From positions 1 through 64,000 of the forward strand of contig JAFRJN010000011.1 of NCBI GenBank assembly GCA_017432225.1: a stretch of DNA of 64,000 nucleotides, written 5' to 3'. The notes beneath the pieces were generated by a model. The model did no database searches. It saw only the letters and a program-made list of their open reading frames with translations, and was not told where the DNA came from. Origin of the DNA: Candidatus Saccharimonadota bacterium (GTDB taxonomy: Bacteria > Patescibacteriota > Saccharimonadia > Saccharimonadales > Saccharimonadaceae). Position 1 is the first letter of the stretch. Each line of letters begins with the position of its first letter. Shown one piece after another: positions 1 to 64,000 of the stretch. The position numbers and the translations under genes are program-made.

Positions 1-1
1 C

Positions 2-358
2 ATCTGCCCGAAAGGCTGGAGCCTCCCAACTGGTGGAAGCGGTGGAGAGTTTGAAACTCTCGCTACGGCATACGGCTATGGCACTGATAGTGGTAGCACA
101 GTGGCTGGCAAATTACTAGTTGCTAATCCATCTACTGTCACGGAGAACATTAATGGCCAATATACCCCTGGGCTCTTACTCAGTGGCGTCTACAACAGCG
201 GTGGTGCCGACCACCTAGGCGCCCTCGGCCTCTACTGGTCGCGTACTTCGTACTCTACGGGGCGCGCTTACAACCTGTACCTTCTTACTTCAGGCGTCTA
301 CCCACTGAATCACAGCTATAAGTACAATGGCTTCGCCGTCCGTTGCCTGCTCCAGTAG
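2..358 (+). CDS. FISUMP-type surface protein, C-terminal part (5' truncated by window edge)
   Basis: The reading frame is open from base 2 and ends at TAG 356-358, so the gene starts outside the window. The visible 118 residues open with ICPKGWSLPT and end with a YNGFAVRCLLQ-type tail. This layout (a Cys-x-x-GW-x-LPT start, a central LYWSRTS block and a final NGFAVRC) is that of the Fibrobacter succinogenes major paralogous (FISUMP) domain, found in secreted or surface-anchored proteins of Saccharibacteria and other bacteria. The GTG at 101 is internal and not the start, since the domain signature lies upstream in frame. Its biochemical role is unknown. No terminator is obvious in the 44 bases before the convergent gene at 403. 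Confidence 0.75.
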   Translation: MCPKGWSLPTGGSGGEFETLATAYGYGTDSGSTVAGKLLVANPSTVTENINGQYTPGLLLSGVYNSGGADHLGALGLYWSRTSYSTGRAYNLYLLTSGVYPLNHSYKYNGFAVRCLLQ

Positions 359-402
359 TCCAACTAACCCCCGCCACCCCCAGCTTATGCTAAAACAAAG
401 TT

Positions 403-801
403 TTAACTCTCCAGTACTTTAAATATTATCTCGGTCTCGCCATTTTTAAGCGTCAAAGTCTTGGCGCTTTGGTCCAGGGTGTAACCAAACTTGTCATTCA
501 GATTATACAACCATGCAGTCTCGATCTTGATCTGCCCATTCTCGATTGCCCAAATAAAATCATAATTTGTCGCCCCGCCATCCGTCGTGAGCGAGCCTTT
601 CCCGACCTCGGTAAAATTCCAAACTACTGTCGGCTCATCTTCTCGTGTCCACTCGCCGCTAGATACCAAAAACTCCGCATCCGCTACTGCCGGCGCAGAC
701 ACCAATTTCACAATTAGCATAGTAAGTCCCGCCGCCAAAACGACGAGCCCGATTACAAATACGGCAATCGGCCATTTTTTAGATTTTTTCTCTCCACTCA
801 T
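403..801 (-). CDS. Small membrane-anchored protein with lipocalin-like (DUF5640-type) outer domain
   Basis: A 132-residue protein with a basic N-terminus, one membrane segment at about residues 11-34 and an outer domain of roughly 95 residues. The outer domain has short alternating beta-strand patterns (WNF..GKGSLTT, YDFIWAIENGQIKIE, GYTLDQSAKTLTLKNGE) resembling small lipocalin-like DUF5640 modules, where a central W-x-I-x-x-G-x-I strand is typical. This is a weak family call made by eye. The ATG at 801 lies 6 nt after a TAAAAT -10 box, with TTGTAT 17 nt further upstream, so the mRNA is probably leaderless. It is convergent with the FISUMP gene. Function unknown. Confidence 0.6.
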   Translation of the reverse strand: MSGEKKSKKWPIAVFVIGLVVLAAGLTMLIVKLVSAPAVADAEFLVSSGEWTREDEPTVVWNFTEVGKGSLTTDGGATNYDFIWAIENGQIKIETAWLYNLNDKFGYTLDQSAKTLTLKNGETEIIFKVLES

Positions 802-807
802 GCTTTT

Positions 808-836
808 ATTTTAGCATTTTGCAATCAAAAATACAA
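808..836 (-). promoter_or_regulatory. Sigma70-type promoter of the 403-801 gene
   Basis: On the minus strand TTGTAT (831-836), a 17-nt spacer and TAAAAT (808-813) precede the ATG at 801 by only 6 nt, placing the predicted transcription start at the start codon. Confidence 0.6.
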
Positions 837-850
837 ATTTGTTGCCAAAT

Positions 851-1480
851 CTAGTAGTAGAGTTTAGTTTTCATTAGTTTCAAATATTGATGCAAAGTCA
901 TGCGGAAATAATCTAGCTCTTGGCCTGCGATTTTTTCATATTTTTGCCCATTTACGCGCTTAAATACCCCCGCCGGGCGCACTTCATAGCGGATAGTAGT
1001 GCCTTCGATATTGCCTTTTTTACCTGGCCAGCCCTCATACCAAATCCAAACGTTCTTCTTATACTCGAAGAAATTTCTCTGATGTCCCGCCGGAATTGGG
1101 CCAAAGAGGATTCCGCCCCAGAGCGACTCCATATTCACGAGCTCATTTGGGCTGATGCGATTAGAATAAGCTGGCTCCCAGACTGGTTGTTTTGCGTGCT
1201 GAATCTGTTTTCTCTTGGCACGCGCCGCCTTTTTTTGCTTCTTGAGCGCTGCTTTTACCTGTTTTTTCTCTTTTTTTGGCAAACGCCTGTATTCCGTCTT
1301 TGCCTGTTTTTTAGCAAGGTCTTTCTTAATCTTTGCGGCTCTTTCGCGCGTCTCATCTTCGGCCTTGCGGATTTTCTTGGCTGTCCGTTGGTCGATTTTT
1401 TGCTGCTTTTTTTCGAGCTTGCGAGCCTTCTTTGAGACTTTTTGAGCTTGCTTTACTTCTGTATGTTTCTGGTGCGGCAT
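851..1480 (-). CDS. Lys/Arg-rich coiled-coil protein with unknown C-terminal domain
   Basis: This 209-residue protein splits sharply in two. Residues 1-100 are almost entirely Lys, Arg, Glu, Gln and Ala in heptad-like order, predicting a long highly basic helix that could bind nucleic acid or the ribosome. Residues about 105-209 form a compact aromatic-rich domain (GGILFGPIPAGH, WIWYEGWPGKKG, ELDYFRMTL). I do not recognise the C-terminal domain. There is no signal peptide or membrane segment. The ATG at 1480 overlaps the end of the small ORF at 1453-1623 by 28 nt, which suggests translational coupling downstream of typA-tatD. Function unknown. Confidence 0.6.
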   Translation of the reverse strand: MPHQKHTEVKQAQKVSKKARKLEKKQQKIDQRTAKKIRKAEDETRERAAKIKKDLAKKQAKTEYRRLPKKEKKQVKAALKKQKKAARAKRKQIQHAKQPVWEPAYSNRISPNELVNMESLWGGILFGPIPAGHQRNFFEYKKNVWIWYEGWPGKKGNIEGTTIRYEVRPAGVFKRVNGQKYEKIAGQELDYFRMTLHQYLKLMKTKLYY

Positions 1481-1623
1481 CTCTCAATCTCCTCGGAAAT
1501 AGCGTTAAGTTCTTCAAAAATTTCAACCGATTCTGGCGTGGGGACGAATTTGTCGGTATCAAAATCAATCAGCGTCTGCCGGTGGAACTCCGGCACCATC
1601 GAATCTGAATAATTTTTTGGCAT
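1453..1623 (-). CDS. Small hypothetical protein overlapping tatD
   Basis: A 56-codon frame (MPKNYSDSMVPEFHRQ...) starts inside the 3' end of tatD, overlapping it by 59 nt in another frame, and runs into the start of the Lys-rich gene downstream. A GAGGGAG purine tract lies about 8-10 nt before the ATG at 1623; a later in-frame ATG at 1599 is an alternative. The sequence is acidic and helical toward the C-terminus (PESVEIFEELNAISEEIER). Without it there would be an 84-nt gap between tatD and the next gene. Hypothetical; moderate support from position and spacing only. Confidence 0.45.
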   Translation of the reverse strand: MPKNYSDSMVPEFHRQTLIDFDTDKFVPTPESVEIFEELNAISEEIERCRTRNIQK

Positions 1624-2332
1624 TTTCTGTCGTCTCCCTCTCCACCCGGTCAAAATCTACGGCCAATTCACTCGAAAGCCACTGGGCAATCTCATAAATA
1701 TAACCACTCTCATTAATTATACCACGAAACGGTACTGGTGTCAAGAAGGGAGCATCCGTCTCTAGCAAAATCCGATCCAAAGGCGGGGTCGGCAAGGTCG
1801 AATAAGTCGCCATCCCATTCACCCCGATGTAAAACTCTGTTTCTTCTAGAATTTTGCGAAGGTTTTTCTTGTTATCCGAGAAAGAGTGCACCACTCCACG
1901 GATTTTGGGAAAATTTGAAACCACCGGAAAGAAATCCCGAAACGCTTCCCTAACATGGAAGGAAACCGGCAAATCATTGTCCTGCGCTAACTGTAGCATT
2001 TGCTCAAATAGCTTAATCTGTGCTTCTCTATCGTAACCGTCGTAATGATAATCGAGACCCACCTCACCTATAGCTACTAATTTTTCATCTTTTGTAAATA
2101 AATTTTTATCATTTATTTCACTGGGATGGGTACCGTATGTCCAATAAACATTCTCATGTTTTGACGCAAAATCACAAGCGCTCAAAGAATCTTTCGGGTT
2201 TGTCCCGATACAAATGATTTTCAAAACTTCCTTTTCGCGCGCTCTTTTCAGTATCTCCTCGGCCTGTTCTTCCGAGAAAAACTCCCGATCATGCAAATGA
2301 CAATGAGTATCGATGAGATAATTACTGGGCAC
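1565..2332 (-). CDS. tatD: TatD family metal-dependent DNase
   Basis: A 255-residue TatD/YcfH-type metallohydrolase, a TIM-barrel enzyme of the amidohydrolase superfamily acting as a 3'-5' exonuclease on DNA/RNA ends. Visible metal-binding and catalytic motifs in order: DTHCHLHD (8-15), GEVGLDYH (89-96), SFHVREA (124-130), VVHSFS (147-152) and ETDAPFLTP (191-199). Length is normal for the family. The start is GTG at 2332, overlapping the end of typA by 11 nt, so translation is probably coupled. The C-terminus (GAGVPPADAD) is a short extension in which the next small ORF begins. Confidence 0.93.
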   Translation of the reverse strand: MPSNYLIDTHCHLHDREFFSEEQAEEILKRAREKEVLKIICIGTNPKDSLSACDFASKHENVYWTYGTHPSEINDKNLFTKDEKLVAIGEVGLDYHYDGYDREAQIKLFEQMLQLAQDNDLPVSFHVREAFRDFFPVVSNFPKIRGVVHSFSDNKKNLRKILEETEFYIGVNGMATYSTLPTPPLDRILLETDAPFLTPVPFRGIINESGYIYEIAQWLSSELAVDFDRVERETTENAKKLFRFDGAGVPPADAD

Positions 2333-4139
2333 GATTTTCTCGCTTCCGCTTAATCGGATCGAGCTGCCGCTTGCGAAGCCTTAACGACTTTGGTGTGACC
2401 TCAAGCAGTTCATCGTCCAGCAAGAAATCTAGGCACTGCTCTAGAGAGAGTTGCGTATATGGCGTCAGCTGAATCGCACCATCCGACGCGTGTGTCCGCA
2501 TATTTGTAAGCTGTTTTTCACGGCAAACGTTAAAGTCCAGGTCGTCCTTCTTGTTTGAAAGCCCTACAATCATCCCCTGATACACCGGCACTTGTGGCGG
2601 AATATATAATATCCCTCGCGCCTGAGCTGAGTCTAGAGCGTAAGCAGTCGAGACGCCATCTTCCGAGGCGATGAGGGCCCCATTTCGCTCTGGGCGATAT
2701 TTCGAATCCACCGGCCGATAACCGGAAGGAATCGACGACATAATTACCGTCCCCTTGGTAGCAGTCAGAAGGTTATTGCGAAGCCCGATCAGCGCCGCCG
2801 TCGAAATTTCATAGACAAATCTAGTCGACCCCGACGAAGTAATCTCTTGCGACTTCAGTTCCGCTTTTCTGATTCCAAGCTCTTGCGACACCGCCCCCAC
2901 AAACTCCGGCGAAACTTCAATGGTGAGTGACTCAATCGGCTCTGATTTTACCCCGTCAATTTCACGATAAACCACTTCTGGCCGCCCCGCTTCGAGCTCA
3001 TATCCTTCGCGCCGCATCGTTTCAATCAAAACGGACAGATGTAACTCCCCTCGTCCCGACACTTTGTATCCCAGGCCATCCGGCTGGATCTTGAGAGCGA
3101 TGTTGGTCTCAAGCTCCTTCTCGAGTCTCTCCGCGATTTGCCGTGAAGTCGTAAATTCGCCTTCACGCCCCTTAAGTGGCGAAGTATTTGGCCCAATATA
3201 AATCGAAAGTGTCGGCGCCTCGAGCTCAATCGTCGGCAGAGCCTTTGGATTGTCACCCGTGGCCACTGTATCGCCGATATTAGCTTCCGACACTCCTGTA
3301 ATTGCTACGATGTCACCCGCAATCGCCTCGGCCACTTCCTCTTTTCCTAGCCCCTTATAGATAAACAAATTCTCAATTTTGCCATTTTTAATATTCTCGC
3401 CACTTAACACTTTGACTTTTTCGCCTTTTTTAAGCTTTCCGGAGAAAATCTTCCCGATGCAGTATTTACCAAGATAATTATCTGATGCCAGTGCCGCCAC
3501 CAGTAGCTGCGCATCCGGCGAGTCGGAATTCACGCTCGGCGCCGGAATGTCGTTGATGATCGACTCAAAAATCACATGGAGATCGTCATCTAGATCCGTG
3601 GTTTTCCCAGCCTTCCCATCCCGTGCAATCGCGTAGTACACCGGATAAAACAGTTGCGATTCATCAGTCACAAGCTCGAGAAATAGACTCTCAATCTCGG
3701 ACAGAACCTCATCAATCCTCGCCGCCGGCTTGTCGATTTTGTTAATCACTACTACCGGTTTGAGTCCTAGATCCAGCGCCTTCGACAAAACAAACTTCGT
3801 CTGTGGCATCGGTCCTTCCTGGGCATCCACGATGAGTAGTACCCCGTCCGCCATATTGAGCGTCCGCTCCACCTCACCCGAAAAGTCCGCGTGGCCCGGC
3901 GTGTCGATAATGTTGATTTTGTACCCATCATAATAAACGCAGGTCTGCTTGGCGGTAATGGTGATGCCCCGCTCGTGCTCCTGATCCATCGAATCCATAA
4001 TTAGAGTCTGATTCATCTCGGCCTGATTATCGCGGAAGGTGTGCGACTGCTTCAAAAGCCCATCCACCAGGGTAGTCTTCCCGTGGTCCACGTGCGCAAT
4101 AATCGCCACATTTCGAATTTTGTCTTTTTCTAAAACCAT
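2322..4139 (-). CDS. typA: Translational GTPase TypA/BipA
   Basis: A 605-residue ribosome-associated GTPase of the EF-G/LepA family, linked to ribosome assembly and stress adaptation. G-domain motifs are intact: AHVDHGKTTL (15-24), RGIT (57-60), DTPGH (79-83) and NKID (133-136); domains II, III and V and the TypA-specific C-terminus follow, ending in a basic tail. The start is placed at ATG 4139 and not at the in-frame ATG 4166 because the latter lies inside the promoter: TTTACA-17 nt-TATAAT ends 7 nt before 4139, implying a leaderless mRNA. It is the first gene of a typA-tatD-small ORF-Lys-rich gene unit. Confidence 0.95.
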   Translation of the reverse strand: MVLEKDKIRNVAIIAHVDHGKTTLVDGLLKQSHTFRDNQAEMNQTLIMDSMDQEHERGITITAKQTCVYYDGYKINIIDTPGHADFSGEVERTLNMADGVLLIVDAQEGPMPQTKFVLSKALDLGLKPVVVINKIDKPAARIDEVLSEIESLFLELVTDESQLFYPVYYAIARDGKAGKTTDLDDDLHVIFESIINDIPAPSVNSDSPDAQLLVAALASDNYLGKYCIGKIFSGKLKKGEKVKVLSGENIKNGKIENLFIYKGLGKEEVAEAIAGDIVAITGVSEANIGDTVATGDNPKALPTIELEAPTLSIYIGPNTSPLKGREGEFTTSRQIAERLEKELETNIALKIQPDGLGYKVSGRGELHLSVLIETMRREGYELEAGRPEVVYREIDGVKSEPIESLTIEVSPEFVGAVSQELGIRKAELKSQEITSSGSTRFVYEISTAALIGLRNNLLTATKGTVIMSSIPSGYRPVDSKYRPERNGALIASEDGVSTAYALDSAQARGILYIPPQVPVYQGMIVGLSNKKDDLDFNVCREKQLTNMRTHASDGAIQLTPYTQLSLEQCLDFLLDDELLEVTPKSLRLRKRQLDPIKRKRENRAQ

Positions 4140-4146
4140 AGAGACA

Positions 4147-4188
4147 ATTATATCATACATTGACAAAAATGTAAATCTGTGGTATAAT
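4147..4188. promoter_or_regulatory. Overlapping divergent consensus promoters of typA and the 4197 gene
   Basis: Minus strand: TTTACA (4170-4175), 17-nt spacer, TATAAT (4147-4152), ATG 4139. Plus strand: TTGACA (4160-4165), 17-nt spacer, extended TGGTATAAT (-10 at 4183-4188), ATG 4197 after 8 nt. The two promoters interleave, so simultaneous polymerase binding is unlikely. Both transcripts are predicted to be leaderless. Confidence 0.85.
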
Positions 4189-4196
4189 GGTATTAT

Positions 4197-4394
4197 ATGG
4201 CTAAAAATATAAAATTAAACAAAACTTACGAACCTCCGCGCTGCTGGGTCGGCGACCAGCACAAGATTTGCTATGATACGAAGGAAGACGCCGAAGCCGC
4301 CGCTAGGATTGCCGAATACGACCATCATCTTGGTACAAAACTAGGTGTTTACAAATGTGAATACGGCAATCACTGGCACTTAAGCTCTAAATAG
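4197..4394 (+). CDS. Small Cys/His-containing hypothetical protein
   Basis: A 65-residue protein with scattered Cys and His residues (CWVGDQHKIC, YDHH, YKCEYGNHWHLSS). The terminal C-x4-HWHLSS arrangement resembles the end of small zinc-ribbon-like proteins common in actinobacteria and phages, but no complete zinc site can be assigned by eye. It begins 8 nt downstream of a perfect TTGACA-17-TATAAT promoter, so it is probably well transcribed and leaderless. Its last 8 bp overlap the convergent cutinase-vWA gene. Function unknown. Confidence 0.7.
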   Translation: MAKNIKLNKTYEPPRCWVGDQHKICYDTKEDAEAAARIAEYDHHLGTKLGVYKCEYGNHWHLSSK

Positions 4395-6225
4395 CTTTAC
4401 CTGTATCCGGCACTTTCGGAATTATTAGGATTTCAGGGTTCCCATATTTTATCTCTGCGCCGGTCACCGTTAAATCTCCACGCCCCAGCGCTAAATTCAC
4501 CTCCACTGTCTCCCCTCTCCGATTTTCAGATAGAGGTGTGAGTTTCAAAATATTCTCCACCTCCGGATTTAGCCCACTAATGATAACATAGTCCTCATCA
4601 GTTACACCTAGAACCGCATCATTCAGGCTCACCAGCACCTTGTCACCACTATTTAGAAATTCCACGCTAGCCACCGAGTCATTGCTAGAAATTTTCGTCA
4701 CCTCCACCACCGGCACATCAGCGTCAAACTCACTATCCTCCTCCACCACCGGCAAACTATCCGACCGCTTCATGATTTTTCGTGTCAAAATCGAGAGATC
4801 GGTCGCCGAATTTACCACCGCCCCATCCGTAGCCAGGGCGAGGCTCTCATACTCATGCGTCCAGACTTCTGGCGTGATGATGTAGAAATTCACCGGGTCG
4901 ATTTCTTTGCTGAGTTTGATTACTTCGTCAAAAGTTACTCCGTCCCCATCCGGGCTATGATACCCCGCGTCAGTCAAAACCACGATCGACTTGGTCGAGC
5001 CAAAATTCCAGTTGAGCTTTTTCATCACCGCGAGACTCGAGGAAAGTAGCGATTCCGGCGTATCGCCACCACCATCCGTCTCGATTTCATCAAGCTCGGT
5101 CTCAAATTTTTCCAAAGTACAAGTTTCAAAATTGCACCGCTCCTTCACCTGATACCTTTCGGAGACATCGCGGTAGTCAAATAGCGCCACTCTCCCACCA
5201 TTTTTCAGAGTCTCGCGCGCAAGATTTAGTGCTTCGGCTTTATATGAGTCAATCAATTTATCCATCGACGCCGTCGAATCGATCAAAATCGCCGTATCGT
5301 GTTTTGAAATAAAATTTAGCTCTGCATTGAATGTCTCTGCCACCTTACCAGCAATCACTTTTGCCGCATCGAGATACAGCCCATCGGAAACATACGAGGT
5401 ATGCGACGAGGCGCTAAGGTACGACGAGCAGAACATATCGTATTTATTGCACCAAGTCCCGAGCTTCCCCGCGTATCCCAGGGGCTCATACGGCCGATAC
5501 GACCCCAACATCCCCTCATAAGCATAGCAATCCGGCACATACATCCGATAGTCCGACAAATTTTCACCCTTGCAGGCCGCCGGTATCACGCCGGTTCGCA
5601 GTAAATTTTTATCGGTCCCAGTAAACCCATTTAAAAGCGACAAAGACCCCCAGGCCTTTCCCTCCGGCAAATAAATTTTCGGATCGCCAAAAGTCGCCGC
5701 ATAAATTACCTTCGACGCATCGATGCTATGAATCGCTTGAGAAACTACCATCGCACCTTGCGAATATCCGCCCAGCACAAATTTGGAATCTGGGCAAGCT
5801 CGGGTTATCTCGGTCAGTTTCGAAACCCCCTCATCCACACTTGCGCCAAAATCATACGCATCCCCCGCGCCAAAAAACGCACCCACGAGCGTCCAAATAT
5901 TATCAACTCCAATTCCCTTCGCTTCATAGTCCAGGTCATAATACGCCCGGTCGACTCCTGTATTCTTAATAATATTTTCAATTTGATTTCTAAAATCCAA
6001 ATAATTGTCGTTTGTGTCTTTTTCTGCGCCTGAGCCCCGCGCAAACACTACCATCAGGTCGTGGCAATCCACATTTTTAGAAGCCGCACTTACGCCCGGA
6101 CTGTTAAAACCTAACACAGCGAAAATTCCAAGCATGAGCGCCACGATTTTTCCGCCAAATCGCCACCACGAAGTGTATTTTTTGCGCGATTTTGCACGTT
6201 TATTTTTGATAAAAATTTTTGGCAT
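4387..6225 (-). CDS. Secreted cutinase-family hydrolase fused to a von Willebrand factor A domain
   Basis: A 612-residue exported protein. Residues about 24-48 form a signal or anchor segment ending in VSAAS. Residues about 50-300 match cutinase: the nucleophile elbow GYSQG (Ser155), then a DMFC segment (Asp263) and SSHTSY (His275) giving a plausible Ser-Asp-His triad, with paired cysteines. Residues about 305-490 are a vWA domain with a MIDAS start DSTAS (316-320) and a later GGGDTPES segment. The last 110 residues look beta-rich. The cutinase half suggests an ester or lipid hydrolase; vWA domains bind proteins through metal. It has a TTGACT-18-TATAAT promoter and a GGAGG site before the ATG. 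The substrate cannot be inferred. Confidence 0.85.
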   Translation of the reverse strand: MPKIFIKNKRAKSRKKYTSWWRFGGKIVALMLGIFAVLGFNSPGVSAASKNVDCHDLMVVFARGSGAEKDTNDNYLDFRNQIENIIKNTGVDRAYYDLDYEAKGIGVDNIWTLVGAFFGAGDAYDFGASVDEGVSKLTEITRACPDSKFVLGGYSQGAMVVSQAIHSIDASKVIYAATFGDPKIYLPEGKAWGSLSLLNGFTGTDKNLLRTGVIPAACKGENLSDYRMYVPDCYAYEGMLGSYRPYEPLGYAGKLGTWCNKYDMFCSSYLSASSHTSYVSDGLYLDAAKVIAGKVAETFNAELNFISKHDTAILIDSTASMDKLIDSYKAEALNLARETLKNGGRVALFDYRDVSERYQVKERCNFETCTLEKFETELDEIETDGGGDTPESLLSSSLAVMKKLNWNFGSTKSIVVLTDAGYHSPDGDGVTFDEVIKLSKEIDPVNFYIITPEVWTHEYESLALATDGAVVNSATDLSILTRKIMKRSDSLPVVEEDSEFDADVPVVEVTKISSNDSVASVEFLNSGDKVLVSLNDAVLGVTDEDYVIISGLNPEVENILKLTPLSENRRGETVEVNLALGRGDLTVTGAEIKYGNPEILIIPKVPDTGKAI

Positions 6226-6251
6226 AAACCTCCTTTATTTTAAGTTTGCAT

Positions 6252-6309
6252 ATTATAGTCACATCGGAATCAAAAAGTCAACCCCCCACCTAGAAAAGTA
6301 TGTTATAAT
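6252..6309. promoter_or_regulatory. Divergent promoters for the cutinase-vWA gene and dCMP deaminase
   Basis: Minus strand: TTGACT (6276-6281), 18-nt spacer, TATAAT (6252-6257), then a GGAGG site before ATG 6225. Plus strand: extended TGTTATAAT with -10 at 6304-6309, no convincing -35, then AGGAGG before ATG 6330. Both transcripts keep a Shine-Dalgarno leader, unlike many neighbours. Confidence 0.7.
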
Positions 6310-6329
6310 AGAGGTAGTTAGGAGGATTT

Positions 6330-6878
6330 ATGGACCAGAAACAACGTGCGTGGGACGAATATTTCATGAAAATTGCCGAAACGGTTGCGCTAAAAAGCAA
6401 AGACCCTTCAAGTCAAATGGGCTGTGTGATTGTGGACGAAAACAAGCGTGTCGTATCGGTCGGTTATAACGGCCTCGTGCAGGGCGCCGACGAGTCCAAA
6501 ATGACTTTGAGTGAACGCCCAATGAAGTACCATTTTGCGATTCATTCCGAAATGAACGCCGTGATTTTTGCCAAACGCGATCTCACCGGTTGCACGATTT
6601 ATAATCGCGTCGCCACTTGCGACAATTGCCTTAAATATTGTCTCCAGGCCGGTATCAAACGCTTTGTTTACAAAGATTTGCGCGTCCATTCTCACTCCAC
6701 CGACCCATCGAAATCTATGACTAATGTCGAGACCGACGAGGCCATCGTGAGGCTTCTCTCTGCTATGCCCGAGATCGAGACTCTCAATATCACAAATGGT
6801 AAGACTTACGTCGAGGACATCCTAGATTCCTATCCCAAAGATTCCGAGGAACATCAAAGACTTACCAAATGGACTTAA
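6330..6878 (+). CDS. dCMP deaminase-like zinc enzyme (ComEB family)
   Basis: A 182-residue cytidine/deoxycytidylate deaminase-fold protein. The zinc site is visible as HSEMN (His72, catalytic Glu74) and TCDNC (Cys97, Cys100). The family norm is HAE and PCxxC, so Ala-to-Ser and Pro-to-Thr changes are present but the ligands are kept. Length and the C-terminal extension fit dCMP deaminases, which make dUMP for thymidylate synthesis; tdk and tmk are encoded nearby. It has an AGGAGG site 5 nt before the ATG and an extended -10 promoter. Another cytosine-nucleoside substrate is possible. Confidence 0.85.
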   Translation: MDQKQRAWDEYFMKIAETVALKSKDPSSQMGCVIVDENKRVVSVGYNGLVQGADESKMTLSERPMKYHFAIHSEMNAVIFAKRDLTGCTIYNRVATCDNCLKYCLQAGIKRFVYKDLRVHSHSTDPSKSMTNVETDEAIVRLLSAMPEIETLNITNGKTYVEDILDSYPKDSEEHQRLTKWT

Positions 6879-6908
6879 TCCTCTAACTGCGGTTCTATAG
6901 ATACCAAG

Positions 6909-6936
6909 TTGGGGTTATTGATTCGTGTGGTATAAT
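6909..6936 (+). promoter_or_regulatory. Promoter of the restriction endonuclease gene
   Basis: TTGGGG (6909-6914), a 16-nt spacer and an extended TGGTATAAT (-10 at 6931-6936) lead to an AGGAGG site and ATG 6958. The weak -35 and good extended -10 suggest moderate constitutive expression. No C-protein box was seen. Confidence 0.55.
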
Positions 6937-6957
6937 TATGTAAACAGGAGGCCCGAT

Positions 6958-7740
6958 ATGTCATTAAAATTTATCCACGAGCAAAATTACAAAACCAAAA
7001 TAGAAGGTAATTACGGTCACATTGGTGATAAAATCGAAAAATTCTATACCGACGAGTATCTACCGCTAAAAGAAAAACTCCTTAAGCTTGATTTTTCTAA
7101 TGCGGATGACAAGATTTTTGCCGCATTTACTACATATATTAATGATTACATCAAAAAATTACATTCTTTTTGCGTAAAGAATGGTATCACGTCGCAGTCA
7201 AAACTCGAGTCCACTTTTTTGGAAGAAATCAGTATATATCTTTTTAAAGATATGCAACCGATCAAAGATGGCAGTCTCGGGATATTCAATAAGAACGTCT
7301 ACGCCGGGCTAAAAATTGAAAAGGGTCTGTCTATAAACATCCCCAAAAAAGATGTTGATTTCTGCATAGGCAAAGAGGTTTCTCTCGGGCTAGATGAAGA
7401 AATCGCTAAGATTATCATTCCGATTGTAGCGGTCGAAGTAAAGACGTATCTAGACGCCACAATGCTTGGAGAGATACAATACTCTAGCAGAGTCATAAGA
7501 AATGCCGTGCCAAATGCCAAGACGTATGTATTGACTGGCTATCACGTTGTCGGTGAAGACCGTATATCCTCCGCTAGATCCGACAAAAGCATAGACGAAA
7601 TATTTGTATTGCAAGAAAAAGAAGGCGCTCCGATAGAAGCGGAGGCCATAAAAGCATATTTTGAACAAATAGAGTCTGATATTAAGAAAACCACAGAAGA
7701 AAATACTGTCTCCGTGCTAGGAAGGTTGCTAGCCCAGTAG
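6958..7740 (+). CDS. Bpu10I-family type II restriction endonuclease
   Basis: A 260-residue protein resembling the Bpu10I restriction enzyme family, whose founders cleave asymmetric CCTNAGC-like sites. A PD-(D/E)xK-type core is visible: KKDVDFCIG (Asp122/Asp124) followed by VAVEVKTYLD (Glu150, Lys152). The start at ATG 6958 is set by AGGAGG; an in-frame upstream ATG at 6925 lacks one. It ends 3 bp from the convergent cytosine methyltransferase, the classic arrangement of a restriction-modification pair. Only one endonuclease subunit is present, whereas Bpu10I itself uses two, so this enzyme may be a homodimer with a symmetric site. The sequence is more AT-rich than its neighbours, consistent with recent acquisition. 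The recognition site cannot be read from sequence. Confidence 0.75.
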   Translation: MSLKFIHEQNYKTKIEGNYGHIGDKIEKFYTDEYLPLKEKLLKLDFSNADDKIFAAFTTYINDYIKKLHSFCVKNGITSQSKLESTFLEEISIYLFKDMQPIKDGSLGIFNKNVYAGLKIEKGLSINIPKKDVDFCIGKEVSLGLDEEIAKIIIPIVAVEVKTYLDATMLGEIQYSSRVIRNAVPNAKTYVLTGYHVVGEDRISSARSDKSIDEIFVLQEKEGAPIEAEAIKAYFEQIESDIKKTTEENTVSVLGRLLAQ

Positions 7741-7743
7741 ACG

Positions 7744-8871
7744 CTAGGCGTTTTTCTTTAGATATTTTTTCATATTCTCGGCAATTGCTTTTGCCAAAAG
7801 CGGCGGGACAGCATTGCCAATTTGTTGATACTGCGATAAATTTTTCTCCCACGACATAGTCGTTCTTTTACCCAAAAAGACAAAACTATCCGGGAACGAT
7901 TGAAGCCTCGCTCCTTCCCTTGCGGTATAATTGCGATTTAGATAAGGGTGCACAAAGTTGCTTTGAAAACTTGCTGGGATTGTAGGGGATGGCTTGTCCG
8001 GGTAAGGCCTCATATTATTTTGCGAATAAACTTTTCCGCTGATCTTTCCCGCGTCACCGCGCTGTCTTTGCTGATATTCTCTTGCTACGTCTGCAACGGA
8101 TTGCCCGTATTTAATTTGCGCAAAACGTTCAACCAAGCGTTTGGTGTGCCTCATCGCAACATGATTTCTGATTTTGTCACTCCCATTTCTAGCCCATCTC
8201 TGATATTCGTTCATCGGTTCTTGCGGATAGTTATATTCTTCTTCGCCTTCCCCCGCCTCGATTTGTGGCAAATCCATAATCGCATCCCGTATAGTGATTT
8301 GCTCGTCCCCAAACAAAAATGGTTTCGGCGCAACTTCTTCATCGATATAAGGAATGTCCTTTCTAATACCGATAAAAGCCACGCGTAGGCGCGCTTGGGG
8401 CACTCCATATTCCGCTGCATTAAGTTTGCAAATTTTTACATTGTATCCCGCTTTGTCATATTCTTCCAAAATTATGTCTTTTACAAGCTTATTAGCTTTA
8501 GTTTTCATCGACAATATACCATTCACGTTCTCCATGACAAAAAACTTTGGTTTGTAGAACTTTACAAAACGCACAAACTCCATAAAAAGGCTATTCCGCG
8601 GATCGTTTTTATCGCGGTTGCCACTAAGCGAAAAGCCCTGGCACGGCGGCCCGCCGATTATTCCGTCAATAACCATGCCCCGACCTAGCAAGCTATCTAG
8701 ATCTACAATTTCTTTTATGTCGCTGGTTATAACTTTGGTTTTTTTGTTGTTGCATTTATAAGTATCAGAAGCCCATTCATCCTTTTCTATTGCTAGCGGA
8801 ATATTAAAACCGGCCATTTCAAAACCGAGGCTAAGTCCACCACAGCCAGCAAACAAATCAATGACATTCAT
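7744..8871 (-). CDS. DNA (cytosine-5-)-methyltransferase (restriction-modification partner)
   Basis: A 375-residue m5C methyltransferase with the canonical motif order: I (DLFAGCGGLSLGF, 5-17), IV (GGPPCQGFS with catalytic Cys77), VI (MENVNG, Glu114), VIII (QARLRV) and X (QIGNAVPPLLA). The variable target-recognition region lies between VIII and IX and is about 140 residues, enough for one site. It has an extended TGGTATAAT promoter (-10 at 8895-8900) and a GGAGGT site before ATG 8871. Transcription converges with the endonuclease gene 3 bp away. It should protect host DNA at the site cut by the neighbouring enzyme. AT-rich codon use suggests transfer with its partner. Confidence 0.93.
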   Translation of the reverse strand: MNVIDLFAGCGGLSLGFEMAGFNIPLAIEKDEWASDTYKCNNKKTKVITSDIKEIVDLDSLLGRGMVIDGIIGGPPCQGFSLSGNRDKNDPRNSLFMEFVRFVKFYKPKFFVMENVNGILSMKTKANKLVKDIILEEYDKAGYNVKICKLNAAEYGVPQARLRVAFIGIRKDIPYIDEEVAPKPFLFGDEQITIRDAIMDLPQIEAGEGEEEYNYPQEPMNEYQRWARNGSDKIRNHVAMRHTKRLVERFAQIKYGQSVADVAREYQQRQRGDAGKISGKVYSQNNMRPYPDKPSPTIPASFQSNFVHPYLNRNYTAREGARLQSFPDSFVFLGKRTTMSWEKNLSQYQQIGNAVPPLLAKAIAENMKKYLKKNA

Positions 8872-8932
8872 GACACCTCCAATCTATATAGTATATTATA
8901 CCATAAATTGAAAGTTAAGACGCCACTCTAGA

Positions 8933-9412
8933 TTAGCTGCACCACACTGGGATGAAATAACCGAGCAATGAGATGCCTACGGCGAGTGTCAATGCTACTG
9001 CAATAAATCCAATAAATTTGCCAAGCGTGGAGAAAGTTTCGCCTGGTTTTGCATGAAAGAGCCGCGAAAAACAAGTATAGCTGATTAAAATACCTAACAC
9101 CACACTCCCCCCACCAATCGCCAAATACGCAGCCGGATGGAGAATGGAATCGGATGACGTACTCGTAGTTTGCGCCATAAACTCTCCTCTGCCACCAAAT
9201 CCGCCTTGCATATCAGTTGGCATTTCTGGCATCTCGCAGGTTTCATCGCCTTCCTCGCAGCTCATATCTGGCGGAGTGCCCATTTGCATCTCCGTACCAT
9301 CCGAATTTGTCGGCGGCGTCGGCTGGCTCGTACTCGACGAACCGTCCGTATTCTGTGCCATCGGTCCCATCTGCCGATTTTCACCTTTTGCTATTAAATC
9401 TTCATTATCCAT
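8933..9412 (-). CDS. Small two-TM membrane protein with acidic Met/Pro/Gly-rich N-terminus
   Basis: A 159-residue protein without a recognised family. Residues 1-90 are low-complexity, acidic and rich in Met, Pro, Gly and Ser, with two close cysteines (SCEEGDETCEMPEMP) and a GGFGGRGE run. Residues about 92-113 and 128-155 are hydrophobic membrane helices, giving a hairpin topology with both ends on the same side. An AAAGGAAA site precedes ATG 9412. Its promoter carries the 56-bp element shared with the VTC/DUF4956 operon, and its Gly/Met-rich region recalls the C-terminal tail of the DUF4353 protein in that operon, so co-regulation and a shared envelope role are inferred. Function unknown. 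Confidence 0.7.
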   Translation of the reverse strand: MDNEDLIAKGENRQMGPMAQNTDGSSSTSQPTPPTNSDGTEMQMGTPPDMSCEEGDETCEMPEMPTDMQGGFGGRGEFMAQTTSTSSDSILHPAAYLAIGGGSVVLGILISYTCFSRLFHAKPGETFSTLGKFIGFIAVALTLAVGISLLGYFIPVWCS

Positions 9413-9436
9413 AATTTTCCTTTCTGCTCTTATTGT

Positions 9437-9495
9437 ATTATAGAAACCTTAAAATCAACTTTAAAAAAGTATGTTTTTTGAGAGTTTCCTTAAAA
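9437..9495 (-). promoter_or_regulatory. Shared 56-bp regulatory element, copy A, with promoter of the 8933 gene
   Basis: TATAAT (9437-9442) lacks a recognisable -35. Instead the upstream 9440-9495 segment holds three same-direction boxes on the minus strand: TTTTAAGG (9447-9454), TTTTAAAG (9459-9466) and TTTTAAGG (9488-9495). A near-identical, gap-free copy lies at 56734-56789 with all boxes at the same spacing (48 of 56 positions identical). A promoter without a -35 plus direct repeats covering that region is the usual picture for an activator of the OmpR class. Binding by the regulator encoded at 52880-53536 is inferred. Confidence 0.7.
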
Positions 9496-10143
9496 CTACC
9501 ACTCTATGGCTTTTTTACCATTTTCTTCTAAATATTTATTGCATTTCGAAAAATGTTTACAACCAAAAAATCCATTATAGGCCGAAAGTGGCGATGGGTG
9601 CGCAGCTTCAAGAACCAAATGAGAAGAAGCGTCAATCAACGATTTTTTATTCCTCGCATCCCTTCCCCACAGCATAAACACCAGCCCTTCCTTATTCGCA
9701 TTCAAATATGAAATCACCGCTGTGGTAAAAGTCTCCCAGCCCTTCCCGCTATGCGATTTTGGCCGGTGCGCTTCCACCGTCAGCACAGTATTCAGAAGCA
9801 AAACTCCCTGTTTCTGCCACTCGCGCAGACTCCCCGACGAATTAGCGTGATGCCCAATATCCGAGTCAATTTCTTTGTAAATATTAATTAAAGACGGCGG
9901 AATCGGTTGCGATTTTGGGACCGAGAAAGCCAGCCCTTCCGCCGCCCCCGGCGTATGATACGGATCCTGCCCCAAAATCACTACTTTTACTTCTGAAAGA
10001 TTGGTCGTAAACGCCGAAAAAACCAACTTTTTCGGCGGAAAAATCACTTTATTTTCGTATTCAGAATGCAAAAAATCTGACAGCTCTTTAAAATACGGTT
10101 TACCGAATTCTGTTTGTAGAAAAAATTTCCAACTCTCATGCAT
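9496..10143 (-). CDS. ung: Uracil-DNA glycosylase, family 1
   Basis: A 215-residue base-excision repair enzyme that removes uracil from DNA. Family 1 hallmarks are present: GQDPYH (58-63, catalytic Asp60), a QGVLLLNTVLTV uracil-binding stretch and HPSPLSA near residue 182. Length is normal. The ATG at 10143 lies 7 nt after TATAAT (10151-10156) with no Shine-Dalgarno, predicting a leaderless mRNA. It ends exactly where regulatory element A begins. It is divergent from tdk, grouping dU/dT metabolism with dCMP deaminase and tmk. Confidence 0.95.
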   Translation of the reverse strand: MHESWKFFLQTEFGKPYFKELSDFLHSEYENKVIFPPKKLVFSAFTTNLSEVKVVILGQDPYHTPGAAEGLAFSVPKSQPIPPSLINIYKEIDSDIGHHANSSGSLREWQKQGVLLLNTVLTVEAHRPKSHSGKGWETFTTAVISYLNANKEGLVFMLWGRDARNKKSLIDASSHLVLEAAHPSPLSAYNGFFGCKHFSKCNKYLEENGKKAIEW

Positions 10144-10167
10144 ATTTATAATTATATACCAAATTTG

Positions 10168-10194
10168 AATTTGAATTCACTTTCAATTCAAATT
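10168..10194. repeat. AT-rich inverted repeat between ung and tdk
   Basis: A perfect 10-bp inverted repeat, AATTTGAATT (10168-10177) and AATTCAAATT (10185-10194), with a 7-nt loop. It sits just upstream of the ung -10 box and could be an operator; there is no flanking T-run on either side to make it a terminator. Confidence 0.55.
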
Positions 10195-10213
10195 TTGAGC
10201 TGGTTTCTTTTCT

Positions 10214-10247
10214 TAGCATTTTCTTTTCCGAAAGAAAATGCTAGAAT
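10214..10247 (+). promoter_or_regulatory. Perfect 13-bp palindrome overlapping the tdk promoter
   Basis: TAGCATTTTCTTT (10214-10226) is followed by TCCG and its exact reverse complement AAAGAAAATGCTA (10231-10243). The right arm contains the TGC of an extended -10 box, TGCTAGAAT (-10 at 10242-10247), 6 nt before the tdk ATG. As the palindrome spans the -35 to -10 interval, binding of a dimeric repressor there would block tdk-tmk transcription. This is inferred from geometry only; a cruciform or a terminator of upstream transcripts is an alternative. Confidence 0.55.
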
Positions 10248-10253
10248 GGTAGT

Positions 10254-10844
10254 ATGAGTAAGTTGTATTTCAGATACGGCGCGATGGGGTGTGGCAAGAC
10301 GATGCAGCTTCTGCAGGTCGCTTTCAACTACGAAGAGCGCGGCCACAAAGTTTGCGTGGCTAAGCCCGGCACTGACACCAAGCATGGCACCAAATTATAC
10401 ACCCGTATCGGCCCCGAGCGCGAGACAGACTTTATTATCGACCCCAAAATGGATTTATACCAAAAAATCACCAAAGAATACAAAGACGTCCACTGTGTTT
10501 TGATCGATGAGTCACAGTTTTTAACCAAAAGTCAGGTCGACCAGCTAATGAAAGTCACTATCGACATGGACATTCCCGTTATGTGCTACGGCCTCCGGCT
10601 CAATTTCAAACGCGAAGATGGCGGTTTTGAGGGCGCCACTAGACTTCTCCAGACAGCGCACGACATCGAAGAAATCAAAACCATCTGCGAATGTGGTAAA
10701 AAGGCCACTCTGAATGCTAGATTTCTCAATGATAAACTGGTGGCCGACGGCCCCGATATTTTAATTGACGACGGTAAGAGCAAGATCGAGTATCGCGCAC
10801 TCTGCCCCGCCTGCTATGAAAGGTATCTAAAATGTACATCGTAA
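10254..10844 (+). CDS. tdk: Thymidine kinase (type II, TK1-like)
   Basis: A 196-residue deoxythymidine salvage kinase. Walker A GAMGCGKT (9-16), the DESQ segment with catalytic Glu86, and a C-terminal zinc-binding pair of motifs (CECGKK and CPACYE) identify the TK1/bacterial type II family. It is leaderless: the ATG follows TAGAAT by 6 nt. It overlaps tmk by 13 nt, so thymidine to dTMP to dTDP is one operon, consistent with a host-dependent organism that salvages nucleosides. Confidence 0.95.
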   Translation: MSKLYFRYGAMGCGKTMQLLQVAFNYEERGHKVCVAKPGTDTKHGTKLYTRIGPERETDFIIDPKMDLYQKITKEYKDVHCVLIDESQFLTKSQVDQLMKVTIDMDIPVMCYGLRLNFKREDGGFEGATRLLQTAHDIEEIKTICECGKKATLNARFLNDKLVADGPDILIDDGKSKIEYRALCPACYERYLKCTS

Positions 10845-11437
10845 TCGAAGGACAGGATGGCACTGGCAAATCCACCCAAGTTAAACTCCTCGAAGAGTAT
10901 TTCAAAAAACAGGGCAAAGAAGTTGTCACTATGGACGAGCCCGACGGTGATTTGCCTCAGGCTCACGATCTTCACGATCTTATCTTGACCAAGGGCAAAG
11001 ATTATGGTTTAGAACCCATGACTAATGTCCTACTTTTTACCGCTTCTCGCATGGAACTTTGGCGTAAACTCGCCGAGCCGGTTTTAAAAAATGGTGGCAT
11101 CGTGATCTCTGCCCGCAACTGGTGGTCCACGCTGGCCTATCAAGGCTATGGCGAAGGTGTATCAAAGAGCAAAATCGTCCGCATCACGCACGAGTCTTTG
11201 CCAGATAAATATGTAAAACCCGACAAAGGCTTCATCCTCACCGTTTCGGACAAAATCCGCGAGGAACGTCAAAAAGACCGTGGCAAAGCCAAAGAAACCT
11301 TTGAGGCAAAATCTGACGAGTTCCAACAGAAGGTCAACTACGCTTATCTCAAAATCGCCAAAGATTTTGATGTCAAAACTATCGATGCCTCCGGCACTAT
11401 CGAAGAAGTCTTTACACTAATCAAAAAAGAATTATAG
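10832..11437 (+). CDS. tmk: Thymidylate kinase with altered DR motif
   Basis: A 201-residue dTMP kinase that makes dTDP for DNA synthesis. The P-loop EGQDGTGKST (6-15) and the LAYQG nucleoside-binding stretch are clear, and the length is typical. The usual DR(Y/F) segment before that stretch reads SARNWWSTLAYQG: the Asp of the DR motif is Ala (94-96 = ARN). The Arg is kept, and the change may alter dTMP binding or LID coupling. It starts inside tdk (13-nt overlap). It ends 4 nt from the convergent ABC gene, with no terminator in between. Confidence 0.88.
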   Translation: MYIVIEGQDGTGKSTQVKLLEEYFKKQGKEVVTMDEPDGDLPQAHDLHDLILTKGKDYGLEPMTNVLLFTASRMELWRKLAEPVLKNGGIVISARNWWSTLAYQGYGEGVSKSKIVRITHESLPDKYVKPDKGFILTVSDKIREERQKDRGKAKETFEAKSDEFQQKVNYAYLKIAKDFDVKTIDASGTIEEVFTLIKKEL

Positions 11438-11441
11438 AATT

Positions 11442-13217
11442 TTAATTTTCCGCGAACTGGGAATTATATAATTCCGCATAGAACCCACCGAGTTTCAAAA
11501 GCTCTTTGTGGTTTCCCGACTCCACGATCTGCCCATCTTTCATTACTAGGATCAAATCGGAATTGCGAATAGTAGACAATCTATGCGCAATCACAAACGA
11601 AGTTCTATTGTGTGTCAGTTTCTCGAGCGAGTCCTGAATCATTTGCTCGGTCCTGGTATCTACATTTGAAGTCGCTTCGTCTAGAATCATCATCGGCGGA
11701 TTCGCCACCATCGCCCGTGCGATTGTAATCAGCTGTTTCTCGCCGGCCGAAATGTTATCCGAATCTTCCGAAATTGTCGTCTTATAATTTTTTGGCAAGG
11801 CTTCCACGATGTGGTCTACATTAGACGCTTCGGCGGCTTTTCTAATGTCGGCGAGCGAAGCTCTAGTGTTGCCATAGCGTAAATTCTCCTCTATCGTACC
11901 AGAAAATAGCCAGGTATCTTGGAGTACCATCCCAAACATTTTGCGGACATCGCTTCGCCTCATATCACGAATCGGCACGCCATCCACCGTAATATACCCT
12001 GAATTTGGCTCGTAAAAACGCATCAAAAGATTAATAATCGTAGTCTTCCCAGCGCCAGTCGGCCCTACAATTGCTACTTTCATCCCTGGCTTTACCGATA
12101 CGGAGAAATTCCGAATAATCGGCGTATCCTTGAGGTATGAGAAGCTCACATCGTGAAACTTAACGGCACCCTTTACCTTTTCGATCGCCATAGTATTTTC
12201 CGGATCTGGCGCTTCTTCCGGTTCATTTAGAAATTCAAAAATCCTTTCACTCGCCGCAAGCAAGCTTTGCAGAGTCGAAGTCGAAGACGCCACCTCGGTA
12301 ATCGGCCGATTAAATCTCGACACATATTGTAAAAACGCCTGCATATCGCCGATCGTAATTCTCCCCTCCACCACAAACACGCCACCCACGATACACACAG
12401 CGATGTAGCCTAGATTGGTAAAGACATTTGTCACCGGGAAAGACAAAGCCGAGAAAATCTGCGCCCGCATCGTCGCACGAGTCAACTTTTGGTTGGTTTC
12501 GTTGAAATCTAGTGTCGCCGCCTTTTCGTAAGAGTTTGATTTGACGATAATTTGTCCGGAATAGTTCTCTTCGATTTTACTATTCAAAACCCCGAGCGTA
12601 TTCTGCTGCTCGCGGAAATATTTTTGCGCATAGCCCATAATCTTACCCACCACAATCACAGACAACGGTATCACGATAAACGAAATTAGAGATAGTGGCA
12701 CAGAAATCGTCATCATCATCACCATTACGCCGATCAAAGTCGTAAGCGACAGCGACACATCGGCGATTTCCTGTGACATCGATGTCGTCAGTACATCCAC
12801 ATCGTTCGTCATTCTCGATAAAGTATCTCCATAGCGATGCTTATCAAAATACGCGATCGGAAGTCTCCCAATTTTATTAATAATCAGCGTACGAAGATCC
12901 GCAGTATATTTCGCTGACACTACACCGAGAATAAAGGCTTGTAAATAATTCAAGACCGCCGATACTAGAAATAGTATAATCACAATAATCGCGTCGCGCC
13001 CGATCCCGTCAAAATCAATATCCGGGTAGCTCGCTACCGCCACATTCGTCATATCGCCCAAAATTTTCGGGATGAAGATTCCTACAATCGCCGACGCTAC
13101 CGCAAAGGCGATCGAAGCAAAAATCCACAGCCGATATTTTTTAATCGAAACCCAGTAACTCTTCCACGCCTGCTTGGAATTTTTTGCCTTCACATTAGGA
13201 CCGCGATTATCATGCAT
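11442..13217 (-). CDS. ABC exporter half-transporter (ATPase plus permease), second subunit
   Basis: A 591-residue type IV (MsbA/LmrA-like) half-transporter: six membrane helices in residues about 30-310, then a nucleotide-binding domain with Walker A GPTGAGKTT, a D-loop after Walker B MILDEATSNVD and an H-loop IAHRLST. The ABC signature reads NISAGEKQL instead of LSGGQ, so it is degenerate. It overlaps its partner by 8 nt. Two equal-length, non-identical halves with complementary defects point to a heterodimeric exporter with one weakened ATP site. The cargo (peptide, lipid or drug) is not deducible. Confidence 0.92.
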   Translation of the reverse strand: MHDNRGPNVKAKNSKQAWKSYWVSIKKYRLWIFASIAFAVASAIVGIFIPKILGDMTNVAVASYPDIDFDGIGRDAIIVIILFLVSAVLNYLQAFILGVVSAKYTADLRTLIINKIGRLPIAYFDKHRYGDTLSRMTNDVDVLTTSMSQEIADVSLSLTTLIGVMVMMMTISVPLSLISFIVIPLSVIVVGKIMGYAQKYFREQQNTLGVLNSKIEENYSGQIIVKSNSYEKAATLDFNETNQKLTRATMRAQIFSALSFPVTNVFTNLGYIAVCIVGGVFVVEGRITIGDMQAFLQYVSRFNRPITEVASSTSTLQSLLAASERIFEFLNEPEEAPDPENTMAIEKVKGAVKFHDVSFSYLKDTPIIRNFSVSVKPGMKVAIVGPTGAGKTTIINLLMRFYEPNSGYITVDGVPIRDMRRSDVRKMFGMVLQDTWLFSGTIEENLRYGNTRASLADIRKAAEASNVDHIVEALPKNYKTTISEDSDNISAGEKQLITIARAMVANPPMMILDEATSNVDTRTEQMIQDSLEKLTHNRTSFVIAHRLSTIRNSDLILVMKDGQIVESGNHKELLKLGGFYAELYNSQFAEN

Positions 13218-14985
13218 GGTTTGCCTCCTTTGCAGATTTTTGCGCTAGTTTCGTTTCTTTCTCAAATTCATCCTCCGAAAATTGCGATTTCACAATCGAT
13301 TGATAAATTTTGCACTTATTCAGAAGCTCAAAATGCGTTCCCTTCCCTACTACTTTACCCTTATCTAATACTACAATTTCGTCAGCATCCTTAATCGTAT
13401 TGACGCGCTGCGCCACGATCAAGACCACCGCATCCTCCGTCACCGGCTTCAGGGCTTCGCGGAGCTTCGCGTCGGTCTTCATATCGAGCGCCGAAAAGGC
13501 ATCGTCAAATACAAAAATATCCGGTTTCTTGCAAATCGCCCGCGCAATCGAAAGCCGCTGCTTCTGCCCGCCCGACACATTTGTTCCACCTTGCGCGATA
13601 TGTGCGTCATAGCCTTTTGGCAGCCTGGAAATAAATCCATCCGCCTGCGCAATTTTCGCGGCCGCGCGCACTTCTTCAGGGGTCGCATTTGGTGCGCCAA
13701 ATTTGATATTTGAAGTCACCGTGCCAGAGAACAAAATCCCTTTTTGTGGCACCAGCCCAATTCTTTTCATCAAATCTTCTTTGCTATAATTTCCAATCGG
13801 AAGCCCGTCAATTAGTACCGACCCAGCAGACGCTTCATAAAATCTCGGTACTAGATTAATCAAAGTCGACTTCCCTGATCCCGTAGAGCCGATAAAGGCC
13901 GTAGTCTTCCCCGCTTCGGTCTTGAAAGATACATTGGACAGCATTTTTTCTTCCGCCCCAGGATATGAGAAGTCAACATTTTTAAACTCCACCGAAGCTC
14001 GCTTATCCGGCACACCTTTGGTTGTGCCATTCCATTTTATCTTTGGAATAGTTTTTAGGACTTCATTGATCCGGTCGGCTGACACATTTGCTCGCGGCAA
14101 CATCACGAACATAATCGATAGCATCAAAAACGCCATCATCACAAAAGATGCGTATTGTGAAAACGCCGTCATATCACCAAGATACGAAAAATCTTCGTTG
14201 AGGAGCGAGATTCCAATCCACGAGCAAAGTAGTGTCATCCCGTTAAAAATAATATTGATAAACGGATTTTGCAGTTCAAAAATTCTGTCTACGTAGATAA
14301 GCAGTCTCGTCATCATCGAGTTTGATTCTTCAAATTTTTTACGCTCAATTTCTTCATTGTTAAAAGCGCGAATTACTCGAAGCCCCGTCAAATTCTCCCG
14401 CGTGATCAGGGTAATTTTATCTAGCAGCTTTTGGAAAATCTTAAACTTCGGCATCACCAGCGCAATAATCAGTGCCGCCATTAGCACTACCGCTACTACC
14501 CCCACCACGATAATCCAGCTCATCTCCGCCGCTGTCTGAATCGCCATCACTAGCCCCATAATACAAAATAGCGGAGCCCTAAGCATCATCGAAAGAATCA
14601 TCACCATCACCGACTGCACTTGATTGATGTCATTGGTCGTCCGCGTAATCAGGCTTGCCGTGCTATATTCTTTCATATCAGACAGGTTGAAGCTGAGCAC
14701 CCGCGAAAAAATCGTCGCCCTCAAATCTCTCGAAAAGTTCGCTCCCACCACGGCCGCAAAATAGCTAGACACAAACGAAAGCCCCGCTGATAGCGCCGTC
14801 ACCGCCAGCATAATCCAACCAATCTGCCAAATGTGGTTAATGTCGCCTGGCACAATTCCGTGGTTGATTACATCCGCCATCAGGGCTGGTAGCTGCAAGG
14901 TGGTATAAACCTGCCCTGCCGTCGAAAGGACCAGGATCAAAACCTGCCACCAGTATGGCTTTAAGAACTTCAAGAGTTTTAGCAT
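13210..14985 (-). CDS. ABC exporter half-transporter (ATPase plus permease), first subunit
   Basis: A 591-residue half-transporter, partner of the downstream gene. Six membrane segments span residues about 15-300; the ATPase domain has Walker A GSTGSGKST, an intact NVSGGQKQR signature and Walker B IFVFDDAFSALD, in which the catalytic Glu after the Walker B Asp is Asp. This resembles the degenerate half of heterodimers such as TM287/288. The ATG at 14985 follows TATAAT (14993-14998, extended TGG) by 7 nt, so the mRNA is leaderless. The pair forms its own transcription unit. Confidence 0.92.
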   Translation of the reverse strand: MLKLLKFLKPYWWQVLILVLSTAGQVYTTLQLPALMADVINHGIVPGDINHIWQIGWIMLAVTALSAGLSFVSSYFAAVVGANFSRDLRATIFSRVLSFNLSDMKEYSTASLITRTTNDINQVQSVMVMILSMMLRAPLFCIMGLVMAIQTAAEMSWIIVVGVVAVVLMAALIIALVMPKFKIFQKLLDKITLITRENLTGLRVIRAFNNEEIERKKFEESNSMMTRLLIYVDRIFELQNPFINIIFNGMTLLCSWIGISLLNEDFSYLGDMTAFSQYASFVMMAFLMLSIMFVMLPRANVSADRINEVLKTIPKIKWNGTTKGVPDKRASVEFKNVDFSYPGAEEKMLSNVSFKTEAGKTTAFIGSTGSGKSTLINLVPRFYEASAGSVLIDGLPIGNYSKEDLMKRIGLVPQKGILFSGTVTSNIKFGAPNATPEEVRAAAKIAQADGFISRLPKGYDAHIAQGGTNVSGGQKQRLSIARAICKKPDIFVFDDAFSALDMKTDAKLREALKPVTEDAVVLIVAQRVNTIKDADEIVVLDKGKVVGKGTHFELLNKCKIYQSIVKSQFSEDEFEKETKLAQKSAKEANHA

Positions 14986-15006
14986 ATTTACTATTATACC
15001 ACTATA

Positions 15007-16026
15007 TTAAATTCCGCTCAACAGGTCGGTGACTAGCCCACGCGCCTTCAGATAATGTTCGAGAGAGTCATACTCGCCGTTATTATATACGCCAGTCGCA
15101 ATCTGTGTGGCCGCGTACACGCCTACATAGCGATAATGCCAAGTTTCGTATAGCCCCGTCGATCCTTCCCCGTCTACGTTCATCGGTTCGCTCATCGGCC
15201 CACCACTCCATGCTAGTGGGAACCGGTCGATGAAGCCATATTTATACGAATTAGCCTTCAGCCACTGCCATTCTAGATGCTGGTCTAGCGTATCAGTATC
15301 TAGAGAATCACCATACACCGGGTCAATCAAATCGCAAGTCAGCCCCGTATGATGATCCGATGCCCCCGTCGGCATACAGAGTCTCCCGCAGCTAGTACCG
15401 ATTGAGCGGAAGCACGATACCGTCTGAATTTCGTGTCCGGGATAAGCTGCCGTGTAGTCCGCTAGCATCCGCGCCAGCTGTGCGCCCGCTTCCTTGTCAA
15501 TTAAATTATCGCCGTTGTACGAATGATATTCTGAAATTCCATAAGTTGAACTGAGACTAATTAGTTCAGACTTCCTTGCCGCGATAAAATCCCCATCCAC
15601 CATGAAATTTGGGTTAATCAGCATCAATCGCCCATATTTAATCGTCGGGTTACTCGACGTAATATTGGTAATCGGCTGAATACTCTGCATATCTTCCGAA
15701 ATCGGCACTTCGACTTCCTCTACCATTTCCGGCTCTGCAGCTTCCGGCTCTACGTCGTTTTTGATATTATCTTCGATCGGCTCAATCTCTTCCGCCGGTT
15801 GGTCTGTATTGATATTCTTGCGAACCACTGTGATAGCTCCAAAGGTCGCGCCCGCCACTGCAATTAAAAGTATAAGCAGGGCGATCATGAACTTCGTTGA
15901 AATTCTTTTTTTGTGAGCAGATTTAGTTTTATGCGCTTTTTTAGAAACCGGCTCCGAATTAGAATGGTTGAATTGCTCGGTTAGCCTTGCATTTGGCCGC
16001 CCCGAAAGTTTATTTTTGGTGATCAT
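15007..16026 (-). CDS. D-alanyl-D-alanine carboxypeptidase, VanY/M15B type, membrane anchored
   Basis: A 339-residue peptidoglycan-trimming peptidase. A basic N-terminus and a membrane segment (about 46-68) are followed by an acidic Pro/Glu-rich linker (about 75-120) and an M15B domain. Zinc-site motifs are SDHHTGLTCDLID (His and Asp ligands) and ETWHYRYVG (Glu base and His ligand), plus a YGFIDRFP segment. The linker suggests it reaches across the wall space. The start at 16026 has AAGGAGG about 6 nt upstream and overlaps the preceding gene by 17 nt. It is the third gene of the AI-2E/LPG-synthase-like/VanY operon. Confidence 0.9.
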   Translation of the reverse strand: MITKNKLSGRPNARLTEQFNHSNSEPVSKKAHKTKSAHKKRISTKFMIALLILLIAVAGATFGAITVVRKNINTDQPAEEIEPIEDNIKNDVEPEAAEPEMVEEVEVPISEDMQSIQPITNITSSNPTIKYGRLMLINPNFMVDGDFIAARKSELISLSSTYGISEYHSYNGDNLIDKEAGAQLARMLADYTAAYPGHEIQTVSCFRSIGTSCGRLCMPTGASDHHTGLTCDLIDPVYGDSLDTDTLDQHLEWQWLKANSYKYGFIDRFPLAWSGGPMSEPMNVDGEGSTGLYETWHYRYVGVYAATQIATGVYNNGEYDSLEHYLKARGLVTDLLSGI

Positions 16027-17131
16027 TTTTGCCCTCCTTTAACTTTTTAGATTCGCTAGCTTCGCGCTTTTTCTCAATATGCATTATCAAATAAACGATC
16101 GGCCCTACTATAATATATATATAATATGAGAATAGTCGCCAGACCAGCATTGCCCAGAACACATACCCCGTGGAAAGTCTCGAAAATACCACATAAAATG
16201 TCCCTTCTGCCACGCCCGAGTTCCCTGGTGTCGGTACATAATATACCGCCGATTGAATCGCCATGCTTAAGACAAAGCATTCCATAAAATCAATATTGCC
16301 ACCAAAGGCGATCAACACGAAAAACGGTACCAGCGTAATCAAAAGGTTCGAGAAAAAGGACATCACCATTACTTTTGCCATCACTTCTCGAGATTTGGCG
16401 ATTAGCTTTACGTTACTGGCGTACTCTTCTACTTCCTCCTCGACTTTTTTAATGGCAGACCCTTTGTTCTTAACTATTCTAATCGCAGCGAGAAATTTAA
16501 CAAAAATATTTATTACTCTTGCGGTAAATTTTGAAGAAAACGCCGTCCCCACCACCATAATCGGCCAAAAAGCATAGAAAAGTAGCCCAATCCAAGCCGT
16601 CGTCATTAGTACCGGGCTGGCCACCATAAACGTTCCTGCGATGAAGCACGGAATCGCAATCACGATAAAAGTAATTTGCCCCGAAATCATACTAAAAATC
16701 GGAATCGCCGTAGTAAGTCCGGTCGGGATTTTGCCAGTTTTTCTTAAATTCACAATTTGCGCCGGCTGACCACCCACCGCCGCTGGGGTAATTCTATCAT
16801 AATACCGCCCAATCATCACCGTCCGCCAGCCGACTTTCCAGGCTTCTTTTTTGGTAAAAGTCCCCGGCTTCGTAGACTTAAGAATCATTAGCGCATATTT
16901 CCAAAATTCAAGTGTAATCATCACCATAAAACAAAGCGTCGCCGGGATTAGAAACCACCAGTTCAGCTTCACCGTAGCGAGCTCGGCGGCATTCTCGGTA
17001 TTGCTAAATTCATTTACTGCCGTCGCGATAATCACCCCCGCACTAAACCCGACAAACAAAATCGTAAGCAAAATCTTGCGGATTTTTTTGCGTTTTTTAT
17101 CTTGAGACATTTTTGGCGTTTTTTCGGCCAT
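16010..17131 (-). CDS. Lysylphosphatidylglycerol synthase transmembrane (UPF0104) family protein
   Basis: A 373-residue multipass membrane protein with about eight helices, of the LPG_synthase_TM/AglD-like family. Family marks are AAVGGQPAQI in the first half and VPTPGNSGVAEG in the second. There is no soluble aminoacyl-transferase domain, so it is the flippase-like membrane half only; transfer of lysine to lipid is not implied. Its ATG (17131) shares a base with the stop of the AI-2E gene (TAATG), which indicates coupling. It probably handles lipid or lipid-linked glycan translocation in the envelope. Confidence 0.85.
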   Translation of the reverse strand: MAEKTPKMSQDKKRKKIRKILLTILFVGFSAGVIIATAVNEFSNTENAAELATVKLNWWFLIPATLCFMVMITLEFWKYALMILKSTKPGTFTKKEAWKVGWRTVMIGRYYDRITPAAVGGQPAQIVNLRKTGKIPTGLTTAIPIFSMISGQITFIVIAIPCFIAGTFMVASPVLMTTAWIGLLFYAFWPIMVVGTAFSSKFTARVINIFVKFLAAIRIVKNKGSAIKKVEEEVEEYASNVKLIAKSREVMAKVMVMSFFSNLLITLVPFFVLIAFGGNIDFMECFVLSMAIQSAVYYVPTPGNSGVAEGTFYVVFSRLSTGYVFWAMLVWRLFSYYIYIIVGPIVYLIMHIEKKREASESKKLKEGKNDHQK

Positions 17132-18243
17132 TAGCTCCGCCTGTTTGCTAGTTTGATATTTGGATATTCGTCTACTAGCACTCTAATGCACCCAGCAATC
17201 GGGATGGAAATCAGCGCCCCGAGCAGACCAAACATATACATACCAATTATTACTGCGCAGAGGATGGCTACCGCTGGGAGCTTCAACGCGTCGCCCTGAA
17301 TCTTTGGCGAAATAATGTTGTTCTCAATTTGTGCATATAATATATATATAGCCGCAAAAATTACTCCAGCTACCGGCGCATTGAAAGCCAAGATCACTGT
17401 TACGAGCGTTCCGCCGATAAACTGCCCAAACATCGGAATCATGTAGAATGTCATGGTAATCATCCCCATCGGAATCGCCAGTGACGAGGAAATCCCCATA
17501 AATAGCGATAATACAAACACGATTAGCCCCGAAGCACAGCCATCAAGCACCGCCACGGTCAGCTGCCTAGATACGTAAGTCGAGATTACATTTGCCATCT
17601 TGGAGAGAACAGTCCGGAGTACAATAATTGGTTTTTTATTTTCTTCGCCAGTGCTGAGGTTTTTCCAGGTTACATCAATCAAGGCCGGCCCTTCTAGCAG
17701 GAACAGCAATGTAAGCACTAGCACCAATACTACTTTCATCACTACATCTGCCACTCCACTCACGCTTGCTACGAAGTTTGAGCCAAACTGCCCGAGCAGA
17801 TTTTGTGATAAATTATCCAGCGCATTGACGATTTCCGAATGGAGATCGGCGATTCCAATTGAACGGCCGAAGTTGTTAACTCCTTCCCATCCTCCAAAGT
17901 TGTTTTCAAACATTTCTGGCGCATTTTGGATAAATTTGGAAGTTTCTGACACCACAACCGGCCCTACGACCGCCAAAATCCCGCCAACTACCACTACTAC
18001 TATAACATAAGCCAGTACCGCCGAAAGCGTCTGGTGCTTTTTCTCGGTGCCAAAATGTTTAGCAAAAAATCCGTTTACCTTCCTCACTAGTGGTTTCAAA
18101 GCGAGCGCTAGGAAAATCGACGCCCCAATAATAACTAGCCCCGTCAGTGCCTTATACAAGATAAAAATAATTATCGCAATAATTAGTGGCACCGACCAAA
18201 ACTTCACAAAAGTCCGTGTATCGGTCTCAATCAGTTTAGACAT
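17131..18243 (-). CDS. AI-2E family transporter-like membrane protein
   Basis: A 370-residue protein with eight predicted membrane helices and the conserved mid-protein and C-terminal features of the AI-2E/PerM exporter family (IPMFGQFIGG, ENNIISPKIQGDAL, GLLGALISIPIAG). Family members are secondary transporters or exporters of varied and mostly unknown cargo; AI-2 transport should not be assumed. It is the first gene of a three-gene envelope operon, with GGAGG before the ATG and TAAAAT at 18263-18268. Confidence 0.88.
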   Translation of the reverse strand: MSKLIETDTRTFVKFWSVPLIIAIIIFILYKALTGLVIIGASIFLALALKPLVRKVNGFFAKHFGTEKKHQTLSAVLAYVIVVVVVGGILAVVGPVVVSETSKFIQNAPEMFENNFGGWEGVNNFGRSIGIADLHSEIVNALDNLSQNLLGQFGSNFVASVSGVADVVMKVVLVLVLTLLFLLEGPALIDVTWKNLSTGEENKKPIIVLRTVLSKMANVISTYVSRQLTVAVLDGCASGLIVFVLSLFMGISSSLAIPMGMITMTFYMIPMFGQFIGGTLVTVILAFNAPVAGVIFAAIYILYAQIENNIISPKIQGDALKLPAVAILCAVIIGMYMFGLLGALISIPIAGCIRVLVDEYPNIKLANRRS

Positions 18244-18262
18244 ATACCTCCTCCATAGACTT

Positions 18263-18292
18263 ATTTTACCATATTTGATATAATTATATCAA
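18263..18292. promoter_or_regulatory. Perfect 18-bp palindrome with divergent promoters (AI-2E operon / queH operon)
   Basis: The 18 bp at 18275-18292 (TTGATATAATTATATCAA) equal their own reverse complement. On the plus strand they contain TATAAT (18279-18284), the queH -10. On the minus strand they supply TTGATA as a -35 (18287-18292) for TAAAAT (18263-18268), the AI-2E -10. One symmetric site could thus gate both directions; whether a protein binds is unknown. Confidence 0.6.
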
Positions 18293-18298
18293 GAAGTT

Positions 18299-18851
18299 AT
18301 GAAAAAAGTTCTCATGCACACATGTTGCGCTCCATGTAGCGTCTATTGTATTGACTCTTTGCACTCTGAAGGTATCGAGCCGACGATTTTTTGGTACAAC
18401 CCCAACATCCACCCCTATATCGAATACAAAACTCGCCGCGATTGTCTGAAGGACTATTGTAAAAAAGTCGGCATCGAGTCAATCTTTATTGAAGATTATG
18501 GGCTGGACGAATTTTGCAAAAATGTCGTGTCGGATATTTCTAACCGTTGCGTGAATTATTGCTACAAAAAGCGCCTCACCGAAACAGTCCGCTATGCGGC
18601 CAAACACGGCTACGACGCTTTTACTACTACACTTCTAGTTTCGCCATACCAAAAGCACGAAGAACTGATCAAAGTCTGTGAAGAACTATCGGCGCTTTCT
18701 GGCGTGGAATTTTTGTATCGCGACTTCCGCGTCGGCTTCCGCGAAGGCCAGCAGAAAGCCCGCGAAATGGGCCTTTACATGCAAAAATATTGCGGTTGCA
18801 TTTTTTCGGAAGAAGACCGATATAAAAAGCAAATTGAAAAGGATTTACAAA

Positions 18852-18865
<14 letters not shown>
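18299..18865 (+). CDS. queH: Epoxyqueuosine reductase QueH
   Basis: A 188-residue enzyme of the DUF208/QueH family that reduces epoxyqueuosine to queuosine in tRNA, replacing QueG. Visible marks are the adjacent cysteines in MHTCCAPCS (9-13), C-x3-YCYKKR, and YCGCIFSEEDRY near the C-terminus; these cysteines bind the iron-sulfur cluster and metal in the family. The ATG lies 14 nt after TATAAT, leaving a leader of only about 7 nt. It overlaps queA by 14 nt, forming a queH-queA-tgt operon. Confidence 0.93.
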
Positions 18866-22293
<3,428 letters not shown>

Positions 22294-22307
<14 letters not shown>

Positions 22308-23037
22308 TCATAATCCTTTCCAAAATCGCCGGAATTTTATTGTACTTATCGTTACTAATCCCATGTGCTCCTGGAGTTTTAATCGCCGTAATTCTTGGAT
22401 TTTCTTTGGTCAGCCCCGGAATATTATACGGCGCAATAATTGCATCGGCTGAACCATAAATTATTGTGGTCGGCCTAGTCAGCCGCTTCATAATTTCATA
22501 ATTTTTCTTATTTTGTATGATTAACCTCAATTCATTTTCAAATACATTATCTTCGCGCAGATACGGCTTCCGGGCATAAATCGCTACTTTGAACCCTTCC
22601 ATCCCCACGGAGAATTTTGGTGAATCAAAATCTTTCAAAGTGTAAACCGGCGGCGAAATCAAAATTAATTCTTTCACCATTCTTTTATGCAAATCCGCAA
22701 AACGCGCCGAGATTAAGCACCCCATCGAGTGTCCGACTAGAATGAGAGGCGTTTTGATCTTCAAACTGTTGATAGAATTTAAAAGCGCCTCGGTCTGCTC
22801 GGGGAGATTATATCTTAATTTGTCGGATTTCATACTTTTACCAGAGCCGAGCAAATCAAAACTCACAAAGCGCACATCTTTGAGCGAAGTTGTGCCCTCT
22901 AGATATGCAATAGTTTTGTCAAATCGCGACGAATCATCCGCAATTCCATGGACGAATACTACCGTGAGTCTTGGTGAACCCGACGGACAGAAATCGTGAG
23001 CTTTATGCAGTTTTAAGGTTTTTTCAAAAAAACTCAT
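22294..23037 (-). CDS. Alpha/beta hydrolase
   Basis: A 247-residue alpha/beta-fold hydrolase with the expected order: VFVHGIAD oxyanion region, nucleophile elbow GHSMG, acid in IYGSADAII and His in GAHGIS. There is no signal peptide, so it acts in the cytoplasm. The substrate is unknown; lysophospholipase or esterase activity is typical of this fold. Its ATG overlaps the stop of the DHH gene by one base (TAATG), and its end overlaps cysS by 14 nt. Confidence 0.88.
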
Positions 23038-24047
23038 TAATTTTCTCCATTTTTTAAGGTTTCTAATCTGTTGTCCTCTAACAGCCCCGGCACTATCGAG
23101 ACTAAATCTTTGATAATCTCTTCGTATGTAATATCATAAGTCCTAAACCCGGCTGCATACGGATGTCCGCCTCCGCCAAAATACCCAGCTACTTTGTCGG
23201 CAATTCTCGCATCGCCCATGCAACGGATTTTACCCGTCACCTTACCATCGGGATAAGTTTTGACTGCCACCGCCACCTTTACCCCTTCCACCATCCGGAG
23301 CTCTTCCAAAATCAGCACATTTGGATTATACTCATCGGAGTATTCTTCAATATCTTCCCACGGAATCAAGACCGTCGCAAGCGCTCCATCGAGATAAAAC
23401 TCGCATCGTCGAATCAAATCGGCCTTATATTCAAAAATTCGCGGAGATTTCTTCATATATTCGCGGCGTTTTTCTTCGAGAGTACCGATGTCGGCTCCAC
23501 AGCGGTTTAGTTCCGCCATTATCTCAAAGGTTCGCGCGGTTACAGCCACGCTCGTGAGCCCCAAGGTGTCAGACATAATCGCTTGCGTCAATGCTTCTGC
23601 CGCCGGCTTGTTGATCTCCAGATTGCATTCGCGGGCAATTTCAAAAATCAGCTCCGCGGCCGCCGGGCGCGGCTCGATAATCGCCTCATGTGGGAAGTCT
23701 AAATCGTCTTCCGTCTCGTGGTGGTCGATTACCATGACCGGAGCCGAGTAGAGACGGTTGCGAATCGCCGTGTCTTCCAAAAGTTTAGACAATAAAACTG
23801 TCGCTGCCGTATCTACAATGATATATCCGTCGGCCTTAAAATTAAAATCCATTTCTACTCTCGACCAATCCTCAAAGTAGTGCAAATATTTTGGAATTTC
23901 GATTGGGCAGTACATTGTTACGTCTATATCTTGCAAAAGATAATCCAAAGAAATAGCAGAGCCCAGCGAATCTCCATCAGGATTTTCCGCTTGAATTACG
24001 CAGATGGATTTTTTGTCCTTTAAAAACTCCAAAAACTTATCGTACAT
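23037..24047 (-). CDS. DHH/DHHA1 family phosphoesterase (NrnA-like oligoribonuclease/pAp phosphatase)
   Basis: A 336-residue DHH-type phosphoesterase. N-terminal metal motifs NPDGDSLGS and IDHHETEDD and C-terminal DHHA1 motif GGGGHPYAAGF are intact, matching NrnA-like enzymes that degrade nanoRNAs and pAp, or hydrolyse linear dinucleotides such as pGpG or pApA. A GGDEF protein elsewhere in the window makes pGpG turnover an interesting but unproven role. The ATG at 24047 follows TATAAT (24054-24059) by 6 nt, so it is leaderless, and its promoter is back to back with that of the YqeG gene. Confidence 0.9.
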   Translation of the reverse strand: MYDKFLEFLKDKKSICVIQAENPDGDSLGSAISLDYLLQDIDVTMYCPIEIPKYLHYFEDWSRVEMDFNFKADGYIIVDTAATVLLSKLLEDTAIRNRLYSAPVMVIDHHETEDDLDFPHEAIIEPRPAAAELIFEIARECNLEINKPAAEALTQAIMSDTLGLTSVAVTARTFEIMAELNRCGADIGTLEEKRREYMKKSPRIFEYKADLIRRCEFYLDGALATVLIPWEDIEEYSDEYNPNVLILEELRMVEGVKVAVAVKTYPDGKVTGKIRCMGDARIADKVAGYFGGGGHPYAAGFRTYDITYEEIIKDLVSIVPGLLEDNRLETLKNGEN

Positions 24048-24053
24048 AATACC

Positions 24054-24071
24054 ATTATATCATGTTATAAT
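24054..24071. promoter_or_regulatory. Back-to-back -10 boxes serving two leaderless genes
   Basis: Only 30 nt separate the two start codons (24047 minus, 24078 plus). They contain TGATATAAT on the minus strand (-10 at 24054-24059) and TGTTATAAT on the plus strand (-10 at 24066-24071), each 6 nt from its ATG. The -35 regions must lie within the opposite gene's first codons. Confidence 0.75.
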
Positions 24072-24077
24072 CAATAT

Positions 24078-24509
24078 ATGAGTGTTTTCCACGCTGATAA
24101 AAAATTTGAACGTTTCGAAGATGTTACGCCGGAATTATTAAAAAAAGAAGGCGTCAAACTTTTGATGTGCGATCTAGATAATACCTTAAGGCTTCATTCC
24201 GAGAAAGAGCCCGCCGACGAGCTTGCCGATTGGGTCTACGAGATCAAAAATGCCGGCGTCAAAATTGTAGTTATTTCCAACAACGGTCGCAAAAAAATGA
24301 TGCAAAAATTCTGTGAACCGCTCGGTATCGACTGTGTCTGGTGGGCCAAAAAACCAGTCTCGACCAAGCTTACCGAGATGATGCAAAGATTCAAAATCGC
24401 GCCAAGTGATGCCGTAATGCTCGGCGACAAATGGTCAACCGACGTTCTCGCTGCCAAATTTGCCAAAGTACGTTCGTGGCAAGTCGAACACCGAAAGGAT
24501 ATTCTATGA
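24078..24509 (+). CDS. YqeG/Gep4-type HAD phosphatase (probable phosphatidylglycerophosphate phosphatase)
   Basis: A 143-residue HAD IIIA phosphatase. Motif I is CDLDNTL, motif II ISNNGRKK, a KP motif III follows (AKKPVST), and motif IV is LGDKWSTDVLA. The YqeG family is related to yeast Gep4, which dephosphorylates phosphatidylglycerophosphate. Here the next gene, overlapping by the ATGA quartet, encodes PgsA, which makes that very substrate; the pairing supports the PGP phosphatase role (inference from family plus context). It is leaderless. Confidence 0.85.
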   Translation: MSVFHADKKFERFEDVTPELLKKEGVKLLMCDLDNTLRLHSEKEPADELADWVYEIKNAGVKIVVISNNGRKKMMQKFCEPLGIDCVWWAKKPVSTKLTEMMQRFKIAPSDAVMLGDKWSTDVLAAKFAKVRSWQVEHRKDIL

Positions 24510-25039
24510 ATTTCCCTACCGTCCTCACTCTCACCCGTATCGTCTTAATCGCACCAGTGATGATTTTAATTTTTATGGACAATCTCCCCGCACAGATTGC
24601 TACTATTACGCTATTTATTTTAGCTTCCCTCACGGACAAATTAGACGGCTACCTCGCTCGCAAAAACAAGCAGGTCACCGATCTCGGCGCATTTCTAGAT
24701 CCTTTAGCCGACAAAATGCTCGTCAATCTCACTTTTCTTGCCCTCGTGGTACTAAACATCGTGCCACTTTGGATGTTTGGTGTGATTTTGATTCGCGATT
24801 TTGCCGTGGACGGCCTCCGTATGATCGCAAGTGGCAAAGGCATCACCATTCCCGCCAATATTTATGGCAAAGTCAAGACCACCGTTCAGATGATTACTAT
24901 CATTTCAATTTTACTCAATCAAATTCTCCATTTCGAGCCACTCGCCATCATCAATACTATACTATTATATATAGTGATAATTCTCACAGTTCTCTCTGGC
25001 GCGATTTATCTATTTAAAGGCCGAAAGATATTAAAATAA
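24506..25039 (+). CDS. pgsA: CDP-diacylglycerol-glycerol-3-phosphate 3-phosphatidyltransferase
   Basis: A 177-residue membrane enzyme of the CDP-alcohol phosphatidyltransferase family. The signature DG-x2-AR-x8-G-x3-D-x3-D is fully present (DGYLAR start, ending LDPLAD), with about five membrane helices. The start at ATG 24506 overlaps the stop of the phosphatase gene (ATGA); the earlier in-frame region lies within that gene. It synthesises phosphatidylglycerophosphate. Its last 26 bp overlap cdsA tail-to-tail. Confidence 0.93.
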   Translation: MNFPTVLTLTRIVLIAPVMILIFMDNLPAQIATITLFILASLTDKLDGYLARKNKQVTDLGAFLDPLADKMLVNLTFLALVVLNIVPLWMFGVILIRDFAVDGLRMIASGKGITIPANIYGKVKTTVQMITIISILLNQILHFEPLAIINTILLYIVIILTVLSGAIYLFKGRKILK

Positions 25040-25709
25040 TCACCAGTAGTACTGTACCAGAAAAGGCCGTCGAATCTACACGGTCGAGGTAGCCGCCATG
25101 TCCTTCGCTCCCGCCCACAAACATTTCTAGGAAACGGAAAAACTTATTTTTGATAATGATTTCGTTCGAATCCTTGACGTTAGACTGGCGTTTTAGGAAA
25201 CTTTCAAATAGATCCCCGCAGAGTGCCAAAGGTCCGCACATTAAGAACATCCAGTCAGTGCCGAAGCTTCCCTGCGTGCCCATTTTAATCGCTACGAACC
25301 CTATCGCTGTCAGAAGCCCGAGGAAGGTCCCTTCCCAAGTTTTGTTTTTAGAAACGTGTGGGAACGGCCGTGATTTTTTGAAAATTTTACCTCCGCAAAG
25401 TTTGCCAAAAAGATAGGCGAAAATATCATATCCACACACCCCAATAATAATATACCAAAAATGGTTCAAATCTATCCTTGCTACAAACACCGCGCCAAAA
25501 ATCAGAAACAGAAGCTCAATTAGTGCCAGCGATACGTTTAATACGGTATGCTTTTTCTTGAAAAACGAAAACAGTTCCACCGCCGACATTAGCGAGAAAA
25601 ATCCGTAAATAATTTTAAACGGGATCGAATCAAAAGTGTATAGCCCAATCAAGGCCACTATAAACATTGATAAACCAACGATAATTCGTACTTTAAAATT
25701 CTTGTCCAT
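25014..25709 (-). CDS. cdsA: Phosphatidate cytidylyltransferase (CDP-DAG synthase)
   Basis: A 231-residue multipass membrane protein. The C-terminal CdsA signature is split: GDLFESFLKRQSNVKDS is followed, after an insert of about 23 residues (IIIKNKFFRFLEMFVGGSEG), by HGGYLDRVDS. Most homologues have only a few residues there. It makes CDP-diacylglycerol, substrate of the neighbouring PgsA. The start at ATG 25709 is chosen because TATAAT (25716-25721) ends 6 nt before it; the open frame continues upstream through the divergent ligase gene and is not coding there. Confidence 0.9.
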   Translation of the reverse strand: MDKNFKVRIIVGLSMFIVALIGLYTFDSIPFKIIYGFFSLMSAVELFSFFKKKHTVLNVSLALIELLFLIFGAVFVARIDLNHFWYIIIGVCGYDIFAYLFGKLCGGKIFKKSRPFPHVSKNKTWEGTFLGLLTAIGFVAIKMGTQGSFGTDWMFLMCGPLALCGDLFESFLKRQSNVKDSNEIIIKNKFFRFLEMFVGGSEGHGGYLDRVDSTAFSGTVLLVIILISFGL

Positions 25710-25715
25710 ACATAT

Positions 25716-25741
25716 ATTATATAACAAAAAAATGGTATAAT
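25716..25741. promoter_or_regulatory. Back-to-back -10 boxes of cdsA and the acyl-ligase gene
   Basis: In a 40-nt intergenic gap, TATAAT on the minus strand (25716-25721) is 6 nt from the cdsA ATG and extended TGGTATAAT on the plus strand (-10 at 25736-25741) is 8 nt from the ligase ATG. Both mRNAs are predicted to be leaderless. Confidence 0.7.
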
Positions 25742-25749
25742 TGTAGAAT

Positions 25750-27483
25750 ATGCTGGAATTTTTATACAATAAAATTAAAAGTGGCGTGAGAAAGCTCGAC
25801 ATTAAGATTGAGCGCGCCAAATACGGCCACATCGAGAAGTTACCCAAAGAGATTGAATATTTCGAAGGTAGTATGTATGAAGCGATTTTGAAATCCGCCG
25901 AAAAATATCCAAATCACACCGCTCTCGAGTATTTCCACATGGAAGTCTCCTACAAGGATATGATTAAAAAAATTAACCATGTCGCCGCTTCTTTAAAAGC
26001 CCTCGGCGTCAAGAAAGGCGAGCGCGTCACTATTTGTATGCCAAACACTCCCGAATCGGTCTACGCTTTTTATGCGGTTAACGAAATTGGCGCCGTGGCT
26101 AACATGGTCCATCCTCTTTCTTCCGAGAAAGAAATCGAGGATTACCTAATCCAATCCGAATCTCGAGTCATGCTCTGCGTAGATGTGGCTTACAAAAAAA
26201 CCGAGAATATCATCAAAAACACCAATGTCGAGCATCTCGTGGTGGTTTCACCGGCACGTTCAATGGACTTTTTGGTGCGTTTTATTTTTAAACTTACCAA
26301 AGGCCGCAAAAATCACGTCAAAAAGACCCAAGAAGTCACTACGTGGGATAGATTTTTGCTAAAAGGCATGAGCTATTCTGGCGATCTTCACGAGCACGTG
26401 GATCCGCATAGTCCAGCCGTGATCCTTTACTCTGGCGGCACCACCGGAAAGTCTAAAGGCGTAATCCTCACGAGCTACAATTTTAATGCTCAAGCGCTTG
26501 GCGCCAAATATCTCGTGTCGGAACTTTTGAAGCCTCGCTATTCGATGCTTAGCTTCCTGCCTAACTTTCATGCTTTTGGTCTCGGTGTCTGCATTCATAT
26601 ACCGCTATACTGCGGGATGCGCGTAGTTCTAATTCCGCAGTTTAACGCCAAGAAATTCAAAAATTACATCAAGGAATATCGCATCAACGTGATTGTCGGC
26701 GTGCCTACCGCTTTTGAATACCTCACACGCCTCAAATTTGGCCCGCGCGATCTTCGGCGCGTCAAAGGCGCGGTGTCTGGCGGCGACGTCATTCCTGACT
26801 CTATGAAGGAAAAAATTAACAACTTCTTTAGAGACCACGGTTCCAAAGCCATTATCCAAAATGGCTATGGGCTGACCGAGGCTGCTGGTGGCATGATTTT
26901 CTCGGAGAGAAGCATTGCTGGCCTTTCTGGTACGATTGGCTATCCTTTGCCGGATAGTGAAGCTATCATCGTAGACCCTAACACTCTAAAGCCGGTAGAC
27001 ACCGGAAAAGATGGCGAGATCCTCGTTCGCGGTCTTACTACCATGAAGGGCTATCTAAATAACCCCAAAGAGACCGAAAAAGCCTTTGTCAAAGTCGGCA
27101 CCAAAAAGTATTTACGGACTGGCGATATTGGTTACGTCAATGAGGATGGGGCGGTCTTCTTCAAATCTCGTTTGAAACGGCTGATTATCTCCAAAGGCTA
27201 CAACGTTTACCCGACCAATATCGAAGAGGTAACCCTGAAGTGTAAATCTGTCGAAGCCTGCGCCTGCGTTGGCATTCCCGACGAAGTTCGCGGCGAAAAA
27301 ATCTGTGTCTTCATCGTCAAAAAACCAGACGCGAGCGAACGCGTAATCAGAAAAGACTTAAACAAAATCTACAAAAAATACCTCGCCAAATACGAACTTC
27401 CCCGCGAACTTAAATTCATCGACGAACTTCCCAAGACCAAACTCGCCAAAGTCGACTTCATGGCATTAAAATCTAGAGGTTAG
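25750..27483 (+). CDS. AMP-dependent acyl-CoA/acyl-ACP synthetase-like protein
   Basis: A 577-residue ANL-superfamily adenylating enzyme, closest by eye to long-chain fatty acid ligases. Core motifs: P-loop YSGGTTGKSKGV, NGYGLTEAAGG (A5), YLRTGDIGY (A7), SKGYNVYPTNIEE (A8) and the C-terminal catalytic Lys region PKTKLAKVDF. An N-terminal segment of about 45 basic residues precedes the domain. Activation of scavenged fatty acids for phospholipid synthesis is a reasonable inference given adjacent cdsA and pgsA. It is leaderless; the last 11 bp overlap recR tail-to-tail. Confidence 0.9.
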   Translation: MLEFLYNKIKSGVRKLDIKIERAKYGHIEKLPKEIEYFEGSMYEAILKSAEKYPNHTALEYFHMEVSYKDMIKKINHVAASLKALGVKKGERVTICMPNTPESVYAFYAVNEIGAVANMVHPLSSEKEIEDYLIQSESRVMLCVDVAYKKTENIIKNTNVEHLVVVSPARSMDFLVRFIFKLTKGRKNHVKKTQEVTTWDRFLLKGMSYSGDLHEHVDPHSPAVILYSGGTTGKSKGVILTSYNFNAQALGAKYLVSELLKPRYSMLSFLPNFHAFGLGVCIHIPLYCGMRVVLIPQFNAKKFKNYIKEYRINVIVGVPTAFEYLTRLKFGPRDLRRVKGAVSGGDVIPDSMKEKINNFFRDHGSKAIIQNGYGLTEAAGGMIFSERSIAGLSGTIGYPLPDSEAIIVDPNTLKPVDTGKDGEILVRGLTTMKGYLNNPKETEKAFVKVGTKKYLRTGDIGYVNEDGAVFFKSRLKRLIISKGYNVYPTNIEEVTLKCKSVEACACVGIPDEVRGEKICVFIVKKPDASERVIRKDLNKIYKKYLAKYELPRELKFIDELPKTKLAKVDFMALKSRG

Positions 27484-28078
27484 TTCTGTTTTCTAGTGCC
27501 GCGGTCAAGGTGATTTGATCCGCATAAGACAAATCTACGCCTAGTGGTAGTCCCCTAGCTAGCCGGGTTAATTTCAAATTCGGATTTTGCTCGTGAAGTA
27601 ATTTTTCGAGTAGAAGTGCAGTCGACTCTCCTTCTACTGATGGGTTAGTCGCGATAATCACTTCTTTCGCATTGTCATCATTCACTCGTTTAATCAGCTC
27701 GCCAATATGTAGCTGCTCTGGCGTAATCCCATCAATTGGCGAAATCGCTCCACCCAGTACATGATAGGTGCCATTGTAAGTCTTAGTTTGCTCAATTGCA
27801 TAAATATCGAGAGGTTCTTCTACCACTAGAATGGTAGTTTTGTCGCGCCTAGGATCATTATAAAGCGGAGAAACCTCGTCCGTAGCATCCATTAGAGCGA
27901 AAGTTACTGGACACGACTTTACCTCATCGTGGAGCGAAGATAACGCCTCGGCAATATTAGAAGACACTTGGTCACTAGATTTAAAAAGATAATAGGCATA
28001 TCTCTCAGCCGTCTTCGGACCGACTCCAGGAAGCATTCCCAACGCTTCGATCACTTCTGTGAGTGCATGTGGTAGCAT
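27473..28078 (-). CDS. recR: Recombination protein RecR lacking the zinc-finger cysteines
   Basis: A 201-residue RecR, the RecFOR loading factor for RecA. The helix-hairpin-helix (LGMLPGVGPKTAERYAYYL) and the Toprim segment (LVVEEPLDIYAIEQT, HVLGGAISPIDGI, TNPSVEGESTA) are standard, as is the C-terminal LARGLPLGVDLSYAD. The zinc module, normally C-x2-C and C-x2-C before the DPRRD sequence, reads SCPVTFAL...VSPLYNDPRRD and keeps only one Cys, so zinc cannot be bound in the usual way. It follows ybaB by 15 nt, the common ybaB-recR pairing. Confidence 0.93.
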   Translation of the reverse strand: MLPHALTEVIEALGMLPGVGPKTAERYAYYLFKSSDQVSSNIAEALSSLHDEVKSCPVTFALMDATDEVSPLYNDPRRDKTTILVVEEPLDIYAIEQTKTYNGTYHVLGGAISPIDGITPEQLHIGELIKRVNDDNAKEVIIATNPSVEGESTALLLEKLLHEQNPNLKLTRLARGLPLGVDLSYADQITLTAALENRTNL

Positions 28079-28093
28079 AAAAATCCAAAAATA

Positions 28094-28390
28094 TTACAGC
28101 CCTAGCCCAGACAGGCCGCCCATCAAAGGTTTCATCTTGTCAGTAGCGATCTCTTGTGCCTTGGCAAAACCATCGCGCATACAGTTCTCAATCCAGCGTT
28201 CAAGCTCATGGATGTCGTCGAGGTCGACCTTCTCTGGATCGATCGAGACCTTTTTGACTTTGAGCTCACCATTGATTTGTACGACCACCGCGCCATCACC
28301 AGCCTCAACTTCTACAATTTCGTTTTTAAGCTCTTTCTGGGCCTTACGAAGCTGATTAATCATTTTCATTTGGTCAAATGTCTGTCCCAT
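28094..28390 (-). CDS. YbaB/EbfC family nucleoid-associated protein
   Basis: A 98-residue YbaB/EbfC-fold DNA-binding protein, normal length, with the typical N-terminal MKMINQLRKAQKELK helix and a VEAGDGAVVVQINGELKV core. The AAAGGAG site lies inside the last codons of the upstream membrane-protein gene, whose stop is at 28392-28394, one base before this ATG. A TGATATAAT box also lies within that gene's end, so ybaB-recR may have its own promoter. Confidence 0.92.
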   Translation of the reverse strand: MGQTFDQMKMINQLRKAQKELKNEIVEVEAGDGAVVVQINGELKVKKVSIDPEKVDLDDIHELERWIENCMRDGFAKAQEIATDKMKPLMGGLSGLGL

Positions 28391-28391
28391 T

Positions 28392-29828
28392 TTATTCTCC
28401 TTTTTTCGTGTATAGATATATTATATCAGATTTCTCTTTCATCGGCGAGGTAATTATGCGATCAAGCGTATAATTATCGCTCTCTGCCATGGTATGCAAG
28501 AACGCCACCTTTTCCGTCTCGGCATCTTTAGCCTCTCGCACTACTTTTAGACTAGTTCGGTCCTCTAGGATTTTATAGAAATCGTAGTTTTCATTTGCTA
28601 CCAGAGTTTCGTCATCTAAAGTCTGGTGAATAATACCTAGACTATAGTCAAACTGATTTGCTACTTTAGAATTATAATGATAACCATATATATATTGGAG
28701 TAGACCCGGGATAATTACTAGGCTAAACAGGATAGTAAGCGGTATTAGAGCAGCGACTCTCGCATAAGGATTCTCCGGGAAAAGCCCGTACCACTTTTCG
28801 AGTAGGTATTTCAATCCGTGCGCAGTCAGAATAGATAGTGGTAAAATTATAAATACTACCGCTTGAGGGTTTATGCCGGTGATAATTACGGTGAATAGAA
28901 TAAGTAGCGACGCAATCGAGTTCCTTGACGCAAAGAATCCTTTAGTGGTAGAGAAAAGTCCTACAAGCGCCAAGGCTAGAATTGGAAGTCCAATCAGTGG
29001 CGCCAAGAAAATCGTGTCTCCACCGCCAAACCATCTAAACACCGGCTCAAACCCCGCCAGGATATTTGACCAAAAATTACCAAGATGGAAATCTGAAGCT
29101 AGCAGCAGTTCTTTAATAATTTCGGGCTGATTAATCGCATTGACGGCCAACGCTCCTATACCTGCTAGAATAATTAGTCCAGTCAAAAGGAGTGGTAATT
29201 TCGGCAAGCTCCTTAATACAAACCTGAGATGTGGCTGCAAAAATACAAAAATCACGCAGAACACCGCAAAGTATAGCATATATGGCGTAAATATCGCGAG
29301 CGCCATCGCAATCGCAAAGAGAAATGAATACATCGGCTTGGGGCGCTTTTCTCCTTGGATTTTTGACCCTAGCCACAAAAGTAGCGTCGGCCAAAACACC
29401 ATCATAATTAGTGGCGTACCACTTCCAGCCAAAAACAAAAACGGCGTCGACAAAACTACTAGACACGATGCAAGAAGTGATACGTTATTTTTGAACCAGC
29501 GGTTGAGTAGTAATATCAATAAGATCCCTAGCATTAGTCCAATGATAATGCTTGGTAGTTTGATCGTGTAAGCCGTAAAACCAAAAATCATAATAGAAAT
29601 TTTTTGTAACAATCTGTACGGCAAATCTACCAAATCACCGTGAAGCGGTGCATCAATCGAAAGATGATAAGACGAAGTCGCTGACTCCATTTCGGCGCTA
29701 GATAGGCCGTCCTGCGCGATTAATGGCAAGGTAAAAAGCAAAGCCACGAATGCTAACATCAGTATAACGTATCCAATCACAAATTTATGACGATACAGGA
29801 AAAGTTTAGAAATAATTATTTTCTTCAC
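28392..29828 (-). CDS. Multipass membrane protein, probable GT-C/ArnT-like glycosyltransferase
   Basis: A 478-residue membrane protein with about 12 hydrophobic helices and a short C-terminal soluble tail. The first periplasmic loop after TM1 carries GLSSAEMES, in the position where GT-C enzymes of the PMT/ArnT type have an acidic catalytic pair, and the overall layout matches the dolichyl-phosphate-mannose or lipid-sugar-using GT39/GT83-like families. The family call rests on topology and is tentative. The start is GTG 29828, 6 nt after TATAAT (29835-29840, extended TGC), so a leaderless GTG start is predicted. It is followed directly by ybaB. Confidence 0.6.
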   Translation of the reverse strand: MKKIIISKLFLYRHKFVIGYVILMLAFVALLFTLPLIAQDGLSSAEMESATSSYHLSIDAPLHGDLVDLPYRLLQKISIMIFGFTAYTIKLPSIIIGLMLGILLILLLNRWFKNNVSLLASCLVVLSTPFLFLAGSGTPLIMMVFWPTLLLWLGSKIQGEKRPKPMYSFLFAIAMALAIFTPYMLYFAVFCVIFVFLQPHLRFVLRSLPKLPLLLTGLIILAGIGALAVNAINQPEIIKELLLASDFHLGNFWSNILAGFEPVFRWFGGGDTIFLAPLIGLPILALALVGLFSTTKGFFASRNSIASLLILFTVIITGINPQAVVFIILPLSILTAHGLKYLLEKWYGLFPENPYARVAALIPLTILFSLVIIPGLLQYIYGYHYNSKVANQFDYSLGIIHQTLDDETLVANENYDFYKILEDRTSLKVVREAKDAETEKVAFLHTMAESDNYTLDRIITSPMKEKSDIIYLYTKKGE

Positions 29829-29855
29829 TTTATTATTATAGCATAAATTTTATTT

Positions 29856-31226
29856 TTATTCATCTTCCGTGCGAGTTTTATCAAGCGACATAAATCGCAG
29901 TAGCTCTGGGTGGAAGTAAAGCTGGATTTTGCCGACTGCCCCATGGCGGTGCTTGGCGATAATTAGCTCGGTAATGTGAGTTTCTTCGTAATTTTCGTCA
30001 TTCTGCTTATAATAATCTGGGCGGTGCAGGAACATCACAAGGTCGGCATCCTGCTCAATCGAACCAGACTCGCGAAGATCGGACAAGACCGGCCGTGGGT
30101 TGTCCCGCCCAGTCACGTTACGGGATAACTGCGCCAAGGCTACCACCGGAATCGAAAGTTCCCTCGCGAGAATCTTAAGGCCGCGAGAAATTTCCGTCAC
30201 CTCCTGCACGCGGTTGCCAGCATAACGATCCGAGCCCTGGATTAGTTGCAAATAATCTACAATCACGATTCCGATGTCGTGATCGTGCATCGCTCTTCTG
30301 GCTTTATTGCGAAGCTCCATAATCGTCATCGAGCTAGTGTCATCAATATAGATCGGTAGCTCCGAAAGTTCCGCCATCGCATCGCCAATTTTGGCATACT
30401 CTTCGTCAGATACATTACCGGTTCGAATTTTCCAGTTATCTACCCCCGAGACATCCGAAAGCATCCGCTCGATAATCTCGTTCGCCGCCATCTCCATCGA
30501 GAAGAACAACACACCTTTTTTGTTAATACTAGCAATATTATAGGTCAGGTTCTGCGCAAAAGTGGTTTTACCCATGGCCGGACGCGCACCAATAATCACG
30601 AGGTCGCCTTTTTGGAGGCCCGCGGTCATTTTATCGACATCTCGAAAACCGGTTTTGAGACCTCGGAGCGCTCCTTTGTTGTTGCGGAGCTCCTCCATAC
30701 GATCAAAAGTGGCGGTCAGAAGGTCGCTCATCGACCGATATTCAGTCTTGATAATCTTGTCCGATACTTCAAATAGTTCTTGCTCGGCTCTACCCACCAA
30801 ATCGTCAACCATCACACCGTCTTCGTAGGCTTTGGTCGCAATTTCGGTACCGGCTTTGATCAACTTTCTCTGAATGGCGGTTTTCCGCACGATGTCAGCG
30901 TAAGCTTTGGCGTGAGAGGCCACCGGCACGAAATTGGACAGCTCGGTAAGATACGGTGCCCCACCTACTTGCTTCAACTTTTTGAGGGATTTGAGTTCGG
31001 CCGTCAAAGTCAAAAGGTCTATCGGTCGATGACTATCATAAAGATTGGCCATCGCCTCAAAAATCGCTACGTGTCTCTCTTCATAAAAATCCGATGGCTT
31101 AACCACCGTCATAATTTCCGGCAAAGCGTCTTCGTTCAACATAATCGCACCCAGAAGCGACTTCTCGGCTACGACATCTTGCGGCGGCGTGCGGCCGTCC
31201 GTTTTAGAATGGGCTACCTCCTCCAT
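29856..31226 (-). CDS. dnaB: Replicative DNA helicase DnaB
   Basis: A 456-residue hexameric replicative helicase. The N-terminal DnaB domain begins PPQDVVAEKSLLGAIML; the RecA-like domain has Walker A GARPAMGKTTFA, Walker B IVIVDYLQLI and the C-terminal LSDLRESGSIEQDADLV stretch. No intein or insertion is present and the length is normal. The start overlaps the end of dnaX by 23 nt, placing helicase and clamp-loader subunit in one operon with the 32289-32807 gene. Confidence 0.97.
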   Translation of the reverse strand: MEEVAHSKTDGRTPPQDVVAEKSLLGAIMLNEDALPEIMTVVKPSDFYEERHVAIFEAMANLYDSHRPIDLLTLTAELKSLKKLKQVGGAPYLTELSNFVPVASHAKAYADIVRKTAIQRKLIKAGTEIATKAYEDGVMVDDLVGRAEQELFEVSDKIIKTEYRSMSDLLTATFDRMEELRNNKGALRGLKTGFRDVDKMTAGLQKGDLVIIGARPAMGKTTFAQNLTYNIASINKKGVLFFSMEMAANEIIERMLSDVSGVDNWKIRTGNVSDEEYAKIGDAMAELSELPIYIDDTSSMTIMELRNKARRAMHDHDIGIVIVDYLQLIQGSDRYAGNRVQEVTEISRGLKILARELSIPVVALAQLSRNVTGRDNPRPVLSDLRESGSIEQDADLVMFLHRPDYYKQNDENYEETHITELIIAKHRHGAVGKIQLYFHPELLRFMSLDKTRTEDE

Positions 31227-32289
31227 AACTTTCTACCTCTCCTCCCAGTATATCAGATATTCTCGATTTTAAGTCAGCTTTTTTTGGTGAAATTGTAGAG
31301 CTCACGGGTGACACCGGGGTAGCTGGCCTAGATGGTGCCGGGGTAGCTGGCCTAGATAGCGTCGGAACAGTTGCCGCTAGCGCATAAATTAATCTAGCTT
31401 CCGCAAAAGGCGCTTTTACTTCTGGTAGTGAATTTAGAAGCTTCAAGGCCGGAGTATTGGGATTTTCAATGATTTTCGTAATCATTTCTTCAGCGATAAT
31501 CTCCGCCTTTACGCCCCGAGAATACAAATCTTTGAGAAGTGTTGTAATTTTTACAACATCAGATTCGATATAAGCCTGAATTACATCGTCGATGATTTTA
31601 TCTTCCGGCAGCCCAAAGGCTTCTTCAATCATCCCCGTAGTAATTAAATCAGTGCTGAGGTGCGAAATTTGATCAAGTAAGGACAATGAATCCCGAAACG
31701 ACCCGCCACCGCGCCTGACTACTATTTTTAGAGCTTCTGGCTCAATTTTGATATTTTCTTTTTTGGCGATACTGTCTAAATGCTCTAGAACCACTTCCGG
31801 CTCGACCAGTTTAAAATTATAAGTCTCGGCTCTCGAAGTAATTGTAATTGGCACTTTATGAAAATCGGTCGTCGCCATGATAAAAATCACGTGCGCAGGT
31901 GGCTCCTCGAGGGTTTTTAGAAGCGCATTGAAGGCTTCCCTTGTCAGCATGTGTACTTCATCAATAATATAAATTTTGTATTTGCCTTGCGTCGGCTTGA
32001 TCGCCGCTTTTTCTCGAATTTCACGGATGTTTTCAATCCCGCGGTTCGATGCGCCATCAATCTCGATAATATCTACGTAGTCATCTTCAAGTTTATAAGA
32101 AAAGCCGTTCACTGCGTGGGCAAAAATCCGTGCCACTGAAGTCTTCCCTGTCCCCCTCGGCCCAGTAAAAAGATAAGCGTGCCCCACCTTCCCTTCCTTT
32201 AAGGCATTAGAAAGCGGCACGGTTACCTGCTCCTGCCCGATTACTTCCGCTAGTGAAAGCGGCCGATACTTTCTATATAGTGCCTTCAT
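31204..32289 (-). CDS. dnaX: DNA polymerase III clamp-loader subunit DnaX, short form without zinc module
   Basis: A 361-residue gamma/tau subunit. Walker A GPRGTGKTSVA, Walker B IIDEVHMLT and the sensor segment ITSRAE are visible. The four-cysteine zinc module that normally follows ARIFAKxxNC is missing: ARIFAHAVNGFSYKLEDDYVDIIEID runs straight through with no Cys. The protein ends soon after domain III with a Pro/Thr/Ser linker, so no tau-specific domains IV-V exist. The start at ATG 32289 overlaps the upstream stop (TAATG); the in-frame codons above it belong to that gene. An A7 run near the C-terminus is discussed among the rejected items. Confidence 0.94.
   Translation of the reverse strand: MKALYRKYRPLSLAEVIGQEQVTVPLSNALKEGKVGHAYLFTGPRGTGKTSVARIFAHAVNGFSYKLEDDYVDIIEIDGASNRGIENIREIREKAAIKPTQGKYKIYIIDEVHMLTREAFNALLKTLEEPPAHVIFIMATTDFHKVPITITSRAETYNFKLVEPEVVLEHLDSIAKKENIKIEPEALKIVVRRGGGSFRDSLSLLDQISHLSTDLITTGMIEEAFGLPEDKIIDDVIQAYIESDVVKITTLLKDLYSRGVKAEIIAEEMITKIIENPNTPALKLLNSLPEVKAPFAEARLIYALAATVPTLSRPATPAPSRPATPVSPVSSTISPKKADLKSRISDILGGEVESYGGGSPF
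31314..31357 (-). repeat. Tandem 24-bp repeat in the dnaX linker
   Basis: A 20-bp unit (CCGGGGTAGCTGGCCTAGAT on the plus strand) occurs at 31314-31333 and again at 31338-31357, period 24 bp, encoding two SRPATP octapeptide repeats in the C-terminal Pro/Thr linker of DnaX. Copy number could vary between strains by slippage. Confidence 0.8.
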
Positions 32290-32807
32290 TAAAGAGCGGC
32301 CTCTACTGCTGCCCAAGCCGCCTCATCGTTCTTTGCTGGTATTACTACTGACACTTGCGAGCCATTCTTGAGATGGAAATAAGTCACCGAGGCATACAGA
32401 ATCTGATATTCCTTGCCAGCTACTTCGACATAATACTTGTCATCATGCTGGATCAAAGTGCCAATCACCGTTCTGCGCTCTACTGGGCCAATCTGCTTGT
32501 AGAGGAACTTGCCGTCCTCGGTAATAGTGAGCTTCAGAATGTCACCCTCGACCAGCTTGGACTTCGAGGCGTAGTTAGCCGGTACTGGATAGTTCTTACC
32601 ATCTGGACCAATCATGATTTGTCCATCAAAAATACCCTCAATAATCTTGCCATCTGGAGTTGATACAATCGAATCGCGTGGCGCGGTAATTACATCACCG
32701 TCACCAATGATTGAAACCAAGAGTTCTTTTGCTGCCGACAAACTAGTTTCTGCTTCAGAAAGAAGGCTCCGTAGTCTTTTTATTTGTTTTTCTGATATTT
32801 CAGACAT
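32289..32807 (-). CDS. Conserved CPR-type hypothetical protein with helical N-terminus and beta domain
   Basis: A 172-residue protein. Residues about 1-32 form a helix (QIKRLRSLLSEAETSLSAAKELL), followed by a beta-rich domain with GKIIEGIFDGQIMIGPDGK and YASKSKLVEGDILKLTI, a pattern I associate with a conserved Patescibacteria protein of unknown function, and a C-terminal segment ending in an Ala-rich helix. The start is taken as ATG 32807 (GTG 32810 is an alternative). It is the first gene of the unit with dnaX and dnaB, driven by TTGACA-17-TATGAT. Such placement suggests a housekeeping, perhaps RNA- or DNA-binding, role. Confidence 0.65.
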   Translation of the reverse strand: MSEISEKQIKRLRSLLSEAETSLSAAKELLVSIIGDGDVITAPRDSIVSTPDGKIIEGIFDGQIMIGPDGKNYPVPANYASKSKLVEGDILKLTITEDGKFLYKQIGPVERRTVIGTLIQHDDKYYVEVAGKEYQILYASVTYFHLKNGSQVSVVIPAKNDEAAWAAVEAAL

Positions 32808-32840
32808 CACCTCGCATCCTGTCTATACAATATTAATACC

Positions 32841-32869
32841 ATCATATACCATCAAGCAAAATATGTCAA
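32841..32869 (-). promoter_or_regulatory. Promoter of the 32289 gene-dnaX-dnaB operon
   Basis: Minus strand TTGACA (32864-32869), 17-nt spacer, TATGAT (32841-32846). A leader of about 27 nt with a purine-rich GCGAGGTG stretch leads to ATG 32807. Confidence 0.75.
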
Positions 32870-32949
32870 GATAAACACGCAAAAAACCTTCAAAACTTTT
32901 CCACCACTCAAACAGGTTAGTCTTTAAAAACGTTGTAAAAATTACATAT

Positions 32950-33999
32950 TTACTTTTTCCATAAACCCGTATGCTTCGCGCCGTCATATACCATCGTCGG
33001 GATACCTTTGACTTTGAGTACGTTCTCGACGATTTCGCGGTTTTCAGACATTTTGTTGGTGGTCTCTGGGTAGGCTGCAATCTTACGAATCTCCGCTATT
33101 CCATCGGCATTAATCCCCTCGTCACCGAGCCATGTTTCTAGCTTTGCCACCGCCTCCTCACGCGAGTATTCGTTGTTAAACATATCTTGATAATAAATGC
33201 CGTCATGATTTTTGGTGGTAAAAATTCGATCAAGGATTTCTACCGCGAGTCCCGACCGCACTTGCTCTGCTGCAAACATATATTTTACGATAATTTCGGA
33301 ATTTTTAAATTTATAATTATTATCCGTATCTTGAATCGCAAACGGCACGATATGCACGTCATATTCGTCAAAGAAGCCAGCTTCCTTTTGGTTGCGATAC
33401 GACACCATACAGACCGAGCAGCCTGGGTCGAGAATATCAATCACCACCGGCTTGTCCGCGCCAATCCCAGGGTTAGCCGAGATGTAGTTAAAATTATAAT
33501 CCGAGACGTTATAAGTCTTAAACTTCTCTGGAATCGCCTCAAAGATCTCGCCCCATTCGGTAAACCAACGCCCAAAAGCCTCGATCGGAGTTTTTGGTTC
33601 ATTCTCGTCAATCGAACAAACTTCCGCACCTAGCGTACAGGCCGACGGCGTCGTCACATTGCAACTTCCTAGCGCCCAGAGCGCGAGGAGAGATTTGATG
33701 GCGGTGAGTAGCGCCCATACTGCTACTACCACGATAATTACCGACAAGACCTCAATCAGCGCCGATAAAGGCTTCACCCACTTCGGATGCTTAATAATCA
33801 CGCGCGAAAGCAAAGTGTTTTTGACGTCATCTTTAAATCCAGTCTCGCACTTCTGGAGCCGGACCTTTTTCCAAAGACAACCCCAAGCCTTTTTCATCGC
33901 CTTGAGATAGGCTTTGCCAATCCGCGGCTTAAAGATTGATACGACCGCGACAAACACACCAATTATCGCGAGAATAATAAATGCAGCTATACACACCAT
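32950..33999 (-). CDS. Membrane-anchored thioredoxin-fold protein (DsbA/DsbG-like)
   Basis: A 349-residue protein with two membrane segments (about 1-23 and 80-110) and an outer thioredoxin-like domain. The redox motif is DPGCSVCMVSYRN (CSVC) and the cis-proline loop reads VKGIPTMVYDG; between them is a helical insert as in DsbA-like proteins. Extra cysteines lie before the fold (SCNVTTPSACTLGAEVC). It probably catalyses disulfide exchange in exported proteins; the secreted cutinase-vWA and VanY proteins have cysteines that could need it (inference). The start lies 9 nt after TATAAT (34009-34014), near-leaderless. Confidence 0.82.
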   Translation of the reverse strand: MVCIAAFIILAIIGVFVAVVSIFKPRIGKAYLKAMKKAWGCLWKKVRLQKCETGFKDDVKNTLLSRVIIKHPKWVKPLSALIEVLSVIIVVVAVWALLTAIKSLLALWALGSCNVTTPSACTLGAEVCSIDENEPKTPIEAFGRWFTEWGEIFEAIPEKFKTYNVSDYNFNYISANPGIGADKPVVIDILDPGCSVCMVSYRNQKEAGFFDEYDVHIVPFAIQDTDNNYKFKNSEIIVKYMFAAEQVRSGLAVEILDRIFTTKNHDGIYYQDMFNNEYSREEAVAKLETWLGDEGINADGIAEIRKIAAYPETTNKMSENREIVENVLKVKGIPTMVYDGAKHTGLWKK

Positions 34000-34009
34000 A
34001 ATGACTTAA

Positions 34010-35170
34010 TTATATCACATTAGCCATAACTTTTTTGACTTTTTCAATATCTTCAGGACTGTTATGTAGTCCTAGCGAAAATCTCACTAGTGGTGGCATT
34101 TTCATTACGTGGTCTAGATAATAATGTACGCAGAAATAGCCAGTCCTCGCCATAATGTCTTCGCGTGACAAAGCCCCACCGAGCAGATGCGAATCTAGCC
34201 CCTCCACGTAGAAAGACATCGTCGCGTTTGGCTCATGATTGATCAAATGCACTTTAGAAGAGCTATTCAGAAAATCAAACAGTTCCCTTTCATTATTTTC
34301 TAAAATCTGCCAGTCCTTTTTCGAGACTTTTTCTAGCCAATCGATCGCGGCGCCAAGCCCGACGATTTCGCCCCAAGCCTGTAGGCCAGATTCAAAACGA
34401 GTATAGCGATGCTCTTTGCCTTCGGCCGAGAGCTTAAACGACGCTTCCTCTACATCATCCACCATGCCGCCTCCCAGCCACAAAGGTTTGAGTAGAGAAT
34501 CTAGCTCATCTCGCCAGACAATCACGCCAAGCGACGGCGCGTACATCTTGTGCGCGGAAAAACAGATCGCGTCTACATCTACACCCTTCAAAATACCTGA
34601 ATAATGTGCCATTGCCTGCGCCGCATCAATAATCAAAATCCCGCCGGCCTTGTGTACAGCTTTCGTCAAATCTTTGATATTAAGGAGTCTGCGGCCATCA
34701 ATGTTTGACGCAGCATTTACTACCACAATCGCTTTTTTAAAATCATAATCCGAAATTGGAATCGAACCATCCTCGTTTCTCTTTATCACCTCGCGGGGCA
34801 GCCCAGTCCTTTCTGAAAAAGCCATCGTGGCAAGAAACGGCGAGTTATGTTCAATCTCACTTGTCATGATTTTGTCAAAATGCTTCGGCTCAATCTGCGA
34901 CAAAATCAAATTAATCCCGTAAGTCGTATTGAGCGTAAAAGAAGTCGTGTACTTACGTGGCGACAATTTCAAAAATTTCAAAACCTTTTCCCGTGTTTCC
35001 TCGACGAGCTCGTCCGTCTTTACTCCCCATTTGTATTTTACCCGCTCGCCGCAAGAATTGTGACGGGTGTAATAATTGTTGATAGCGTCAATTACTGGAC
35101 GAGGCCGGAGGCTTTGGCAAGCCGCATCGAGATATACCTCCCCAGATTTCAAATAGTCAAAATCTTCCAT
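34010..35170 (-). CDS. Cysteine desulfurase-like class V aminotransferase (SufS/CsdA type)
   Basis: A 386-residue PLP enzyme. The PLP lysine is in FSAHKMYAP, the ring-stacking/Asp region in IIDAAQAMAHY, and the mobile loop RTGYFCVHYY carries a Cys in the position of the SufS catalytic cysteine (RTGxHC in model enzymes). The N-terminus (YLDAACQSLRP) fits. Sulfur delivery for Fe-S clusters or tRNA thiolation is likely; QueH needs a cluster. No scaffold gene is adjacent. The ATG at 35170 follows TATAAT (35177-35182) by 6 nt, so it is leaderless. Confidence 0.85.
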   Translation of the reverse strand: MEDFDYLKSGEVYLDAACQSLRPRPVIDAINNYYTRHNSCGERVKYKWGVKTDELVEETREKVLKFLKLSPRKYTTSFTLNTTYGINLILSQIEPKHFDKIMTSEIEHNSPFLATMAFSERTGLPREVIKRNEDGSIPISDYDFKKAIVVVNAASNIDGRRLLNIKDLTKAVHKAGGILIIDAAQAMAHYSGILKGVDVDAICFSAHKMYAPSLGVIVWRDELDSLLKPLWLGGGMVDDVEEASFKLSAEGKEHRYTRFESGLQAWGEIVGLGAAIDWLEKVSKKDWQILENNERELFDFLNSSSKVHLINHEPNATMSFYVEGLDSHLLGGALSREDIMARTGYFCVHYYLDHVMKMPPLVRFSLGLHNSPEDIEKVKKVMANVI

Positions 35171-35187
35171 AAAATTATTATAGCACG

Positions 35188-35211
35188 AAAAACCACCCCG
35201 AAGGGTGATTT
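35188..35211 (-). terminator. Intrinsic terminator of rplJ-rplL
   Basis: Minus-strand RNA folds as a 7-bp stem (AUCACCC with GGGUGGU, one G-U pair) closed by a UUCG tetraloop and followed by a U-run (35188-35192). It lies 30 nt after the rplL stop and just upstream of the desulfurase promoter. Confidence 0.85.
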
Positions 35212-35241
35212 TCCAAAACTAACTAGCTAACTCTTGCTAAA

Positions 35242-35622
35242 CTATGCTAATTCGACAGTAGCACCTGCTTCTTCGAGAGCTTTCTTCATCGCCTCGGCCT
35301 CATCCTTTGCAACCTTTTCCTTGACAGTTGCAGGAGCGCCGTCTACGATTGCCTTAGCCTCACCGAGACCAAGACCAGTAGCTTCCTTTACGGCCTTGAT
35401 GACTGCAATCTTCTGTGCGCCAGCGTCCTTCAATACGACGTCGTATTCAGACTTGCCTTCATCGGCAGCAGCTGCATCACCAGCAGTTGGAGCAGCGACT
35501 GCTACAGCAGCAGCGGCTGGCTCAATGCCATACTCATCTTTCAATGTGTTTTTAAGTTCGTTTACTTCAAGAACGGTAAGATTTACCAATTCTTCAGCTA
35601 ATTTTTTAATATCTGTAGCCAT
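35242..35622 (-). CDS. rplL: 50S ribosomal protein L7/L12
   Basis: A 126-residue L7/L12 stalk protein that recruits translation factors. The N-terminal dimerisation segment ([19 protein letters not shown]), the Ala-rich hinge and the C-terminal domain (EKSEYDVVL-like start, [23 protein letters not shown]) are all typical. An AAAGGAT site precedes the ATG. It is 33 nt downstream of rplJ and followed by a clear terminator. Confidence 0.97.
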
Positions 35623-35655
35623 GATAATCCTTTCAATTATATTATTAAAGAGTTG

Positions 35656-36177
35656 CTAATTTGCGTGAGCTTCGAGCCCCGAAACGATTCCCGAAAGTCC
35701 GCCCGAAAGAGCAGAGATAGAATCCGTCGCCGGAGACAAGAGCTGTGTCACCACCTGGGCGATGAGCTCGTTCTTGCTTGGCATTGCCGCAAGAGCCTTT
35801 ACATCGTCGGTCGAGAGCGAAGCCCCGAGGTCGTTAAACCCACCGACGAGAGTCAGCGCATCGTGCTTTTTGGCGAATTCTGCCAAAACTTTGGCTGGCA
35901 TCACTTCGTCATCAGCGGATACTGCATAGAGCAGCTGTCCGGTGAGACCAGTCGTGTCGGTGTCTTTGTAGACCGCAATTTGGCCCATCGCGACCCGTAC
36001 GAGGCGGTTTTTGACCACCTTGATCTTCACCCCAGCTTCCCGTGCGGCTTTCCGTAGCTCTTGGATCTCTGCCACGGTCAAACCCTGATATTTGGCATAG
36101 ACAGTAGTCTTTGCGCTCGATAGAAGTTCGGTCAAATCAGCAACCAATGTATTCTTTTTATCCTTCGAAATTGCCAT
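35656..36177 (-). CDS. rplJ: 50S ribosomal protein L10
   Basis: A 173-residue L10 stalk-base protein binding L7/L12 dimers. Standard N-terminus (MAISKDKKNTLVADL...SAKTTVYAKYQGLTV) and KVVKNRLVRVAM segment. An AAAGGAC site precedes ATG 36177. The mRNA leader contains an L10 autoregulatory structure. It forms an operon with rplL, separate from rplA and rplK. Confidence 0.96.
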   Translation of the reverse strand: MAISKDKKNTLVADLTELLSSAKTTVYAKYQGLTVAEIQELRKAAREAGVKIKVVKNRLVRVAMGQIAVYKDTDTTGLTGQLLYAVSADDEVMPAKVLAEFAKKHDALTLVGGFNDLGASLSTDDVKALAAMPSKNELIAQVVTQLLSPATDSISALSGGLSGIVSGLEAHAN

Positions 36178-36261
36178 AAAAAGTCCTTTTGGTTTAAATT
36201 TGATTAATTAAATAAAGAGTTAGCTAGTTGTTAAACTCCGTCACCAAAACTATTTAAGAAT

Positions 36262-36323
36262 AATTCCTCGGTGGCATGATTAAGTGTATATAATATATAG
36301 CACCGCCACTGTCTTTGGTAACT
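36262..36323 (-). ncRNA. Ribosomal protein L10 leader (autoregulatory mRNA element)
   Basis: The minus-strand leader of rplJ carries AGTTACCAAAGACAGTGGCG (starting at 36323) and, after a loop, TTAATCATGCCACCGAGG (ending near 36265). CGGTG pairs with CACCG and GTGGC with GCCAC. The paired ACCAAAGACAG and CCGAGG boxes match my memory of the L10 leader consensus, where L10 or its complex with L12 binds and represses. A covariance-model search (cmscan with Rfam L10_leader) would decide it. Confidence 0.65.
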
Positions 36324-36329
36324 ATCTCT

Positions 36330-36358
36330 ATTATATCACAAAAAACTTCAAAAATCAA
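36330..36358 (-). promoter_or_regulatory. rplJ-rplL promoter
   Basis: Minus strand TTGATT (36353-36358), 17-nt spacer, extended TGATATAAT (-10 at 36330-36335). The resulting leader is about 150 nt long and holds the L10 element. Confidence 0.75.
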
Positions 36359-36364
36359 TATTTT

Positions 36365-36955
36365 CTAGTCGTGCCGGCAAATCAAGAACTGTGCCCCCGC
36401 CCCGAGCACCGAAAACCCGGCAATCATTGGCCAAAATAGAGACTCTTTATCTAATTCTGGCGCCAAAGCTAGAATCGAAAGGGTCAAAGCATACCCACCG
36501 GCTACAGCTGTCGCAATAATTGTCGCTGGTTTCATCATCATTACGGCTAGACCACCAGCCAAAGTCCCGATTATCGCACCGATCGCCATGGTTTGGATTT
36601 CCGTGCCAAAATATTGTGCTGTCATCATGATCACTAGTCCAAAACAAATCCCACCGAGGCAGACTTTTTCTATCATAAAGCCCATTAGCCCAAGTAGCAG
36701 CCCGCCCGCAATCGGGAGCAGCGATTGCCAGAGCTCATTATTGGCGATTTCTGCCACCGCGCCGTTGATAATTGGCATTAAATATCCCGTCGCGATATAT
36801 CCGAGCAAAAACCACACGATAAAAAAGGCGATTTTTTTAATTTTGTACCCCAAAAACATGAGCAGAAGCCCGGCGCCCCCTACCGCCCACATTTGCCACT
36901 GCTCATAATGTGTTAAATCTAAATCGATTTTTTTAGCTTCTTCTATAATATCCAT
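36365..36955 (-). CDS. Multipass membrane protein of unknown function (DUF4203-like)
   Basis: A 196-residue protein with about seven hydrophobic segments after a short charged N-terminus (MDIIEEAKKIDLDL). Glycine-rich helices with small-residue spacing recall DUF4203/TMEM198-like membrane proteins; this is a topology-based guess. The ATG at 36955 follows TGATATAAT (-10 at 36962-36967) by 6 nt, so it is leaderless, and that box lies directly behind the rplA stop. It sits between rplA and rplJ, a place normally occupied by no gene, as part of the rearranged ribosomal cluster. Confidence 0.65.
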   Translation of the reverse strand: MDIIEEAKKIDLDLTHYEQWQMWAVGGAGLLLMFLGYKIKKIAFFIVWFLLGYIATGYLMPIINGAVAEIANNELWQSLLPIAGGLLLGLMGFMIEKVCLGGICFGLVIMMTAQYFGTEIQTMAIGAIIGTLAGGLAVMMMKPATIIATAVAGGYALTLSILALAPELDKESLFWPMIAGFSVLGAGAQFLICRHD

Positions 36956-36972
36956 AAGGATATTATATCATA

Positions 36973-37923
36973 CTAATTGTAGAGATTTTCGATTTGGATC
37001 GATGGACCCATCGAGGTCGTAATGTAAACTGACTTTACATAGGTGCCCTTGAGTGACGCCGGTTTTTGGACCTTCAAAGAATCAAAGAAAGCTTCTGCGT
37101 TCTGGAGTAGCTTCTCTGCGCCAAAGGAAACTTTGCCCAGCCCAATGTGGACGATCGCCTGTTTATCCACGCGGTATTCTACTTTACCAGCCTTGGCTTC
37201 CTTCACTGCCTTCTCTACATCCACAGTCACGGTGCCAGCCTTTGGATTTGGCATCAAACCTTTAGGGCCAAGTAGTCTTGCATATTTACCAAGCTTCGGC
37301 ATATATTGCGGCGTAGAAATCAGTATATCAAACTCGATTTCACCCTTGTCAAGTCGCTTCAAGAACTCTTCATCCTCGGCAATGTCAGCGCCAGCCGCTT
37401 TAGCCTGCTTTGCCACGTCGAGTGGTGCAAATACCGCTACGCGGACCGTCTTGCCGTTACCATTAGGTAGGACCAAAGTGGTGCGGATATTCTGATCAGC
37501 CTGTCGTGGGTCCACCCCGAGCCGTACGTGAGCCTCGACAGATGCGTCGAACTTCACTGGGCTAGTCTTGGTGGCGAGCTCCATTGCCTCTTTCAAGCTG
37601 TAAACTTTACCCTTCTCGACCAATTTGTAAGCTTCCTGGTATTTCTTGCCTCTGCGCTCAATCAGAGGGCGAGTCACCGGCTTCGCGCCTTTTGGCTTAG
37701 TCGCTTCGACCGCGTCTGCTTCGGCACGCTCTTTTTTGCGCTCCTGGCGCTCTTCCTCGGCCTTGACTTCCTCGAGGTGCTTCTTGGACTTCTTGCCAGA
37801 TTTGGCAAATTTTTCCTCGGTCGCCTGGGCAGCTTCCGTATTTTCAGTATTTTCCGTAGCTTCTGCTACTTCGGTGGTCTCCACTTCTGGAGCCTCATTA
37901 AGTTTAGTGGCTTCTTCTGCCAT
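36973..37923 (-). CDS. rplA: 50S ribosomal protein L1 with long charged N-terminal extension
   Basis: A 316-residue L1; most bacterial L1 proteins have about 230. Residues about 1-95 are an extension rich in Glu, Thr, Ala and then Lys/Arg (TTEVAEATENTENTEAA, KKSKKHLEEVKAEEE). The L1 domain starts near RRGKKYQEAYKLVEKGKVY and contains GPKGLMPNPKAGTV and the KAGKVEYRVDK stretch. The start at ATG 37923 has AAAGGATA 5 nt upstream; the frame upstream of it is leader sequence. It is regulated by its own promoter and an L1-type leader site. Confidence 0.95.
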   Translation of the reverse strand: MAEEATKLNEAPEVETTEVAEATENTENTEAAQATEEKFAKSGKKSKKHLEEVKAEEERQERKKERAEADAVEATKPKGAKPVTRPLIERRGKKYQEAYKLVEKGKVYSLKEAMELATKTSPVKFDASVEAHVRLGVDPRQADQNIRTTLVLPNGNGKTVRVAVFAPLDVAKQAKAAGADIAEDEEFLKRLDKGEIEFDILISTPQYMPKLGKYARLLGPKGLMPNPKAGTVTVDVEKAVKEAKAGKVEYRVDKQAIVHIGLGKVSFGAEKLLQNAEAFFDSLKVQKPASLKGTYVKSVYITTSMGPSIQIENLYN

Positions 37924-37935
37924 AAATATCCTTTC

Positions 37936-37965
37936 TGTGGTGCTAGCGGGGTCAACCCTCCCACA
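37936..37965 (-). promoter_or_regulatory. Probable L1 autoregulatory binding site in the rplA leader
   Basis: The minus-strand leader reads TGTGGGAGGGTTGACCCC followed by GCTAGCACCACA. GTGGGAG and ACCACA boxes separated by a small GGGT/ACCC hairpin mimic the L1 site of 23S rRNA and match L1 leaders known from other bacteria. It lies 12 nt before the rplA start, close to the ribosome site. In most bacteria this element precedes rplK; here rplK is inverted and its leader shows no such motif. The -10 box is TATAAT at 37984-37989 on the minus strand. Confidence 0.6.
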
Positions 37966-38001
37966 TTTATTTATACTAAACATATTATATCACAAATTCT
38001 C

Positions 38002-38039
38002 TAAAAATAAAAGAGGGAGCGATAAATATCATCGCTCCC
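38002..38039 (-). terminator. Intrinsic terminator after the 38049 gene
   Basis: A perfect 9-bp stem (GGGAGCGAT 38015-38023 with ATCGCTCCC 38031-38039) is followed on the minus strand by TCTTTTATTTTT. It separates the hypothetical gene from the rplA promoter. Confidence 0.9.
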
Positions 38040-38048
38040 AAGAATCAA

Positions 38049-38501
38049 CTATTCAGACGCGGCATTTTTGTATCTTTCCGGATACATGGCTTTCTTCTTT
38101 TTCTTGTTATACGTGTCTCTTGTAAGATTATATAAATAATCCCGGCACCAAGCCTTCATCGTATTCATGGAATTGGAAGTTTTTAATATTTCTTCCAGCT
38201 CATCCACCTTTCTACAGAGACATCCGTGCTGCTCCCATTTGTCTAGGTGTGCCATAGCCTTTTTCTCTTCCTCAATATCGAGAAAGGGGATACTTGGATA
38301 GTCCGCCAAGACGTCTTGAGACAACTTTTTCAGCGGCTTCACCCCCGAAGCCTTCTTGTGCTCAAGAAGCTCATTATACCTGTTGGGTAGCTCCCTGTAC
38401 TCTGAAGCGGCAGTCCGCCAAATATGCATGGCCTTATCCTTCAGTTCCCGAGCCTTTTTCTGCTTGATTGATTCTTTACTTTGAAATAGTGCTTGTGTCA
38501 T
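38049..38501 (-). CDS. Hypothetical charged helical protein inserted in the ribosomal cluster
   Basis: A 150-residue protein without a recognised family: Lys/Glu-rich helices, three Cys (GCLCRKV, MKAWCRDY) and a basic C-terminus (TYNKKKKKAMYPERYK). There is no signal or membrane segment. The start at ATG 38501 is set by an AAGGGGGTG site 8 nt upstream; the in-frame ATG at 38558 overlaps the -10 box. The promoter is a perfect TTGACA-17-TATAAT, divergent from rplK. It has its own strong terminator, so it is a complete independent cassette between rplA and rplK. Function unknown. Confidence 0.65.
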   Translation of the reverse strand: MTQALFQSKESIKQKKARELKDKAMHIWRTAASEYRELPNRYNELLEHKKASGVKPLKKLSQDVLADYPSIPFLDIEEEKKAMAHLDKWEQHGCLCRKVDELEEILKTSNSMNTMKAWCRDYLYNLTRDTYNKKKKKAMYPERYKNAASE

Positions 38502-38556
38502 ACTGTAAACACCCCCTTTTGGTATTCTTGACACACTTTTTACTATACCTCTTCTC

Positions 38557-38617
38557 ATTATATCACACTTAAGCTAAATTGTCAATAGTTGACAAACCCC
38601 TATAACTAGAGTATAAT
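38557..38617. promoter_or_regulatory. Divergent consensus promoters sharing a palindromic -35 region (rplK and 38049 gene)
   Basis: The palindrome TTGTCAATAGTTGACAA (38579-38595) supplies TTGACA to both strands. Plus: TTGACA 38589-38594, 17 nt, TATAAT 38612-38617 toward rplK. Minus: TTGACA 38580-38585, 17 nt, extended TGATATAAT with -10 at 38557-38562. The two -35 boxes are only 3 bp apart, so polymerases must compete. Confidence 0.85.
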
Positions 38618-38667
38618 TGTATCTGTTACGCAAAATGCTTCTAAATATAGTTTAAATAAGGATATTT

Positions 38668-39105
38668 ATGGCAAGTAAAAATGAAAAACAGGTCATTGGC
38701 AATTTGAAACTTCGTATTCCTGGTGGCAAGGCGACCGCTGGCCCTCCAGTCGGTAGCACCCTCGGTCAGTGGGGTCTTAATATGATGGATTTCATCAACC
38801 CATTCAACGAGGCGACCAAGGATTTCATGGGCAAGAATGTGATTGTCCACATCAAGGTCTACGATGATCGCAGTTTTGACTGGGTCTGTCTCGGCCAGCC
38901 AGTGGATGATTTGATTCGCGAAGCGATCAAGATCCAAAAGGGCTCCGGCAAGCCAAATCTCGACAAAGTTGGCAAAATCACTCGTGCCCAGCTTGAGGAA
39001 ATCGCGAATAAGAAGATGGCTCAACTCAATGCAGTCGATCTCGACGGCGCCGTCAAAATCGTCGCTGGCACCGCCCGCAGCATGGGTGTCGAAGTCGAAG
39101 GCTAA
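38668..39105 (+). CDS. rplK: 50S ribosomal protein L11
   Basis: A 145-residue L11 of the GTPase-associated centre. QVIGNLKLRIPGGKATAGPPVGSTL at the N-terminus and the C-terminal RNA-binding part (ITRAQLEEIANKKM, GTARSMGVEV) are standard. An AAGGAT site precedes the ATG and a TTGACA-17-TATAAT promoter drives it. It is transcribed opposite to rplA, nusG and secE, whereas secE-nusG-rplK-rplA is co-directional in most bacteria. Confidence 0.97.
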   Translation: MASKNEKQVIGNLKLRIPGGKATAGPPVGSTLGQWGLNMMDFINPFNEATKDFMGKNVIVHIKVYDDRSFDWVCLGQPVDDLIREAIKIQKGSGKPNLDKVGKITRAQLEEIANKKMAQLNAVDLDGAVKIVAGTARSMGVEVEG

Positions 39106-39112
39106 AAGATTA

Positions 39113-39208
39113 ACAAAAAAGTTTCCGTTTGCCGCAGTCACGACGAGGACTAGCGAGCCGGCCCCGCGACGGCGGGCGCCGGCGAAGCGCAAACGGAAAC
39201 TTTTTTGT
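39113..39208. terminator. Y-shaped bidirectional terminator between rplK and nusG
   Basis: A perfect 20-bp inverted repeat (39113-39132 and 39189-39208) has A6 and T6 tracts at its outer ends, so it can terminate both rplK and nusG. Its 56-nt interior is not a loop but two further hairpins: CGC-AGTC paired with GACT-GCG around an 8-nt loop (39133-39155), and a very GC-rich 11-bp stem GCCGGC-CCCGC paired with GCGGG-GCCGGC around a GACG loop (39157-39183). The whole forms a three-way junction. The nusG stop codon overlaps the right arm. Confidence 0.85.
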
Positions 39209-39759
39209 CAATTATTTAGTTGTTTTACCTGCAAAGCATCGAGCTCGACTGGTGTCTCCCGTCCGAACATTGACACCATCACCTTGAGCTTACCTTTAGC
39301 CGCATCAATCTCCGACACAGTTCCATCGAAGCCCTTAAACGGCCCATCGGTAATCGACACCACCTCACCAATTTCGTACTTCACCGAGAACTTCGGGTCT
39401 TCTACGCCCATCCGCTTCTTGATTTTGGCAATTTCCTTCTCCGAGACTGGTGTCGGCTGCGTACCAGTACCAATAAACCCAGTCACCCCTGGGGTATTGC
39501 GGATAATATACCAAGTCTCATCCGAGAGCCTCATATTCACTAGTACATACCCCTGGAGAATCTTGCGGTCTACGACTTTGCGTTTACCATTTTTGATCTC
39601 GATTTGCTTTTCTTTCGGCACAATCGCCTCAAAAATCTTATTAGCCATTTCCACGCTACCTACGCGCTGGTTGATGGAATCGGCCACCTTGTCTTCATAC
39701 CCAGAGTAGGTCGAAATCGCGTACCACGCCCGGGTGTCATCATATCTGTTTACTGCCAT
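39208..39759 (-). CDS. nusG: Transcription termination/antitermination factor NusG
   Basis: A 183-residue NusG linking RNA polymerase to Rho or the ribosome. N-terminal NGN domain (WYAISTYSGYEDKVADSI, GYVLVNMRLSDETWYIIRNTPGVTGF) and C-terminal KOW motif (VSITDGPFKGFDGTVSEID) are intact. AAAGGAG precedes the ATG. It lies 19 nt after secE. Its TGA stop is inside the terminator arm. Confidence 0.96.
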   Translation of the reverse strand: MAVNRYDDTRAWYAISTYSGYEDKVADSINQRVGSVEMANKIFEAIVPKEKQIEIKNGKRKVVDRKILQGYVLVNMRLSDETWYIIRNTPGVTGFIGTGTQPTPVSEKEIAKIKKRMGVEDPKFSVKYEIGEVVSITDGPFKGFDGTVSEIDAAKGKLKVMVSMFGRETPVELDALQVKQLNN

Positions 39760-39778
39760 ATTTTCTCCTTTAAATCCT

Positions 39779-40066
39779 TTATTTTATAATTAAACTAAAT
39801 AACCAAGTAAAGAACAAATCGAGTAACGAAATAATCGCTACAAACAGTGCTGTGTAGACAAATACCGCGAGCACCATCTTCCAGGTGGCTTTGCGATTTG
39901 GCCAGCGCACTTGCCGGATTTCTCGCCACGAGTCACGCAGGTACCTACCTAGCGCCACAAACGGCCGGAATAGTATAAAGACTTTCTTTCCCTCGGTTTC
40001 TTTGGCTTTAGCCGGTTTATTATTCCGCGGACTATCCGAGGTCTTGATTCTGGTGATTTTTGCCAC
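39779..40066 (-). CDS. secE: Preprotein translocase subunit SecE
   Basis: A 95-residue SecE with a charged N-terminal extension of about 35 residues, the conserved amphipathic stretch (RYLRDSWREIRQVRWPNRKAT) and one membrane helix. It belongs to the SecYEG channel. The start is GTG 40066, supported by AAAGGAG 5-6 nt upstream. It is the first gene of secE-nusG; a hairpin with a T-run lies in its short leader. Confidence 0.95.
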   Translation of the reverse strand: MAKITRIKTSDSPRNNKPAKAKETEGKKVFILFRPFVALGRYLRDSWREIRQVRWPNRKATWKMVLAVFVYTALFVAIISLLDLFFTWLFSLIIK

Positions 40067-40082
40067 TTACACTCCTTTGCTT

Positions 40083-40106
40083 AAAAAAAGTCTGTATACC
40101 AGACTT
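40083..40106 (-). promoter_or_regulatory. Hairpin plus U-run at the very 5' end of the secE-nusG transcript
   Basis: AAGTCTG (40088-40094) and CAGACTT (40100-40106) form a perfect 7-bp stem with a 5-nt loop, followed on the minus strand by TTTTTTT. It looks like an intrinsic terminator, yet lies immediately after the predicted transcription start (near 40106) and before the secE ribosome site. It could act as an attenuator or a 5' stability hairpin. Confidence 0.6.
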
Positions 40107-40112
40107 GTCAAT

Positions 40113-40141
40113 ATTATACCATCCGTCAAGCCAAATTTCAA
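40113..40141 (-). promoter_or_regulatory. secE-nusG promoter
   Basis: Minus strand TTGAAA (40136-40141), 17-nt spacer, extended TGGTATAAT (-10 at 40113-40118). Confidence 0.75.
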
Positions 40142-40171
40142 GAGTATTTTTGCCCCAAATTTAGCAAAATA

Positions 40172-40206
40172 GCTCAAATTTTGAGCCCCTAAACTTCTAG
40201 GGGCTC
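40172..40206. other. Two mutually exclusive hairpins downstream of the 40209 gene
   Basis: GAGCCCCTA (40183-40191) pairs with TAGGGGCTC (40198-40206); GCTCAAA (40172-40178) pairs with TTTGAGC (40180-40186). They share the bases 40183-40186, so only one can form. The first hairpin starts just after the stop of the minus-strand gene but lacks a following U-run, so terminator function is doubtful. Confidence 0.45.
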
Positions 40207-40208
40207 TC

Positions 40209-40790
40209 TCACTGGCAAAAACCAGCATAGGCAAGCGTAGCAGCTAGTACCTCATCGGGATTAGCAAAGAGCGAAGCGATGGGCGATATCCAATAGACAT
40301 ACCTACTTCCGCCTATTTCTTCGGCTTCTTCCATATAAATAGGGTCGGCATTGACAACCAAAAGAACCTTATTTATGGTTAAAGAATCCGCTGCCATCCG
40401 GCAGAGCAAATATTTTTTATCGGCGGGCTCAACCAGCCCATCAAACCGAAAAATCGTATATTCGCTCTCGTCTTGGAGGATTACGCCTCCCACGATTGCC
40501 TCCACGCCCGAAGTGCGAATCGACGGCACCGCCGGTGCCTCAATTAGCCGAGAAAAGTGTGCCAAGGCCTCCGACAGATTGACAAAGTTTTCTTCAAAGG
40601 TCTTTGGGAACACCTGATTATAGTTGCTAGAACTAACATCGGGTGGGATTACAATCCCCAGACTTTTAGGAATTTGCTTGTCAAAGTCGTAGACGACCCA
40701 GCCATCCTCGCCATAAGCTACACTCGGGTGCAAACCCGGAAAAATGTACTTTACAATTTTATCGCTTAATTTGATTTTCGTTTTCGCCAT
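40209..40790 (-). CDS. Hypothetical cytoplasmic protein
   Basis: A 193-residue acidic protein of unknown family, without signal or membrane segments. It has mixed alpha/beta character with stretches such as YGEDGWVVYDFDKQIP, RTSGVEAIVGGVILQDESEYTIFRFDG and a C-terminal ISPIASLFANPDEVLAATLAYAGF helix. The ATG at 40790 has a strong GAAGGAGGG site and an extended TGGTATAAT (-10 at 40834-40839). It lies between secE and the alpha-glucan phosphorylase. No function is proposed. Confidence 0.6.
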   Translation of the reverse strand: MAKTKIKLSDKIVKYIFPGLHPSVAYGEDGWVVYDFDKQIPKSLGIVIPPDVSSSNYNQVFPKTFEENFVNLSEALAHFSRLIEAPAVPSIRTSGVEAIVGGVILQDESEYTIFRFDGLVEPADKKYLLCRMAADSLTINKVLLVVNADPIYMEEAEEIGGSRYVYWISPIASLFANPDEVLAATLAYAGFCQ

Positions 40791-40927
40791 AACCGCCCTC
40801 CTTCAAAAACAAAAACCTCTTGCAACTATCTAAATTATACCATATCCCACCCAGAAAATAAATCCACCCCATTTTTATAGGTAAATAGCTCCATGACCTC
40901 CTCTACCGGCGCAGGAACTACAGTAAA

Positions 40928-42676
40928 CTATTCTGGCAGGAGATAATTGAGATAATCCGACAGCATCCTAGTCCCAGAAATCACCGGGAGGAATTCAGCA
41001 AGTTGTGTTCGCATCAGCACTTCAAGATCAAACCCATTCTGCCAAGCGCTCGCTGCCTCTTCCATCCGCCGGTAGAGCTCACTCGCCTCTTCATCCTCGC
41101 TTGCTCCATAGACATTTAGATACGAGGAAGACGACCCATCCGCCACCCCGCCGTCATGTGTAGAAATCAGCAAATTTAAATTCGCTACATCCTTTTCCCA
41201 AGAAGTCCCGCAGGCCTCCAGCCCCACAATCGGCACATTGATCGCCACATTTGACCCGACAGACAGGGCATACGCCAGCTCCTCGTCGTAATCCGCAATA
41301 TAATGCACGTGCGTCCTCAAGTAATCATCAGAATTCACGATCGAAAGCACCTCCGACAGTATCGCCGCCATCCTCTCGTCCCCTGTATGCACTCGCCCCG
41401 CCAGGATGTAATGCGCATTATATGGTTCCAAAACCGCGCGCAGTCTCGCAGGGTCCCGGAACGGCAAATTCGGCCGCTTATAATCCACAAATCGCCTTTT
41501 AAAGTCAAACACCAAATCTCCCGGCTTCAAATGTAGAATTTCTCCATTTTGGTCCGGCCTTTTCGTGAGAACCGAGTTCAATTTTGTTCGCCCCGCCTCT
41601 TTGAGACTCAAAATTTCGTCTGAAGAGAGCGCCGTTAGTTTTTCCGAAAAATTTATGGTCGGCATGTCGTATTCGTCCAAAATCTCGTCCTTGTGGTAGA
41701 GTTCCATAATCTCCGGCATCACCCATTTTTCCATATCAATCCCATTGGTGATCGCCTTAAATTTCACTCTCTCTCCCGCAATATCGCGATAGTTCGCCAC
41801 CCTAGCATGTAGTTTAGAAACGCCAGAGCGTAATTCCGCAATCTCAATCGTCACCGAGGAAAGTTTAATCCGCCCGTCTTCGAATTTATCACGCAACCAC
41901 TTTCTCACCGGCTTGGACTTGAGATTTGGAAAGACAAACCTCTCGAATTGCTCCAGCGAGAACTCCGCCTCCGCCGCCTGCACCAGTGTATGGTTAGTAT
42001 AAAGAGTGTGTTTCCGCGTATACACCACCGCCTCGTAAAAATCCATTCCATTGGACGCCAGCTCGTCCAACCTCACCAGCGCGGCAAAGAAAGTCGCCAC
42101 TTCGTTTAGCTGCATAATCGCTGGTTTTAACCCCAGCAGTTTCAGCGCCTGATACCCGCCAAACCCTAGCGACACTTCTTGGTAAAGTCGGTGGTCCGAC
42201 CCCGAGAGCCCCGAATACAGCTCACCAAAATTCGGCTCCGTGACTGCAAGAATCCTGGTCGAGCCAAATTTTTTCTCAATCACCTCTAGGCGACACAAAT
42301 TTCCGCAACATTTCACAAACACGTCGTCGATTTTCGAAAAACCAAAATCAGCATAGTTTACCGGTTTATGTAAATCAATGACTCGACCGTCTTCCCACTT
42401 TTGATGCGTTTCGGACGGGTAAAACGGCGTAACTAAAGTTAGTGGCACTCCCACTTGCTCCGCTACGCGCCTAGTATCAGCGGCTAGTATCCCGAGCCCC
42501 CCGCCTCCGCGAATGCCATTATCCTGATCGTACAGCTCCAAAGTCCAGTAAGTATACGGCCGTTCCGGAGAAAGTTTACGACTAAACACTCGCCGGTCAA
42601 TCGCCGTTTCAAAAATCTCTACATCTTCGATATTTTCTAAAGGATGATAAAAATACCCACTGTTATTATCATTCAT
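40928..42676 (-). CDS. Alpha-glucan (glycogen/maltodextrin) phosphorylase, GT35
   Basis: A 582-residue divergent phosphorylase that would release glucose 1-phosphate from alpha-1,4-glucans. The N-terminal GIRGGGGLGILAADTRR stretch matches the family glycine-rich loop, and VGLEACGTSWEKD corresponds to the EASGTSNMK segment holding the PLP lysine. It is shorter than the 800-residue animal/E. coli type and resembles the compact archaeal/CPR forms. The ATG at 42676 follows TGGTATAAT by 7 nt, so it is leaderless. With the GH97 gene at the right edge it suggests alpha-glucan use. Confidence 0.82.
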   Translation of the reverse strand: MNDNNSGYFYHPLENIEDVEIFETAIDRRVFSRKLSPERPYTYWTLELYDQDNGIRGGGGLGILAADTRRVAEQVGVPLTLVTPFYPSETHQKWEDGRVIDLHKPVNYADFGFSKIDDVFVKCCGNLCRLEVIEKKFGSTRILAVTEPNFGELYSGLSGSDHRLYQEVSLGFGGYQALKLLGLKPAIMQLNEVATFFAALVRLDELASNGMDFYEAVVYTRKHTLYTNHTLVQAAEAEFSLEQFERFVFPNLKSKPVRKWLRDKFEDGRIKLSSVTIEIAELRSGVSKLHARVANYRDIAGERVKFKAITNGIDMEKWVMPEIMELYHKDEILDEYDMPTINFSEKLTALSSDEILSLKEAGRTKLNSVLTKRPDQNGEILHLKPGDLVFDFKRRFVDYKRPNLPFRDPARLRAVLEPYNAHYILAGRVHTGDERMAAILSEVLSIVNSDDYLRTHVHYIADYDEELAYALSVGSNVAINVPIVGLEACGTSWEKDVANLNLLISTHDGGVADGSSSSYLNVYGASEDEEASELYRRMEEAASAWQNGFDLEVLMRTQLAEFLPVISGTRMLSDYLNYLLPE

Positions 42677-42700
42677 ACTCTCAATTATACCACAAAGCGC

Positions 42701-43660
42701 TTAAACTAAAAATTCTTTTGGCAGTTTGTCGGCAATTCTTTGATGAAACTCGTAGTCAAATCCGTCTAGCTTTGCAGGTCTTTTGGCCTTGCCAAAATAT
42801 TTTTTGCGAATATAATCGGCCGTCATCACTTCGCCCGGAATCAATTTATAATGTTTGCGAATATTAAGACCCCGCTTATATCCTTCAGGCGGAAGCACCG
42901 CCATCGGCAGAAAATCGCATTTCATCTCCGGATCTTCGTAAAGCCTTAACGCTAGGACGCTCATGGTCGGGATTACGTCTTCCTTTTTCTCATAAACATC
43001 TTTGTTTTTAAATACGGTCGCTTGTCTTGTAGCCGATGGTGCTACGAAAATCACCCCACCATTTTTAATTGTTTCATGAGACAAATCCGTGTACATATCG
43101 CGAAACTCACGCTTGATTCTACTACCCTGTTCATATAGGAAGGAACCTTTCTTTAGCTTCATCTTGGCCCAAGTGGACGGCGTAATCGTCGGCGTGATGA
43201 TAATACCAAGCATCTTGATCTCATCATAAAATGGAGCAAGTGCCTCATACCACGGTAAATTCACCGGGAAAAGCATCAAAGAATCACCCATCACATCGGC
43301 CTTCATCAGCATAATCCGCCCAATCTCCCCGAGCGACGGATGGTTAAATCCTACCACCAGCCCATTCTTGGTGTCCTTCGGGAAACCTTTATACTCCCCT
43401 GGTGCGATTTTGGACAGCCCCTTCACCATTTTCTTGCGTGCATTCCGAGAATGTTTCTCGTAGTTGTTCTTCGGCCCAGTGGTTTTGACAAAATAATCTA
43501 CCGCTGCCTTACAGACCTTCCCTACCGGCACCATTTCTTTGCGCAAATTTTCTGCACCGAGCGTCCGGAGCAAAGAGTAATTTTCGTAAATAATCTTGCG
43601 ATTGATCTCTCCCGCAGAAAGAGTTTCAAGTTCTTCTTTTGAAAAAGTTTTTTTAGCCAT
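42701..43660 (-). CDS. PlsC-superfamily acyltransferase-like protein with HX4E motif
   Basis: A 319-residue soluble protein. GLVVGFNHPSLGEIGRIML corresponds to the catalytic HX4D block of glycerolipid acyltransferases, but the acidic residue is Glu (His-Pro-Ser-Leu-Gly-Glu). Further blocks are present: GSFLYEQGSRIKRE, and VIFVAPSATRQA in place of the FPEGTRS substrate block. There are no membrane segments. It may acylate lysophosphatidate or another lipid; activity is uncertain given the substitutions. The ATG at 43660 follows TGCTATAAT (-10 at 43667-43672) by 6 nt, leaderless. Confidence 0.7.
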   Translation of the reverse strand: MAKKTFSKEELETLSAGEINRKIIYENYSLLRTLGAENLRKEMVPVGKVCKAAVDYFVKTTGPKNNYEKHSRNARKKMVKGLSKIAPGEYKGFPKDTKNGLVVGFNHPSLGEIGRIMLMKADVMGDSLMLFPVNLPWYEALAPFYDEIKMLGIIITPTITPSTWAKMKLKKGSFLYEQGSRIKREFRDMYTDLSHETIKNGGVIFVAPSATRQATVFKNKDVYEKKEDVIPTMSVLALRLYEDPEMKCDFLPMAVLPPEGYKRGLNIRKHYKLIPGEVMTADYIRKKYFGKAKRPAKLDGFDYEFHQRIADKLPKEFLV

Positions 43661-43711
43661 AATTTAATTATAGCATTTTTTTGAAAAATATGGTAAAATA
43701 TAAATACACGT

Positions 43712-43786
43712 TGGGGATTCGCCAAGCGGTAAGGCACTGGGTTCTGGTTCCAGCATTCGGGGGTTCGAATCCCTCATCCCCAGCCA
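43712..43786 (+). tRNA. tRNA-Gln (anticodon CTG)
   Basis: A full cloverleaf: acceptor TGGGGAT with ATCCCCA, D-arm GCC-AAGCGGTAA-GGC, anticodon stem CTGGG with TCCAG around loop TTCTGGT (anticodon CTG, reading CAG), and T-arm GGGGG-TTCGAAT-CCCTC. Discriminator G and encoded CCA follow (43783-43786). TGGTAAAAT (-10 at 43694-43699) is a likely promoter. Just after CCA a 6-bp hairpin (43787-43804) without a T-run may mark the 3' processing end. The rest of the 83-nt gap to the MMPL gene holds a second hairpin around CGTTCATTGAACG. Confidence 0.96.
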
Positions 43787-43869
43787 AGCCTTCAGGGAAA
43801 GGCTCACAAAAATATCCCACCAAGTCGAGGCTCGTTCATTGAACGGAGCTTATTATAAGGTCAAAAAAT

Positions 43870-46800
43870 ATGAAAAAGGTCACAGATTTTATCGTCAATC
43901 ATTGTTATGTCATCTTCGTGGTATTTTTGGTGATTACGGGGATTTGTGGTATTTTGGCCACCAAAGTTCATATCAACAAAGACATCTATTCTTACACGCC
44001 AGCCGATTCCGAGACCGCTCTCGGCCTTGAGGTTATGAACGATGAGTTTGATTACGATAAGACTAGTAGCTATAAGATGATGCTAAAAGACGTCCCAGAC
44101 ACTAAGAAGGCCAATATCAAGGCCGACATCGAGTCTATTAAAGGCGTCGACTCGGTCGATTGGGACGAAACCGACGCGTACAATCGCGACGGATACACAC
44201 TATATAATATACATATTAGCGCGCCGGCAGATTCCGAGACCGCTAATAATGCTTACCACGAAATTCATCAAAAATACTCCGACGAATATGAGACCGCCGA
44301 GGCCGGCCAAGTTTACGATTTTAACGGCGAAGTTCTGCAGATCCCGGTAGCGATTTTTGCGGTAGCCTGTGCTATGGTCATCCTAATCGTGATGAGCAAA
44401 TCATGGGTTGAGCCATTTTTGTTTTTGTTCGCAATTTTGCTCGCAGTTGTAGTAAACAAAGGTACTAATATTATTTTCCCGAATGTCTCGCACATTACTG
44501 ACGCTATTTCTGCTATTCTTCAAATGGCGCTATCGATGGACTACGCGATTATGCTTTCGACTCGCTACCGTCAAGAAAGAGCCGTTGAAAAAGACAAAAG
44601 AGAGGCCATGCGAAAGGCCATGCGCTATTCCTTTGGCGCAATTTGCTCGAGCTCGGTTACTACAGTCGTCGGCCTCATCGTGCTGGTTTTGATGAGCTTC
44701 ACTATCGGTCGCGATATGGGGCTGGTCTTAAGTAAAGGTGTAATTTTGAGCCTCATTTCGATTTTTACTTCACTCCCAGCCTTGCTTCTGATTTTTGACA
44801 AACTCATCACCAAAACCGCCAAGAAGACTATTAATTTCAAGATGGCTTGGCTGGGCCGCGCCAGCTACACTCTCCGCCATTTCGCTTTTCCAGCTTTTCT
44901 TGTCATCTTCGTCGGGAGCTTCCTTTTAAAGGGCAATACTGTTATTGACTATACCGCTTCTCAAAATAACAAAATCAAAGACGTCTTTGACGAGCCTAAC
45001 CAAATCGCGCTAGTCTACGATGCCAAACTAGACGACGATATGACCGAATTTTGCAAAAAATATGATGCGAGAGAGGACACCACGCGCGTACTCTGCTATG
45101 GCAACACCATCAACGAGCCAGAGAAATTTAGCGAGCTCGTACCAAAAATCAACGATTTGTCCGACGATAAAGTTGACACTGAAGACTACCTTATTAAGGC
45201 CATTTATTATCAATATTATAAAGATGCTAGTAACCTCACCATCACGCTAGGTGATTTTGTGAAATTTCTGCAGCGCGATGTCTTCCCGAACGAAAACTTC
45301 GCAGACGAATTGACCGACGAGACCAAAGATAAAGTCAATCGTTTTGCTTATTTCACCGACCAGCAGGAAGTAAACAAACTCCGCTCCAAATCCGAAATTG
45401 CGAGTATCCTGGGCGTAGATGCAAATAAGCTCGATGATGTCTATGTTTTGTGGTTGTCCGAGCAGAATCCATCTACCAAGCTTACTCTCAATAATTTTGC
45501 GAGCTTTGTTGTGAGCGAGGTCTTGACTAACCCCGAATATGCCTCAATGGTGACCAGCGCCCAGCGCAGTGACTTAAAGAGCCTCAAGCTATTTAGCGAC
45601 TCTAGCGTCACCGACAGTCTAAAATCCGCTAGCGAGCTCGCCAGTCTATTTGGGCTCGACCAGAGCGTAGTCGAGCAAATTTTGGTCTATTACGATTATA
45701 ATACTATCGAGACTCCGACCGTCGCCGTCTCCACAAACAATTTAGTCGATTTCGCGCTCACCAACGAAAACATTTTGAGCGAGCTAAACCTCACCAGCGA
45801 GCAAGCCACCGAGATCAAATCTGCTCTAGAGACCGCCAAAGAAATCGCCACGGAGCATGGAATTGATTTAAGTATTCTAGACAACGAATATTCTTACGCT
45901 GATTGTGAGTCCGCCGTAGACATCATAAGAGAGCTGCTAGACGGCAAAACCGAGTGGCTCGACATCATCGACGAGGTGATGTTAAGGCTCCAGAATGTCT
46001 ACAAACTTTACCAGGCCGAGACCACAGTAGGATATACCAAGACCACTCCGCGGTCTTTGGTTAATTTCCTTCTGGATCACGCCGAGGACGACAAATTAAG
46101 CTCCGCCATGACTACTAGCACCATAGCAAAATTGCAGCTCGTTCAATACATCATGAGTCACCAATCCACCAAGTACTCTTACACAGAGCTCGCCGAGACT
46201 TTTGACCTAGATCAGAGCAAATTGAAACTCGTTTATGCTCTCTACGAATATCGCCATGTCAATGTGAGCCCCCAGGTTTCTCTCTGGACTCTTGTTAATT
46301 TTATTAACGACAATATCTTGCCAAATGAGGATTACGCGAGTCGTCTAACCGCTGACGAGCAGAATGAGCTCGCCACCGTTACGACCTTAATGCGCTCGGC
46401 GAGAAGCGGCGTTCTCTATAACTACGACGCGCTCTATCGCGCCATCCTTCCAGTCTCAAAGGATCTCGAAAAGAACAAAATTTTCCTAGCCTATTTGTAT
46501 TACGGCTCGCTCTATGACTACGATGAATCCTGGACCCTTACTCTCGAAAAGTTCGTCTACTATTTGACCGACACCATCTTAAAGGATTCTCGCTTTGAGA
46601 CCCGGATCGACGATGAAACCCGCCAAAAAATCAATGACGGCAAAACTACCATCGACGATTCCAAAGAACTACTAGTCGGGCCAAAGCATTACCGCGCCCT
46701 CATCGAGTCCAATCTTTCAGTCGAAGGCGAGCAGACTTTTAACTTTATCGCAGAGCTCAAAGAAAATCTCGGCCCAAATAGCAAAACCGACTATTTCCTC

Positions 46801-47352
46801 GTCGGTGATTCCGCCATGGCCTACGAAATGTCGCAAAGCTTCATGGGCGAAATGGACATGATCACAATCATCACTATGCTCGCGATTTTTGCCGTGGTGG
46901 TCTGCACGTTTAAGTCTCTCTTTGTCTCGCTCCTGCTCGTCTGTGTCATCCAATGCGCGGTCTATATCGTGATGACCTACCTCTCCTTCACCGGCTCGAG
47001 TATCTACTTCATCGCCCTGATTATCGTGCAGGCAATCTTGATGGGCGCCACTATCGACTATGCGATTCTCTACACCTCGTATTATGTCGAAGATCGCACC
47101 ATAAATAAGCTCGGCGTCAAAGAATCCCTGATTAATACTTATAATAAATCTATCGCCGCCATCCTTACTTCCGCCTCTATTCTCACCATTGTAACCATGA
47201 TTGTAGGTAACTTTACTTCGGCCATTGCCGGTAAAATTTGCCAGTCAATCTCTCTTGGCACCTTCTGCGCTACTATTATCATCATTTTCCTGCTTCCGGC
47301 GCTTCTAGCTACGTTAGACCGCTTTATTATCAAGAAAAAACGCTTAAAATAG
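43870..47352 (+). CDS. Large MMPL/RND-family membrane protein
   Basis: A 1160-residue RND-superfamily protein. After TM1 (about 10-33) comes a first ectodomain, then a five-helix bundle (about 155-325) with MDYAIMLSTRYRQE, where the Asp-Tyr pair is the proton-relay site of MMPL proteins. A very large second ectodomain (about 345-985, helical, with repeated LTDET/LTxEQ-type segments) follows, then a second helix bundle with GATIDYAILYTSYY. MMPL proteins export lipids or envelope precursors. The ectodomain is much larger than in mycobacterial MmpL3. An AAGGTC site 8 nt before the ATG is weak. The gene is downstream of tRNA-Gln and may be co-transcribed. Confidence 0.9.
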   Translation: MKKVTDFIVNHCYVIFVVFLVITGICGILATKVHINKDIYSYTPADSETALGLEVMNDEFDYDKTSSYKMMLKDVPDTKKANIKADIESIKGVDSVDWDETDAYNRDGYTLYNIHISAPADSETANNAYHEIHQKYSDEYETAEAGQVYDFNGEVLQIPVAIFAVACAMVILIVMSKSWVEPFLFLFAILLAVVVNKGTNIIFPNVSHITDAISAILQMALSMDYAIMLSTRYRQERAVEKDKREAMRKAMRYSFGAICSSSVTTVVGLIVLVLMSFTIGRDMGLVLSKGVILSLISIFTSLPALLLIFDKLITKTAKKTINFKMAWLGRASYTLRHFAFPAFLVIFVGSFLLKGNTVIDYTASQNNKIKDVFDEPNQIALVYDAKLDDDMTEFCKKYDAREDTTRVLCYGNTINEPEKFSELVPKINDLSDDKVDTEDYLIKAIYYQYYKDASNLTITLGDFVKFLQRDVFPNENFADELTDETKDKVNRFAYFTDQQEVNKLRSKSEIASILGVDANKLDDVYVLWLSEQNPSTKLTLNNFASFVVSEVLTNPEYASMVTSAQRSDLKSLKLFSDSSVTDSLKSASELASLFGLDQSVVEQILVYYDYNTIETPTVAVSTNNLVDFALTNENILSELNLTSEQATEIKSALETAKEIATEHGIDLSILDNEYSYADCESAVDIIRELLDGKTEWLDIIDEVMLRLQNVYKLYQAETTVGYTKTTPRSLVNFLLDHAEDDKLSSAMTTSTIAKLQLVQYIMSHQSTKYSYTELAETFDLDQSKLKLVYALYEYRHVNVSPQVSLWTLVNFINDNILPNEDYASRLTADEQNELATVTTLMRSARSGVLYNYDALYRAILPVSKDLEKNKIFLAYLYYGSLYDYDESWTLTLEKFVYYLTDTILKDSRFETRIDDETRQKINDGKTTIDDSKELLVGPKHYRALIESNLSVEGEQTFNFIAELKENLGPNSKTDYFLVGDSAMAYEMSQSFMGEMDMITIITMLAIFAVVVCTFKSLFVSLLLVCVIQCAVYIVMTYLSFTGSSIYFIALIIVQAILMGATIDYAILYTSYYVEDRTINKLGVKESLINTYNKSIAAILTSASILTIVTMIVGNFTSAIAGKICQSISLGTFCATIIIIFLLPALLATLDRFIIKKKRLK

Positions 47353-47426
47353 TCTAATCTGTACATTTTAGCTTCTACCCCTGTAATTTCTCTGCCCTAC
47401 CTCTGTACAGATTTACCATAAACCTA

Positions 47427-47570
47427 TTGATTTTTTTGGCAAAATGTGCTATAATAAAAGGATAAACTCTCTAATATATCAGAGAGCAGTAGTTTAAAAA
47501 CCATTAGTTTTGCCTAAAAATGTCCAATTATATTCCAGATTATCATTTTTGTTTTGAAAGGGGTGGAAAA
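47427..47570 (+). promoter_or_regulatory. Promoter and long structured leader of the GGDEF gene
   Basis: TTGATT (47427-47432), 17-nt spacer and extended TGCTATAAT (-10 at 47450-47455) start a leader of about 110 nt. It contains a 6-bp hairpin (CTCTCT 47467-47472 with AGAGAG 47481-47486) and an AT-rich stretch before an AAAGGGGTG site. Upstream, AATCTGTAC near 47357 and GTACAGATT near 47404 form a 9-bp inverted repeat around 38 nt, perhaps the MMPL 3' end structure. I could not match the leader to a c-di-GMP riboswitch consensus. Confidence 0.55.
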
Positions 47571-48665
47571 ATGACAAGAAAGGAAAGAGTGAAGAACATC
47601 TTGCTCTACGGTGGCGTAGGGCCAGATAATTATGAGATGGTAAAGCCATCTATGACCAAAGTAAATAGGACTATGATTAAAACCACTTCGGCGGTTGCTA
47701 CAGTCCTCATATTTATCATGTTCATGTCGGCGGTTATTCTAGAGGAGTCTGGCAACATCGGCCGTATCGTGCACACAACTGCTTTTATAGTATCGTGTGT
47801 GTTATGTGTACTATCAAATGCATTGATAGACCGGTACAGCTGGCTCGTCAAGCCAATGCTCTACACTGCATATTCGGTATTTTATATCTACGGAATACTA
47901 GTAGGTATAATAGTAGAGCCAGACGAAAAGACGGTTCTGTTCATGGTGATGATTGCCTTTTTGCCAATTGTCTTCGTGGATCGGCCGCTCCATGTGGCTA
48001 TAGTGACAGGATCATATATCGTGATTTTTATCGGTCTATGTTTCTACACCAAGACGGGCATAAGGCTAATTGGCGATGTGAGAAACGCTCTAGCGTTTGG
48101 CTTTCTTGGCATTGCTGCTGGCGTCATCGGTGATTATTTTAAAATCAACGGCTATGTCCTCCAGTATCGCCTCAAAGACAAGAACAAGCGCTTAAGAGAC
48201 GACAGTCGTATCGACAAGCTGACGAAGATGCAAAATCGTAACGCCTACGAGTCAGATTTTTACAAAATCGCCAAGCGTTGCGAAGAGTCCATTGGCTGCA
48301 TCTATTTCGACGTCAATGGTCTCAAAAATCTCAACGATAACAAGGGCCATGAAGAGGGTGACAAGATGCTGCAGTACGTAGCTAGTCAAATCCGTCGGCA
48401 TTTCGACGAAGAGATTTGCTACCGTATTGGCGGCGATGAATTCGTTGCGTTTATCATCGATCCCGAGTTTTACGAGATTAAAAATCGCACCGATGATTTC
48501 CTAGCCGAAATCGTCAAACGCGGCTATTACGCTTCAGTAGGCTGGAAGATTCACGATATTGACGTTCTCAATATGAAAGATCTCATCTCTGCCGCCGAAA
48601 GCGAAATGTATCGCAAGAAAGTAGATTTCTACAAACAGGTCGGTTACGACCGCAGAAGAAACTAA
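47571..48665 (+). CDS. Membrane-bound GGDEF protein (probable diguanylate cyclase)
   Basis: A 364-residue protein: about six membrane helices in residues 35-195, then a GGDEF domain with metal/GTP motif FDVNGLKNLNDNKGHEEGD and an intact active-site loop RIGGDEF. No EAL domain is fused. The start is ATG 47571 because of its AAAGGGGTG site; an in-frame ATG at 47520 lies in the leader. Base and codon use (AGA, ATA, many T/A third positions) and sequence style resemble Lachnospiraceae-like GGDEF proteins, suggesting transfer from a Firmicute. It is expected to make c-di-GMP if active, and the DHH protein could degrade pGpG (inference). Confidence 0.88.
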   Translation: MTRKERVKNILLYGGVGPDNYEMVKPSMTKVNRTMIKTTSAVATVLIFIMFMSAVILEESGNIGRIVHTTAFIVSCVLCVLSNALIDRYSWLVKPMLYTAYSVFYIYGILVGIIVEPDEKTVLFMVMIAFLPIVFVDRPLHVAIVTGSYIVIFIGLCFYTKTGIRLIGDVRNALAFGFLGIAAGVIGDYFKINGYVLQYRLKDKNKRLRDDSRIDKLTKMQNRNAYESDFYKIAKRCEESIGCIYFDVNGLKNLNDNKGHEEGDKMLQYVASQIRRHFDEEICYRIGGDEFVAFIIDPEFYEIKNRTDDFLAEIVKRGYYASVGWKIHDIDVLNMKDLISAAESEMYRKKVDFYKQVGYDRRRN

Positions 48666-48676
48666 TGGTACCAAAT

Positions 48677-48704
48677 AAAGGTCACGCCTTGGCGTGGCCT
48701 TTTT
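48677..48704. terminator. Bidirectional intrinsic terminator between the GGDEF and MacB-like genes
   Basis: AAAGGTCACGCC (48677-48688), a TT loop and GGCGTGGCCTTT (48691-48702) form a stem of about 12 bp with one mismatch, flanked by a T-run on the plus strand and T-rich sequence on the minus strand. It lies between convergent genes. Confidence 0.85.
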
Positions 48705-48710
48705 AAAATC

Positions 48711-51700
48711 CTACTCGCTCCGGAGCGCCTCTACTGGGTCTTTCTTTGAGGCAGCTTTGGCCGGGATTAGCCCGCCAATTAGAGTCAAGACTACCGAAAG
48801 CGCAATCAAAATTACCGCCGCATTCGGATAGAGCTGCGCAGAGAGGGGTATATCTCCCGTAAAATGGTGCAATACCACATTAATAAGCGGTATCACTAGA
48901 TACGAGAAAGAAATCCCAAATATTCCCGCGAGCAGCCCCACAATAAAGGTCTCCGCGTTAAAGATATTGGAAATATTTCGCTTCGAAGCGCCAATCGCGC
49001 GCAAAATCCCAATTTCCTTGGTCCTCTCATAGACCGAAATATACGTAATCACCCCAATCATAATCGACGATACCACAAGCGAAATCGAGACAAAGGCAAT
49101 TAGCACATACGATACTGCATCCACAATCACCTTGACCGACCCCATCAAAATCCCCGTCGTGTCAGAATATTCAATCACTTTGCTCTCCTGCCCGTACGAT
49201 TTCATCAGATCATTGTAGTTATCGACGAATTCCATAAACCGGGTTTTGGAGTCAAACGAGTTAAAATAAAATGAAATTTGCAGCGGATCATCCAAATCCT
49301 GGTAGCCCATCAAGGCCAAATTAGTATTTAGAGTCGCTTCAGACTTGTTAAACATCGCCGAAACCACCCTTGCCAGCTCATCTTCAGAAAAATTAAGCCG
49401 AAAGGCGAAGAGCAGCGCCTCCTGGTCCAGAGAAAATGCATTCGCAAAACTACTCGAAAGATACTGCGTCAGCCCGCCCACCGCGGTGAGGATTTCCGAT
49501 TTCATCACTGCCTCGGTAATCGTTACAGAAAAAGTCTCAATGGTTTTTGCAATTGTTTCCTCATCTCCTCCGGCAATCGATAGTCCCACTAGACCTTTAA
49601 ATAGCTCGGCAAATTGCGCATCTGGAATCAGATATTTTTCCGAAAGGTCCGAAAAGTCCTGTTCGTTCATAAAGTCATTCAAAAGCTCTTGGATTTTTTC
49701 TGGTGTCAGCTCATCCGGCGTAATCTCTCCAGAGATAATTTTGCCCTGAATATATAGCTGAAAGCCTTGCACTAGCGCGTCCTTTTTATCAGTTAGAGCC
49801 TGCTTTACCGGCGACACGTCCGCCGTAATATCTTCCGAAATCTCCGTCATGTACTGCGTAGTTTTGGCCGCAACCGCATTTTGGTCAATCGTGGTTTTAA
49901 ATGCTGCAGAAATCTTACTCTCGTCTACCGAGACCAGGTCCGAGAACTCAAAGTTAAAGCTGTTTTTCTTCTCGCCAAATTTCGTATTCGAAAACACATC
50001 AATCGTTGGATTCTCGAGCTGCTTTTTTACAATCTCGGTGTCACGCGATTTTTCAATAATATGTGTGATGAGCGACGGCAAATAAAACACCCCGCTTCCC
50101 GACGAAAATTCCATATCAGAAGTTGCCACCCCCACGATTTTGAGTGACTCGGAATCATTCTCGTAAATATTCTTCATAAACGAAGCATCTTCCGACATAT
50201 CTTCGTACACTTCATATTTCTCGTTATATTTATAAATACTCGCCGGCTCCACTAGCCTCAAATCCAAATTTAGTAGGTCATCGTATGAGAGTTCTAGAGG
50301 CTCATTGTTGATCGAGACATTTTCTCCGCCCATGATACGCGTAATAATATCACTTAACTCTTTCGTGTCATGTAGTCCCAAAGAATAGGTTAGAAAATCC
50401 GAAATCTCACCCTCATCCGACAGGAATATCAACATTTCGTTATATTTTTCGGGGTACCTACCCGCAATGAGCTCAGTATCGTTTTTCATGTTCGAAATAT
50501 CATACTGCCGAAAAACCGAAGTCAGACTAGAGTAAGAATTAAGTAGCGACGTATCACCAAGAATCGTCGAAAAAACCGTACTCGGATTAAGTTTGGCTAT
50601 CTGCCCCGTTGCATCTACCGTGTAAATCAAAGGGTCAATATTGTATTCGTACTCAACCAACCTCACGTCGTCTTTTAGTTCGTGGTTTTGGTAATAAGCC
50701 ATAAAACTTTTTAAGTCATTTTGAGTGACGTTGCCGAGCGTAGAGGTCAGTACCTGATTCTCATGTAGTTTGTCATCATTATATTTTGTGCCAGAGCCAG
50801 TCAAAGAAAGTAGCATCCCCGTTATATTGGTCGATTCCTTTTGCAAGGCCAACGGATATGAGGTCAAAGTGTCCTGCTCGATTTTATCAATGTAGGCTTG
50901 AAACCCAGTCGACACGGCTAGAATCAGCGCAATCCCGATAATCCCAATCGACCCCGCAATTGAGACTAGAACCGTCCGTGCTTTCTTGGTTAGAAGATTA
51001 TTGAGTGACAGTGACAACGCAGTAAAAAACGACATTTTGGTCTTGTGCTGCTTTCTCGCCGAGGCCTCCTCGTCCAGATTCGTCTTACGCTTTCCATCAT
51101 AAATATTTGAATCCGAAGTAATCTCGCCATCTTTCAAAGTAATGATTCTGGTGGCATATTTTCGTGCCAGTTCCGGGTTATGCGTCACCATAATCACGAG
51201 CTTGGTCTTTGAAATATTCTTAAGGATTTTCATAATGGCGAGCGAAGTATCCGAGTCCAACGCCCCGGTCGGCTCATCCGCAAGTAAAATATCCGGATTA
51301 TTTACGAGCGCCCTAGCGATTGCTACCCGCTGCATTTGCCCGCCCGAGAGCTGGGACGGTTTTTTGTCAATGTGGTCCTTGAGCCCCACTTCTTCGAGCG
51401 CTTTTCTTGCTCGCCGCACCGACTCGCGTTTCGAAATCCCCGAGAGCGTCAGCGCCAGCTTCACGTTATTTAGAATTGTCTGATGCGGAATCAAATTATA
51501 GCTCTGAAAGACAAACCCGATCCGGTGGTTGCGGTACGCGTCCCAGTCTTTGTCTTTAAAATCTTTGGTCGAGACCTCGTTGATTTTGAGATCGCCAGCG
51601 CCATAATTATCCAGCCCGCCGATGATGTTGAGAAGTGTCGTCTTCCCCGAGCCCGACGGCCCGAGAATCGCCGCAAATTCCGACTCCCGGAAATTTAAGT

Positions 51701-51773
51701 TTAGAGACTTCAAAACTTTTTGGTGTATACCACCAACTTCGTAGCCCTTCGAAATCCCTTTTAGCTCTAGCAT
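48711..51773 (-). CDS. Fused ABC ATPase-FtsX permease (MacB-like) with very large ectodomain
   Basis: A 1020-residue single-chain exporter half. The N-terminal ATPase (1-225) has Walker A GPSGSGKT, signature LSGGQMQR and Walker B ILLADEPTGALDS, as in LolD/MacB. One membrane helix near 265-290 is followed by an ectodomain of about 570 residues and then three C-terminal FtsX helices (about 880-1010), ending in the typical GGLIPAKAASKKDPVEALRSE. MacB has about 650 residues, so the ectodomain is roughly doubled. Such type VII ABC proteins work as mechanotransmitters, not channels. The ATG at 51773 follows TGCTATAAT (-10 at 51782-51787) by 8 nt, leaderless. Confidence 0.9.
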   Translation of the reverse strand: MLELKGISKGYEVGGIHQKVLKSLNLNFRESEFAAILGPSGSGKTTLLNIIGGLDNYGAGDLKINEVSTKDFKDKDWDAYRNHRIGFVFQSYNLIPHQTILNNVKLALTLSGISKRESVRRARKALEEVGLKDHIDKKPSQLSGGQMQRVAIARALVNNPDILLADEPTGALDSDTSLAIMKILKNISKTKLVIMVTHNPELARKYATRIITLKDGEITSDSNIYDGKRKTNLDEEASARKQHKTKMSFFTALSLSLNNLLTKKARTVLVSIAGSIGIIGIALILAVSTGFQAYIDKIEQDTLTSYPLALQKESTNITGMLLSLTGSGTKYNDDKLHENQVLTSTLGNVTQNDLKSFMAYYQNHELKDDVRLVEYEYNIDPLIYTVDATGQIAKLNPSTVFSTILGDTSLLNSYSSLTSVFRQYDISNMKNDTELIAGRYPEKYNEMLIFLSDEGEISDFLTYSLGLHDTKELSDIITRIMGGENVSINNEPLELSYDDLLNLDLRLVEPASIYKYNEKYEVYEDMSEDASFMKNIYENDSESLKIVGVATSDMEFSSGSGVFYLPSLITHIIEKSRDTEIVKKQLENPTIDVFSNTKFGEKKNSFNFEFSDLVSVDESKISAAFKTTIDQNAVAAKTTQYMTEISEDITADVSPVKQALTDKKDALVQGFQLYIQGKIISGEITPDELTPEKIQELLNDFMNEQDFSDLSEKYLIPDAQFAELFKGLVGLSIAGGDEETIAKTIETFSVTITEAVMKSEILTAVGGLTQYLSSSFANAFSLDQEALLFAFRLNFSEDELARVVSAMFNKSEATLNTNLALMGYQDLDDPLQISFYFNSFDSKTRFMEFVDNYNDLMKSYGQESKVIEYSDTTGILMGSVKVIVDAVSYVLIAFVSISLVVSSIMIGVITYISVYERTKEIGILRAIGASKRNISNIFNAETFIVGLLAGIFGISFSYLVIPLINVVLHHFTGDIPLSAQLYPNAAVILIALSVVLTLIGGLIPAKAASKKDPVEALRSE

Positions 51774-51842
51774 TATATATAATTATAGCACAAATCACGC
51801 TCGCGCGTTGTGAAATCGCGCCCCGAGCCCGAAAAACGCAGT

Positions 51843-52820
51843 TTAGAAATTTAAAGTAAAAGTCGTTTTCCGATTCGACTTCGCACTTAATTTCCAATGG
51901 TTTCTCTCTGCCACGACTTTAGCAATCGCAAGACCCAGCCCCACACCTTCCTGCGTCTTGTCCGCCTGGTAAAACCGGTCAAAAATATGCGGCAGCTTCT
52001 CCGCTTCAATCGTCTTGCCATCATTAGAAACCACTAAAGTGTGGTCATGGAGCTCTACCGAGATATTCTTTTTAGAATATTTAATCGCATTGTCCATCAG
52101 AATCGTCAGAATTTGTTCAAAATCCTCCCGATTAATCTTAACTTTTTTATCTAAAGAAATTTGTTTATTTAGAGCTTTGTCATTTAGTCTCGGTTCAAAG
52201 CCGTCTAGTATCTTCAAAGTTAACTCCTTCAAGTCTACCTCTTCAGACTTCGTATTCGTCACTAGATCCGTCCGCGCGAGATTTAGTAGCTCATTGTTGA
52301 GCTTGGTCAGCTTCGCTGTCTCAAGCTCCACATTCGAAATCCACTTGTTGCCGTGGATGTCCGCTGCCTCAAGATTGGCCGAAATTGCGGCAAGCGGGGT
52401 CTTGATTTCATGCGAAGCATTCGCGATAAAGACCTTTTGCGATTCGTAGGCCTCCTTCACCGGCTTAATCGCCTCTTCCGCAAGAAGACACGATACCAGT
52501 GCTACCGCGATTTCGATCGCCACTCCGCAGCAAATCAAAGTAATTAGTAAATTATTCGCGGCGTTTTTCTTCTCCTCGCGCACCGAGAATAGCACCATCT
52601 CCCGCACCTCGTCTAGATTCTGCTCATTCCCGGACTCGGCGCTATTATTAGCATTCTCCGGTCGTTGATTATACTCCGTTGAATATTCTTGTATATTGAG
52701 AGGCCGATCTTCTGCCGTCTTGGTCGAAATCAAGTAAATCGTCGTAAACACCGTCACGATCACAAAAGTTGTAATCCCAAGGTTGATTAGAATTAAGCGA
52801 TTGCGAAGCTTTCTAAACAT
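51843..52820 (-). CDS. Sensor histidine kinase of the VTC/DUF4956 operon
   Basis: A 325-residue HisKA kinase with two membrane helices (about 8-31 and 89-112) enclosing a short 55-residue sensor loop rich in Asn, Glu and Gln. There is no HAMP domain. Phospho-acceptor block NASHEIKTP (His137), N box LMDNAIKYSK, F box FDRFYQAD and G2 GVGLGLAIAK are intact. It pairs with the regulator upstream, separated by 59 nt that contain GGAGG and a possible internal TATAAT (52837-52842). The small sensor loop suggests it senses within or near the membrane. Confidence 0.93.
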   Translation of the reverse strand: MFRKLRNRLILINLGITTFVIVTVFTTIYLISTKTAEDRPLNIQEYSTEYNQRPENANNSAESGNEQNLDEVREMVLFSVREEKKNAANNLLITLICCGVAIEIAVALVSCLLAEEAIKPVKEAYESQKVFIANASHEIKTPLAAISANLEAADIHGNKWISNVELETAKLTKLNNELLNLARTDLVTNTKSEEVDLKELTLKILDGFEPRLNDKALNKQISLDKKVKINREDFEQILTILMDNAIKYSKKNISVELHDHTLVVSNDGKTIEAEKLPHIFDRFYQADKTQEGVGLGLAIAKVVAERNHWKLSAKSNRKTTFTLNF

Positions 52821-52879
52821 ACTCCTCCTTTTTTAAATTATACTTGCGCGTTCTACCTCTGTTATTAAAAATCATACTC

Positions 52880-53536
52880 TCATCCCACCAATTTATACCC
52901 AAGGCCCCGGATGGTCTTAATCTCGACTTTAGAGCCCAGCGCCTTAATTTTTTTCCGGAGATAGCTGACGTAGACTTCCACATAATTTTCCTCGTGCTCC
53001 GATTCATTGCCCCATACATGGGCGAGGATTTGTTCTTTTGAGACCGCCTGTTCCGGATTTTTCATTAGCATTTGCAAAATATCGCCCTCTTTGTCGGTTA
53101 GAAGCTCGCCATTCAAAGTCCGGTTAGTCAAATCAAATTTAAGATCCTGGAATTCTAATTTTTCCGTTTCTGCGATTGGCGGCCGGCGAGTGAGCGCATT
53201 GATCCTCGCGACGAGCTCTGCCGTCTTAAACGGCTTCGCGAGATAATCATCCGCGCCCTTCTCAAGCCCCTTGATTTTGTCCTCGACTTCGTTCAGAGCC
53301 GAGAGCATAATCACTGGCGTATTTACCCCGCGCTTTCTGATAGTCTCGAGAATTTCGAGGCCAGACAAAGACGGCAACATAATGTCTAACACGATACAAT
53401 CGTAGTTAGGTTTCAGTGCTAACTCTAGTCCTTCTTCGCCATCCGCTGCCCAGTCCACCGCGATTTTATTATTTTTTAAAATGTGGATCACAGCTTCCGC
53501 CAAGAATTCTTCATCTTCGACATAGAGTATTCGCAT
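52880..53536 (-). CDS. OmpR-family response regulator
   Basis: A 218-residue two-domain regulator: receiver with acidic pocket YVEDEE, phospho-acceptor Asp51 in LDIMLP, and KPF near residue 102, then a winged-helix DNA-binding domain (LTDKEGDILQMLM, VEVYVSYLRKKI, TIRGLGYKLVG). Such proteins bind head-to-tail direct repeats. It is encoded in the operon whose promoter carries three TTTTAA(G/A)G direct repeats, so autoregulation and control of the 8933 gene are inferred. AAAGGAGG precedes the ATG; the upstream stop is 2 nt away. Confidence 0.95.
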   Translation of the reverse strand: MRILYVEDEEFLAEAVIHILKNNKIAVDWAADGEEGLELALKPNYDCIVLDIMLPSLSGLEILETIRKRGVNTPVIMLSALNEVEDKIKGLEKGADDYLAKPFKTAELVARINALTRRPPIAETEKLEFQDLKFDLTNRTLNGELLTDKEGDILQMLMKNPEQAVSKEQILAHVWGNESEHEENYVEVYVSYLRKKIKALGSKVEIKTIRGLGYKLVG

Positions 53537-53537
53537 T

Positions 53538-55313
53538 TTACCTCCTTTGCGCCCCGTTAGTTGTCGTCTGGCCGTTAGTTTGAGTATTAGTCTGCCCGCC
53601 GTTCATCATATTTTGCATTCCGCCGCCGCTTCCTACCGTGGTTGTGACGCTAGAAATGGTAAAGGTCTGATACTCTGAGCCGTTCACATAGATAGTGTAG
53701 GTCTCACCATTTTTAAATGCGCTGGTGCCGGCTGCCAGATGGTTAAAGGCCTTCGCCGAAGTGTGTGAAATCACCGTCTCGCCCGCGGAATTTTTGATTT
53801 CAATCTTGGTCCCCGCGGAGAGCGTAGAGGTGAAGTAAACGCTGATATTATATACCGAGGACGATGACCCGAGCGTCTCCGCCATCCCGCTGGCCCCCAC
53901 GGCAATCACCGTGCCGCCATTCATCACGATTCCGCCACCAGAGTCTAGTGCACCATTGCCACTATTGGTCGGGCCATCCACCGTCACCGTGCCACCGTTG
54001 AAGTAAAGATAGCCGTTCGAATCCACGCCGTCACCTGCCGCGTTGACATAAATCTCGCCATCATTAATGATTAGTTCACAGTTCTCGTCCGTGTCAAACG
54101 TATTAGCACCCGCACGGTTAGTCGAAGACGCATCCGCGCCACCACCAGCGTTAATCCCATCATCATTTGCTACAATCGAAATCTTACCGGCATTAATAGA
54201 AATCTTTTGCGCTTCTAGGCCCTCGTAGGATTTCGTAATGTTGATGGTTCCGCCATCCACAATCAGCCGAGCGTCCGCATGTACACCATCATCGCCCGAG
54301 GAAATATTAATCACTCCATCGATAATCCCGATATAATTATTTGAGTGAATCGCATCGTCCGTCGAGACAATATTATATTCACCGTTATATATCATAATGC
54401 TATTGGTCGCCTTGATGCCCTTACCGCTAGAAGTAATATTAAAGGTCCCGTTCTCAATCAAGATAAATCCTTTGGTCGTGTCGGTCTCGTTGGTCGACTT
54501 AATCGCATCCGCCGTCGATTTGATGGTAAAATCACCGTCCGTGATATGAACCGAATCCTTACCCCGAATTGCGTCATCCACCGCGGTGATATTGTAGGTT
54601 CCCGAGCGGAAAGTCAAATCGTCTTTTGACACAATCCCGTCACCATAATTGCCCTTAATCGTAAGCGACCCCGTGCCGGTGAAACTTAAGTCCGACTTTG
54701 AATAGATCACTCCATCTACATCTTCGTCTAGGTCCGTGCTATATTTCGAGCCATCTTCTAGATAGTTTTCACCAACAAGCTCAATCACGATGTCGTCACC
54801 AGAATAACAAGCAATCGCCGGACCAGACGAATTCTTGATCGTCACACCGTTTAGTACTATTCTCACCACCGCTTCTGCGTCCGCCTTGACGATAATTGAG
54901 CCATCCTCGAGCGTCCCGGTGAAGTAATACGTCCCCGATTCCGTGACGGTATAAGTCTCAGAAAGTTCAATATTATATGACGGATACCGCTCCCAGTTGA
55001 TTTTGAGATCGCCATTATCGATATTAATAGTTCCAGAAATGTTCGAAGCGTTGTCGCCAGTGTGGTTATAGTTGAGATTTACCGCCACGGCGAGCCCCAC
55101 CATCAGGCCGATTAATACCACTGCCGAGGCCACCCACTTCCAGTCAAAGGCAAAGGGCTTTTTGATACCGTCTGTGCCCGCGCTAGCGCTCATGCCCGTA
55201 CTAGCGCCGGCGCCTGCAGCCGAGCCAGTCTCGACCGCGAGCCCCGCCCCCTGAGCCCCCGTGGGAGCACCCCCCTCGCTCCCGTTCCAGAAATTCTTTT
55301 TTGTATCCGTCAT
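53538..55313 (-). CDS. DUF4353 carbohydrate-binding beta-helix protein, membrane anchored
   Basis: A 591-residue surface protein. Residues 1-50 are Gly/Ala/Thr low-complexity and lie inside; one membrane helix (about 58-80) precedes a long right-handed beta-helix (about 95-500) built from repeats with D-DG, DDAI and GDDGVHAD turns that are likely Ca-binding. The family (Cthe_2159-like, DUF4353) includes polysaccharide-binding proteins. The last 35 residues are Gly/Met/Asn/Gln-rich. AAAGGAGGTG precedes the ATG. It sits between the DUF4956 gene (10 nt) and the response regulator (1 nt), so its amount is tied to the two-component system. Confidence 0.88.
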   Translation of the reverse strand: MTDTKKNFWNGSEGGAPTGAQGAGLAVETGSAAGAGASTGMSASAGTDGIKKPFAFDWKWVASAVVLIGLMVGLAVAVNLNYNHTGDNASNISGTINIDNGDLKINWERYPSYNIELSETYTVTESGTYYFTGTLEDGSIIVKADAEAVVRIVLNGVTIKNSSGPAIACYSGDDIVIELVGENYLEDGSKYSTDLDEDVDGVIYSKSDLSFTGTGSLTIKGNYGDGIVSKDDLTFRSGTYNITAVDDAIRGKDSVHITDGDFTIKSTADAIKSTNETDTTKGFILIENGTFNITSSGKGIKATNSIMIYNGEYNIVSTDDAIHSNNYIGIIDGVINISSGDDGVHADARLIVDGGTINITKSYEGLEAQKISINAGKISIVANDDGINAGGGADASSTNRAGANTFDTDENCELIINDGEIYVNAAGDGVDSNGYLYFNGGTVTVDGPTNSGNGALDSGGGIVMNGGTVIAVGASGMAETLGSSSSVYNISVYFTSTLSAGTKIEIKNSAGETVISHTSAKAFNHLAAGTSAFKNGETYTIYVNGSEYQTFTISSVTTTVGSGGGMQNMMNGGQTNTQTNGQTTTNGAQRR

Positions 55314-55323
55314 AACACCTCCT

Positions 55324-55998
55324 TTAGAGTTCTTCTTCTTGAATAGGCTGGCTGAGCGACACTTTGAGGTTGCAGTTCTTCACTCGGATTTCATCCAGAA
55401 GTTCCTTTTCCTTCGCCCCAGTCTTCAGCCTTACATTGTAGGTTAAATCGTACAGACTTCCCATATTTACAGTCTTGGCAGTCATCAGATCCACGCGTGA
55501 GAAATATTTCGAAAAGATCTCGTCAAACGCACCGGTATAGTCCATATCTTCCGGCACCACAATCTTTAGTACCTTTTCCTTGCGGTTTGGCTCAAGAATT
55601 GGCGTCAGAGCAAAGAACGCAATCGCTACCACCCCGATCGCCGTCATTACCGCACCAAATAGTACGTGCCCCATCCCACAGGAAAGCCCAATCATCATCG
55701 CAAAGAACACGGAAAGTAAGTTCCTTGCACTTCCCCGGATTGAGCGGAAGCGAATCAGTGAGAACGCACCGAGAATCGCGATCGAAGTCCCGAGATTGCC
55801 ATTGATCATCATCATTACTGCCATCACGAGAAGCGGCAAGACCGTTAGCGTTACCAGAAAACCTTTAGTAGTATTTCTAATAGTTAGTTTATGCGCGATT
55901 GCAAGTACCAGCCCCATCAGTAGCGCCGCGCCAGCCGCGATTAAGGCAGTGGATACTTCCATTCCTGCCGTGCTAGTGTCAAATATACTATTAAACAT
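55324..55998 (-). CDS. DUF4956 membrane protein
   Basis: A 224-residue protein with about four membrane helices and a C-terminal ferredoxin-like cytoplasmic domain. The family block GNLGTSIAILGAFSLIRFRS followed by GSARNLLSVFFAMMIGLSCGMG is clear. DUF4956 proteins are repeatedly found next to VTC-domain proteins and are thought to form a membrane complex with them, but no activity is established. It overlaps the VTC gene by 8 nt; GAAAGGAG precedes its ATG. Confidence 0.9.
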   Translation of the reverse strand: MFNSIFDTSTAGMEVSTALIAAGAALLMGLVLAIAHKLTIRNTTKGFLVTLTVLPLLVMAVMMMINGNLGTSIAILGAFSLIRFRSIRGSARNLLSVFFAMMIGLSCGMGHVLFGAVMTAIGVVAIAFFALTPILEPNRKEKVLKIVVPEDMDYTGAFDEIFSKYFSRVDLMTAKTVNMGSLYDLTYNVRLKTGAKEKELLDEIRVKNCNLKVSLSQPIQEEEL

Positions 55999-56719
55999 TT
56001 TTTTCTCCTTTCTTGATCAATTCGTATATTTTACCAATTTTCGAAAACCGTGACGGGTAAGCTTTTTCTTTTGACAAAAGCTGTACCAGCCACAGTGGCA
56101 TTACCTCATGCGCTTTGATTTCCATAATGATATTCTGGTCGGCCTTGAAACACTTTTTGTCACTCGCCTTTTTCACAAAAGAGAGGTCAGTATCTCGAAA
56201 ACTCAAATTCTCATCGAAAGTAATCCTTAGCCCATTTTCACCAAGATAACTTTCTCGATCATAATAAACCAGAATCCGCGGCTTGAGGTCAAAATGCGAA
56301 ATCAAATAATCCACTTCCTTCGCAATCTGGATGTCATCGTTAGTTTCGATTAACTCCGAGGCTAGCTCCACCGCCGTTTTCTCGCCTGCCACCAATTTTT
56401 CAAAATCTTTGTGCGTGATGAGGAAACGTCGCTTGTATCCCACGCGGTATTCGGCTTGTTTCATCTTGGTTTTGATTTCAAGGAATACTTTGTCGTAGCC
56501 CTCGTAACTTCTAGCCCGCAGTTTTTCCTTGAAATCTGGATTTTCAATTGATTTGATGATCAGGTCAAAATTATCCGTGTCAAAATACACGTTCATGACC
56601 CCAGATTTGAAATACCCGTCCTTTTCCATGTTCTTCTGGACCTCTTTTAGAATCTCCTTTTTCTGCTTCGCGGAGATTAGATATTTCTTCTCGATCCGAT
56701 CAAATATTTTGGTATCCAT
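55991..56719 (-). CDS. VTC-domain (CYTH-like) polyphosphate polymerase-family protein
   Basis: A 242-residue VTC-domain protein, the soluble fold that makes polyphosphate from ATP in yeast Vtc4. Tunnel-lining motifs are present: RIEKKYLIS, VYFDTDNFDL, KLRARSYEGYDKVFLEIKTK, GYKRRF, YYDRESY, LRITFDENL, IIMEIKAH and a C-terminal SRFSKIGK. Whether bacterial members polymerise phosphate is not established here. The start is ATG 56719, 6 nt after TATAAT (56726-56731); the upstream TTG in frame lies in the -10 box. It is the first gene of the operon and leaderless, and its promoter contains element B. Confidence 0.9.
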   Translation of the reverse strand: MDTKIFDRIEKKYLISAKQKKEILKEVQKNMEKDGYFKSGVMNVYFDTDNFDLIIKSIENPDFKEKLRARSYEGYDKVFLEIKTKMKQAEYRVGYKRRFLITHKDFEKLVAGEKTAVELASELIETNDDIQIAKEVDYLISHFDLKPRILVYYDRESYLGENGLRITFDENLSFRDTDLSFVKKASDKKCFKADQNIIMEIKAHEVMPLWLVQLLSKEKAYPSRFSKIGKIYELIKKGEKNV

Positions 56720-56725
56720 AATCAC

Positions 56726-56789
56726 ATTATACAATAGAAACCTTAAAAAATACTTTAAAAAAGTATGCTAATTTTGAGTTTCCTTAAAA
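56726..56789 (-). promoter_or_regulatory. Shared 56-bp regulatory element, copy B, with promoter of the VTC operon
   Basis: TATAAT (56726-56731) has no recognisable -35. Boxes on the minus strand are TTTTAAGG (56741-56748), TTTTAAAG (56753-56760) and TTTTAAGG (56782-56789), at the same offsets as in copy A (9440-9495). The centre ATACTTT-AAA-AAAGTAT is a perfect 7-bp palindrome here. The element overlaps the last codons of the upstream hydrolase gene. Likely operator of the operon's own OmpR-type regulator (inference). Confidence 0.7.
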
Positions 56790-57703
56790 TACGTTTCGAG
56801 CATTTTCCCGAAGTTTTTGATGTATTTATAGTCCACTTTATTCGTCATCACCGTCACGACAAAATCTCTCGTCGTGCCGTCAGAAAGAGGAAATTTCACG
56901 ATTGCCGTATCATGATAAATATTCCAATATTTGCCGTCTGGATTGTAATCCCAGCCGACTTTATTATATACCGAAGCCTCCGTAAATCCACTTGGCAGCC
57001 CCTGCCGCCAATCGTAAGTCGTCGCTGGCTGGTTTAGGAAAGAATCCCACATTGCAGTGAGCAGCTCCGGATTATCAAAATCTGGATGTACATAAAATCT
57101 CTGCATTATCTTCGTAATATCCGAAACGTTAGAGGTCAGTTTCGAAATATCCGAATCTACGATTTCCCACTCCGTTTCAATAATTGTATCAAGCGCATCA
57201 TGCCCAATCAGGCTCCACAGAGTCTCCGCGCAGGGCGAATACGATTCTCTGATGGCAAGGTCGAGGCATTTATTGATAGTGTATCCGGTAGACCCGGCTT
57301 TTGCCTTGCCATCCCACTCATCTGTGTTTACCCGTTTATATCCTTCGTACACCACGAATAGTTTATAAAGCGACGCAGTATTATAATCTTCGGATATATT
57401 ATATTCACCTACTACTTTGTCTAATTTTAAATCGTAAATCAAAACACTTTTGTTGCCGCCGACAGTCGTAACCCAACTATCTATCACCGGCTGAAAGTCA
57501 ATCTCTACTGGCAGTGGCTCGGGCTCCTCGGGCTCGTCCATGGGGTCTTCGTCAGCTACGGTAGTATCATTGTCGTATGAGGTCGACGAACCGCCCGAAA
57601 TTATAGGCCAACTTAAAGTCAGCCCTGTAATCACTCCGCCTAGGATCAATACGCCAAGAAGCGTAAGCCCCAAAATCTTTCCGGTGTCGGCTCGTCTCCT
57701 CAT
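56768..57703 (-). CDS. Beta-lactamase/PBP-like serine hydrolase, membrane anchored
   Basis: A 311-residue protein with a membrane anchor (about 10-33), an acidic Asp/Glu/Pro linker and a class A beta-lactamase-like domain. The catalytic SxxK reads SLYK; SYS occupies the SxN/SDN position and KVG (in VYNKVGWD) the KTG position. It could be a D,D-peptidase or a non-hydrolytic homologue; resistance activity should not be assumed. The ATG at 57703 follows TGGTAGAAT (-10 at 57710-57715) by 6 nt with TTACAA 17 nt further up, so it is leaderless. It precedes the VTC operon on the same strand. Confidence 0.82.
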   Translation of the reverse strand: MRRRADTGKILGLTLLGVLILGGVITGLTLSWPIISGGSSTSYDNDTTVADEDPMDEPEEPEPLPVEIDFQPVIDSWVTTVGGNKSVLIYDLKLDKVVGEYNISEDYNTASLYKLFVVYEGYKRVNTDEWDGKAKAGSTGYTINKCLDLAIRESYSPCAETLWSLIGHDALDTIIETEWEIVDSDISKLTSNVSDITKIMQRFYVHPDFDNPELLTAMWDSFLNQPATTYDWRQGLPSGFTEASVYNKVGWDYNPDGKYWNIYHDTAIVKFPLSDGTTRDFVVTVMTNKVDYKYIKNFGKMLETYFKETQN

Positions 57704-57727
57704 ATTTCCATTCTACCACAAGTATGT

Positions 57728-57733
57728 TATAAT
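57728..57733 (+). promoter_or_regulatory. Extended -10 of the methyltransferase gene
   Basis: TGTTATAAT (-10 at 57728-57733) followed by a leader of about 37 nt with AAGGAGGTG before ATG 57778. It is divergent from the serine hydrolase promoter, whose -10 ends 13 nt away. Confidence 0.65.
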
Positions 57734-57777
57734 TGTAAATGAAGGGTGGTAGTAAATTAATAAGGAGGTGTATTTTT

Positions 57778-58818
57778 ATGTTGAGACATAGACTTTCAGA
57801 TCCAATCAAAAGAGACTACCAGGAAATTGAGTTTGCTAAATACGTCGCGATTCACAAGGGCCAGACCGAGCCCACGGATCCAGACTTCTTCACCAAGCTA
57901 AAAGAAGAATATTACGCAGCTCACTCCTCCATCGAGCAGTCCAAGCTTAACAAAGTTTGGGGGCTGATCGCGCCAAAAATCTCCGAGAATAGAGGTTTAG
58001 CAGAGTTTACGAATGATTATCAAGGTCATTTATCAGACTATTTCTTCCCCTGGCTTATCAACGTGTTCCGTTCTCCGGCCACTGCATTAGAAATGTCTTA
58101 TGGCGCTGGTCCAGACCTAAACGAAGATTGGCACGACGATATTTTGAGTACAGAAGATCCGATTGTCCCTTTCATCAAGGACGATCCTGCTTTCGTCTAC
58201 AATCGCGAGCGCCAGCTCTACGTTGCGGATTTAGCTAGTTCAGTAGTAGATTTAGCTGCTGGCCGAGAAGATCTTGCTAAAATCGTCGATTTTGGCTCTG
58301 GTCGTCTGACTTGGATTAGAAATCACGGCTTTATCCCCTCGAAGGACCGAGTCGAAATCTACGCTTTTGACCAAGACCCCTCGATCAAGCCCGATCAGCT
58401 GTTTAGTAGCGATCCCGAAGAGCTAGGAATCCGCTTCAAGCACGGTAATTTTACTGCTCAATTTAATAACCCAGACTGCAGAAATGCAGACTTGATTATT
58501 TTGGGCGGAGTGGTATCTTATATCCCTGCGGCCAAGTTTATCGACGGTATCGTTCCAGCCATTTACCAGCTGCTAAATGACGTAGGCGTATTTTTCTTCG
58601 ACCTGCAGATTGATTGCCCATGCTATCAGCATAGTATGGACATTTTGAGCTGGCCCAAGTTTGATTTGCCGGCCAGCACTAATGAAGCAATCGCTCGAGT
58701 GGAAGAATGGCGTAAGAACCTTTGGTCTAGCGGCATCAAATTCAGTGCCGAATATACCACTGATACTTACAACGAACTTCCGTCTGGCATCATGGTTACA
58801 ATGCAAAAAGTCACTTAA
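57778..58818 (+). CDS. Class I SAM-dependent methyltransferase-like protein
   Basis: A 346-residue protein. An N-terminal helical part (about 1-150) precedes a Rossmann-like domain with motif I KIVDFGSGRLTWIR, acidic end of beta2 in EIYAFDQDPS, and a motif IV region NADLIILGGVVSYI. It resembles Saccharibacteria methyltransferase-like proteins of unknown substrate. The start at ATG 57778 is set by AAGGAGGTG 7 nt upstream; the in-frame ATG at 57739 is in the leader. It has its own promoter and terminator, so is monocistronic. Confidence 0.78.
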   Translation: MLRHRLSDPIKRDYQEIEFAKYVAIHKGQTEPTDPDFFTKLKEEYYAAHSSIEQSKLNKVWGLIAPKISENRGLAEFTNDYQGHLSDYFFPWLINVFRSPATALEMSYGAGPDLNEDWHDDILSTEDPIVPFIKDDPAFVYNRERQLYVADLASSVVDLAAGREDLAKIVDFGSGRLTWIRNHGFIPSKDRVEIYAFDQDPSIKPDQLFSSDPEELGIRFKHGNFTAQFNNPDCRNADLIILGGVVSYIPAAKFIDGIVPAIYQLLNDVGVFFFDLQIDCPCYQHSMDILSWPKFDLPASTNEAIARVEEWRKNLWSSGIKFSAEYTTDTYNELPSGIMVTMQKVT

Positions 58819-58833
58819 ATCACCCCCTTCTTT

Positions 58834-58862
58834 AAGACCCGCCTTTCAAAAGACGGGTTTTA
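58834..58862 (+). terminator. Intrinsic terminator of the methyltransferase gene
   Basis: AAGACCCG-C-CTTT pairs with AAAG-A-CGGGTTTT in a long stem with one internal mismatch and a tight loop, the 3' side ending in a T4 tract. It lies between convergent genes. Confidence 0.75.
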
Positions 58863-58872
58863 AATTGTCATA

Positions 58873-59835
58873 TTAGAAATTCGAAAAATACTGCGACCAG
58901 TGTGTCTGATATTTGGTCCCCGGGTCAAAGTAAAAACCGACTGCTAGTTTGGTGAAATCTGGATTTAAGATATTCTCGCGGTGTTTTTCGGAATTCATCC
59001 AGGCTGCCACCACCGTCTCCGGCGAAACTGCCGAGTTGCCTACTACTAGATTCTCTCCTTCTACGTACGTACTAAAGCCGGAAGGCTCCACGCAGGCCGT
59101 ATCCCAGCTCGAGCCATCAGGCCGAGTATGCGAGTAGAGTTCAACGATTTCCTCCGCGCGAACCTCCGCCGCGCTAGCGCAAGCATCACCCCAGACCAAT
59201 TTTTCTAGACCATTTCGCACCCGTTCTTGGTTTACTAGCGACAAAACTTCATATTTCCACTTTTCCGTTGGCACTTCCAGTACGTACACGTCAATCGAAT
59301 CGCGCCGTGCCCCATCATAAGTACCCGCGGTAATGGTAGTTTTGCCCACCCCGGCGATCAAAGGAAATCTACAAGTGTCCGAAGAATACCCTAGCCAAGT
59401 ACGAGCCGTCGGATAAAAGCCCGAGATCACGTCGGCGTTGCTAGTCTGCCAATACATATCTCCGAGATTAGTTAAATCTCCACCTACGCAAATATCTACG
59501 TTGGCAGTCTGATAAATAAAGATTGAATCGCCCGCCCACAGTTCTCCGTCCGGCACCGGCGAGGAATCGATCCCGTCGTTAGTCCGTACCGAGGTAATGT
59601 AGGCTTTTTTGGCTTCAGTTAATTCTGTGTTGCTATTGCTCTCTGCTCCAATCATCTGGGATTCACTGACTTCGCCATCAATCTCGTCACTTCGCTCTGC
59701 CACTACCCTAAAGTCTAGCCCGCCATTCAGCCAAATCGCCCCCGCGATTAAGACGCCAGCAATCAAAATCGCCGCCGCATTGAGCGACAAAAGAATCGTC
59801 ATTTTGGTCTGTCTAAGACTTGCTGCGGCTGCCAT
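58873..59835 (-). CDS. CAP-domain (SCP/PR1) secreted protein with Ig-like N-terminal domain
   Basis: A 320-residue exported protein: membrane segment about 14-36, a beta-rich domain (about 85-190, with GKTTITAGTYDGA typical of bacterial Ig-like folds), then a C-terminal CAP domain with VNQERVRNGLEKLVW, SHTRPDGSSW, GENLV and AAWMNSEKHRENIL. CAP domains bind lipids or act in cell contact. Four cysteines could pair. Its start overlaps the end of the 7TM gene by 23 nt, so the two are probably one operon. Confidence 0.88.
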   Translation of the reverse strand: MAAAASLRQTKMTILLSLNAAAILIAGVLIAGAIWLNGGLDFRVVAERSDEIDGEVSESQMIGAESNSNTELTEAKKAYITSVRTNDGIDSSPVPDGELWAGDSIFIYQTANVDICVGGDLTNLGDMYWQTSNADVISGFYPTARTWLGYSSDTCRFPLIAGVGKTTITAGTYDGARRDSIDVYVLEVPTEKWKYEVLSLVNQERVRNGLEKLVWGDACASAAEVRAEEIVELYSHTRPDGSSWDTACVEPSGFSTYVEGENLVVGNSAVSPETVVAAWMNSEKHRENILNPDFTKLAVGFYFDPGTKYQTHWSQYFSNF

Positions 59836-61159
59836 TTTCGATCAGCGTCCCCATTAAGCTTACAATCATCGCAATTTCGACTAAATCCTTGTACTCCAAA
59901 ATTGATTTTGAAACCGGCCGACCAAAAATCATTTGCCCCACTATCTCGCCGTTTGCTCCAGTCATTACCGCAATTTTCGAAATTTCCATTTCTTTTAACG
60001 CCGTAGCATTGAGCTTGCTAGTATCTTGCCACGCTCCGTGTGCAGGCGCTGACAGCTTTGCGACTTTCGCAAGCAAGTCATTAGGGATTTTACAATCATC
60101 TGCCACATAGAATTTACCCTTCACAAGGAGCCCCACATAGGAAAAATGGAGATTTTCCGAAAGAAACGCCGAAATTTCTTTATAATTTAGCTTTTTCGGG
60201 TTCTCTTGCGAAAGTTTTTTTACGATGTATGGGAGATTGATTTGTTTGGTCATAATTAAAGACTTTGTTAGCGCCATGATTTCCGAAAATGCCGGCACCA
60301 GCGCGAGCACGATTGCTACCATAATAAAGTTTAAAAGAATCACCTGAAACGATGGATTCGCTACTTTAAATAGCGCCGAGAAGACCAAATGGAATATCAA
60401 AAGATAGGCGATAAAGGCACTCGAAAGGATTACGACTCCCGAAAGCATTTTTAGCCACCGCGCGTTGATCGACACCATCTTATATTTCAAAATTGAGAAA
60501 TATAGCCCGATAATAGTGAGCCCAATTGTGATTGGCCCTACCCATATCAAATCGTATCTGAATAGCGGCAGCATCAGGTCAAAAATCCCCGACAAAATCC
60601 CTGTGCCCATCAGGCTAACCAAAAAGAACACGTACCCGTGTCGGGATTTAGCATTTTTGGTATGAGTGATTCGATAAAACAGAAAGCAAAAAATGATGAA
60701 ATTGAGTGTACAGAAGAAAGCCAAATAAGAAATATAGTACGGTCCCATGGTGAGAGATACGCTATTGCCAGCGTCTTTCAGAATAATTTCAGAATACAGA
60801 ATTGACGGGTCGTAGACGAGCAATACCGAAAGCACTACCGCAAAAATTACAAAAATCGTCGAGATTAATTTACCGATTTTGTACTTCCAGGAAACATAAG
60901 CTAGAAGCCCGGCATCCATCACTAGGGCGCCAATGTAAATCCCCAGTACCATAGACGGAGCTGCTTGGTAGTCTGCCTCTCCACTTCCGAGCGACAAAAA
61001 TATAGCAATCGACACCGCCCAAATTACTTCGCCGATCGCTGCGGTGAGGAACCATAGACTGCGCGGCCTTGCCGACTTGGTGCTTCCAAAAACTAGTGCC
61101 AGCGCCGCAAGTATCGTTAGAATTGCTACCGCAATTACTAGCATATAAATAAAATGCAT
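59813..61159 (-). CDS. 7TM sensor-like membrane protein with GAF-like tail, no kinase domain
   Basis: A 448-residue protein with about nine hydrophobic segments in residues 1-300; the first seven resemble the histidine-kinase N-terminal 7TM (HisKA_7TM) region. A cytoplasmic alpha/beta tail (about 310-440: FLSENLHFSYVGLLVKGKFYVADD, GEIVGQMIFGRPVS) looks GAF-like. No HisKA/HATPase motifs follow, so it is a receptor without its own kinase. CGGAGG and TGCTATAAT (-10 at 61183-61188) precede ATG 61159. It is co-transcribed with the CAP protein; a signal sensed at the surface may be relayed by an unlinked kinase (inference). Confidence 0.7.
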   Translation of the reverse strand: MHFIYMLVIAVAILTILAALALVFGSTKSARPRSLWFLTAAIGEVIWAVSIAIFLSLGSGEADYQAAPSMVLGIYIGALVMDAGLLAYVSWKYKIGKLISTIFVIFAVVLSVLLVYDPSILYSEIILKDAGNSVSLTMGPYYISYLAFFCTLNFIIFCFLFYRITHTKNAKSRHGYVFFLVSLMGTGILSGIFDLMLPLFRYDLIWVGPITIGLTIIGLYFSILKYKMVSINARWLKMLSGVVILSSAFIAYLLIFHLVFSALFKVANPSFQVILLNFIMVAIVLALVPAFSEIMALTKSLIMTKQINLPYIVKKLSQENPKKLNYKEISAFLSENLHFSYVGLLVKGKFYVADDCKIPNDLLAKVAKLSAPAHGAWQDTSKLNATALKEMEISKIAVMTGANGEIVGQMIFGRPVSKSILEYKDLVEIAMIVSLMGTLIENGSRSKS

Positions 61160-61211
61160 GTTTGCCTCCGTTACTTGCTTATATTATAGCACAAGCCTTT
61201 TAGATTTCAAG

Positions 61212-62705
61212 CTATGGGCGGACCGAGACCAATCGATCAAGCCACCACGCCAAAGTCTCGTCGTCTAGGAGTCTAGTCTGCATATCTTTGTCATACACAG
61301 TACCGACCAATTTAGTCTGGAGCAATTTGCCATTATATATATAGTGGGCGAGCACCAAGCTTCTAGTCGTTCCCGGCCACCAGATTTGATCAAAGAATAG
61401 ATTACCAAGCCCGTAATATATCACACCGTCGCCGTAAAGCTCGTAAGTCTGTGCCTGGTGGGCACTTGTGCCTACCACCACATCAGCGCCAAGATCAATC
61501 AAATGGCGGAAGAGCCCGATTTGGTCTCCTGCTGAAGAATTTGCTCGGTCGCAAGTCGGATCTTCATATTCTGAAGCGTAGGCGCTACACTCATAATATT
61601 GAATATCTACAATCACCAAATCTCCGCGTGCCTTGGCTTCTTTAATTTGCTCGGCCGCGACTTCTTCGTAATATTGGTTCGCGCCCGGAGTATCATCATA
61701 AGTCGCTCCACCAGTCGACTGGTTAAAAGCTAGCATCGTGATGTTGGAGCCCTTTTTAGAAAGTTCTAAAGGTACGGCTGCCTCGGTTGCGGTTTTGCCG
61801 CCCCCGACCATTTTAATTCCATTGGCGATATAAGTATCAATAGTCTCAAGCGCTGCAGTGTCACCACAATCTTGATTATGGTTACCGGTCAGTTCCACTA
61901 CGTCGAGCCCAATCGCAGTCAAAGTGTCGATAAATCTTTTATCCGAGCAAATATTCGAAGACGAGGCATAATCGGTAAAGGAAGACTCATTCGAGGTATG
62001 CGTAATATCAAATGCAGAAAGAAAATCTTTAATTCCCTCGGCAAAATATGTCGCATCGCCACCCACCGCGTTTAATTTTGCATTCATCCCGCGAGATAGC
62101 GCGGTTACACCCGTCTGCGCAAAGGTAAGAAGCGTATCTTTCGTAGGGGCTTTGACGCTAAAAGTATTAGTGACGAGCGGCTTAATTTCCTCGGCAAACT
62201 TCTCCGAGTCGAAGCTCACAATTCGGTAGACCGCCCCGCTAACGAGCTCGTCCAAATAGTATTTATCATTTAGAGATAGCAGCTTTTTGGTAAAGTCAAG
62301 CTCGGAAATCGGGATTAACTCAAACTCATTCGCTGCCTGGAAGGTCGGGTCAAAAATTTCTTCTACGGAATTTACCGTTAAATTCGTTTTGGTACTATAA
62401 AAATCCGTCACAGGCACATATATATTATATATATACTCACCTTCTTTTAAATTTGGCGCCTCCAGCACGTTTTTTGCCGAAATCGTCACATCCTTGTCCA
62501 GATCGGTTTGATAGGAAAAAATCTCTTCTAGTTTAGCTTTTTCATCAGAGCTCAAACTCTCATCATAATAAACTACCCCGGGGATTCGGAAAACTCCAGT
62601 TTTGGTAATAAACTGCACCCCAAAGAACACTCCCACAAACATAAAAATAAAAAATAGCACAAAGATGGAAATTTTTGTGCCTACGCTTTTGTTTCCTCTA
62701 CTCAT
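61212..62705 (-). CDS. CapA/PgsA-type metallophosphatase-like protein, membrane anchored
   Basis: A 497-residue protein with one N-terminal membrane helix (about 12-34), an extra N-terminal domain (about 40-195) and a CapA (PGA_cap) domain. Motifs include THTSNESSFTD, ELTGNHNQDCG, GTSAHQAQTYE and YGLGNLFFDQ, which supply the metal-binding residues of this calcineurin-like group. CapA proteins act in polyglutamate capsule attachment, but many homologues have no capsule role. No capBC genes are here. The ATG at 62705 follows TGATATAAT (-10 at 62712-62717) by 6 nt, leaderless. Confidence 0.87.
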   Translation of the reverse strand: MSRGNKSVGTKISIFVLFFIFMFVGVFFGVQFITKTGVFRIPGVVYYDESLSSDEKAKLEEIFSYQTDLDKDVTISAKNVLEAPNLKEGEYIYNIYVPVTDFYSTKTNLTVNSVEEIFDPTFQAANEFELIPISELDFTKKLLSLNDKYYLDELVSGAVYRIVSFDSEKFAEEIKPLVTNTFSVKAPTKDTLLTFAQTGVTALSRGMNAKLNAVGGDATYFAEGIKDFLSAFDITHTSNESSFTDYASSSNICSDKRFIDTLTAIGLDVVELTGNHNQDCGDTAALETIDTYIANGIKMVGGGKTATEAAVPLELSKKGSNITMLAFNQSTGGATYDDTPGANQYYEEVAAEQIKEAKARGDLVIVDIQYYECSAYASEYEDPTCDRANSSAGDQIGLFRHLIDLGADVVVGTSAHQAQTYELYGDGVIYYGLGNLFFDQIWWPGTTRSLVLAHYIYNGKLLQTKLVGTVYDKDMQTRLLDDETLAWWLDRLVSVRP

Positions 62706-62711
62706 ACCACC

Positions 62712-62734
62712 ATTATATCACACTATGCTATAAT
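62712..62734. promoter_or_regulatory. Back-to-back -10 boxes of the CapA-like and GH97 genes
   Basis: In a 35-nt gap, TGATATAAT on the minus strand (-10 at 62712-62717) and TGCTATAAT on the plus strand (-10 at 62729-62734) each lie 6 nt from their ATG (62705 and 62741). Both mRNAs should be leaderless. Confidence 0.75.
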
Positions 62735-62740
62735 ATATAT

Positions 62741-64000
62741 ATGACTTGGTGGGCAAAATTATTTGAAAAAGACGAAGTCGAAAAAACTATTTTTTCTCCT
62801 GACGGCAGAATTAAATGTACATTTTTGCTTAAAAACAGTCAAGTTTTTTATTTTGTGTCAAAAGATAATAAAAAAGTTATCGAAAAATCCCGCCTCGATT
62901 TGCAAATTGTTGGTGAGGAGCCGCTTAAAAATCGTCTCAAATTAATTCGGATGCGTAGTAGTCATCACCAAGAGACTATCGAGATGCCCTGGGGCGAAGA
63001 TCGTTGCATCGACAATACCTACACCGAAGCAGTTTTTTATCTTGGTGAGACTGGCGGAGCTCGGCGGATTTATACTTTGAAATTTCGAATTTTTAATAAT
63101 GCCGTGTCTTTTCGCTACGAAATCCCACCGCAGCCCAAATTTTCGGAAATCGCCATCAAAAACGAGCAGACCGAATTTAACGTCAGTCTAAATTCAATCG
63201 CTTGGCAAATCCCAGCCTATCAGCCCGACCGCTATGAATATAGTTATGAAAAATCTTCCGTTTATGAGCTGCAAAAATCCGTTCACACTCCGCTGACGAT
63301 GAAACTGCCTAATGGTTTTTATCTTTCTGTCCACGAAGCGGCGCTTTACAATTATGGCTCCATGACTTTAAAATTAAATGAAGACCAGATATTATCTTCC
63401 GATATTATTCCCTTATCTGACGGCGCCAAGGCCCATGTGATTTTGCCTTTCCAGACTCCGTGGCGGCTCGTCATGATTGCAGACTCATGTATTGAGCTTA
63501 CCGAAAACCGTACTATGTATGCGTTAAATGATCCCCCAAGTGGAGATTTTAGTTGGGTCGAAACTCTCAAATTCATCGGTATCTGGTGGGCAATGTATGT
63601 TGGCGAGTGGACTTGGGCGCCCGGAGAACGCCACGGCGCTACCACCAAGCACGCCAAAGAATATATTGACGCAGCCGTGCGGCTTGGTATCAAAGGTCTC
63701 CTCATCGAAGGCTGGAATGACGGCTGGGAAGGTAATTGGCTAGAAAACGGCGTCAATAATAAGTTCTCTACTCCCACGGCTGACTTCGATATGGATGCTG
63801 TAGCAAGCTACGCCAAGGCCAAAAATATTGAATTAGTTGGACACCACGAGACCGTTGGCTTTGTCGACAATTACGAAAATCAGCTCGAAGACGCCTATAA
63901 TTATTACGCCGCACGCGGCATTCACTATATCAAAACTGGCTATGCTGGTAGCATGATTACGATTGGCGGGCACAAAGAATATCACCATTCTCAAGCTGGC
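62741..64000 (+). CDS. Glycoside hydrolase family 97 protein (SusB-like), 3' truncated by window edge
   Basis: The frame from ATG 62741 is open to the last base, giving 420 residues so far. The N-terminal beta-sandwich (FSPDGRIKCTFLLKN, RIFNNAVSFRYEIP) and the start of the (beta/alpha)8 barrel (WWAMYVGEWTW, GIKGLLIEGWNDGW, GHHETVG) match GH97. The segment GIHYIKTGYAG carries Gly where retaining GH97 enzymes have the Asp nucleophile, so it fits the inverting, alpha-glucosidase (SusB) branch. There is no signal peptide, unusual for GH97, suggesting cytoplasmic action on imported glucans with the GT35 phosphorylase. It is leaderless (TGCTATAAT, 6 nt). Confidence 0.85.
   Translation, partial: MTWWAKLFEKDEVEKTIFSPDGRIKCTFLLKNSQVFYFVSKDNKKVIEKSRLDLQIVGEEPLKNRLKLIRMRSSHHQETIEMPWGEDRCIDNTYTEAVFYLGETGGARRIYTLKFRIFNNAVSFRYEIPPQPKFSEIAIKNEQTEFNVSLNSIAWQIPAYQPDRYEYSYEKSSVYELQKSVHTPLTMKLPNGFYLSVHEAALYNYGSMTLKLNEDQILSSDIIPLSDGAKAHVILPFQTPWRLVMIADSCIELTENRTMYALNDPPSGDFSWVETLKFIGIWWAMYVGEWTWAPGERHGATTKHAKEYIDAAVRLGIKGLLIEGWNDGWEGNWLENGVNNKFSTPTADFDMDAVASYAKAKNIELVGHHETVGFVDNYENQLEDAYNYYAARGIHYIKTGYAGSMITIGGHKEYHHSQAG

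Follow-up and report, generated by a model that had tools for sequence, protein, structure and literature searches.

A conserved promoter element of the VTC operon and an orphan membrane-protein gene as predicted operator of the sole OmpR-type regulator in a Saccharibacteria genome

The window, that is the whole 64,000-nucleotide stretch of DNA analyzed here, carries a nearly contiguous minus-strand operon encoding, in the order of transcription, a VTC-domain protein, a DUF4956 membrane protein, a Cthe_2159 protein, a response regulator, a sensor histidine kinase and a MacB-like transporter, as well as a separate gene for an orphan membrane protein:

8933 to 9412, minus strand: orphan 159-aa membrane protein with an acidic, Met/Pro-rich N-terminal part
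48711 to 51773, minus strand: MacB-like ABC transporter, ATPase fused to FtsX permease
51843 to 52820, minus strand: sensor histidine kinase
52880 to 53536, minus strand: OmpR/PhoB-type response regulator (PF00072 and PF00486), recognition helix YVEVYVSYLRKKI
53538 to 55313, minus strand: Cthe_2159 carbohydrate-binding surface protein (PF14262)
55324 to 55998, minus strand: DUF4956 membrane protein
55991 to 56719, minus strand: VTC-domain protein (PF09359), first gene of the operon

A genus-wide search found exactly one PF00486 (OmpR-type) protein in the genome of the window, namely the operon regulator at 52880-53536, which the first-pass annotation had already recognized as OmpR-class; relatives usually encode one or none per genome. 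Those relatives with a VTC gene that carry a name belong to Candidatus Saccharibacteria, and most come from ruminant guts; Candidatus Nanosyncoccus alces is among them. The orphan protein matched no Pfam or NCBIfam family, no homology to the Cthe_2159 protein of the operon was found, and its orthologues occur in 12 of the 174 genomes of the genus, adjoining ung in at least four of them (G000, G116, G175 and G181, in which the orphan gene comes after ung).

Upstream of the VTC gene (ATG at 56719) and of the orphan gene (ATG at 9412), directly above each of them and on the minus strand, lie the following promoter features:

9432 to 9437, minus strand: TACAAT, the orphan -10 hexamer that lies in register with the VTC one
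9440 to 9447, minus strand: proximal box TTTTAAGG, orphan promoter
9452 to 9459, minus strand: distal core box TTTTAAAG, orphan promoter
9481 to 9488, minus strand: upstream box TTTTAAGG, orphan promoter, immediately after the ung stop codon
56726 to 56731, minus strand: TATAAT, VTC -10 hexamer, separated from the ATG by 6 nt
56734 to 56741, minus strand: proximal box TTTTAAGG, VTC promoter, shared by the VTC promoters of relatives that have the regulator, where the -10 usually follows 8-10 bp later
56746 to 56753, minus strand: distal core box TTTTAAAG, VTC promoter; when read with period 11, the 7-mer TTTAAAG begins at 56752
56775 to 56782, minus strand: upstream (third) box TTTTAAGG, VTC promoter, within the last codons of a Beta-lactamase2-domain gene and not conserved in relatives

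Pairwise alignment within the window reproduced the previously reported ungapped identity of 9440-9495 and 56734-56789 at 48 of 56 positions, a level above the best window match obtained with 200 shuffled versions of the 56-mer (35/56). Likewise, the three same-direction TTTTAA(G/A)G boxes recur with identical intervals of 29 and 12 bp, starting on the minus strand at 9488, 9459 and 9447 at the orphan locus and at 56782, 56753 and 56741 at the VTC locus. Contrary to what had been proposed, the identity is not confined to the boxes, CATAC and GAAACTC also being identical between the copies. Searching the whole genome (620,715 bases in 18 contigs, 92% complete) yielded two full copies of the element, at these loci only and not at many unrelated places, so that we rejected a mobile or dispersed repeat. 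Positions 23011-23065 of the window hold a third site, whose two TTTTAAGG (TTTTAAGGTTT) boxes keep the outer spacing of 41 bp; it spans the junction of two minus-strand genes and has no -10, and we judged it to be due to chance because no plus-strand gene lies downstream and its E-value with the profile described below is 2.2.

The proposal that each copy precedes a TATAAT lacking a -35 is firm for the VTC promoter only, where the hexamer lies at 56726-56731 and a promoter scan gave no sigma-70 match with a -35. At the orphan locus the hexamer in the same register reads TACAAT, a second -10 candidate (TATAAT, 9437-9442) lies 5 bp closer to the boxes, and a TTTAAA-17-TATAAT sigma-70 match (10/12) is present; the orphan promoter could use the latter instead, which counts against an operator there. 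The distance of only 6 nt between -10 and ATG makes a leaderless VTC mRNA probable (we infer the start site). An RNA leader element was rejected on this ground and because Rfam gave no match at either locus. Elsewhere in the window, Rfam identified an L10 leader (ribosomal protein autoregulation) at 36204-36336.

For comparison we took, from the 174 genomes of the genus (111 with a VTC match, 110 with a close regulator match), the sequences preceding 113 VTC genes and the majority of those regulator genes that reach 62% identity. A common design, TTTTAAG-N4-TTTTAAG-N10-TATAAT, emerged in the VTC and regulator promoters, with a box period of 11 (sometimes 10 or 12) bp and a gap to the -10 of usually 8-10 bp, mostly 10. 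It characterizes the VTC promoters of genomes with a close regulator (61 compared), 11 of 12 orphan promoters and, with 11 or more of 14 box positions matched, 61 of 70 promoters of the regulator gene itself. The half-sites lie head to tail on one DNA face, with a period of about 10-11 bp, and abut the -10, the arrangement of an OmpR/PhoB-family operator, and a regulator with receiver and winged-helix domains is encoded in the genome. The presence of boxes at orthologous VTC, regulator and orphan promoters supports the earlier suggestion of an OmpR-class operator common to the VTC operon and the orphan gene. The conserved unit, however, is not the three-box array originally described; it comprises two boxes and the -10, the upstream box being found in this genome only.

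This difference bears on the origin of the 56-bp near-identity. Orphan and VTC promoters agree at 17-28 of 56 positions in the nine relatives compared, whereas the figure for this genome, in the same register, is 47 of 56; the 56-bp identity and the third box are private to this genome. The best explanation of the long identity is therefore that one promoter was recently copied to the place of the other, rather than that a three-box operator was conserved. In relatives the orphan boxes directly follow the ung stop codon, and the additional 29 bp or so between them here suggest that the orphan locus received the copy. The privacy of the identity would also suit a mere recent DNA duplication devoid of regulatory meaning. 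Such an explanation is scarcely credible for the element as a whole, however, as the core boxes and -10 are kept at both loci in relatives with no sign of recent copying; copying accounts for the length of the identity, not for its core.

In five genomes (G000, G245, G272, G295 and G307) the regulator gene lies inside the VTC operon, where it needs no box of its own, and the sequence just upstream of it reaches no more than 7-10 of 14. These genomes are a natural control favoring the predicted operator function, whereas four further regulator promoters that also score low count against it. The 14-position score was chosen after the first upstream sequences had been seen, and these counts hence describe a pattern and are not a test of an advance prediction; the profile search is more independent.

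Boxes at VTC promoters are far less common where the genome has no OmpR-type protein. VTC promoters scoring at least 17 of 20 for boxes and -10 amount to 55 of 61 in genomes with a close regulator, to 17 of 26 with a diverged regulator and to 7 of 26 with no OmpR-type protein (Fisher p 9e-9, a value that ignores kinship). After correction on a tree of 45 VTC proteins, from which only well-supported independent pairs were taken, about three of five pairs were for the association, none against and two tied (p 0.25), a consistent direction with too few independent pairs for significance. Good boxes persist in a few genomes without PF00486, the most notable being G264, whose completeness is estimated at 100%; this counts against the association. 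The diverged regulator's own promoters (L217-L221) display TTTTCAG-type repeats, which suggests that operator and diverged regulator may have changed together.

Using a sequence profile built from 49 promoters, with this genome excluded, we found five sites in this genome at E < 0.002: one each upstream of the VTC gene, the orphan gene and trxA-trxB (TTTTAAGGAAATTTTAAG-N10-TACAAT), and two in tandem upstream of a small multidrug-export gene, whose relatives match PF06695. Instead of the two-locus regulon first envisaged, at least four or five transcription units are thus predicted, trxA-trxB and the small multidrug-export gene being predicted members besides the VTC operon and the orphan gene. 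A membrane-protein/htrA operon probably also belongs here: a site precedes the membrane-protein gene, which is followed by that of an HtrA-type protease, and its weakness (E 0.017) counts against inclusion. Against trxA-trxB speaks that no counterpart of its site was found in those relatives in which we could locate trxA. Across the genus, sites also precede genes for FKBP isomerase, HtrA, FtsX/MacB and ABC-ATPases, and further ones precede DUF4956, small multidrug-export genes and GTPPEM-type membrane proteins.

Two side observations were made at these targets. Between the tandem sites before the small multidrug-export gene (L302/L304, G000:C10:12919-13087) there is a 13-codon ORF, and a GC-rich hairpin followed by T residues lies upstream of the gene; transcription from the second tandem site could yield a very short RNA of a kind that recalls csRNAs. 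A GTPPEMP-like repeat motif, shared with the N-terminal part of the orphan protein, occurs in the single-membrane-span proteins L392, L394 and L400, which have the same box upstream.

As TTTTAA is common in AT-rich DNA and the box also occurs at some VTC promoters where the genome lacks an OmpR-type protein, the repeat might be a general promoter element of an AT-rich lineage (-35 or UP-like) unrelated to the regulator. We regard this as highly improbable, given that only a handful of genome sites reach the profile, that strong genus sites concentrate on regulator, VTC and envelope genes, and that correctly phased boxes are more frequent than in shuffled sequences. In the genus scan (E ≤ 0.001), 6 of 51 genomes lacking PF00486 have a site, one each, compared with four sites in this genome, a comparison that is not free of bias because the profile was trained on regulator-bearing relatives.

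Taken together, these results make it highly probable that the response regulator of the VTC operon uses the element as its operator. We infer the binding, activation, stimulus, start sites and sign of regulation in the following model from sequence. The histidine kinase of the operon, once stimulated, would phosphorylate the regulator, which would bind head to tail at two TTTTAAG half-sites 11 bp apart, ending 10 bp before the -10, replace the -35 and recruit sigma-70 RNA polymerase. Since the operon under control itself contains the genes for regulator and kinase, the circuit would be self-reinforcing. Its targets would be mostly envelope genes (the VTC/DUF4956/Cthe_2159/MacB operon and the orphan gene), together with trxA-trxB, the small multidrug-export gene and probably the membrane-protein/htrA operon. 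Binding immediately upstream of a -10 can also block polymerase, and the regulator could accordingly act as a repressor or dual regulator. We consider this unlikely, because the boxes occupy the place of the -35, which the VTC promoter lacks, and because streptococcal CiaR activates through the same arrangement (PMC3091779).

Overall, a predicted regulatory scheme can be set down here for Saccharibacteria: a single regulator, a single operator and the envelope genes they would control. These organisms have reduced genomes, and their cultured members live on other bacteria; to our knowledge almost nothing is known of their gene regulation, and no relevant paper on Saccharibacteria regulators was found in the collection searched. 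Where a genome encodes one OmpR-type protein, as is usual, the entire regulon would be open to test by one knockout or binding assay. The VTC/DUF4956/Cthe_2159 operon, so far unexplained, gains a testable context, that of an envelope response rather than housekeeping, and the lineage offers a case for following regulator loss and operator decay across many species.

Among known systems, PmrA/BasR-type OmpR regulators use direct half-sites containing TTAAG, and BasR is among the solved relatives of the window regulator, which nevertheless reaches only 150.9 of 330 bits, below the NCBIfam PmrA cut-off. The CiaRH system of streptococci is similar in several respects. CiaR binds TTTAAG-N5-TTTAAG 10 bp before the -10 and has the recognition helix VVEVYVSKVRKKL (PMC3091779); htrA is a CiaR target according to a title cited in PMC4863584. 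The likeness comprises a TTTAAG direct repeat with an 11-bp period located 10 bp from TATAAT (genus consensus TTTTAAGnTTTnTTTAAG, N10, TATAAT; distal box TTTAAAG in the window copies) and HtrA genes downstream of a box here and in one relative. The recognition helices YVEVYVSYLRKKI and VVEVYVSKVRKKL are similar, with 9 of 13 residues identical in a pairwise comparison, a resemblance that other OmpR-type regulators may share. The system here differs in the spacing of 10-12 bp, in the VTC/DUF4956/Cthe_2159/MacB operon being the main target, and in the phylum. We did not classify the regulator as a CiaR orthologue because no NCBIfam equivalog reached its cut-off, the 25 models listed including none for CiaR; it is best described as a regulator predicted to work like CiaR without being CiaR. 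Homologous VTC genes are also found in Firmicutes VTC/DUF4956 operons, where about 10 of 37 VTC upstream regions have a similar box, above shuffled expectation (L262, L267, L280, L281, L289, L290, L293, L298, L299 and L301), although most lack it and an adjacent regulator of this helix type was noted only in L289. As a tentative proposal, which we hold to be possible rather than probable, a Saccharibacteria lineage with a single OmpR-type regulator may run a CiaR-like, self-activating envelope-stress regulon comprising VTC/DUF4956/Cthe_2159/MacB, HtrA, FKBP isomerase and multidrug export, the operon and its box sharing a cross-phylum history with Firmicutes.
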